From NCBI GenBank assembly GCA_025965475.1, contig JAOPWV010000187.1, positions 1 to 34,845 of the forward strand: 34,845 nt of DNA, in the 5' to 3' direction. Position numbers and translations under genes: made by a program. The stretch comes from Frankiales bacterium. Its GTDB lineage: Bacteria; Actinomycetota; Actinomycetes; Mycobacteriales; SCTD01. The notes beneath the pieces are model-generated. The model worked only from the letters and a program-made list of their open reading frames with translations, searched no databases and was not told where the DNA came from. Positions 1 through 34,845 of the stretch are shown here, piece after piece (position 1 is the first letter of the stretch; every line of letters begins with the position of its first letter).

Positions 1-1421
1 CTCCGGTGCGCCGGCCGCTGGCCGACGACGTGGTGGAGCAGGCCGGCGAGGTCGTGCTCGCCCGCGACGCGGAGCCGGCGGACGACCCCGTGCTCGTGCT
101 GCGGGTCGCCGCGGCGGCCGCCCGGACCGGCCTGCCCATCGCGCCGCACACCCTCGAGCGGCTGCTGACCGAGTGCCCGCCGATGCCGGTGCCCTGGCCC
201 GCGGCGGCGCTCGACGCGCTCGTGGGCACCCTCGCGGCCGGGCCGGCCGCGGTACCGGTCTTCGAGGCCTTGGACCAGGCGGGGCTGCTGACCCGGCTGC
301 TGCCCGAGTGGCAATCGGTGCGCAGCAAGCCGCAGCGCAACAGCTACCACCGGTTCACGGTCGACCGGCACCTCGTCGAGGCGGCGGCGGTAGCCGCCGG
401 CCTGACCCGCCGCGTCGCCCGGCCGGACCTGCTGCTGCTGGGTGCCCTGCTGCACGACATCGGCAAGGGGTTGCCGGGCGACCACACCGAGGCGGGCATG
501 GGCGTGGTGGCGGACCTGGGCCCGCGGCTGGGGCTGCCGCCCGCGGACGTCGAGGTGCTCGTGGCGATGGTGCGCCACCACCTGCTGCTGCCCGACGTCG
601 CGACCCGGCGCGACCTCGAGGATCCGGCCACCGCGCAGGCCGTCGCGGATGCTGTCGGCTCGGCCGAGGTCCTCGAACTGCTGCATGCGCTCACCGAGGC
701 GGACGGGACTGCGACCGGCCCGGCGGCCTGGAGCCCGTGGAAGGGCCAGCTGATCGGCGAGCTGGTGGCGCGCACCGCCGCCCTGCTCGCCGGCGTGACG
801 CCGGAACCCGCTCGGGCGCTGGCCCCCCGCCAGGAGGAGCTCGTGGCGGCCGGGGTCTTCGCCTTGGAGGCCGACGGGGACGAGGTCACCGTCGTCGCTC
901 CGGACCGGCCGGGCCTGCTCTCGCTGTCGGCAGGTGTCCTGGCGCTGCACCGGCTCGACGTGCGGTCCGCCTTCGCCTCCTCACACGGCTCGACGGCGGT
1001 GACCGTGTTCCGGGTGTCGCCGCGGTTCGGGTCGCCGCCGGACTGGTCGCTGGTACGCGCCGACCTGCGGCGCGGCGTCGACGGGACACTGCCCCTGTGG
1101 GACCGGCTGACGGCGCGCGAGGCGGCGTACTCCCGGCCCGGGCCGGGGCCCGGTGCGCCGGCCACCGTCCGGCTCGTGGACGACGCGTCCGAGACCGCGA
1201 CCGTCGTCGAGGTGCGCGCCCCCGACGTCCTCGGACTCCTGCACCGCATCACGGTCACCCTCGACGCGTGCGGGCTCGACGTCCGGACCGCCCACATCTC
1301 GACCCTCGGGGCGGACGTGGTCGACGCGTTCTACGTCGTCGGCCCCGACGGCGGCAAGCTCACCGACCCGGAGCTGCGGTCCCGGGTCGAGGTCGCCGTC
1401 CTCGCCGCCCTCGGTGCCTGA
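1..1421 (+). CDS. glnD: PII protein uridylyl/adenylyltransferase GlnD, 3' part (5' end outside window)
   Basis: C-terminal part of the bifunctional enzyme that attaches and removes a nucleotide on the PII signalling protein (GlnK/GlnB) according to glutamine level; in actinomycetes the modification is known to be adenylylation. The reading frame is open from the window edge, so the N-terminal nucleotidyltransferase domain lies upstream and the GTG at 6 is only an internal codon. Visible parts, numbered from that GTG: an HD phosphohydrolase domain with the motif HDIGKG at 150-155 and a downstream RHH, then two ACT domains for small-molecule sensing near residues 290-350 (APDRPGLLSLSAGVLALH) and 400-465 (APDVLGLLHRI). 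The position directly upstream of ffh is the usual actinobacterial arrangement, where amtB-glnK normally precede. The frame ends at a TGA 46 bases before ffh. The identification is secure; which nucleotide is transferred is inferred from the family. Confidence 0.95.
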   Translation, partial: PVRRPLADDVVEQAGEVVLARDAEPADDPVLVLRVAAAAARTGLPIAPHTLERLLTECPPMPVPWPAAALDALVGTLAAGPAAVPVFEALDQAGLLTRLLPEWQSVRSKPQRNSYHRFTVDRHLVEAAAVAAGLTRRVARPDLLLLGALLHDIGKGLPGDHTEAGMGVVADLGPRLGLPPADVEVLVAMVRHHLLLPDVATRRDLEDPATAQAVADAVGSAEVLELLHALTEADGTATGPAAWSPWKGQLIGELVARTAALLAGVTPEPARALAPRQEELVAAGVFALEADGDEVTVVAPDRPGLLSLSAGVLALHRLDVRSAFASSHGSTAVTVFRVSPRFGSPPDWSLVRADLRRGVDGTLPLWDRLTAREAAYSRPGPGPGAPATVRLVDDASETATVVEVRAPDVLGLLHRITVTLDACGLDVRTAHISTLGADVVDAFYVVGPDGGKLTDPELRSRVEVAVLAALGA

Positions 1422-1429
1422 CCTCCGAC

Positions 1430-1435
1430 TAGGCT
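1430..1435 (+). promoter_or_regulatory. Putative -10 box (TAGGCT) for ffh
   Basis: TAGGCT lies just after the glnD stop. Initiation 6-8 bases downstream would give ffh a leader of about 25 bases containing the GAGG ribosome site before the ATG at 1468. No convincing -35 box was seen, which is common for actinobacterial promoters. Confidence 0.45.
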
Positions 1436-1467
1436 GGACGGATCGACCGACGACGTACTGAGGACTG

Positions 1468-2994
1468 ATGTTCGACACCCTGTCCGACCGGCTCGACAAG
1501 GTCTTCACGTCCCTGCGCGGCAAGGGGCGGCTCTCCGAGGCCGACATCGACGCGACCGCGCGCGAGATCCGCGTCGCGCTGCTCGAGGCCGACGTCGCGC
1601 TGCCCGTGGTCAAGGCGTTCATCGCGGCGGTCAAGGAGCGCGCGCGGGGCGTCGAGGTCTCCGGCGCCCTCAACCCGGCGCAGCAGGTCATCAAGATCGT
1701 CAACGAGGAGCTCGTCGGCATCCTCGGCGGCCAGACCCGGCTGATCCGCTACGCCAAGAATCCGCCGACGGTCATCATGCTCGCCGGCCTGCAGGGCGCG
1801 GGCAAGACGACCCTCGCCGGCAAGCTCGGGAAGTGGCTCAAGGCGCAGGGGCACGCGCCGCTGCTGGTCGCCGCCGACCTCCAGCGTCCCAACGCCGTGC
1901 AGCAACTGCAGGTCGTGGGTGGCCAGGCCGGGGTGGACGTGTTCGCCCCCGAGCCGGGCAGCGGTGTCGGCGATCCGGTCGCCGTCGCCCGGCAGTCCAT
2001 CGAGCACGCGCGGCGGATGAATCACGACGTCGTCGTCGTCGACACCGCCGGCCGCCTCGGCATCGACGCGGACATGATGGCCCAGGCCGCGGCCATCCGG
2101 GATGCCGTCCAGCCCGACGAGACGCTGTTCGTCGTCGACGCGATGGTCGGCCAGGACGCGGTCAACACCGCCGAGGCCTTCCGGGACGGCGTCGGCTTCA
2201 CCGGTGTCGTGCTCACCAAGCTCGACGGCGACGCCCGCGGTGGCGCCGCCCTGTCCGTACGCCACATCACCGGCCAGCCGATCCTGTTCGCCTCCACCGG
2301 CGAGAAGCTCGGCGACTTCGACGTCTTCCACCCCGAGCGGATGGCCTCGCGCATCCTCGGCATGGGCGACGTCATGACGCTCATCGAGCAGGCCGAGCGC
2401 CACTTCGACGCCGACCAGGCCGAGAAGATGGCCGGCAAGCTGCAGAGCGGCGAGAATTTCGACCTCGAGGACTTCCTCGAGCAGATGCTGCAGGTCAAGA
2501 AGATGGGCAGCATCACGAGCCTGTTGGGGATGCTGCCGGGCATGGGTCAGCTCAAGGGCCAGATGAAGGAGGCCCTCGCGCAGGTCGACGACAAGGACCT
2601 CGACCGGATCGCCGCGATCATCCGGTCGATGACGCCGCAGGAGCGGCGTACGCCGAAGGTCCTCAACGGTTCGCGCCGGCTGCGGATCGCCAAGGGCTCC
2701 GGCGTGACGGTGAGCGAGGTCAACAACCTCGTCGACCGGTTCTACGAGGCCCAGAAGATGATGAAGCAGATGGGGGGCATGCCGGGCATGGGCGGCATGC
2801 CGGGCATGGGCCGTCAGGCCAAGCGTGCCCAGCAGGGCAAGAAGGGCAAGAAGGGCAAGGGCCCCGGACGGGCCGGTGGCGGGCCGCGTCCGGCGCAGCT
2901 GCCCCAAGGGTTCCCGCAGCTGCCGGCGGCCGAGCCCAACCCGCTTGGACTGCCGCAGGCGCCCGACCCGTTCGGCCTCAACCGGCGCTCCTGA
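1468..2994 (+). CDS. ffh: Signal recognition particle protein Ffh (SRP54)
   Basis: GTPase of the signal recognition particle. It binds signal sequences as they emerge from the ribosome and the 4.5S RNA, and delivers nascent membrane proteins to FtsY at the membrane. The 508-residue protein shows the N-domain helical bundle (about 1-95), then the G domain with P-loop GLQGAGKT at 107-114, DTAGR at 192-196 and TKLDGDARGG from 250. The methionine-rich M domain (about 300-450) has the GMLPGMGQLKGQM region and ends with GGMPGMGGMPGMG. The tail after about residue 450 is lysine/glycine- then proline-rich and longer than in E. coli, as is usual in actinobacteria. The ATG at 1468 has a GAGG site 4-7 bases upstream. 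It is separated from rpsP by 181 bases with their own promoter-like signal. Confidence 0.97.
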   Translation: MFDTLSDRLDKVFTSLRGKGRLSEADIDATAREIRVALLEADVALPVVKAFIAAVKERARGVEVSGALNPAQQVIKIVNEELVGILGGQTRLIRYAKNPPTVIMLAGLQGAGKTTLAGKLGKWLKAQGHAPLLVAADLQRPNAVQQLQVVGGQAGVDVFAPEPGSGVGDPVAVARQSIEHARRMNHDVVVVDTAGRLGIDADMMAQAAAIRDAVQPDETLFVVDAMVGQDAVNTAEAFRDGVGFTGVVLTKLDGDARGGAALSVRHITGQPILFASTGEKLGDFDVFHPERMASRILGMGDVMTLIEQAERHFDADQAEKMAGKLQSGENFDLEDFLEQMLQVKKMGSITSLLGMLPGMGQLKGQMKEALAQVDDKDLDRIAAIIRSMTPQERRTPKVLNGSRRLRIAKGSGVTVSEVNNLVDRFYEAQKMMKQMGGMPGMGGMPGMGRQAKRAQQGKKGKKGKGPGRAGGGPRPAQLPQGFPQLPAAEPNPLGLPQAPDPFGLNRRS

Positions 2995-3038
2995 GACCGG
3001 CGGTTCCTGCGGCGTTCGAGTCCTGAGCGTCCGTCTGG

Positions 3039-3044
3039 CACACT
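3039..3044 (+). promoter_or_regulatory. Possible -10 box (CACACT) of the rpsP operon
   Basis: CACACT sits in the ffh-rpsP gap with a weak -35 candidate TTCGAG at 3015-3020 (18-base spacing). If used, the rpsP mRNA has a leader of about 125 bases that includes the hairpin at 3059-3091. The call rests only on position and partial consensus match. Confidence 0.3.
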
Positions 3045-3058
3045 GTCTGCTGAGCCAC

Positions 3059-3091
3059 CGCCGTACGACGGCCCTCTACCCGTCGTCGGCG
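3059..3091 (+). promoter_or_regulatory. Stem-loop in the ffh-rpsP intergenic region
   Basis: Arms CGCCG and ACGACGG (3059-3063, 3065-3071, with T3064 bulged) pair with CCGTCGT and CGGCG (3080-3091) around an 8-base loop. The 12 base pairs give a strong hairpin. No T-run follows, so it could be either a Rho-independent-like end of ffh without a U-tract or a structured leader element of rpsP. Confidence 0.5.
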
Positions 3092-3175
3092 TGACCGCAC
3101 CGCTGCGGCCGGCGCGCAACCCCACGCGCATCCCGGCTGCACACCCACGCCGTACGACTGGAGCACGAAACCCCC

Positions 3176-3700
3176 GTGGCAACCAAGATCAAGCTCATGC
3201 GCCTGGGCAAGATGCGCGCGCCCTACTACCGCATCGTCGTCGCCGACGCGCGCACCAAGCGCGACGGCCGTTCGATCGAGACGATCGGCAAGTACCACCC
3301 CAAGGAGGACCCCTCCTACATGGAGGTGGACGCCGAGCGGGCCGCGTACTGGCTCGGTGTCGGCGCGCAGCCGACCGAGGCCGTCACCGCGATCCTCAAG
3401 GTCACCGGGGACTGGCAGAAGTTCAAGAACCTGCCGGCCCCGCCGCCCATGAGGGTCGCCGAGCCCAAGCCCGACAAGAAGGCCCTCTTCGAGGCCGCTG
3501 CCCGCGAGGGCATCGACGCCGCCGCCGGTGCGGCGACCACCCCGAAGAAGAAGGCCGCTCCCAAGGCCGAGACCGCCGCCGAGGACACGCCGACTGCGGA
3601 CGCCCCTGCCGCGGAGGCCCCTGCCGCGCCTGCCGCTGAGACCCCTGCAGAGACCCCCGCAGAGGCGACTCCCGCCGACGCCACGCCCGCGGGGGAGTAA
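3176..3700 (+). CDS. rpsP: 30S ribosomal protein S16 with long Ala/Pro/Glu-rich tail
   Basis: Small-subunit ribosomal protein needed for 30S assembly. The GTG start gives [19 protein letters not shown], the classic S16 N-terminus, and the conserved core runs to about residue 100. The protein is 174 residues, about twice the bacterial norm (80-90). From about residue 115 it is a low-complexity tail with KKKAAPKAE followed by [20 protein letters not shown]-type repeats, as in many high-GC actinobacteria. The tail is probably disordered and acidic. It is the first gene of the rpsP-khpA-rimM-trmD-rplS cluster, and its TAA is directly abutted by the GTG of khpA with no spacer, so translational coupling is likely. 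Confidence 0.96.
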
Positions 3701-3940
3701 GTGCTCGAGAGCGCTCTCGAGCACCTCGTACGCGGCATCGTCGACAACCCCGACGACGTCACGGTCGACCTGGTCACCAACCGGCGCGGCCGCACCCTCG
3801 AGGTGCGCGTCAACCCGGACGACCTCGGCAAGGTGATCGGCCGCAACGGCCGCACGGCCAAGGCGCTCCGCACGGTCGTGGCCGCCCTCGGCGGCCGTGG
3901 CGTGCGGGTCGACGTGGTCGACACCGACGAGGTCCGCTGA
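3701..3940 (+). CDS. khpA: KH-domain RNA-binding protein KhpA
   Basis: A 79-residue single KH-domain protein. The GxxG loop is clear as GRNG within VIGRNGRTAKALR (about residues 47-59), flanked by the KH strand and helix pattern. KhpA proteins form RNA-binding complexes with KhpB (Jag/EloR) and affect cell elongation and small-RNA-mediated control in Gram-positives. The GTG start follows the rpsP stop with zero spacing, and the GGGGGAG inside the last rpsP codons serves as the ribosome site. The KhpB partner gene, usually near oriC, is not in this window. Confidence 0.93.
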   Translation: MLESALEHLVRGIVDNPDDVTVDLVTNRRGRTLEVRVNPDDLGKVIGRNGRTAKALRTVVAALGGRGVRVDVVDTDEVR

Positions 3941-3959
3941 CCGGTCACATGACGGGAGC

Positions 3960-4493
3960 ATGGCGGTGACCCAGCCCGACCGGCTCACCGTCGGTCGCAT
4001 CGGCAAGCCCCAGGGCATCCGCGGTGAGGTCACCGTGGAGGTCCGCACCGATGCGCCAGAGATCCGCTTCGCCCCCGGGTCGGTCCTGCTGACCGACCCG
4101 GGGGACCGCGGTCCCCTCACCGTGGAGTCCACGCGGGACCAGAACGGGCGGCTGATGGTCGCCTTCGAGGGCTTCTCCGACCGCAACCAGGCGGAGACCC
4201 TGCGCAACACGCTCCTCCAGGTGGAGGCCACCGACGTCCCGCCGAGCGAGGACCCGGACGAGTTCCACGACACCCAGCTGATCGGGATGACGGCCGATCT
4301 GGTGGACGGGTCGCGCCTCGGTGAGGTCACCGACGTCCTGCACCTGCCACACGGCGACGTGCTCGTCGTCAGCCGGCCCGACGGTGCCGGTGAGGTGCTC
4401 GTGCCGTTCGTGCTGGCGATGGTGCCCGAGGTCGACGTACCCGGCGGCCGGCTGGTCGTCGATCCGCCCGAAGGGCTGCTGGACCTGCCGTGA
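3960..4493 (+). CDS. rimM: 16S rRNA processing/30S maturation protein RimM
   Basis: Ribosome maturation factor that binds S19 and helps the 30S head assemble. The 177-residue protein starts MAVTQPDRLTVGRIGKPQGI, matching the RimM N-terminal barrel (GRIGKPQGIRGEV). It continues into the PRC-barrel half with the DTQLIGM and LPHGDVLVV segments. I chose the ATG at 3960 because GACGGGAG lies just upstream and the protein then begins at the conserved motif; the longer frame back to 3897 overlaps khpA and has unrelated residues. The stop overlaps the trmD start by 4 bases (GTGA), indicating coupling. Confidence 0.96.
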   Translation: MAVTQPDRLTVGRIGKPQGIRGEVTVEVRTDAPEIRFAPGSVLLTDPGDRGPLTVESTRDQNGRLMVAFEGFSDRNQAETLRNTLLQVEATDVPPSEDPDEFHDTQLIGMTADLVDGSRLGEVTDVLHLPHGDVLVVSRPDGAGEVLVPFVLAMVPEVDVPGGRLVVDPPEGLLDLP

Positions 4494-5284
4494 CGCTGCA
4501 GGTCGACGTCGTCACGATCTTTCCCGAGTACCTCGCGCCGCTCGGCGTCTCCCTGCTGGGCAAGGCCCAGGAGCGCGGGCTGCTCGACGTCCGCCTCCAC
4601 GACCTGCGGACCTGGACCGGGGACATCCACCGCACCGTGGACGACTCCCCGTACGGCGGCGGGCCGGGCATGGTCATGAAGCCCGAGCCCTGGGGGCGGG
4701 CGCTCGACGCGGTGGTCGCGGCCGGCGGACCGGCCCCCGCACCGCGCCTGCTCGTGCCCACACCGAGCGGCCGCCCGTTCACGCAGGAGATGGCGCTCGA
4801 GCTCGCCGCGGAGCCCTGGCTGGCCTTCGCCTGCGGCCGCTACGAGGGCATCGACAGCCGCGTGCTCGAACACGCCGGCGACCGGATGCGCGTCGACGAG
4901 GTCTCCCTCGGCGACTACGTGCTGGCCGGCGGCGAGGTCGCCGTACTCGTCGTCGTCGAGGCCGTGGCCCGGCTGCTGCCCGGTGTCCTGGGCAACGCCG
5001 AGTCGCACCGGGACGACTCGTTCGCCCCTGGCGGCATGGAGGGCCTGCTCGAAGGGCCCGTGTACACCCGCCCGCCCGTCTGGGAGGGCCGTGAGGTCCC
5101 CGCCGTCCTGCAGTCGGGCGACCACAAGCGGATCGCCCGCTGGCGGCGGGACGGGGCGCTGCGGCGTACGGCGCAGCGGCGCCCGGACCTGCTGGCCGGC
5201 CTGGCGGAGCGGCTCGACGACCGCGACCGGGCGGTTCTGGAGCAGGCCGGTTTCGACTGCCCGCCGGGAGCTGTGGCAACATAG
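4490..5284 (+). CDS. trmD: tRNA (guanine37-N1)-methyltransferase TrmD
   Basis: Methylates G37 next to the anticodon using S-adenosylmethionine, which prevents +1 frameshifting. The 264-residue protein carries the SPOUT trefoil-knot signatures: DDSPYGGGPGM at 51-61, CGRYEGID at 115-122 and GDYVLAGGE at 141-149, followed by LLPGVLGN and the C-terminal DNA/tRNA-binding region with SGDHKRI. The GTG start overlaps the rimM stop by 4 bases. Its TAG stop (5282-5284) falls in the loop of a small hairpin in front of rplS. Confidence 0.97.
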   Translation: MTLQVDVVTIFPEYLAPLGVSLLGKAQERGLLDVRLHDLRTWTGDIHRTVDDSPYGGGPGMVMKPEPWGRALDAVVAAGGPAPAPRLLVPTPSGRPFTQEMALELAAEPWLAFACGRYEGIDSRVLEHAGDRMRVDEVSLGDYVLAGGEVAVLVVVEAVARLLPGVLGNAESHRDDSFAPGGMEGLLEGPVYTRPPVWEGREVPAVLQSGDHKRIARWRRDGALRRTAQRRPDLLAGLAERLDDRDRAVLEQAGFDCPPGAVAT

Positions 5285-5295
5285 AGGGCTGTTGC
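5276..5295 (+). promoter_or_regulatory. Inverted repeat / possible promoter at trmD-rplS junction
   Basis: GCAACA (5276-5281) and TGTTGC (5290-5295) are perfect 6-base arms around TAGAGGGC, which contains the trmD stop codon. CATAGA or TAGAGG could act as a -10 box for rplS, leaving an approximately 95-base leader. Function as promoter or attenuator is a guess. Confidence 0.3.
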
Positions 5296-5386
5296 GACCG
5301 CCTCTCGCGTGTCCGCAGATCCGAACACCCGCCCATCCGGTAGCGCGCCCCACCGCGCCTGCCGCACGAGGAAGCGAACTCCCACG

Positions 5387-5821
5387 ATGCACACCCTCGA
5401 CGAGCTCGACGCCGTACAGCTGCGCAGCGACGTCCCCGACTTCCGGCCGGGCGACACGCTCGACGTCGGCGTGCGCGTGGTCGAGGGCAACCGCTCCCGT
5501 GTGCAGCACTTCCAGGGTGTGGTCATCCGCCGCCAGGGCGGTGGCGTCCGGGAGACCTTCACCGTCCGCAAGGTGAGCTTCGGTGTCGGCGTGGAGCGCA
5601 CCTTCCCGGTGCACACCCCCGTCATCGAGACCATCAAGATCGTCAGCCGCGGTGACGTCCGTCGCGCGAAGCTGTACTACCTGCGCGAGCTGCGCGGCAA
5701 GAAGGCGAAGATCAAGGAGAAGCGCGACAACATCCCGGTGAAGGGTGCCGCCAAGGCCGCCGCCGCCGCGGCTGCTGCTGCGCCCGCCGCCGAGACCGCG
5801 CCCGCCGAGACGACGGCCTGA
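5387..5821 (+). CDS. rplS: 50S ribosomal protein L19
   Basis: Large-subunit protein at the 30S-50S interface. The 144-residue protein starts [20 protein letters not shown] and contains the L19 core [20 protein letters not shown] with [10 protein letters not shown] and [19 protein letters not shown]. After about residue 118 there is a short Ala/Glu/Thr tail. I chose the ATG at 5387 because it begins the conserved sequence; the in-frame upstream extension to 5309 does not resemble L19. A purine-rich GAGGAAG is 13-19 bases upstream. It is the last gene of the rpsP cluster, 102 bases after trmD. Confidence 0.96.
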
Positions 5822-5885
5822 GCGCACGTCCGGCCGCCACCCTGACCGCCTCTTCCGCCCGGCATACCGGGTCGCCGAACGCCGT

Positions 5886-5891
5886 TAGGGA
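5886..5891 (+). promoter_or_regulatory. Putative -10 box (TAGGGA) for lepB, leaderless type
   Basis: TAGGGA ends 6 bases before the lepB ATG at 5898. This is the spacing expected if transcription begins at the start codon. There is no Shine-Dalgarno-like sequence between it and the ATG. Confidence 0.4.
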
Positions 5892-5897
5892 CTGGTC

Positions 5898-6794
5898 ATG
5901 AGCGACGAGAGCACAGTCACCACCGAGGAGCAGGTCCCCCCGGCGCCCGGACGACACAAGCAGTCCAAGGGCTCGTTCTTCCGGGAACTGCCCTTCCTGG
6001 TGCTGATCGCCTTCGTCCTCGCACTGCTCATCAAGGCGTTCCTGATCCAGGCGTTCTACATCCCGTCGGGCTCGATGCAGCAGACGCTGGAGCTGCGCGA
6101 CCGGGTGCTGGTCAACAAGCTCGTGTACCACTTCCGCGACATCCATCGCGGCGAGATCGTGGTCTTCAACGGGCTCGACAACTTCGCGCCCGAGACCACG
6201 ATCGCTCCGCCGAGCAACGGTGTGCAGCGGGTCCTGCGTTCGGTCAGCAGCGCGATCGGCGTCGGTGCCCCCGGCGAGAAGGACTTCATCAAGCGGGTCA
6301 TCGGCATCCCGGGGGACCGGGTCGCCTGCTGCACGGACGGGCACGTCACCGTGCAGCCGCCGGGCGCGGCCAAGCCGGTGGTCCTCCACGAGCCGTACCT
6401 CTACGAGGACGACCACCAGGTCTTCTGCCAGGCCGGTGCCGGCGCGCAGAACTGTCCGCCCGGCGCTCCCGGAGTGCTCGTGCAGCCCGGTCGGCTCTGG
6501 GTCATGGGCGACCACCGCGGCTTCTCCGCGGACTCGCGGGCGCACATCGACGACGCCAACCACGGCACCGTGCCCATCAACAAGGTGATCGGACGGGCGT
6601 TCGTGATTGTCTGGCCGGTCAACCGGGCCACCGTGCTCAGCGTCCCGGACACCTTCACCTCCGGCTTCAGGGCGCCGGCTGCGGCCGCCGTCGCCGCCGC
6701 GCCGTACCTGCTGGGGCTGGCCGGGGCGTTCCCGGTCAACGCCGTGCGCCGCCGCGCCGTCCGGCGCTTCGGCCGTCGCGCCGCTGCCGCCTGA
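5898..6794 (+). CDS. lepB: Signal peptidase I
   Basis: Membrane-anchored serine protease that removes signal peptides from secreted proteins outside the membrane. The 298-residue protein has a basic cytoplasmic N-terminus, one membrane segment (about 30-52, LPFLVLIAFVLALLIKAFLI), then the catalytic Ser box IPSGSMQQTL with Ser59, and the Lys box KRVIGIPGDRV with Lys132. MGDHRGFSADSR is the conserved box E. A second hydrophobic segment (about 255-278) followed by an Arg-rich end gives a C-terminal membrane anchor, a feature of actinobacterial type I peptidases. It lies between rplS and the Nudix-rnhB pair. Confidence 0.95.
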   Translation: MSDESTVTTEEQVPPAPGRHKQSKGSFFRELPFLVLIAFVLALLIKAFLIQAFYIPSGSMQQTLELRDRVLVNKLVYHFRDIHRGEIVVFNGLDNFAPETTIAPPSNGVQRVLRSVSSAIGVGAPGEKDFIKRVIGIPGDRVACCTDGHVTVQPPGAAKPVVLHEPYLYEDDHQVFCQAGAGAQNCPPGAPGVLVQPGRLWVMGDHRGFSADSRAHIDDANHGTVPINKVIGRAFVIVWPVNRATVLSVPDTFTSGFRAPAAAAVAAAPYLLGLAGAFPVNAVRRRAVRRFGRRAAAA

Positions 6795-6802
6795 GCGCGT
6801 CC

Positions 6803-6808
6803 TAGGCT
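6803..6808 (+). promoter_or_regulatory. Putative -10 box (TAGGCT) for the Nudix-rnhB operon
   Basis: TAGGCT lies 8 bases before the ATG at 6817 and 9 bases after the lepB stop. The position fits a leaderless transcript starting at or near the ATG. Confidence 0.5.
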
Positions 6809-6816
6809 GGGTGGTC

Positions 6817-7275
6817 ATGACGACCGCTCCCGTTGCCCGACGAGCCGCCCGGGTGCTGCTCGTCGACGCGGCCGGTCGCGTCCTGCTGTTCCGCGGGCAC
6901 GACCCGGAGCAGCCCGCCGCGGGTAGCTGGTGGTTCACCGTCGGTGGCGGCCTGGACGAGGGCGAATCGCCGCGCGAGGCGGCCGCCCGCGAGCTGTTCG
7001 AGGAGACCGGCCTGGTGCTCGCGGCGTCCGCGTTCGGCGAGTCCGTCTTCCGCAGCACCGCCGAGTTCGCCCTCGCCGGTGTCAGGTACATCCAGGAGCA
7101 GGACTTCTTCCTCGCCCAGGTGGACTCCCACGAGGTCGACACTGTCGGGTTCACCGAACTCGAGGAGTCCTTCGTGCTCGGCCACCACTGGTGGACGCGC
7201 GAGGAGCTGCGCACGACGGCCGACACGGTCTACCCCGGGCAACTCGCTGACCTGCTCGACGGGCTGGGCGTCTGA
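6817..7275 (+). CDS. Nudix hydrolase
   Basis: A 152-residue hydrolase of nucleoside diphosphate-linked compounds; the substrate is unknown. The Nudix box GGLDEGESPREAAARELFEETGL at about 44-66 matches Gx5Ex7REUxEExGU, with the Mg-binding glutamates 62 and 63 of REL-x-EE present. I chose the ATG at 6817 because the N-terminal strand ARVLLVDAAGRVLLFRG then begins near residue 11, and a TAGGCT box precedes it. The stop codon shares its last A with the ATG of rnhB (TGATG), so both are probably translated together. A Nudix gene beside rnhB is common in actinobacteria. Confidence 0.92.
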   Translation: MTTAPVARRAARVLLVDAAGRVLLFRGHDPEQPAAGSWWFTVGGGLDEGESPREAAARELFEETGLVLAASAFGESVFRSTAEFALAGVRYIQEQDFFLAQVDSHEVDTVGFTELEESFVLGHHWWTREELRTTADTVYPGQLADLLDGLGV

Positions 7276-8024
7276 TGCACGTCGCCCTGCGACCGGTGGT
7301 CCGCGCCGAGAACGGCCTGTGGGCGTACGAGCGGGTGCTGCAGCGCTCCGGCTTCCCCCTCGTGGCCGGTGCCGACGAGGCGGGCCGAGGCGCCTGCGCG
7401 GGCCCGCTGGTCGTGGCGGCCGTCGTCCTCCCGCCCGGCCGGCGCGGGGAGATCCCCGGCCTGGCGGACAGCAAGCTGCTGACGGAGAAGGCCCGTGAGG
7501 AGGCCTACGCCGAGGTCGTCCGGCGGGCCCGGTGCTGGTCGGTCGTCGTCGTCCCGCCGGGGGAGGTGGACCGCTGCGGGCTGCACGTGATGAACATCCG
7601 CGCGATGCGCCAGGCCGTCGGCCGGCTCGACCCGTGCCCGTCCTACGCGCTCACGGACGGTTTCCCGGTGAGCGGGATGCCGGTGCCGACCCTCGCGGTC
7701 TGGAAGGGCGACCGGGTGGCGGCCTGTGTCGCGGCGGCGTCCGTGGTGGCCAAGGTGACGCGGGACCGGATCATGGTCGGGCTGCACGAGCGGCATCCGG
7801 CGTACGGCTTCGCGGTGCACAAGGGCTATGTGGTGCCGGAGCACCAGGCGGCGCTGCGCGAGCACGGTCCGTGCGCCGAGCACCGCTTCTCCTACGTGAA
7901 CGTCCGGGCCGCCGAGCGGGGCGTCGCCGGCGGTGCGCTCACGCGAGGGACCACGGTCGACGCCGCGATGGTCCAGAATGGTGTGATGGACGAGCGGCGA
8001 GATCTCATCGTGAGCGCTCCATGA
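7275..8024 (+). CDS. rnhB: Ribonuclease HII
   Basis: Endonuclease that cuts the RNA strand of RNA/DNA hybrids and single ribonucleotides in DNA. The 249-residue protein contains GADEAGRG with catalytic Asp34 and Glu35, ADSKLLT at about 65-70, the TDGF aspartate at 128, KGD at 144-146 and the helix SVVAKVTRDRIM with Asp164. HPAYGFAVHKGY is the C-terminal signature. The start overlaps the upstream Nudix stop by one base, and its TGA overlaps the DUF2469 ATG by 4 bases (ATGA). The residues after about 225 are variable. Confidence 0.96.
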   Translation: MHVALRPVVRAENGLWAYERVLQRSGFPLVAGADEAGRGACAGPLVVAAVVLPPGRRGEIPGLADSKLLTEKAREEAYAEVVRRARCWSVVVVPPGEVDRCGLHVMNIRAMRQAVGRLDPCPSYALTDGFPVSGMPVPTLAVWKGDRVAACVAAASVVAKVTRDRIMVGLHERHPAYGFAVHKGYVVPEHQAALREHGPCAEHRFSYVNVRAAERGVAGGALTRGTTVDAAMVQNGVMDERRDLIVSAP

Positions 8025-8350
8025 GCGCGGAAGACCTCGAGAAGTACGAGACCGAGATGGAGCTGCAGCTCTATCGGGAGTACCGCGACATCGTCCGGCA
8101 GTTCGACTACGTCGTCGAGACCGAGCGCCGGTTCTACCTGGCCAACGCGGTCGACGTGCAGCCGCGCAGCGCCGACGGCGAGGTGTGGTTCGAGCTGACG
8201 CTCACCGATGCCTGGGTGTGGGACATGTACCGGCCGGCCCGCTTCGTGAAGAGCGTGCGCGTACTGACGTTCAAGGACGTCAACGTGGAGAAGCTCGAGA
8301 AGCCCGACCTGGAGATCGACACGGGGGGTCGCCCGGCGTTCGGCGGGTAG
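8021..8350 (+). CDS. DUF2469 family protein
   Basis: A 109-residue acidic protein, MSAEDLEKYETEMELQLYRE onward, rich in Glu, Tyr and Arg, with the conserved segment VWFELTLTDAWVWDMYRPARFVKSVRVLTFKDVNVEKLEK. It matches the actinobacteria-specific DUF2469 family (Rv2901c type), which is almost always directly downstream of rnhB. There is no signal peptide or membrane segment, so it is probably cytoplasmic. The ATG overlaps the rnhB stop by 4 bases. Function is unknown; coupling to RNase HII suggests a nucleic-acid role, but this is inference. Confidence 0.9.
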   Translation: MSAEDLEKYETEMELQLYREYRDIVRQFDYVVETERRFYLANAVDVQPRSADGEVWFELTLTDAWVWDMYRPARFVKSVRVLTFKDVNVEKLEKPDLEIDTGGRPAFGG

Positions 8351-8396
8351 GTGCCCGCCGCATGCCGTGAGGCGCCGGCGACGAGGAGGACCACCT

Positions 8397-8858
8397 GTGA
8401 GTTCGACCGACGACGACCTGTACCGCGGGCCGTCCAGCACCAACCAGGACAAGACCGAGTCGGTCCCGCCCACGCCGGGGCACGCCCCGCCGGCCGCGGC
8501 GGTGGACCCCGAGGACATGAACGTCGGCGGGGCGGACCCGCAGGCGCCCAGCCACCCGCACGCCGCTCCGTCCGGCGACCCTGTGCACTCCGGGATCGAT
8601 CCCCTGCCAGGTGGGGCCGTCCCGACCGGTAGCGAGCCGCCGTCGGGTACGGCTCAGCGAGTACCCGGCTCGTTGGGTGTGTCCTCCCCGGAGGAGGAGA
8701 TCGAGACCGACCTGGGTCGCAGCGTCGCCTCGCTGGACAGCCCCGAGGGGGAGAGCGGGCCGGGCGACGCGGCCGGTGTGCCGGTCGGCTCCGAGCAGGC
8801 CGCTCCCGGGACCAGCCAGGAGTCCGGGGTGGCGCAGGGCAGTCGGACTCCCGAGTAG
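8397..8858 (+). CDS. Hypothetical disordered acidic protein
   Basis: Not recognised. The 153-residue frame is rich in Pro, Gly, Ser, Glu and Asp, has almost no hydrophobic stretches, no Cys, and no signal peptide or membrane segment, so it is predicted to be largely disordered. The N-terminus is SSTDDDLYRGPSSTNQDKTE, and a short acidic patch SPEEEIETDLGRSVASLDS lies near 105-123. I chose the GTG at 8397 because GAGGAGGA (8383-8390) is an excellent ribosome site 6 bases upstream; the GTG at 8367 would add an Arg-rich stretch with no such site. It is co-directional with DUF2469 and 46 bases from it. Strong ribosome site and third-position GC support it being real. Confidence 0.65.
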   Translation: MSSTDDDLYRGPSSTNQDKTESVPPTPGHAPPAAAVDPEDMNVGGADPQAPSHPHAAPSGDPVHSGIDPLPGGAVPTGSEPPSGTAQRVPGSLGVSSPEEEIETDLGRSVASLDSPEGESGPGDAAGVPVGSEQAAPGTSQESGVAQGSRTPE

Positions 8859-8887
8859 CAGGAACGCCGCCGCTCCGGGCGCCCCCG

Positions 8888-8950
8888 CGCCGAGTGCCGG
8901 GCTGTCACGCAGACTCAGCTCGAAAACGGGTCGCAACTCGACACTCGGCG
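8888..8950. repeat. 9-bp perfect inverted repeat in front of the racemase gene
   Basis: CGCCGAGTG (8888-8896) and CACTCGGCG (8942-8950) are perfect complements separated by 45 bases that include CTCGAAAACGGGTCGCAACT. It lies in the 137-base gap between the disordered protein and the racemase gene. It could be a terminator-like hairpin with a long loop or the end of a repetitive element. The rest of the gap shows only a CAGGAT -10 candidate. Confidence 0.4.
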
Positions 8951-8983
8951 GGCCGGACCCGGCCTCGCTGACAGGACGGCTGA

Positions 8984-8989
8984 CAGGAT
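8984..8989 (+). promoter_or_regulatory. Putative -10 box (CAGGAT) for the racemase gene
   Basis: CAGGAT sits 6 bases before the GTG at 8996 inside a 12-base imperfect tandem repeat (CTGACAGGACGG then CTGACAGGATGA). The spacing suggests a leaderless mRNA; there is no ribosome site in front of the GTG. Confidence 0.35.
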
Positions 8990-8995
8990 GACGGC

Positions 8996-9697
8996 GTGAC
9001 CGGTGTGCCGCGCGTGATCGGGATGCTGGGCGGGATGAGCTGGGAGTCCAGCGCGCTGTACTACCGGCTCGCCAACGAACTGGTGCGCGAACGGCTGGGC
9101 GGACTGCACTCGGCCCGGTGCCTGCTGGCGTCCGTGGACTTCGCCGACATCGAGGAACTGCAGGCCGCTGGCCGCTGGGACGAGGCCGGCCAACTGCTCG
9201 CCGAGGTGGCCAAGGGGCTCGAGGCCGGCGGCGCCGACCTGCTGTTGCTGTGCACGAACACCATGCACAAGGTCGCCGACCAGGTGCAGGCCGCCATCGG
9301 GATCCCGCTGCTGCACCTGGCCGATGCCACCGCGGAGGCGGTGCGCCGCGCCGGGTTGCCGACGGTCGGGCTGCTCGGCACCGCCTTCACGATGGAGCAG
9401 GACTTCTACCGTGACCGGCTGGCCGGCCACGGGCTCACCGTCCTCGTCCCGCCGGCCGACGACCGGGCTGAGGTGCACCGGATCATCTATGACGAGTTGT
9501 GCCTGGGAACGGTGCGGGAGGAGTCCCGGCAGATCTACCGCGATGTCATCGCCCGCCTGGCCGACGCTGGGGCCGAGGGCGTGATCCTCGGGTGCACCGA
9601 GATCGAGCTGCTGGTCTCCGCCGCCGACAGCCCCGTACCGGTCTTCTCCACCACCCGTCTGCACGTCGAGGCGGCCGTGGACGCCGCTCTGCTGTAG
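8996..9697 (+). CDS. Aspartate/glutamate racemase family protein
   Basis: A cofactor-independent amino-acid racemase of the RacX/YgeA/aspartate racemase family that would interconvert L and D forms through two cysteines. In the 233-residue protein the N-terminal IGMLGGMSWESSALYYRLAN is the family signature, catalytic Cys86 lies in LLLLCTNTMH and Cys200 in ILGCTEIELL, so both are present. There is no signal peptide, so it is cytoplasmic. Substrate specificity (Asp, Glu or a broad range) cannot be read from the sequence. It stands alone between two intergenic gaps that carry similar TCGCAxCTCGA/CTCGGCGGG sequence, so it may be a recent addition to the conserved block. Confidence 0.88.
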   Translation: MTGVPRVIGMLGGMSWESSALYYRLANELVRERLGGLHSARCLLASVDFADIEELQAAGRWDEAGQLLAEVAKGLEAGGADLLLLCTNTMHKVADQVQAAIGIPLLHLADATAEAVRRAGLPTVGLLGTAFTMEQDFYRDRLAGHGLTVLVPPADDRAEVHRIIYDELCLGTVREESRQIYRDVIARLADAGAEGVILGCTEIELLVSAADSPVPVFSTTRLHVEAAVDAALL

Positions 9698-9750
9698 CTC
9701 GCACCTCGACCCGACGCTCGGCGGGTATGGCACGAGGCAGGCGGCTCACC

Positions 9751-9776
9751 TGTGGACGCCGCTGCGCTCGTCCACA
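9751..9776. promoter_or_regulatory. Pair of inverted DnaA-box-like sites upstream of yraN-comM-dprA
   Basis: TGTGGACGC (9751-9759) and TCGTCCACA (9768-9776) form an inverted pair with 7 perfectly complementary bases (TGTGGAC/GTCCACA). Each resembles the actinobacterial DnaA box (TTGTCCACA type). It could equally be a simple hairpin or a binding site for another regulator. The rest of the 145-base gap before yraN shows nothing else clear. Confidence 0.3.
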
Positions 9777-9842
9777 AACCGGTCCCGGGGTTCGCCTTCG
9801 GTCGCGACCGGCGGGCAGCCTCGGCGCCGGGAGGTGGTCGAG

Positions 9843-10202
9843 GTGCGGCCCTCGGACGAGCTCGGACGGTACGGCGAGGACCTCGCCGCGGAGCATCTGG
9901 CGGCCCAGGGCCTGCAGGTCCTGGAGCGCAACTGGCGCTGCCGCGAGGGCGAGCTCGACATCGTGGCCCGGGAGGGCCGCGTCCTCGTCTTCGTGGAGGT
10001 GAAGGCGAGGAGCGGTACGGGATTCGGGACTCCCGCGGAGGCGGTCGGGCCGGTGAAGGCGCGCCGCATCCGGGGCCTGGCCTGCCGATGGCTCGCAGAG
10101 CACCGCCCTGCCGGGGCCCAGGAGTTGCGGTTCGACGTGGTGTCCGTCGTCCGCAGGCGGGGCTGTACCGCCGAGCTCGTGCATCTGCGCGGGGCGTTCT
10201 GA
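9843..10202 (+). CDS. YraN family (UPF0102) endonuclease-like protein
   Basis: Small protein with the restriction-endonuclease-like fold seen in Holliday-junction resolvases; the family's function is unproven. GRYGEDLAAEHLAAQGLQVLERNWRCREGELDIVAREGRVLVFVEVKAR has the expected Glu, the GE-x-D and the E-V-K active-site pattern, and KARRIRGLA follows. I chose the GTG at 9843 because GGGAGG (9829-9834) is 8 bases upstream; the GTG at 9834 is the alternative and adds three residues. The resulting protein has 119 residues. The stop shares one base with the comM ATG (TGATG). The partners comM and dprA place it in the DNA uptake/processing block. Confidence 0.92.
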   Translation: MRPSDELGRYGEDLAAEHLAAQGLQVLERNWRCREGELDIVAREGRVLVFVEVKARSGTGFGTPAEAVGPVKARRIRGLACRWLAEHRPAGAQELRFDVVSVVRRRGCTAELVHLRGAF

Positions 10203-11731
10203 TGGCCCTCGCGCGCACCTGGTCGGTCGGCCTGATCGGGTTGGAGGGGCGAGTTGTCGAGGTCGAGGCCGATCTTGCGCTCGGCCTGCCGGGGTTGTCG
10301 GTCATCGGGCTTCCGGACACGGCGCTGGCGGAGTCCCGGGACCGGGTACGCGCCGCCATCGTCAACTCCGGTGAGCAGTGGCCGCAGCGCCGCATCACCC
10401 TCGCCCTGTCGCCGGCCACGCTGCCGAAGCGGGGCAGCGGGTTCGACCTCGCGCTGGCGGCGGGCGTCCTGGCCGCGAACGGGGCGGTGCCCGCTGACGC
10501 CCTGCGCGGCCGGGTGCTGCTCGGCGAGCTCGGGCTGGACGGCCGGGTCCGGCCCGTGCCGGGGGTCCTGCCCGCGGTGCTGACCGCGGTCCGGGCCGGT
10601 CTCGAACGGGCGGTGGTGCCGGTGGACAACCTGGCTGAGGCGCAGCTGGTGCCCGGTGTGGAGGCGGTCGGCGTGGGGTCCCTGCGTTCGTTGGTGGCGC
10701 TGCTGCGGGGGGAGCCGGTATCCGACGAGCCGTCGGCGGTCTGCGAGGCCGCCGGACCGGCCCGACTGCCCGACCTCGTCGATGTCGCGGGACAACCCGC
10801 CGGCCGTACGGCGGTCGAGGTGGCGGCGGCCGGTGGGCACCACCTGTTCCTGCTCGGCCCGCCCGGTTCGGGCAAGACGATGTTGGCCGAGCGGCTGCCC
10901 GGCGTGCTGCCGCCGCTGTCCGTCGAGGACGCCCTCGAGGTCACGGCGATCCACTCGGTGGCCGGGCGCCTGCCGGCCGCCGGGCCGCTGATGACGCAGG
11001 CCCCGTTCCAGGACCCCCACCACACCGCAACCCGCGCGGCGATCGTCGGCGGCGGGAGCGGGATCGCCACGCCTGGGTGCGCGAGTCTGGCCCATCGCGG
11101 GGTTCTCTTCCTGGACGAGGCGCCCGAGTTCGCCTCCGGCGTCCTGGACTCCCTGCGCCAGCCGCTCGAGAACGGGCGGGTGACCATCGCCCGGGCCGGG
11201 GGTACCGCCGTCTATCCGGCCCGGTTCGCCCTCGTGCTGGCCGCGAACCCGTGCCCGTGCGCCCGCGGCGACTCCGGCTGCGTCTGCACCCCGGACGCGC
11301 GCCGCCGCTACCTGGCCCGGCTGTCCGGGCCGCTGCTCGACCGGGTCGACCTGCACGTCACGGTGCCGCGGATCACCCGGGCGGAGATGCTCGCCGAGGA
11401 CGGCCTCGGGGAACCCACGGCCGTGGTCGCCGCCCGGGTCCGGGCGGCCCGCGACACCGCCGCCGCCCGGTACGCCGGGACCGCCTGGCGGACCAACAGC
11501 GACGTTCCGGCAGTGGACCTGCGCCGGCGCTGGCCGATCCCGCGCTCGGCCACCCAGGTCGCGGAGCAGGCACTGGACCAGGGCCAGGTGACCGCGCGTG
11601 GATTCGGTCAGGTGCTGCGCGTGGCCTGGACGCTCGCCGACCTGCAGGGCGTCGGCACTCCCACGGCGGCCCAGGTCGACCACGCGCTGGCGTTTCGTCT
11701 CGGGCCCGCGTCCGCGGGCCTCGCGGCATGA
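10202..11731 (+). CDS. comM: Mg-chelatase-like AAA+ ATPase ComM (YifB)
   Basis: Hexameric helicase that promotes branch migration during natural transformation in Gram-negatives; its role in actinobacteria is not settled. The 509-residue protein has the N-terminal ChlI-type fold (RTWSVGLIGLEGRVVEVEA and KRGSGFDLALAAGVL), Walker A GPPGSGKT at 219-226, Walker B GVLFLDEAPEF near 300, the Cys-rich insert NPCPCARGDSGCVCTP and the C-terminal Mg-chelatase domain (SATQVAEQALDQGQVTARGFGQVLRVAWTLADLQG). It overlaps yraN by 1 base and dprA by 4 bases, so the three genes form one unit. Confidence 0.95.
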   Translation: MALARTWSVGLIGLEGRVVEVEADLALGLPGLSVIGLPDTALAESRDRVRAAIVNSGEQWPQRRITLALSPATLPKRGSGFDLALAAGVLAANGAVPADALRGRVLLGELGLDGRVRPVPGVLPAVLTAVRAGLERAVVPVDNLAEAQLVPGVEAVGVGSLRSLVALLRGEPVSDEPSAVCEAAGPARLPDLVDVAGQPAGRTAVEVAAAGGHHLFLLGPPGSGKTMLAERLPGVLPPLSVEDALEVTAIHSVAGRLPAAGPLMTQAPFQDPHHTATRAAIVGGGSGIATPGCASLAHRGVLFLDEAPEFASGVLDSLRQPLENGRVTIARAGGTAVYPARFALVLAANPCPCARGDSGCVCTPDARRRYLARLSGPLLDRVDLHVTVPRITRAEMLAEDGLGEPTAVVAARVRAARDTAAARYAGTAWRTNSDVPAVDLRRRWPIPRSATQVAEQALDQGQVTARGFGQVLRVAWTLADLQGVGTPTAAQVDHALAFRLGPASAGLAA

Positions 11732-12885
11732 CCGGCGACGAGGACCGGCTCGCCAGGGTGGCGCTGGCCCGGGTGTGCGAGCCGGGCATGCGGTCCGTGT
11801 ACGCGGCGGTCGAGGAGTTGGGCGCCGCCGCGGTGTGGACGGAGCTGCGGGCGGGCCGGCCACCCGGCCGGGTCAGGCCCACCACGGCCGAGGGTGCAAG
11901 GCTGCGCGCCGAGCGGTACGGCCCGCTCGACGACCTGCGGGCGCTCGGGCGGGTCGGGGGGCGGGTCGTCATACCCGGTGACCCGGAGTGGCCGGCCGAG
12001 CGGCTGAGCTGGGGCGCTGACCTGCGGGAGCCGCCGCCGCTCGCCTTGTTCGTGCGTGGGCCGCACCCGCTTGCCGGCTGCGTCGAGCGGTCCGTCGCGC
12101 TGGTGGGCGCGCGGGCGGCCACGGCGTACGGCGGTCACGTCGCGGGAGAGCTGGGGCTGGGGATAGCCGACCGCCGCTGGGCGGTCGTGTCGGGCGGCGC
12201 GTACGGCATCGACGGGCAGGCCCATCGCGGCGCCCTGAGCTCGCAGGCGGCGCCGACCGTCGCGGTGCTCGCCTGCGGCATCGACGTGGCCTACCCCCGG
12301 GGCCACAGCTCGTTGCTGGACCGGATCGCCGCGGACGGACTGGTGGTCAGCGAGCTGCCGCCGGGCTGCGCGCCCACCCGTTCGAGGTTCCTGGTCCGCA
12401 ACCGCGTGATCGCCGCGCTGTCGGTCGGCACCGTCGTGGTGGAGGCCGCCGTACGGAGCGGCTCGCTGACGACCGCCCGGCAGGCCGGTGACCTCGGACG
12501 GGTGCTCATGGCGGTGCCCGGTCCCGTCACCTCGGCCATGTCCGCGGGCAGCCACCAGCTGCTCCGGGAGGGCGCCGTCTGCGTGACCTCGGCCGCGGAC
12601 GTGCTCGACGCGGTCGGTGCGCTCTCCGACGACGCGGCGGTCCCGCTGCGAGGTCCCGCCTCCCCGCGGGACGGCCTCTCGGAGACGGTCCGGCAGGTGC
12701 TCGATGCGGTACCGGTGCGCAGCTGGGCCGGGGAAGCCAGCATCGCGCGTACCGCCGGGGTCGCCGCCCTGACCGTTCAACAGATCCTGCCGCCGCTGCA
12801 GGTCGCCGGCCTGGTCGAGCAGAGCCTGCAGGGTTGGCGGCTGACCGCGCTCGGCGCCGGCCGCCCGGTCCGCGCGGCGTCTTGA
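11728..12885 (+). CDS. dprA: DNA processing protein DprA
   Basis: Binds single-stranded DNA and loads RecA on incoming DNA during transformation. The 385-residue protein has the Rossmann-like DprA core: VALVGARA at 123-130, SGGAYGIDGQAHRGAL from 155, LACGIDVAYPRGHSSLL, SELPPG, and FLVRNRVIAALSVGTVVVEA with SGSLTTA. A C-terminal winged-helix domain occupies about 315-380 (ARTAGVAALTVQQILPPLQVAGLVEQ). The usual serine in PR-x-AS is replaced in the segment VGARAATAYGG, a common variation. I chose the ATG at 11728 for its 4-base ATGA overlap with comM. The gene is followed by xerC after 33 bases. Confidence 0.95.
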   Translation: MTGDEDRLARVALARVCEPGMRSVYAAVEELGAAAVWTELRAGRPPGRVRPTTAEGARLRAERYGPLDDLRALGRVGGRVVIPGDPEWPAERLSWGADLREPPPLALFVRGPHPLAGCVERSVALVGARAATAYGGHVAGELGLGIADRRWAVVSGGAYGIDGQAHRGALSSQAAPTVAVLACGIDVAYPRGHSSLLDRIAADGLVVSELPPGCAPTRSRFLVRNRVIAALSVGTVVVEAAVRSGSLTTARQAGDLGRVLMAVPGPVTSAMSAGSHQLLREGAVCVTSAADVLDAVGALSDDAAVPLRGPASPRDGLSETVRQVLDAVPVRSWAGEASIARTAGVAALTVQQILPPLQVAGLVEQSLQGWRLTALGAGRPVRAAS

Positions 12886-12918
12886 CCTGGGAGGTGCGGT
12901 CGCGCAGCGTGACCGCTC

Positions 12919-13845
12919 GTGACCACCCCCACCAGCAGCGGCGCGCTGCCCCCGGCGCTGGCCGCCGCGGCGGAGGGGTTCGTGCGCCACCTGTCCCTCG
13001 AGCGCGGCCGCTCGCCGCACACCGTCCGGGCGTACGCCGGAGATGTGGCGCTGCTGCTCGAGCACGCGTCCCGGCTCGGCGTCGAGGACCCGGCCGAGCT
13101 CGACCTGCAGGTCCTGCGCAGCTGGCTGGCCCGGCTCCGTTCCGGCGGCGCCGCGCGGACCACGATGGCGCGGCGGGGCTCGTCGGCACGCGTGTTCACC
13201 GCGTGGGCCGCCCGGCGCGGGCTGATGCCTACCGATCCGGGAACGCTGCTCGCGACCCCCAAGGGGCACCGGCCGCTGCCCGACATCCTGCAGCCCGAGG
13301 AGGCCAGCCGCCTGGTCGAGGCCGTCGACGGTGCCGGACCCGAGGACCTCCGCGACCGACTGGCCCTGGAACTGCTCTATGCCACCGGGATCCGGGTAAG
13401 CGAGCTGTGTGGCCTGGACATCGATGACGTGGACCGTGGACGACGCGTGGCGCGGGTGATGGGCAAGGGCGGCAAGGAAAGGACCGCGCCGTACGGCGTC
13501 CCCGCCGAGCTGGCCGTCGACCGCTGGCTGACCCAGGGGCGGCCGGAGTGGGCCACCGCGGCCAGCGGGCCCGCGCTGCTGCTCGGCCGCCGTGGCGGCC
13601 GGGTCGATCCGCGCACCGTCCGGACCGTCGTCCACCGCCGTCTGGCTGCCGTCCCCGGGGCTCCCGACCTCGGTCCGCACGGGCTGCGCCACAGCGCGGC
13701 CACGCACCTGCTGGAGGGGGGAGCAGACCTGAGAAGCGTCCAGGAGCTGCTCGGTCACGCTACGCTCGCTACGACCCAGATTTATACGCATGTCAGTGTT
13801 GAGCGCTTGAGGACCAGTTATGACCGTGCGCACCCCCGAGCCTGA
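12919..13845 (+). CDS. xerC: Tyrosine recombinase XerC-type
   Basis: Site-specific recombinase of the XerC/D family that resolves chromosome dimers at dif. The 308-residue protein has an N-terminal SAM-like core-binding domain (about 15-110, [20 protein letters not shown]) and a C-terminal catalytic domain with the full set of active-site residues: Arg159 (TGIRVSEL), Lys183 (GKGGKER), His254 and Arg257 (HGLRHSAA), His280 (LLGHATL) and the nucleophile Tyr289 (TTQIYTHVS). It sits between dprA and whiG as in other actinomycetes, so it is a housekeeping Xer protein and not a phage integrase. The 3' end overlaps whiG by 26 bases. Confidence 0.93.
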
Positions 13846-14740
13846 GCGCTCGGCCGGTGTCGCGACCGCCCCGAGCGCTCCGGACGACGCGGACAGCCGG
13901 CCAGCCGGTGCTCCCGCGCCCCCGGCCGCCCGTCGCGGCCGGTATGCCGGGGTCAGCGACGAGGAACGCGCGGAGATCGAGAGTGCGATCGCCGAGCTCT
14001 GGCGTGAGTTCAAGAGCACCGGCGAGGAGCGGCTGCGCGAGCGGCTGATCCTGCACTACTCGCCGCTGGTGAAGTACGTCGCCGGCCGGGTCGGCGTGGG
14101 CCTGCCGCCCAACATCGAGCAGGCCGACCTCGTCTCCTACGGCATCTTCGGGCTCATCGACGCCATCGAGAAGTTCGACCTCGAGCGGGCGATCAAGTTC
14201 GAGACCTACGCGATCAGCCGCATCAAGGGCGCGATCATCGACGAGCTGCGGGCGATCGACTGGATCCCGCGTTCGGTGCGCTACAAGGCCCGTGAGGTCG
14301 AGCGGGCGTATGCCGCGCTCGAGGCCCGGCTGCACCGCACCCCCACCGAGGCGGAGGTCGCCGGCGAGCTCGGCATCGCACTCGAGGAGTTGCACACGAT
14401 CTTCAGCCAGGTCAGTTTCGTCAACGTCGTCGCCCTCGACGAGCTGATGTCGGCCGGTCAGGAGCGCGGCGACAAGCTTTCGCTCGTCGACACGCTCGAG
14501 GACACCAAGGCCGAGGACCCGGTCCAGGCGTTCGAGACCGAAGAGACCAAGTACCTGCTCGCCAAGGCGATCAACCTCCTCCCGGAGCGCGAGAAGATCG
14601 TCGTGACGCTCTACTACTACGAGGGGCTCACGCTGGCCGAGATCGGCCAGGTCCTCGGGGTCACCGAGAGCCGCATCTGCCAGATGCACACCAAGGCCGT
14701 GCTCCAGCTGCGCGGCAAGCTCGCCGACCAGCGCGACTGA
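13820..14740 (+). CDS. whiG: RNA polymerase sigma factor WhiG/FliA
   Basis: Alternative sigma factor of the sigma-28 family; in Streptomyces WhiG starts the sporulation programme in aerial hyphae, and FliA controls flagellar genes in motile bacteria. The 306-residue protein has a Pro/Ala-rich N-terminal extension (about 1-45), sigma region 2 ([38 protein letters not shown], then [28 protein letters not shown]), region 3 with [14 protein letters not shown], and region 4 with [22 protein letters not shown] as the helix-turn-helix. The ATG at 13820 lies inside xerC (26-base overlap) with GAGGACC 6 bases upstream. No cognate anti-sigma or flagellar gene is in the window. Confidence 0.94.
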
Positions 14741-14805
14741 CCTCCGGGCTCCACGCCCGGCCGTCGCCATGAGGCGTCAACCCATGGCGTGCCGGTAACG
14801 AACCG

Positions 14806-14827
14806 GCGCCCCGCCCATCCGGGGCGC
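14806..14827 (+). terminator. Perfect 8-bp stem-loop downstream of whiG
   Basis: GCGCCCCG (14806-14813) pairs with CGGGGCGC (14820-14827) around the loop CCCATC, 66 bases after the whiG stop. No T-run follows, as is usual for intrinsic terminators in very GC-rich genomes, so this is a probable but unproven transcription end for the dprA-xerC-whiG unit. The remaining 100 bases up to 14928 show nothing further that I recognise. Confidence 0.5.
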
Positions 14828-14927
14828 GGTCGATGGGCAGCTCTTCCCTGTGCGTATCGGAGCCGTCCTGCTCGCACTGTCCGTGACAACGCCGGCGTAG
14901 GCGTTCTCCGGCGGGGGAGGGGCGGAC

Positions 14928-15231
14928 ATGCCCAGCGGATACGGCCGCCTCGCCGAGGCGGTGTCCCGCGTCAACGCGGTCGGCGCCGTGATCCTGGCGA
15001 TCGCCGCCGTCATCACCGGCAACCTTGACGGCGTCGCGTTCTGTTGCGCCCTGCTGTTGCTGGCTCTGCTGCTCCTGGCCGGCTCCACAGCATCGGGGGC
15101 GCGCCACCCACCCGCGTCTCTGTTCAGCTGCAGGTGCCCACCTGTGGCTGGGAGCCGGGCTGCTGCTCGTCACGCTCGCGATCTCCCTCTGCCTGTGGCG
15201 CGTCGCGCGGCAGCCAGGAACCGCCACGTGA
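14928..15231 (+). pseudogene. Small multi-pass membrane protein gene, apparently frameshifted
   Basis: The ATG at 14928 has a strong ribosome site (GGGGGAGGGG, about 6 bases upstream) and starts MPSGYGRLAEAVSRVNAVGA, followed by two hydrophobic stretches (VGAVILAIAAVITGNL and VAFCCALLLLALLLLAG). Third codon positions are almost all G or C until about 15100. After that the coding signature moves to the next frame (codons from about 15133), which reads AGAHLWLGAGLLLVTLAISL, a third membrane segment, and ends at the TGA at 15229-15231. Joined, the two parts give a protein of about 100 residues with three membrane helices. Either one base has been gained (or two lost) near 15085-15133, or this is a sequencing error or programmed shift. 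The uninterrupted frame would run antisense into the M23 gene with poor codon use. Function not recognised. Confidence 0.5.
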
Positions 15232-15271
15232 GGAACTTCAGAGAGAGACGTCGCTCGTGCGGCGCGGTCCC

Positions 15272-16102
15272 TCACCAGCGGCCCTCCACGCTGCGCCGCC
15301 GCAGCCGTTCGGCGCCCAGGTCCACCAGCTCCGCGTCCCGCCCAGGCTCGTCCCGTTGCGCGACCGCCTGCGGCGCCGGCATCCGCGCCGACCCGACCGA
15401 CCCGTCCACTGCGCCGGCCGCACCCGGTGGTGCATCGTCCGGCCGCGGCCCGGGACGCCACAACAGGGCCAGCCCGGCCACGAGCGCGATCAACGCGGCC
15501 GCGCCCCACGGAGCCTCCGCGGCACGCAGCGAGAAGTGCGGCTCAGCGACCGGCGCGGGCGTCGGCGCCCCAGCCGTCTCCGGCTGACCCGCGGAGGAGG
15601 CCATCCCAGCGGGCCCGGGCACCGGCAGCAGCCGCGACGCACCCCGCCGCACCAGCTGCACCGGATCGAGATACGCGTCGCCGCGCAACAGCCCCCAGTG
15701 CAGGCAACCGGCAGCGCAGGCGGCGTGACCGGCCGCGAGCCGCCCGAGGACCGCACCGGCCGGCACCACCTGGCCGACGTGGACGGTCGCCGCGACGGGC
15801 TCGTACGTCGTACGAAGGTCGCCGTGGACGACGACTACGACGCCGCGGCCGGCGAGCAGGCCGGCGTAGGAGACCCGGCCGGCACCTGCGGCGCGCACCG
15901 GCTGGCCCGGCCGGCCGGGCAGGTCGGCTCCGCGGTGGCCAGGGCCGAACCGGGTGGCGGGTGGCTCGAACGGCCTCCCGACGGTCCGCGGCCCGTCCAG
16001 CGGCCATACCCAGGCGGGATCGGCCACGGCCGGCCCGCAGACGGCCAGCAGGAGCGTCATCACCCCGGCAGCCAGCACCCCCAGCAGTACGCGTCCGCGC
16101 AC
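15272..16102 (-). CDS. Secreted, membrane-anchored M23-like protein with altered active site
   Basis: LytM/M23 metallopeptidase fold, exported. The 276-residue protein has a signal peptide (MRGRVLLGVLAAGVMTLLLA, cleavage near AVA-DPAW), an M23 domain (about 30-155) and, unusually, a membrane segment near 204-222 (WGAAALIALVAGLALLW) with a charged tail inside. Zinc-ligand positions His56 and Asp60 (HRGADL) and His135 (CLHWGL) are present. The catalytic His before the last ligand is Cys133, and the other catalytic His (usually in YxHL) is replaced in TTYEPV, so activity is doubtful. It may act as a regulator of cell-wall enzymes, as degenerate LytM proteins do. GTG start with a GAGGAGG site. 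It is divergent from rpsB, as in many actinomycetes. Confidence 0.88.
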   Translation of the reverse strand: MRGRVLLGVLAAGVMTLLLAVCGPAVADPAWVWPLDGPRTVGRPFEPPATRFGPGHRGADLPGRPGQPVRAAGAGRVSYAGLLAGRGVVVVVHGDLRTTYEPVAATVHVGQVVPAGAVLGRLAAGHAACAAGCLHWGLLRGDAYLDPVQLVRRGASRLLPVPGPAGMASSAGQPETAGAPTPAPVAEPHFSLRAAEAPWGAAALIALVAGLALLWRPGPRPDDAPPGAAGAVDGSVGSARMPAPQAVAQRDEPGRDAELVDLGAERLRRRSVEGRW

Positions 16103-16184
16103 GCCTCCACCTCCTCGACCCGCCGGCCAGCCTGAGCGGCCGCGGGCCCCGGAAGGAAGCGCGGGGATGATCTGTGGAAAGCGC

Positions 16185-16190
16185 TACACT
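16185..16190 (+). promoter_or_regulatory. Putative -10 box (TACACT) of the rpsB operon
   Basis: TACACT lies about 200 bases before rpsB, in the divergent gap with the M23 gene. Transcription would begin near 16197, at the edge of the 19-base palindrome at 16199-16217. No clear -35 box is seen at 17-base spacing. Confidence 0.45.
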
Positions 16191-16198
16191 GCTTCCAG

Positions 16199-16217
16199 CG
16201 TCTCGGTCACCGAGACG
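16199..16217. promoter_or_regulatory. 19-base palindrome at the predicted rpsB transcription start
   Basis: CGTCTCGGT-C-ACCGAGACG is a perfect palindrome with a single central base. It could be an operator for a dimeric regulator acting on rpsB (and perhaps on the divergent M23 gene), or a hairpin at the 5' end of the mRNA. Confidence 0.45.
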
Positions 16218-16261
16218 ACTTCGCGCGCCCTCAACCCGGATCGATCGGGGGATGCGCTCCA

Positions 16262-16334
16262 GCGGTCTCCGACGCCGGCAACGGCGGGAGTGGGGCGGAT
16301 CAGGGCGCTAGGGCGGTCTCCACCTGGGGACCGC
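16262..16334 (+). promoter_or_regulatory. Structured rpsB leader with a duplicated 9-mer and alternative stems
   Basis: GCGGTCTCC occurs twice, at 16262-16270 and 16313-16321. The second copy forms a 9-bp stem (one G-U pair) with GGGGACCGC at 16326-16334 around the loop ACCT; the first copy can pair with the same strand instead. Between them CGCCG-GCAA-CGGCG (16273-16286) makes a hairpin with a GNRA-type tetraloop. About 190 bases of leader precede the rpsB ATG. S2 controls its own leader in E. coli; a similar role here is inference. Confidence 0.45.
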
Positions 16335-16387
16335 GACAACCGGAAGGGTACGCGAGAGCGTGCCCACGTTGAAGGGCGCCACCAAGC

Positions 16388-17311
16388 ATGGCCGTCGTCA
16401 CCATGCGCCAGCTCCTCGAGAGCGGCGCGCACTTCGGGCACCAGACGAAGCGCTGGAACCCCAAGATGAAGCGCTTCATCTTCACCGAGCGCAATGGCAT
16501 CTACATCATCGACCTGACGCAGACGCTCGGGTACATCGACCGCGCGTACGACTTCGTCAAGGAGACCGTCGCCCACGGCGGCACCATCATGTTCGTCGGC
16601 ACCAAGCGCCAGGCGCAGGAGTCGATCGTCGAGCAGGCCACCCGCGTCGGGATGCCGTACGTCACCGAGCGCTGGCTCGGCGGCATGCTCACCAACTTCC
16701 AGACCGTCTTCAAGCGGCTGCAGCGGCTCAAGGAGCTCGAGCTCATCGAGACCACCGGTGGCCAGACGGTGCTCACGAAGAAGGAGGCGCTCGTCCTCTC
16801 CCGTGAGCGCATCAAGCTGCAGCGCACGCTGGGCGGCATCCGGGACATGACCCGTACGCCGAGCGCGATCTGGATCGTGGACACGAACAAGGAGCACCTG
16901 GCCGTCAACGAGGCCCGCAAGCTGGGCATCCCGGTCGTCGCGATCCTCGACACCAACTGCGACCCCGACGTCGTGGACTACAAGATCCCCGGCAACGACG
17001 ACGCGATCCGCAGCATCCAGGTGCTGACCCGGGTCATCGCCGACGCCGTCGCCGAGGGCCTGATGGCCCGCGCGGGTGCGAGTGGCGCGGCTGACGAGAA
17101 GCCCGAGGCCGGCCAGCTCGGCACGGACGAGCCCCTTCCCGAGTGGGAGAAGGAGCTGCTGACCGGCGCGGCCGCCGAGACCGCGGCCACCGAGACCGCG
17201 GGCGTCGACACCGCCGCCGCCGAGGCACCCGCCGCCGAGGCGCCCGCCGCCGAGGTGCCTGCTGTCGAGGGCGAGGGTGCCGCCGCGGCCACGCCGCCGG
17301 CCGCCCAGTAG
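16388..17311 (+). CDS. rpsB: 30S ribosomal protein S2 with acidic Ala-rich tail
   Basis: Late-assembling 30S protein that bridges head and body and holds S1-like factors. The 307-residue protein begins [20 protein letters not shown], then [33 protein letters not shown] and [25 protein letters not shown], all conserved S2 motifs. The tail after about residue 250 is low-complexity Ala/Glu/Pro ([17 protein letters not shown]), making it some 50 residues longer than E. coli S2. ATG at 16388 with GAAGGGCG 10-17 bases upstream. It is followed by tsf after 34 bases. Confidence 0.97.
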
Positions 17312-17345
17312 TCCTCCTCCCCAGAACACCGAGACGAGAAGAGAC

Positions 17346-19544
<2,199 letters not shown>

Positions 19545-19545
<1 letters not shown>

Positions 19546-20408
19546 TGGCCGCTGTCGAGACCGCGTCGTCCGTGGACGGCGCCCCGGCGAAACGGGAGCC
19601 AGGTAGGGCCGGTCGGGACCTGCCCGCCGCGATCGCGGTCGGCGTGGGGCTCGGGCTGCTCGTCCTGGTGCCGCTGTTCTCGCCGTACCGCTGGCTGTTC
19701 GTGGGCGTGCTCGTCGCGGCCATGGCCGTGGGTACCACCGAGATCGTCAAGGCCCTGCGCGTCCTCGGGACCGCGCCGCCGCTGCTCCCGCTGCTGGTCG
19801 GCGGGACCGCGATGGTCGTGCTGGCCTACCGCGAGGGACCCGAGGCGCTGTTCGTGGCGCTCGTGCTGACCGTGCTGGCCTGTGTCGTCTGGCGGCTGGC
19901 CGATCCGCCCGAGGGTTACCTGCGCGACGTCGCCTCCGCGACGTTCACCGCGGCGTACGTGCCGTTCCTGATGGGCTTCGCCGCGCTCATGGCGGTGCCG
20001 GCAGACGGCCCCCGGCGCGTGGTCGTGTTCATCGCGACGGTTGTCTGCAGCGACGTGGGCGGGTACGCCGCCGGGGTGCTGTTCGGCCGGCACCCGATGG
20101 CGCCGACCGTCTCGCCGAAGAAGTCCTGGGAGGGCTTCGGCGGCTCCCTGCTCGCCTGCACCATCGCCGGGGCCATCTTCTTCCCGACCCTGTTCGACGC
20201 CTCTCCGCTCGGGGGCATCGCGTACGGCCTGGCCGTGGTCGGCGCCGCCACCCTCGGTGACCTCGGCGAGTCGATGATCAAGCGCGACATCGGGATCAAG
20301 GACATGGGCACCCTGCTGCCGGGCCACGGCGGGCTCATGGACCGGCTCGACTCGCTGCTGACGACCGCGCCCATCGCGTTCCTGCTGCTGAGCGCCTTCA
20401 TCAGCTGA
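19545..20408 (+). CDS. cdsA: Phosphatidate cytidylyltransferase (CDP-diglyceride synthase)
   Basis: Integral membrane enzyme that makes CDP-diacylglycerol from phosphatidate and CTP, the branch point for phosphatidylglycerol, cardiolipin and phosphatidylinositol. The 287-residue protein has a hydrophilic N-terminus (about 1-25), several membrane helices, and the family signature from [11 protein letters not shown] (190-200) through [19 protein letters not shown] to [12 protein letters not shown] (about 249-260). The ATG overlaps the frr stop by one base. The placement after frr is standard in bacteria. Confidence 0.95.
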
Positions 20409-20434
20409 GCGGCGGGAAGACCGCGGGCCCGCCG

Positions 20435-20440
20435 TACGCT
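20435..20440 (+). promoter_or_regulatory. Putative -10 box (TACGCT) for rlmN
   Basis: TACGCT lies 9 bases before the GTG start at 20450 in the 41-base cdsA-rlmN gap. A start of transcription near the GTG would make the mRNA leaderless; no ribosome site is visible. Confidence 0.4.
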
Positions 20441-20449
20441 GAACCCACC

Positions 20450-21535
20450 GTGACCTCCCTTCCCCTCGTGTTCGACGCGCCCAAGCGCGGCCTGCCGCCC
20501 CGCCATCTGGCCGATCTCGATGCCGCCGGGCGACGCGCGGCGGTCGCCGAGCTGGGGGAGAAGCCGTTCCGGGCCGACCAGCTGGCCCGCCACTGGTTCG
20601 CCGGGCACACGCCCGAGCAGATGACCGACCTGCCTGGCCCGCTGCGCGCGCGGCTGACCGAGGCGCTGCTGCCGCCGCTGCTCGTACCCGTGCGCGACGT
20701 GGACTGCGACGACGGAGCGACCCGCAAGACGCTCTGGCGTGGCCACGACGGCACCCTCGTCGAGTCGGTACTCATGCGCTACACCGACCGGACGACCGTC
20801 TGCGTCAGCAGTCAGGCCGGCTGCGGCATGGCGTGCCCGTTCTGCGCGACCGGCCAGGCCGGGCTCACGCGCAACCTGTCGACGGCCGAGATCGTCGAGC
20901 AGGTCGTGGCCGCCAACGCGGCGGAGGCGGCGACCGGCGGACGGGTCAGCAACGTGGTCTTCATGGGCATGGGCGAGCCGCTCGCCAACTACAACCGGGT
21001 CGTCGCCGCCGTACGGCGCATGATCGAGCCCGCGCCGCACGGGCTCGGCATGAGCCAGCGCAACATCGTCGTGTCGACCGTCGGCCTCGTTCCCGCGATC
21101 AAGAAGCTCACCGAGGAGGACCTGCAGGTCACCCTCGCGCTGTCCCTGCACGCGCCGGACGACGAACTGCGCAACACCCTCGTCCCTGTCAACACGCGCT
21201 GGCCGGTCAGCGAGGTGCTGTCGGCGGCGTTCGCGTACACCAAGCGCACCGGCCGGCGGTTGTCGATCGAGTACGCCATGATCAAGGACGTCAACGACCA
21301 GCCGTTCCGGGCCGACCTGCTCGCCAAGCGGCTCAAGGGCAAGCTCGTGCACGTCAACCTGATCCCGCTCAACCCGACGCCGGGCAGTGAGTGGGACGCG
21401 AGCCCGAAGCCGGTCGAGCGTGAGTTCGTCCGCCGGCTGCGCGCCGCGGGCATCGCCACGACCGTCCGGGACACCCGCGGCCGCGAGATCGCGGGCGCCT
21501 GCGGGCAGCTGTCCGCCGCTGAGGCCTCCGTCTAG
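20450..21535 (+). CDS. rlmN: Dual-specificity 23S rRNA A2503 / tRNA A37 C2-methyltransferase RlmN
   Basis: Radical SAM enzyme that methylates C2 of A2503 in 23S rRNA and, in some bacteria, A37 of tRNAs. In the 361-residue protein, CGMACPFC gives the iron-sulfur triad Cys125, Cys129 and Cys132, and the methyl-carrying Cys351 is in AGACGQL near the end. [29 protein letters not shown] and [12 protein letters not shown] are further RlmN signatures. The N-terminal helical domain ([13 protein letters not shown]) contacts RNA. The GTG start is preceded by a possible leaderless promoter. Confidence 0.96.
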
Positions 21536-21550
21536 CTGGGCGCTCCCGCT

Positions 21551-21594
21551 TGCGTCCGGCTGATCGTGGCTCCTGAGCCACAGTTGCCCGGACG
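21551..21594 (+). repeat. 44-base nested-hairpin repeat, copy 1
   Basis: Identical over 44 bases to copy 2. The order is GCGTCCGG, CTGATC, the inner palindrome GTGGCTC-CT-GAGCCAC, AGTTGC, then CCGGACG. The last outer pair is lost because T follows at 21595. It starts 15 bases after the rlmN stop. Confidence 0.85.
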
Positions 21595-21623
21595 TACGGC
21601 GGCGGGTCCGACCACGCCGACGC

Positions 21624-21667
21624 CTGCGTCCGGCTGATCGTGGCTCCTGAGCCACAGTTGCCCGGAC
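21624..21667 (+). repeat. 44-base nested-hairpin repeat, copy 2
   Basis: Exact copy 73 bases downstream of copy 1. Here the outer arms are perfect (GCGTCCGG at 21625-21632 with CCGGACGC at 21661-21668). The 197-base rlmN-dxr gap is made up mainly of these two copies plus the dxr promoter region. Confidence 0.85.
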
Positions 21668-21720
21668 GCAACGGGCTGGAGCCGGTCCACGCTCAGCGGG
21701 ACGCCGGGCGCCCGACCTGG

Positions 21721-21726
21721 GACACT
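21721..21726 (+). promoter_or_regulatory. Putative -10 box (GACACT) for dxr
   Basis: GACACT ends 6 bases before the GTG at 21733, again the leaderless spacing. The G-run between them could also act as a weak ribosome site. Confidence 0.35.
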
Positions 21727-21732
21727 GGGGGG

Positions 21733-22941
21733 GTGAGCGTCCGCGAAGTCGTGCTGCTGGGGGCCACCGGCTCCATCGGCACACAGGCCGTCGACGTCGT
21801 ACGCCGCAATCCCGACCGGCTGCGGGTCGTCGGGCTGGCGGCCGGCGGCGACCGGGTCGAGTTGCTCGCGCAACAGGCCCTCGAACTGGGCGTGGACGTC
21901 GTGGCGGTCGCCAAGGCGACGGTGGCCCAGGACCTCCAGCTGGCCTTCTACGCCGAGGCGCAGGCCCGCGGCTACCGGTCCGGCGACTTCGCCATCCCCA
22001 AGATCCTGGCCGGCCCGGACGCGGCGACCGAGCTCGCAGGCTGGCCGTGCGACGTCGTCCTCAACGGCATGACCGGCTCGGTCGGACTCGCCCCGACGCT
22101 GGCCGCCCTGAACGCCGGGCGCACCCTGGCGCTCGCCAACAAGGAGTCGCTGGTCGCCGGCGGCCCCCTCGTGCAGGCCGCCATGCAGCGACCCGACCAG
22201 ATCGTCCCGGTCGACTCCGAGCACTCCGCTCTGGCCCAGTGCCTGCGCGGCGGGCGGCCCGACGAGGTGCGCCGGCTGGTCCTGACCGCCAGCGGCGGCC
22301 CGTTCCGGGGCCGTACCGACCTGTCCGACGTCACGCCCGAACAGGCGCTGGCCCACCCGACCTGGGACATGGGCCCGGTCGTCACGGTCAACTCGGCGAC
22401 GCTGGTCAACAAGGGGCTCGAGGTCATCGAGGCCCACCTGCTGTTCGCCCTGCCGTACGACGCGATCGACGTGGTCGTCCACCCGCAGTCGATCGTGCAC
22501 TCGATGGTCGAGTTCCACGACGGCTCCACGCTGGCCCAGGTCAGCCCGCCCGACATGCGGCTGCCGATCGCCCTCGGCCTGGCCTGGCCGGACCGCCTCC
22601 CGAACGAGGGCTACGGCATGGACTGGTCGACCGCGTCGACCTGGGAGTTCCAGCCGCTGGACGACACGGCGTTCCCCGCTGTGGGGCTCGCCCGCGAGGC
22701 TGGCAGGCGCGGCGGCACCGCCCCGGCGGCGTTCAACGCGGCGAACGAGGAGTGCGTGGCGGCTTTCCTCGACGGCCGCCTGCCGTTCCCGGGGATCGTG
22801 GACACCGTGGCCCGCGTCGTCGGGGAGCACACGTTCAGGGAACGTCCGACACTTGCCGAGGTGTTGGAGACAGAAGAACAGGCCCGCGCATCCGCGCGGC
22901 GTCTCGTGGGGGAGTCCTCGGAGGTCGGTACGTGGCGCTAG
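21733..22941 (+). CDS. dxr: 1-deoxy-D-xylulose 5-phosphate reductoisomerase
   Basis: Second enzyme of the MEP isoprenoid pathway, converting DXP to MEP with NADPH; target of fosmidomycin. The 402-residue protein has the NADPH fold [31 protein letters not shown], the metal/substrate motif [49 protein letters not shown], and [13 protein letters not shown] chose the GTG at 21733 because the conserved strand begins five residues later; the frame to 21640 runs back into repeat copy 2. It overlaps the downstream protease gene by 10 bases, and ispG follows, so two MEP enzymes are co-transcribed. Confidence 0.96.
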
Positions 22942-24140
22942 CAGGCATCCTCGCCTTCATCGTCGCACTGCTGGTGTCGGTGATGATCCACGAGGCGGGA
23001 CACTTCCTCACGGCGCGGCACTACGGGATGAAGGCGACCCAGTTCTTCGTCGGCTTCGGTCCCACCCTCTGGTCCCGCCGGCATGGTGAGACGGAGTACG
23101 GCGTCAAGGCCATCCCGGCCGGTGGCTTCGTCAAGATCGTCGGGATGACCCCGCTCGAGGAGGTCGACCCGGGCGACGAGGAACGCGCCTTCTACAAGCA
23201 GCCCGCCGGACGCCGCACCGTCGTCCTCGCGGCCGGCTCGTTCATGCACTTCGTCATCGCGCTCGTCCTGGTCCTCATCTCCTCCTTCGCGCTCGGCAAG
23301 GTCGTCGAGGGCACCCCGGCGCTGGCGGCTACCACGGCCTGCGTCTCCTCCGGGACCAACCAGAGCTGCAGCGCGCCCGGCGCGGTGCCGTCCCCCGCCA
23401 AGGCGGCCGGCGTGCGCCCCGGCGATGTCGTCGTCGCGATCAACGGCAAGCCGGTCAAGGACAGCCGCGACTTCGTCACCGCGGTGCGCGGCAGCGCCGG
23501 CGTCCCCGTCGCGCTGACCGTGCTGCGGGACGGCGTCCGCACCAACCTGACGCTGACCCCCGCCGCCGTCGAGCGGCCGTCCCTCACCGACCCGAAGAAG
23601 ACAGAGCGGGTCGGCGCGATCGGCGTCAGCGTGCAGGCGCGCTACGTCACCGAACGGCAGGGTCCGGTCGACGCGCTCAAGAGCACCGGCACCACGATGG
23701 GCCTGATCGTCAAGGGCATCGGGGTCACGCTCACCGACAAGCTCGGCACGATCACCTCGCTGTACAGCAACAACCGCGACCCGAACGGCTTCGTCGGCGT
23801 CGTGGGAGCCAGCCGGATCAGCGGCGAGGTGCTGGCCAGCCAGGAGACGTTCGGCGTCAAGCTGCTGACCTTCCTGGGGATCATCGCCGGCCTGAACTTC
23901 TTCGTCGGCGTGTTCAATCTGCTGCCGCTGCTGCCTCTCGACGGCGGCCACATCGCGGTGCTGGCGTTCGAGCAGGCGCGAGACCGCATCCGGCGGCTGT
24001 TCGGCTACCGCGGACCGCTGCGCAGGGTCGACCTGACCAAGCTGATGCCGCTGACGTATGCGGTGGTCCTGCTGTTCATCGGCCTCACCGTCTGGATCAT
24101 GGGAGCTGACATCGTGAACCCCGTCCGGTTGCCGCAGTGA
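22932..24140 (+). CDS. Site-2 intramembrane zinc protease (RIP/RseP type, M50)
   Basis: Regulated intramembrane protease that cuts anti-sigma factors and signal-peptide remnants in the membrane; ortholog of mycobacterial Rip1 (Rv2869c) by position and motif. The 402-residue protein has the zinc motif HEAGH at 20-24 in the first helix, a PDZ domain (about 150-240, [20 protein letters not shown]), and the third ligand Asp337 in [12 protein letters not shown], followed by a last helix. The GTG at 22932 overlaps dxr by 10 bases with GGAGG 7 bases upstream. The loop [17 protein letters not shown] between helix and PDZ carries two Cys. The stop overlaps ispG by 4 bases. Confidence 0.94.
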
Positions 24141-25282
24141 CCGTCTCCCTGGGGATGCCCGCCGCCCCGCCCGCACTGCTCGCCCCGCGCCGCAAGACCC
24201 GCCAGATCGACGTCGGCGGGGTCCTGGTCGGCGGCGGTGCGCCGATCAGCGTGCAGTCGATGACCACCACGGTGACGGCCGACGTCAACGGCACGCTGCA
24301 GCAGATCGCCGCGCTGACGGCCACCGGTTGCCAGATCGTGCGCGTCGCCGTTCCCGACCCGGTGGACGCGGAGGCGCTGCCGCAGATCGTCAAGCACGCG
24401 CAGATCCCGGTCATCGCCGACATCCACTTCCAGTCCAAGTACATCTTCGCCGCGATCGACGCGGGCTGCGCCGCCGTACGCGTCAACCCGGGCAACATCC
24501 GCGAGTTCGACGGCAAGGTGGCCGACGTGGCCCGCGCCGCCAAGGAGTCGGGCACGCCGATCCGCATCGGCGTCAACGCGGGCAGCCTCGACAAGCGGAT
24601 CATGGCCAAGTACGGCAAGGCGACGCCGGAGGCGCTCGTCGAGTCGGCCCTGTGGGAGTGCTCGCTGTTCGAGGAGCACGACTTCCGGGACATCAAGATC
24701 TCGGTCAAGCACAACGACCCGGTCGTGATGGTCGAGGCCTACCGCCTGCTGTCGGAGCGCTGCGACTACCCGCTCCACCTCGGCGTCACCGAGGCCGGCC
24801 CGGCGTTCCAGGGCACGATCAAGTCCGCGGTCGCGTTCGGCGCGCTGCTCTCCGAGGGCATCGGCGACACGATCCGGGTCTCGCTGTCCGCGCCGCCGGT
24901 CGAGGAGGTCAAGGTCGGTCTGGCGATCCTCGAGTCGCTCAACCTCCGCCAGCGCGGTCTGGAGATCGTTTCCTGCCCGTCCTGCGGCCGCGCCCAGGTC
25001 GACGTCTACACGCTCGCCGAGCAGGTGACCGCCGGCCTGGAGGGGCTGACCGTCCCCCTCCGCGTCGCGGTCATGGGCTGCGTCGTGAACGGGCCCGGCG
25101 AGGCGCGTGAAGCCGACCTCGGGGTGGCCTCCGGCAACGGCAAGGGACAGATCTTCGTCAAGGGCGAGGTGATCAAGACCGTCCCCGAATCGCAGATCGT
25201 CGAGACGCTCATCGAAGAGGCGATGCGCCTCGCCGAGGGGTACGCCGGGCCGTCGGGGTACCCGGCAGTCGCCGTCTCCTGA
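24137..25282 (+). CDS. ispG: 4-hydroxy-3-methylbut-2-en-1-yl diphosphate synthase (IspG/GcpE)
   Basis: Iron-sulfur enzyme of the MEP pathway that makes HMBPP from the cyclic diphosphate MEcPP. In the 381-residue protein the TIM-barrel half starts at [24 protein letters not shown], with [10 protein letters not shown] and RVNPGNI, and the C-terminal cluster domain has Cys280 and Cys283 (SCPSCGR), Cys315 (GCVVNGPGE) and the nearby Glu322. The GTG start overlaps the protease gene by 4 bases. dxr, the protease and ispG form one unit as in mycobacteria and Streptomyces. Confidence 0.96.
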
Positions 25283-25292
25283 CGTCGGGCCG

Positions 25293-25298
25293 TAGGCT
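25293..25298 (+). promoter_or_regulatory. Putative -10 box (TAGGCT) for the GNAT gene
   Basis: TAGGCT ends 6 bases before the GTG at 25305, within the 22-base gap after ispG. The spacing fits a leaderless mRNA, so the GNAT gene may have its own promoter besides read-through from ispG. Confidence 0.5.
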
Positions 25299-25304
25299 CC
25301 GCCC

Positions 25305-26147
25305 GTGCTTCGGACGGCGGGCGTGCGCGTCCTGGACAGCCGTGACCTCGACGAGGTGCTCTGCCTGCTGTCCAGCGACCCCGTCAGTGACGTGTTCGTG
25401 GCCTCCCGGGTCGCGGTCGGTGGCCTGGACCCGTGGCGCCTGGGCGCCGAGGTGTGGGGCTTCGGGGATCGTGGCCGGATCGAGTCGCTCTGCTACGCGG
25501 GGGCCAACCTGGTCCCCGTGCAGGCCGGGCCCGAGGCGGTCCGCGCGTTCGCCGACCGGGCCCGCCGCCAGGGCCGGCGCTGCTCCTCCCTCGTCGGTCC
25601 GGCCGAGGCCGTCCTCGGCATGTGGCGGATTCTCGAACCGCACTGGGGCCGGGCCCGCGACATCCGCGCCAGCCAGCCGCTGCTCGCGATCGACGGGGCC
25701 CCTGCCGTCGCGCCGGACCAGGACGTGCGACAGGTCCGGCCGGACGAGCTGGAGGTCCTGCTGCCGGCCTGCATCGCGATGTTCACCGAGGAGGTCGGCG
25801 TCTCTCCGTTGCTCGGCGACGGCGGCGCCCTGTACCGCGCACGTGTCCAGGAGCTGATCGCGCAGGGTCGCGCGTACGCCCGGTTCCAGGACGGCGTGGT
25901 GCTGTTCAAGGCCGAGGTGGGCGCGGCCACCTCGGCGGTCTGCCAGGTGCAGGGAGTCTGGGTGCACCCGTCGCTGCGCGGCCAGGGCACCGGGACGGCC
26001 GGCACGGCCGCGGTGGTCGAGGCGGCCCGCCACTCGCTCGCCCCGGTCGTCAGCCTCTACGTGAACGACTACAACACCGCCGCGCGCCGCTCGTACGAGA
26101 AGGTCGGGTTCCGCCGGGTCGGGACCTTCGCCAGCGTCCTGTTCTGA
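25305..26147 (+). CDS. GNAT N-acetyltransferase with DUF4081 domain
   Basis: A 280-residue protein with an N-terminal DUF4081-type half (about 1-125, VRVLDSRDLDEVLCLLSSDPVSDVFVASRV with CYAGANLVPV) and a C-terminal GNAT fold (about 140-275) whose acetyl-CoA loop is VWVHPSLRGQGTGTA, followed by NDYNTAARRSYEKVGFRRVGTFASVLF. It matches the actinobacterial gene always placed after ispG (Rv2867c type); its substrate is unknown. It is 22 bases downstream of ispG and has a TAGGCT box of its own. It is cytoplasmic, with no signal or membrane segment. Confidence 0.92.
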   Translation: MLRTAGVRVLDSRDLDEVLCLLSSDPVSDVFVASRVAVGGLDPWRLGAEVWGFGDRGRIESLCYAGANLVPVQAGPEAVRAFADRARRQGRRCSSLVGPAEAVLGMWRILEPHWGRARDIRASQPLLAIDGAPAVAPDQDVRQVRPDELEVLLPACIAMFTEEVGVSPLLGDGGALYRARVQELIAQGRAYARFQDGVVLFKAEVGAATSAVCQVQGVWVHPSLRGQGTGTAGTAAVVEAARHSLAPVVSLYVNDYNTAARRSYEKVGFRRVGTFASVLF

Positions 26148-26165
26148 CGGCTGGTCAAAGCCTGG

Positions 26166-26504
26166 TCAGCCGAGGGCCGCCCGCTGCGCCTTCGTCAGAC
26201 CGTTCACGACCAGCCGGTAGGACTCCTGCACCAGCTCGGTCAGCTCCGCGTCCGGCACCGTCCCGTCCAGCCGGATCCGTACCCAGAGCCGCTTGTTCAG
26301 GTACGGCGGCGTGTCGACCGCGTCCGGGTAGGTCGCCCGCAGCGCGTCGCCGGCCTCCGGCTGCACCTTGAGCGTCACCGCGTCCTCGCGAGGAAACACG
26401 AAGATCTTCGGCCCGGCCTTCACCACCAGGTCCTCCTCCCAGGGGCTGTCCTGCCATGCACCCGGCTGGCGCAGGCACACGGCCAGCAACTCCTCGTACG
26501 TCAT
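26166..26504 (-). CDS. MmcQ/YjbR family protein
   Basis: A 112-residue protein of the MmcQ/YjbR family (CyaY-like fold, putative DNA-binding, function unproven). The chosen start gives MTYEELLAVCLRQPGAWQDS, the typical N-terminal helix, with W-EEDLVVKAGPKIFVF, VTLKVQPEAGDALRATYPDAVDTPPYLNKRLWVRI and a C-terminal helix. Upstream in-frame starts exist (for example a GTG about 33 bases earlier); I favour the conserved beginning, although no clear ribosome site precedes it. It converges with the GNAT gene (18-base gap) and diverges from the aldehyde dehydrogenase gene. Confidence 0.85.
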   Translation of the reverse strand: MTYEELLAVCLRQPGAWQDSPWEEDLVVKAGPKIFVFPREDAVTLKVQPEAGDALRATYPDAVDTPPYLNKRLWVRIRLDGTVPDAELTELVQESYRLVVNGLTKAQRAALG

Positions 26505-26547
26505 GCCGGGAGCATGCCGGAGCAGCGTGACCACGGCCACAGAGTGA

Positions 26548-26557
26548 CCCGATCGGG
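26548..26557. promoter_or_regulatory. Short palindrome in the MmcQ/ALDH divergent gap
   Basis: CCCGATCGGG is a perfect 10-base palindrome in the 103-base divergent region. It could be a regulator site, but chance occurrence in GC-rich DNA is quite possible. I see no other clear signal in the gap except the GGAGG ribosome site of the downstream gene. Confidence 0.2.
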
Positions 26558-26607
26558 CCTGCCATGTGGTGCACTCGCATGACGATTGGCCCGCTACGGA
26601 GGTCCGC

Positions 26608-28152
26608 ATGGCGCTGCAGCTCAAGCCCGGTACTGCCTGGTCCGACGTCTATGACCGCGCCCGCAGAGCGGCGCCGGAGGCGTTCGACGCCGACCGGATC
26701 CTCAACCTGGCGGGCGGCGAGTGGCGGCGCTCCGGTACGCCGGGGGAGCACGTCACCCCCGTCGACGGCTCGATCATCCAGGGCCCGCCGCGCATCGACC
26801 GCGAGGACGCCGTCAAGGCGGTGGCGCAGGCCGCGGTCGAGCACAAGGAGTGGGGCGAGGTCGACCTCGACGAGCGCAAGGCCCGCGTGATCGCCGCCGT
26901 CGAGGCCATGGAGGCCGAGCGGGAGACCCTCGCGCTGCTGTTGGTCTGGGAGATCGGCAAGCCCTGGCGGCTGGCCTGCGCGGACGTCGACCGGGCCCTC
27001 GACGGCGTGCGTTGGTACGTCGACGAGATCGAGCGGCAGCTCGACGGCCGCCGGCCGCTCCCCGGCCCGGTCAGCAACATCGCATCCTGGAACTACCCGA
27101 TGTCGGTCCAGATCCATGCCGAGCTCGTGCAGGCGCTGGCCGGCAATGCCGTCGTCGCCAAGACCCCTTCGCAGGGCGGCTTCCACACGCTGACCCTCGC
27201 GCACGCCCTGATGCGGCGGGCCGGCCTGCCGGTGACGCTGCTGTCCGGCGTCGGCGCGCAGCTCGGCGACGCGCTCATCAGCACCCCGGAGATCGGGGCG
27301 CTCGCGTTCGTCGGCGGCCGCGCCAACGGCCGCAAGGCCGCCACCACGCTGGCCGACACCGGCAAGCGGCACTTCCTGGAGCAGGAGGGGCTCAACGCCT
27401 GGGGCATCTGGGACTTCTCGGAGTGGGACGCGCTCGCCGGCCACCTGAAGAAGGGCTTCGAGTACGCCAAGCAGCGGTGCACCGCCTACCCTCGCTACGT
27501 CGTGCAGCGCGAGCTCTTCCCCGAGTTCCTGGAGATGTACCTGCCCGTCGCGCAGAGCCTGCGCTTCGGCCACCCGCTGGCCGTCGAGACCAGCTTCGAC
27601 CCGTTGCCGGAGCTCGACTTCGGGCCGGTCATCCACGCGACCAAGGCGGCGGAGCTGCGTGAGCGGTACGCCGAGGCCGTGACCGGCGGCGGCATCCCGC
27701 TCTACCGCGGGGACCTGAACGACGGCAGGTTCCTCGACGGGCAGGACACCTCGGCGTACGTCGCCCCGGCCTGTGTCCTCGGTCCGCCGTCGAACTGGTC
27801 CCTGCAGCACGCGGAGCCGTTCGGGCCGCTGGACTCGGTGGTCATCGTGGACACCGAGGCCGAGCTGCTCGCGGCGATGAACGCGTCGAACGGCTCGCTG
27901 GTCGCCTCGGTCGCCACCGACGACGCCGACTTCGGTGCCCGGGTGGCCGAGCAGCTGCAGGCCTTCAAGGTCGGCATCAACAAGCCGCGCAGCCGCGGGG
28001 ACCGGGCCGAGGTGTTCGGCGGCAAGGGCGCGTCGTGGAAGGGCGCGTTCGTCGGCGGCGACCTGCTGGTGCAGGCCGTCACCGAGGGTCCCGAAGGCGA
28101 GCAGATCTTCGGCAACTTCCCGACGTACTCGCTGTACCCGCAGACCGTCTAG
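26608..28152 (+). CDS. Aldehyde dehydrogenase family protein, atypical motif
   Basis: A 514-residue NAD(P)-dependent dehydrogenase fold; substrate unknown. Visible motifs: ASWNYPM with the oxyanion Asn162, AVVAKTPSQGG with Lys185 of the cofactor site, the segment FLEQEGLNAWGIW with Glu258 where most family members have LELGGK, and KQRCTAYPRYVV with the nucleophile Cys291. The catalytic residues are therefore present but the surrounding ELGG motif is rewritten, which marks a separate subgroup. The C-terminal GGKGASWKGAFVGGDLLVQ is also unusual. I chose the ATG at 26608 because GGAGG is 7 bases upstream. Its TAG stop shares the bases CTAG with the stop of the convergent yaaA gene. Confidence 0.87.
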   Translation: MALQLKPGTAWSDVYDRARRAAPEAFDADRILNLAGGEWRRSGTPGEHVTPVDGSIIQGPPRIDREDAVKAVAQAAVEHKEWGEVDLDERKARVIAAVEAMEAERETLALLLVWEIGKPWRLACADVDRALDGVRWYVDEIERQLDGRRPLPGPVSNIASWNYPMSVQIHAELVQALAGNAVVAKTPSQGGFHTLTLAHALMRRAGLPVTLLSGVGAQLGDALISTPEIGALAFVGGRANGRKAATTLADTGKRHFLEQEGLNAWGIWDFSEWDALAGHLKKGFEYAKQRCTAYPRYVVQRELFPEFLEMYLPVAQSLRFGHPLAVETSFDPLPELDFGPVIHATKAAELRERYAEAVTGGGIPLYRGDLNDGRFLDGQDTSAYVAPACVLGPPSNWSLQHAEPFGPLDSVVIVDTEAELLAAMNASNGSLVASVATDDADFGARVAEQLQAFKVGINKPRSRGDRAEVFGGKGASWKGAFVGGDLLVQAVTEGPEGEQIFGNFPTYSLYPQTV

Positions 28153-28928
28153 CCGGGCTGGTGCCTGGCCCGGGCCAGGCCGTGCAGCACCAGGTCCACC
28201 CGGCGGCCGTCGACCTCGACGAGGTCGGCGACCGTCTCGCCGGCCCGGGCGACGTCGGCGACGCTGCGGGCGCCGTGCACGCACAGCGCCCGGGCCAGCA
28301 GGCCCTTCGTGAACTTGTTGTCGTGGCTGACGACGCTGCGCTTGCCGGCCGTCTCGCGCAGCACCCGCACCTGGACCGCGCCGGGCACCCGGGCGAGCGC
28401 GGCGTACGCACCGGACCGCAGGTCCACCACCAGCCCGCCGGCTGACGCCAGTTCGGGTTCGAGCACCGGCCGCCACAACGGGGCCAGGCCGCCGAGGCCA
28501 GGGAGCCCACCGACACGGGGCAACACCGTGCCGCCGGAGAGCCGGTAGGCGGGGACCCGGTCGGTCGCCCGCACCAGCCCGAACAGCGCGCTCGCCACGA
28601 CGAGCGACCTGTTGGCGCGCCGCTTCGCCGGCCCGTCGAGGGAGTCGTGGTCCAGCGCGTCGTACAACACGCCGGTGTAGCGGCGCAGCGCCGGCAGGGT
28701 GGGGGAACTGGTGAGCACGGTGTCCGCCGCCAGCTCGCCCGCCTGCCGGGCTGTCAGGCCGAGGGCGGTCTGCAGCCGGTCCGGCGCGCGCACCGCGAGC
28801 CGCTGCACCTCCTCGACGAGGGTGCGGCGTACGTCGGTCAGCGCGGGGAACGACAGGGCGCCCAGGTCGAGGGGCGGTCCGTCGCCCCCGGGGGCCTTCC
28901 CCTCGGAGGGCGGCAGCAGGACGATCAC
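28149..28928 (-). CDS. yaaA: YaaA family peroxide-stress protein (UPF0246)
   Basis: The family lowers free iron and protects DNA under hydrogen peroxide in E. coli; the fold binds DNA. The 259-residue protein starts VIVLLPPSEGKAPGGDGPPL, the conserved LPPSEGK of YaaA, and continues with LYDALDHDSLDGPAKRRANRSLVVASALFGLVRATDRVPAYRLSGG and the late SHDNKFTKGLLARAL. I chose the GTG at 28926-28928 because it begins at the family motif; the frame further upstream has no homology. A TAACCT box 7 bases before it suggests a leaderless mRNA. It is convergent with the dehydrogenase gene (overlapping stop codons) and divergent from the transporter operon. Confidence 0.9.
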   Translation of the reverse strand: MIVLLPPSEGKAPGGDGPPLDLGALSFPALTDVRRTLVEEVQRLAVRAPDRLQTALGLTARQAGELAADTVLTSSPTLPALRRYTGVLYDALDHDSLDGPAKRRANRSLVVASALFGLVRATDRVPAYRLSGGTVLPRVGGLPGLGGLAPLWRPVLEPELASAGGLVVDLRSGAYAALARVPGAVQVRVLRETAGKRSVVSHDNKFTKGLLARALCVHGARSVADVARAGETVADLVEVDGRRVDLVLHGLARARHQPG

Positions 28929-28935
28929 CGGCCGC

Positions 28936-28941
28936 AGGTTA
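28936..28941 (-). promoter_or_regulatory. Putative -10 box (TAACCT, minus strand) for yaaA
   Basis: On the minus strand TAACCT lies 7 bases before the GTG of yaaA, with no ribosome site between. The spacing matches the leaderless pattern seen elsewhere in the window. Confidence 0.45.
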
Positions 28942-28967
28942 GCCGGACCGTGGAAAGCCCGCCGTGT

Positions 28968-28994
28968 CCGGATCGTTGTGTACGGATCATCCGG
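28968..28994. promoter_or_regulatory. Repeats in the yaaA-transporter divergent region
   Basis: CCGGAT (28968-28973) and ATCCGG (28989-28994) are inverted, and CGGATC is repeated at 28969 and 28983 (14-base period). They lie between yaaA and the peptide transporter operon, where an operator would be expected. The function is not shown by the sequence. Confidence 0.3.
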
Positions 28995-29070
28995 TTGGTG
29001 GTGGAATCGGCCGGCGGGCATGACAAGGTGCCGGCAGCGCGCACCGGTCCTGTCGTACAACGAGGTGGAT

Positions 29071-30054
29071 GTGGCGACGTTCCTGATCCGCAGGTTGGTG
29101 AACTACCTCATCCTCATCCTCGTCGCGACGACGGGCGCCTACTTCCTCGCTGCGACGAGCCTGCACCCGCGCGCGAACGTCGCCGGCCGTAACCCTCCGC
29201 CGCCGGTCGCGGTCGTGGACCGCCAGCTGACCGCGCTGAACATCAACGACAAGACGCCGGTGCTGGACCGGTACGCGATCTGGGTCAAGGGCGTCGCGCA
29301 CGGCGACTTCGGCCGCACCTGGGACAACAACTCGGTGAACGCCGAGATGGGCCGCCGGATGGGCGTCTCGCTGCGGCTCCTCTTCGTCGGCACCGTCCTG
29401 GGTAGCGGGTTCGGTGTCCTCGTCGGCGCCTACTCCGCCATCAAGCAGTACAGACCCAGCGACCACGCCATCACGTTGGTGTCGTTCCTGGTCCTGTCGA
29501 TGCCGGTGTTCGTGCTCGCCGTGATGCTGCAGATCGCGGCAGTCAAGATCAACAAGACGGTCGGTCATCAGGTCTTCCAGTACTCCGGGGAGACCTCCGC
29601 CGGTCTGACCGGCGGCTTCTGGACCCACCTCGGCGACCGCCTGCAGCACCTCGTCCTGCCGACCCTCACCATCGTGCTGGGCCAGATCGCGATCTTCAGC
29701 CGCTACCAGCGCAACAGCATGCTCGACGTGCTGGACAGCGACTTCGTCCGGACCGCGCTCGCGAAGGGCCTGCGGCGTCGCGCCGCGCTGCTCAAGCACG
29801 CGCTGCGCACCGCGCTCATCCCGGCGGCCACCTTCTTCGCCTACAGCTTCGGCCTGTTGCTGGTCGGGGCCACGTTCACCGAGAAGATCTTCGGCTGGCA
29901 CGGCATGGGCGAATGGCTCATCGACTCGATCCTCACCAACGACATCAACGCGGTCGTCGCCATCAGTTGCTTCACCGCGGTGCTCGTGCTCATCGCCGGC
30001 CTGCTCTCCGACGTCGCGTACGCGGTCCTCGACCCACGCGTCCGGTCGACGTAG
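29071..30054 (+). CDS. Peptide/nickel-type ABC transporter permease (DppB/OppB family)
   Basis: First of two membrane subunits of a peptide-type importer. The 327-residue protein starts ATFLIRRLVNYLILILVATT with the usual first helix and has an extracellular loop with GDFGRTWDNNSVN. Further helices include RLLFVGTVLGSGFGVLVGAY, and the EAA loop DFVRTALAKGLRRRAALLKHALRTALIP contacts the ATPase. The GTG at 29071 has GAGG 5 bases upstream; the GTG at 29065 is an alternative. The second permease follows after 8 bases. Substrate (oligopeptides, dipeptides or other) cannot be told from the sequence. Confidence 0.92.
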   Translation: MATFLIRRLVNYLILILVATTGAYFLAATSLHPRANVAGRNPPPPVAVVDRQLTALNINDKTPVLDRYAIWVKGVAHGDFGRTWDNNSVNAEMGRRMGVSLRLLFVGTVLGSGFGVLVGAYSAIKQYRPSDHAITLVSFLVLSMPVFVLAVMLQIAAVKINKTVGHQVFQYSGETSAGLTGGFWTHLGDRLQHLVLPTLTIVLGQIAIFSRYQRNSMLDVLDSDFVRTALAKGLRRRAALLKHALRTALIPAATFFAYSFGLLLVGATFTEKIFGWHGMGEWLIDSILTNDINAVVAISCFTAVLVLIAGLLSDVAYAVLDPRVRST

Positions 30055-30062
30055 GGGGAGCG

Positions 30063-30994
30063 ATGTCGGTACCGGGTGACGGGCTCGTCGAGATCGTCGG
30101 CACGGGCGGCGCCCTCCCAGGCGAACCGCCGCCGCCCGACGAGACCCGCGCCGTCTCGCACGGCCGGCTCGTGCTCGCCCGGTTCACCAGGCACCGGCTT
30201 GCCATGGTCGGGCTGGCCGTCCTGGTGCTGTTGTTCGTGGTCGCGTTCCTCGGGCCGTACGTCGCGCCGTGGAGCTACACCAAGAAGGACTTCACCGCGT
30301 TCCTGCAGCCCCCGTCGAGCCAGCACTGGTTCGGCACGACGCAGATCGGCGCGGACGTCTTCGCGCTGACCCTGCGCGGCATGCAGAAGTCGCTGATCAT
30401 CGGGCTGCTCGTCGCCGTCATCTCGACCGGCCTGGCCGCGCTCGTCGGCACGTTCGCCGGCTACTACGGGGGCTGGCGGGACAAGGTCCTCATGTGGGGC
30501 GTCGACCTGCTGCTCGTGCTGCCGTCGTTCCTCATCATCGCCATCCTGTCGCCGGCGTTCCGGAGCGGCAGCTGGCTGATCTTCGTGTTCCTGCTGTCGG
30601 CGTTCCTGTGGATGGTCACCGGCCGGATCGTGCGCGGCATGACGTTGTCGCTGCGCGAGCGGGAGTACGTCCTGGCCGCCCGCTACATCGGCGTCCCGTC
30701 GCACCGGATCATCCTCCGGCACATCCTGCCGAACATCTCCTCGCTGCTGATCATCGACGCGACCATCAACGTCAGCGCGGCGATCATCAGCGAGACGAGC
30801 CTGTCGTTCTTCGGCTTCGGCATCCAGCCGCCGGACGTCTCGCTGGGCACCCTCATCGCCGATGGCACGAGCTCCGCCTTCACCTTCGCGTGGCTGTTCC
30901 TCTTCCCGGCCGGCGTACTCGTGCTCATCGTGCTCGCCGTCAACCTCGTGGGCGACGGCCTGCGGGACGCCCTCGACCCGAACTCGGTGCACAA

Positions 30995-30998
<4 letters not shown>
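30063..30998 (+). CDS. Peptide/nickel-type ABC transporter permease (DppC/OppC family)
   Basis: Second membrane subunit. The 311-residue protein has a long hydrophilic N-terminus (about 1-45) and the first helix [20 protein letters not shown], then [27 protein letters not shown] as is typical for OppC, followed by four to five more helices. The EAA loop is [27 protein letters not shown]. It has ATG at 30063 with GGGGGAG just upstream. The stop overlaps the ATPase GTG by 4 bases. Confidence 0.93.
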
Positions 30999-33103
<2,105 letters not shown>

Positions 33104-33139
33104 CCCGGGCACCAGCACGGCCCACTTCGAGGAGGTCCA

Positions 33140-34845
33140 GTGAGGTTGCAACACAGGAGCGTCGCCCTGTTGGCGTCTGTGGCAGGTGTCGCGCTGGTGG
33201 CGACCGCCTGCGGCGGCAGCTCAGGCAGCGGTGCGAAGGCCGGCGCCACCAAGGGCCCCGGCGACACCGGGGTGAAGGCCCTCGACATCAACGCCCAGCC
33301 CCGGGACAAGCTCGCCGACGGCGGCACGCTCCGGTGGCCCATCGACCAGATCTCGACGCAGTGGAACTACAACCAGCTCGACGGCCCGAACGTCGCCACC
33401 AGCGACGTCATGCTCTCGTTGATGCCGGCGCCGATGGTCTCCGACGAGAAGGCCGTGGTGACGCCCGACCCGAACTACGTCACGTCGGCGAAGGTGACCT
33501 CGACCTCGCCCCAGGTCATCACGTACGTGCTCAACCCCAAGGCGAAGTGGTCCGACGGCACGCCGATCACCGTGCAGGACTACGAGGCGCAGTGGAACGC
33601 CCTCAACGGCAAGAACCCCGCGTTCCTCGTGGCTTCCACGACCGGCTACGAGCTGGTGTCCAGCGTCAAGGCCGGCAGGGACGACCACGAGGTGGTCGTG
33701 ACCTTCGCCGAGCCGTTCTCGGACTGGCAGTCGCTGTTCAGCCCGCTCTACCCGGCGTCGCAGCAGAGCACGCCGCAGGCCTTCAACACCGGCTTCCTCA
33801 ACAAGATCCCGGTGACGGCCGGCCCGTTCAAGCTGTCGAAGATCGACCAGACCCAGAAGTCGGTCACCGTGGTGCGTGACCCGAACTGGTGGGGCGACAA
33901 GGCCAAGCTCGACACGATCGTCTTCCGGTCGATGGACCAGACAGCGTCGATCCAGGCCTTCGCCAACAACGAGCTCGACATCGTCAACATCGGTGCCAAC
34001 GCGGAGGGCTTCAAGCAGGCGTCCGGCGTCACCGGCGGCGCGGTGCGCGAGGCGGCCGGCCCGGACTACCGCCACTTCACCTTCAACGCCACCAGCCCGA
34101 TGCTCAGCGACCCGGCGGTCCGGCGGGCCATCGCGCAGGCGATCAACCGTTCGGCCATCGCCCAGTCGGACCTCAACGGCCTCAACTGGCCGGCCAAGAC
34201 GATGGACAACCACTTCTTCGTCAACAGCCAGCAGGGCTACCAGGACAACTCCGGCGACGTCGGCAAATACGCGCCGGACAAGGCCAAGGCGGCGCTCGAC
34301 GCCGCCGGCTGGAAGGTCAACGGGCAGTTCCGCCAGAAGGACGGCAAGACGCTGGACCTCAAGTTCGTCATCCCCAGCGGCGTGGCACGGGCCAAGTCCG
34401 AGGCCGAGCTGACGCAGGCCATGCTGTCGGACGTCGGCGTCAAGCTGACCATCCAGGCGGTGCCGAGCGACGCGTTCTTCGGCAAGTACGTCAATGTCGG
34501 CAACTTCGACATGACGCCGTTCTCGTGGATCGGGACGCCTTTCGCGATCTCGTCGGCCAAGTCGATCTACCAGAACCCGACGAAGGACGGCAAGGGTCAG
34601 CTGGCGATCCAGCAGAACTACGCCCGGGTCGGGTCGCCCGAGATCGACGCGCTGCTCCAGGCCGCGAGCAGCGAGCTCGACGTCGCGAAGGCCCGGGACC
34701 AGATCAACCAGGCGGACAAGCTCGTCTGGGACGAGGTCCACTCGCTGATCCTGTACCAGCGCCCCCAGATCTACGGCAGCCGCGCCAACCTCGCGAACGT
34801 CGGCGCGTTCGGCTTCAAGAGCCCGAAGTATGAGGACATCGGCTT
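33140..34845 (+). CDS. Peptide ABC transporter substrate-binding lipoprotein (SBP family 5), 3' end cut by window
   Basis: Extracellular binding protein of the transporter encoded just upstream. The frame is open to the window end: 568 complete codons, close to a full family-5 protein. The GTG at 33140 has GGAGG 4-8 bases upstream. It starts MRLQHRSVALLASVAGVALV with the lipobox VATAC, so lipid would be attached to Cys24. The mature start is Gly/Ser/Ala-rich, then GGTLRWPIDQISTQWNYNQL, ADGTP-type binding motifs (KWSDGTPITVQDYEAQWNAL) and the DP-x-VRRAI-like segment MLSDPAVRRAIAQAINR. Permease and ATPase genes precede it; the usual order in many species has the binding protein first. Confidence 0.93.
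   Translation, partial: MRLQHRSVALLASVAGVALVATACGGSSGSGAKAGATKGPGDTGVKALDINAQPRDKLADGGTLRWPIDQISTQWNYNQLDGPNVATSDVMLSLMPAPMVSDEKAVVTPDPNYVTSAKVTSTSPQVITYVLNPKAKWSDGTPITVQDYEAQWNALNGKNPAFLVASTTGYELVSSVKAGRDDHEVVVTFAEPFSDWQSLFSPLYPASQQSTPQAFNTGFLNKIPVTAGPFKLSKIDQTQKSVTVVRDPNWWGDKAKLDTIVFRSMDQTASIQAFANNELDIVNIGANAEGFKQASGVTGGAVREAAGPDYRHFTFNATSPMLSDPAVRRAIAQAINRSAIAQSDLNGLNWPAKTMDNHFFVNSQQGYQDNSGDVGKYAPDKAKAALDAAGWKVNGQFRQKDGKTLDLKFVIPSGVARAKSEAELTQAMLSDVGVKLTIQAVPSDAFFGKYVNVGNFDMTPFSWIGTPFAISSAKSIYQNPTKDGKGQLAIQQNYARVGSPEIDALLQAASSELDVAKARDQINQADKLVWDEVHSLILYQRPQIYGSRANLANVGAFGFKSPKYEDIG

Follow-up and report, generated by a model that had tools for sequence, protein, structure and literature searches.

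Palindromes scattered between bacterial genes are well described in the REP/RAYT system (REPtrons). There the palindromes are dispersed in intergenic regions with a bias towards gene ends, several species-specific families exist, and the gene for the Y1 HUH transposase is flanked by its cognate repeats. Another link between a gene and a DNA site is found in the Vsr-like and EDxHD homing endonucleases, where the nuclease gene lies beside its own target. The RAYT transposase is the one well-known REP partner, and Di Nocera 2013 (PMC3733652) gives no assigned partner for the CGTC repeats. The CGTC-tagged REPs are described there as hairpins of 20–40 bp with an unpaired CGTC tag, forming mainly head-to-head dimers, with no dedicated transposase known; that text also mentions untagged REP-like families in M. 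tuberculosis and does not contain the word Actinobacteria. Palindromic sites are further known as operators. As reported in PMC7319586, the promoter of Streptococcus agalactiae AbiEi contains two 23-bp inverted repeats, separated by 3 bp, to which the protein binds, and Rv2827c binds two sets of 23-bp inverted repeats with 13-bp gaps.

Here we analyse a repeat pair from a Frankiales bacterium (GenBank assembly GCA_025965475.1). The window, that is, the whole stretch of DNA analysed, comprises 34,845 nucleotides of contig JAOPWV010000187.1. An earlier note on this DNA had drawn attention to two nested-hairpin repeats between rlmN and dxr and had considered a REP/MITE-type element or a structured transcription end.

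Results

Anatomy of the repeat pair

The pair and its neighbours are located in the window as follows.
20450..21535, + strand: rlmN, whose 3′ end precedes the repeat pair; homologues in the family are 77–92% identical
21550..21597, + strand: unit 1 (48 bp), half-site 21550-21572, centre CT 21573-21574, inverted half-site 21575-21597
21598..21623: spacer, 26 bp, by eye with no recognisable likeness to the spacers of other pairs
21624..21671, + strand: unit 2 (48 bp), half-site 21624-21646, centre CT 21647-21648, inverted half-site 21649-21671
21733..22941, + strand: dxr, the downstream neighbour

Unit 2 is a direct repeat of unit 1, 74 bp on. The 44-base copies first noticed lie at 21552-21595 and 21626-21669, hence 74 and not 73 bases apart from start to start. 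They had been called identical and are nearly so: 43 of 44 bases agree, copy 1 ending in CCGGACGT and copy 2 in CCGGACGC. The arms were described correctly, the outer as GCGTCCGG/CCGGACGC and the inner as GTGGCTC-CT-GAGCCAC. With the help of the genome-wide family the symmetric unit could be lengthened to 48 bp, and over this length the two window units differ at 3 of 48 positions. The same-genus genome G002 has two called genes between rlmN and dxr, and genome G003 has 859 nt there (G and L numbers are our labels for genomes and loci).

A dispersed family of 48-bp units

We searched the whole genome (G000; 215 contigs, 3.89 Mb) with a gapless pattern of outer and inner arms at up to three mismatches, which hence selects a fixed length. 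The pattern has 43 matches and the reversed control pattern none at the same tolerance, so the family is not due to chance. The many scattered copies anticipated for a REP-like element are thus present, and the local tandem duplication that had been envisaged for the case of only two copies is ruled out by 43 dispersed units at 31 sites. A few of the 43 units may be double-counted by the assembly: the members of L099/L100 and of L092/L096 have flank or spacer in common and are situated at contig ends or close to them, so that each couple may represent a single place. No gapped unit was obtained by blastn with gaps allowed on the stretches around the units, and none of the viral contigs searched has the exact unit pattern.

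Each half-site consists of TTGCGTCCGG, a variable six-base stretch (mostly STGATC) and GTGGSTC; two central bases separate it from its inverted counterpart, which gives 23 + 2 + 23 bp. Of 33 exact occurrences of the inner palindrome GTGGSTC-NN-GASCCAC in the genome, 32 belong to units; the remaining one is part of a truncated unit adjoining the L094 pair. At one mismatch the number rises to 55, versus 38 for the control. All 12 adjacent pairs are direct, with start-to-start spacings of 73 bp (2 pairs), 74 bp (8) and 75 bp (2). Our weak orientation rule calls the second L090 unit reversed, and in the same orientation it differs from the first at only 3 of 48 positions. Several pairs combine similar units with dissimilar spacers, which also requires local copying or conversion. 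As origin of the pairs a simple 74-bp duplication including the spacer is weak overall, with a median spacer-flank identity of 0.54 compared with 0.42 in mismatched controls; it is clear for L094 and likely for L090, which has 12 common bases at the left edge.

The arms are conserved as sequence

Between copies the arms differ at 0.046 per site when the terminal bases are left out and at 0.086 with them, compared with 0.42 for the pair of variable 6-bp stretches and 0.65 for the flanks. This sharp constraint acts on the sequence and not on a stem. Paired cells make up 93.4% of 714, which equals the shuffled mean, so the arms show no covariation in a test where never-varying base pairs are silent; at columns 21/28, 13 rows are mismatched and a single one is compensated. 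The two central bases (columns 24-25 in an alignment of the 48-bp units) read RG or CY in all but one of the 43 units. In these 42 units exactly one half carries a C beside the centre, while reshuffled halves reach at most 34 of 43, and this asymmetry is a requirement in an otherwise symmetric site. The unit data fit half-sites that would be recognised independently in double-stranded DNA; an RNA terminator and a single-strand hairpin substrate are both disfavoured by the arm data. Nor is there support for a structured transcription end, because the arm changes are uncompensated. In Rfam no family scored above its gathering score for the repeats; there were matches far below only.

Genomic placement and absence from relatives

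Using gene calls from a codon-usage script, not an annotation pipeline, we could place 26 sites; the 5 further sites lie at contig ends. Sixteen of the 26 are located between convergent genes, ten between co-directional genes and none between divergent genes. Control gaps of at least 80 bp in 1.54 Mb of G002 (n = 500) are distributed as 62 convergent, 276 co-directional and 162 divergent. One unit, that of L099, runs into a low-scoring frame at the end of a contig.

The earlier note had regarded the occurrence of the repeat in relatives as informative, and 60 relatives, three of the same genus among them, have no unit. Four of the 60 show one match each with three mismatches that is unlike the units, and one relative has a control match. 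The unit pattern is likewise absent, at up to three mismatches, from 101 rlmN loci of other bacteria. A 4-mismatch match 3′ of the G002 rlmN gene (L139:1320) was rejected as chance; relatives have an antisense gene there. At L093 the orthologous G002 gap measures about 25 bp versus 225 bp with two units in the Frankiales genome, and at L098 it measures about 30 bp versus about 1.36 kb. By eye, the flanks of the units show no target-site duplication, and no empty site at base resolution was obtained. At three places (window 21536-21732, L102 and L110) the Frankiales genome is without two to four genes that are called in G002 between the same neighbours.

An AbiEi-like/DUF559-like gene is bracketed by units

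The extra 1.36 kb at L098 contain an intact gene with units on both sides.
L098:1002-1049: 3′ unit, overlapping the last codons of the gene
L098:1036-2040 (G000:C193), - strand: open reading frame of the candidate cognate gene, 334 codons
L098:2062-2182: 5′ unit pair before the gene start, two units 73 bp apart

The N-terminal part of the protein matches AbiEi models (PADLOC, 1.1e-10). For the C-terminal part the DUF559 match has an E-value of 0.0011 and, at 19.2 bits, stays below the Pfam cut-off of 20.6; a PF04480 search of the Frankiales genome gave no match and no NCBIfam model matches the protein. A profile of nine such proteins matches PDB 3hrl, an endonuclease-like structure (7.4e-11), and PvuRts1I (1.5e-5), and D238, E249, D251 and G252, the D..ExDG residues, are invariant in the nine aligned rows. 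From these matches we infer an AbiEi-like winged-helix domain followed by a DUF559/Vsr-like nuclease-like domain of predicted activity. The earlier note had named a transposase gene as possible support for a REP-like element; an associated gene exists, and instead of a known transposase it encodes this AbiEi-like/DUF559-like protein.

No AbiEii toxin gene was recognised adjoining the gene. Its neighbours are a pyridine nucleotide oxidoreductase gene and a gene for a protein without a Pfam match at 0.01, and in G002 the orthologues of both lie side by side, about 30 bp apart. The Frankiales genome contains a further homologue (G000:C69:5238-6125), with one in-frame TGA. Next to the 5′ unit pair of the gene there is a 17-bp tandem array (L098:2190-2265) with four exact copies of CCGGATGCAAGCGTG (starts 2190, 2207, 2224 and 2241) and a fifth altered copy; the array resembles half of the outer arm.

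Homologues are bracketed by palindromes more often than control genes

Homologues of the protein are present in 24 of 24 genomes of the bacterial family at E ≤ 1e-6. The search gave 136 matches, some of which are pieces of one gene, and returned 30 loci, 28 of them scorable. As controls we used 510 genes of similar length, all from G002. A flank-to-flank similarity score of at least 25 is reached by 14 of 28 loci versus 8 of 510 control genes (p 6e-15), and matched-arm palindromes on both sides, the strict rule, are found at 8 of 28 versus 3 of 510 (p 3e-9). Seven of the tested loci had been inspected before the test, among them the Frankiales gene itself (L316) and L342, both of which were first met through their palindromes; without these two the values are 12 of 26 by score (p 1e-12) and 8 of 26 by the strict rule (p 1.5e-9). 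Another seven genes (three in G002, two in L229, L312, and L313, whose 3′ boundary was set by hand) were added by hand, several after their palindromes had been seen, and the p-values rest on the 30 search-returned loci without them. Including them there are 37 test genes, of which L332 and L335 have too little flank; among the 35 scorable genes 18 pass by score and 12 by the strict rule.

The strict rule misses L316 and L342, which are both bracketed by eye, and by this rule 20 of the 28 homologues are without matched palindromes. The excess over control genes is clear, though most homologues are unbracketed by the strict rule. Palindromes were looked for and not found beside L319, L340 and L341, where DUF559 scores above the Pfam cut-off. 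L336 has similar flanks which are not palindromic.

The bracketing arms vary from gene to gene. In a tree of 34 rows, from which same-gene duplicates, L311, L339 and the G002 genes on C11 and C17 were left out, five genes with GCGTCC-type arms fall inside one seven-member clade (support 97/93), so related arms go with one protein clade. This is the clade of the Frankiales protein, and its other two genes, L323 and L325, are not bracketed by units.

Other arms in related genomes

The arrangement recurs in relatives with other arms. G002 has at least four unrelated palindrome families, each of near-fixed length (A 56, B 58, C 59-64 and D 57 bp), and families B and D have pairs 73-74 bp apart. 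At the G002 locus L173 a homologue is bracketed by family-B units, a single unit on the 3′ side and a 74-bp pair on the 5′ side, which is the anatomy of the Frankiales gene with other arms. Family C, with TGATCAACGGCGAG arms, and family D, with TGATCGGCGTGCGC arms and 74-bp pairs, both consist of dispersed palindromes, and no cognate gene was located for either in G002. We rejected 74 bp as a universal period, since the spacing is 85 in G001, 83 in G003, 77 and others in G023, and 55 and 66 in G005.

G001 carries seven exact units which have the outer arms TTGCGTCCGG of the Frankiales units and a different centre. Exact units with these arms occur once each in G019 and G021 and in none of 20 other genomes, so that besides the Frankiales genome only G001 has more than one. 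The same outer arms also flank the G001 homologue, which is 46% identical to the Frankiales protein.

The arms CGTCCTGC..GCAGGACG were read beside the genes in G008, G021 and G023 and then searched in 24 genomes. There are 31 matches in G008, 20 in G023, 16 in G021 and 11 in G005, and each of the remaining 20 genomes has 0-6. The units beside the genes are part of these totals, 2 of 16 in G021 and 4 of 20 in G023; in G008 the matches were counted only. In G021 a length of 43 is shared by 15 of the 16 matches. The reversed control gave 8 matches in G008, 7 in G023, 5 in G022 and 1-3 in seven more genomes, and in G008 and G023 it probably matches the spacers of tandem units. In G005 (57% complete) no gene with these arms was identified. 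Arms taken from gene flanks thus predicted dispersed copies in three of three genomes (G008, G021 and G023).

Among plasmids no homologue of the Frankiales protein was found, and a search with the L173 protein gave three records, two from Tsukamurella and one from Nonomuraea. One record of Tsukamurella tyrosinosolvens has two similar stretches of about 78 bp on either side of a gene whose annotation reads AbiEi family antitoxin; the downstream stretch is found at three places in this record, presumably including itself and the upstream copy. L039 of Smaragdicoccus has a flank match of 23 bp only, and at L347 of Nonomuraea no palindromes were seen. MT837139.1, a faecal contig filed as phage (unverified), encodes a homologue with 36% identity to the G001 protein between the palindromes TCGGTGATGCA..TGCATCACCGA. 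Neither this protein nor that of Tsukamurella tyrosinosolvens has a Pfam match at 0.01.

Discussion

The distribution of the units is REP-like: they are dispersed intergenic palindromes, placed in convergent and co-directional gaps with a bias for gene ends, several species-specific families exist, and the associated gene is flanked by its repeats. To this extent the REP part of the earlier reading stands; the units are not a classical REP linked to RAYT. In contrast to REPtrons the associated gene is AbiEi-like/DUF559-like and not a Y1 HUH transposase, the unit has 48 bp (REPs have 20-40) and appears to be read as duplex half-sites, all 12 dimers are direct at 73-75 bp where REP dimers are mostly inverted, and the covariation does not exceed that of shuffles, unlike in a constrained hairpin. 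With the CGTC-tagged REPs the units share the absence of a known dedicated transposase, and their arms contain CGTC; they are, however, neither tagged hairpins of 20-40 bp nor mainly head-to-head dimers. As to a MITE of a known insertion sequence, for which terminal repeats in common with an autonomous element and a target-site duplication would be expected, the units bracket one gene, and by eye their flanks show no target-site duplication.

In size and symmetry the unit is like the AbiE operators. These are also composed of two inverted 23-bp half-sites, 23+3+23 and 23+13+23 in the published cases and 23+2+23 in our 43 units, tandem sets lie upstream of the gene as for Rv2827c, and the N-terminal domain is of the AbiEi type. 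The AbiE type IV toxin–antitoxin systems differ from our case, where the protein has a nuclease-like C-terminal part, no adjoining AbiEii toxin gene was recognised, and copies of the site are dispersed genome-wide. With Vsr-like and EDxHD homing endonucleases our gene shares the predicted nuclease superfamily and the position beside a candidate target; it differs from them in that it is bracketed by whole sites and in that the sites, not the gene, have multiplied in this genome.

We consider it rather probable that the units are REP-like repeats with a sequence-specific nuclease as their cognate protein, and that they are duplex binding sites spread by cutting and repair. The units would be double-stranded sites of two-fold symmetry (23 + 2 + 23 bp) for one cognate protein, whose AbiEi-type N-terminal domain would bind them. 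The unit pair upstream of the gene probably serves to autoregulate it, as in AbiEi operators. The nuclease domain could then cut at or near the units, and repair would copy units to other places. The dispersed units would be non-autonomous offspring, and the partnership would be like that of REP and RAYT with an unrelated enzyme. Spreading is the step for which we argue least firmly; upkeep of the sites as roadblocks or operators may operate instead.

The latter possibility can be extended to a complete explanation, in which the units are operators or roadblocks of an AbiEi-like regulator, selected at gene ends as a regulon or as a two-way stop for transcription, and the nuclease domain has no role in movement. 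Size and symmetry of the unit match AbiEi operators, a unit pair lies upstream of the gene, the arms are far better conserved than the neighbouring bases, and 16 of 26 sites are convergent versus 62 of 500 gaps with 0 of 26 divergent versus 162 of 500. The avoidance of divergent, that is, promoter-bearing gaps is nevertheless odd for operators, another unit is located at the 3′ end of the gene, and three species of the same genus have no units. We therefore regard a pure regulator as unlikely.

The gene could also be a guest inserted among repeats which another mobiliser has spread, as insertion sequences land in REPs. Many homologues are indeed unbracketed by the strict rule and families C and D of G002 are without a located gene. 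A chance guest does not agree with different arms beside different genes, with related arms in one protein clade (97/93) and with an arm prediction that succeeded in three of three genomes, and we judge this explanation quite improbable. That the units are RNA hairpins acting as two-way terminators for convergent genes is suggested by the position of the long inverted repeats downstream of stop codons, in most cases in convergent gaps; it is highly improbable in view of the many uncompensated stem changes without covariation, the conservation of sequence and not of structure alone, and the Rfam result. Classical REP/BIME spread by RAYT shares dispersed palindromes and a 3′-end bias with the REPs described in PMC3733652, and can practically be dismissed since PF01797 (RAYT/Y1 transposase) is found in 0 of 24 family genomes versus 5 of 14 controls and the 48-bp units form direct dimers only and have no hairpin constraint.

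Taken with the likely role of a cognate nuclease, the data point to an undescribed kind of repeat-spreading system. Among the top-ranked open-access full texts, no paper ties DUF559 or AbiEi to palindromes or repeats. More tentatively, and with somewhat more doubt than confidence, we propose a new class of mobile repeats in Actinomycetota, in which antitoxin-type winged-helix proteins with a Vsr-like nuclease domain would multiply their own duplex operators, palindromes of about 47–62 bp with lineage-specific arms, by cut-and-repair; many genes annotated as DUF559 or AbiEi in these bacteria would then be repeat mobilisers and not antitoxins.

If this is true, REPs would have a second, unrelated partner which reads duplex DNA, and the REP strategy would have arisen more than once. 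AbiEi-like and DUF559 genes which are now called antitoxin or unknown in the databases would obtain a role, and the protein together with its 48-bp site constitutes a directly testable pair.
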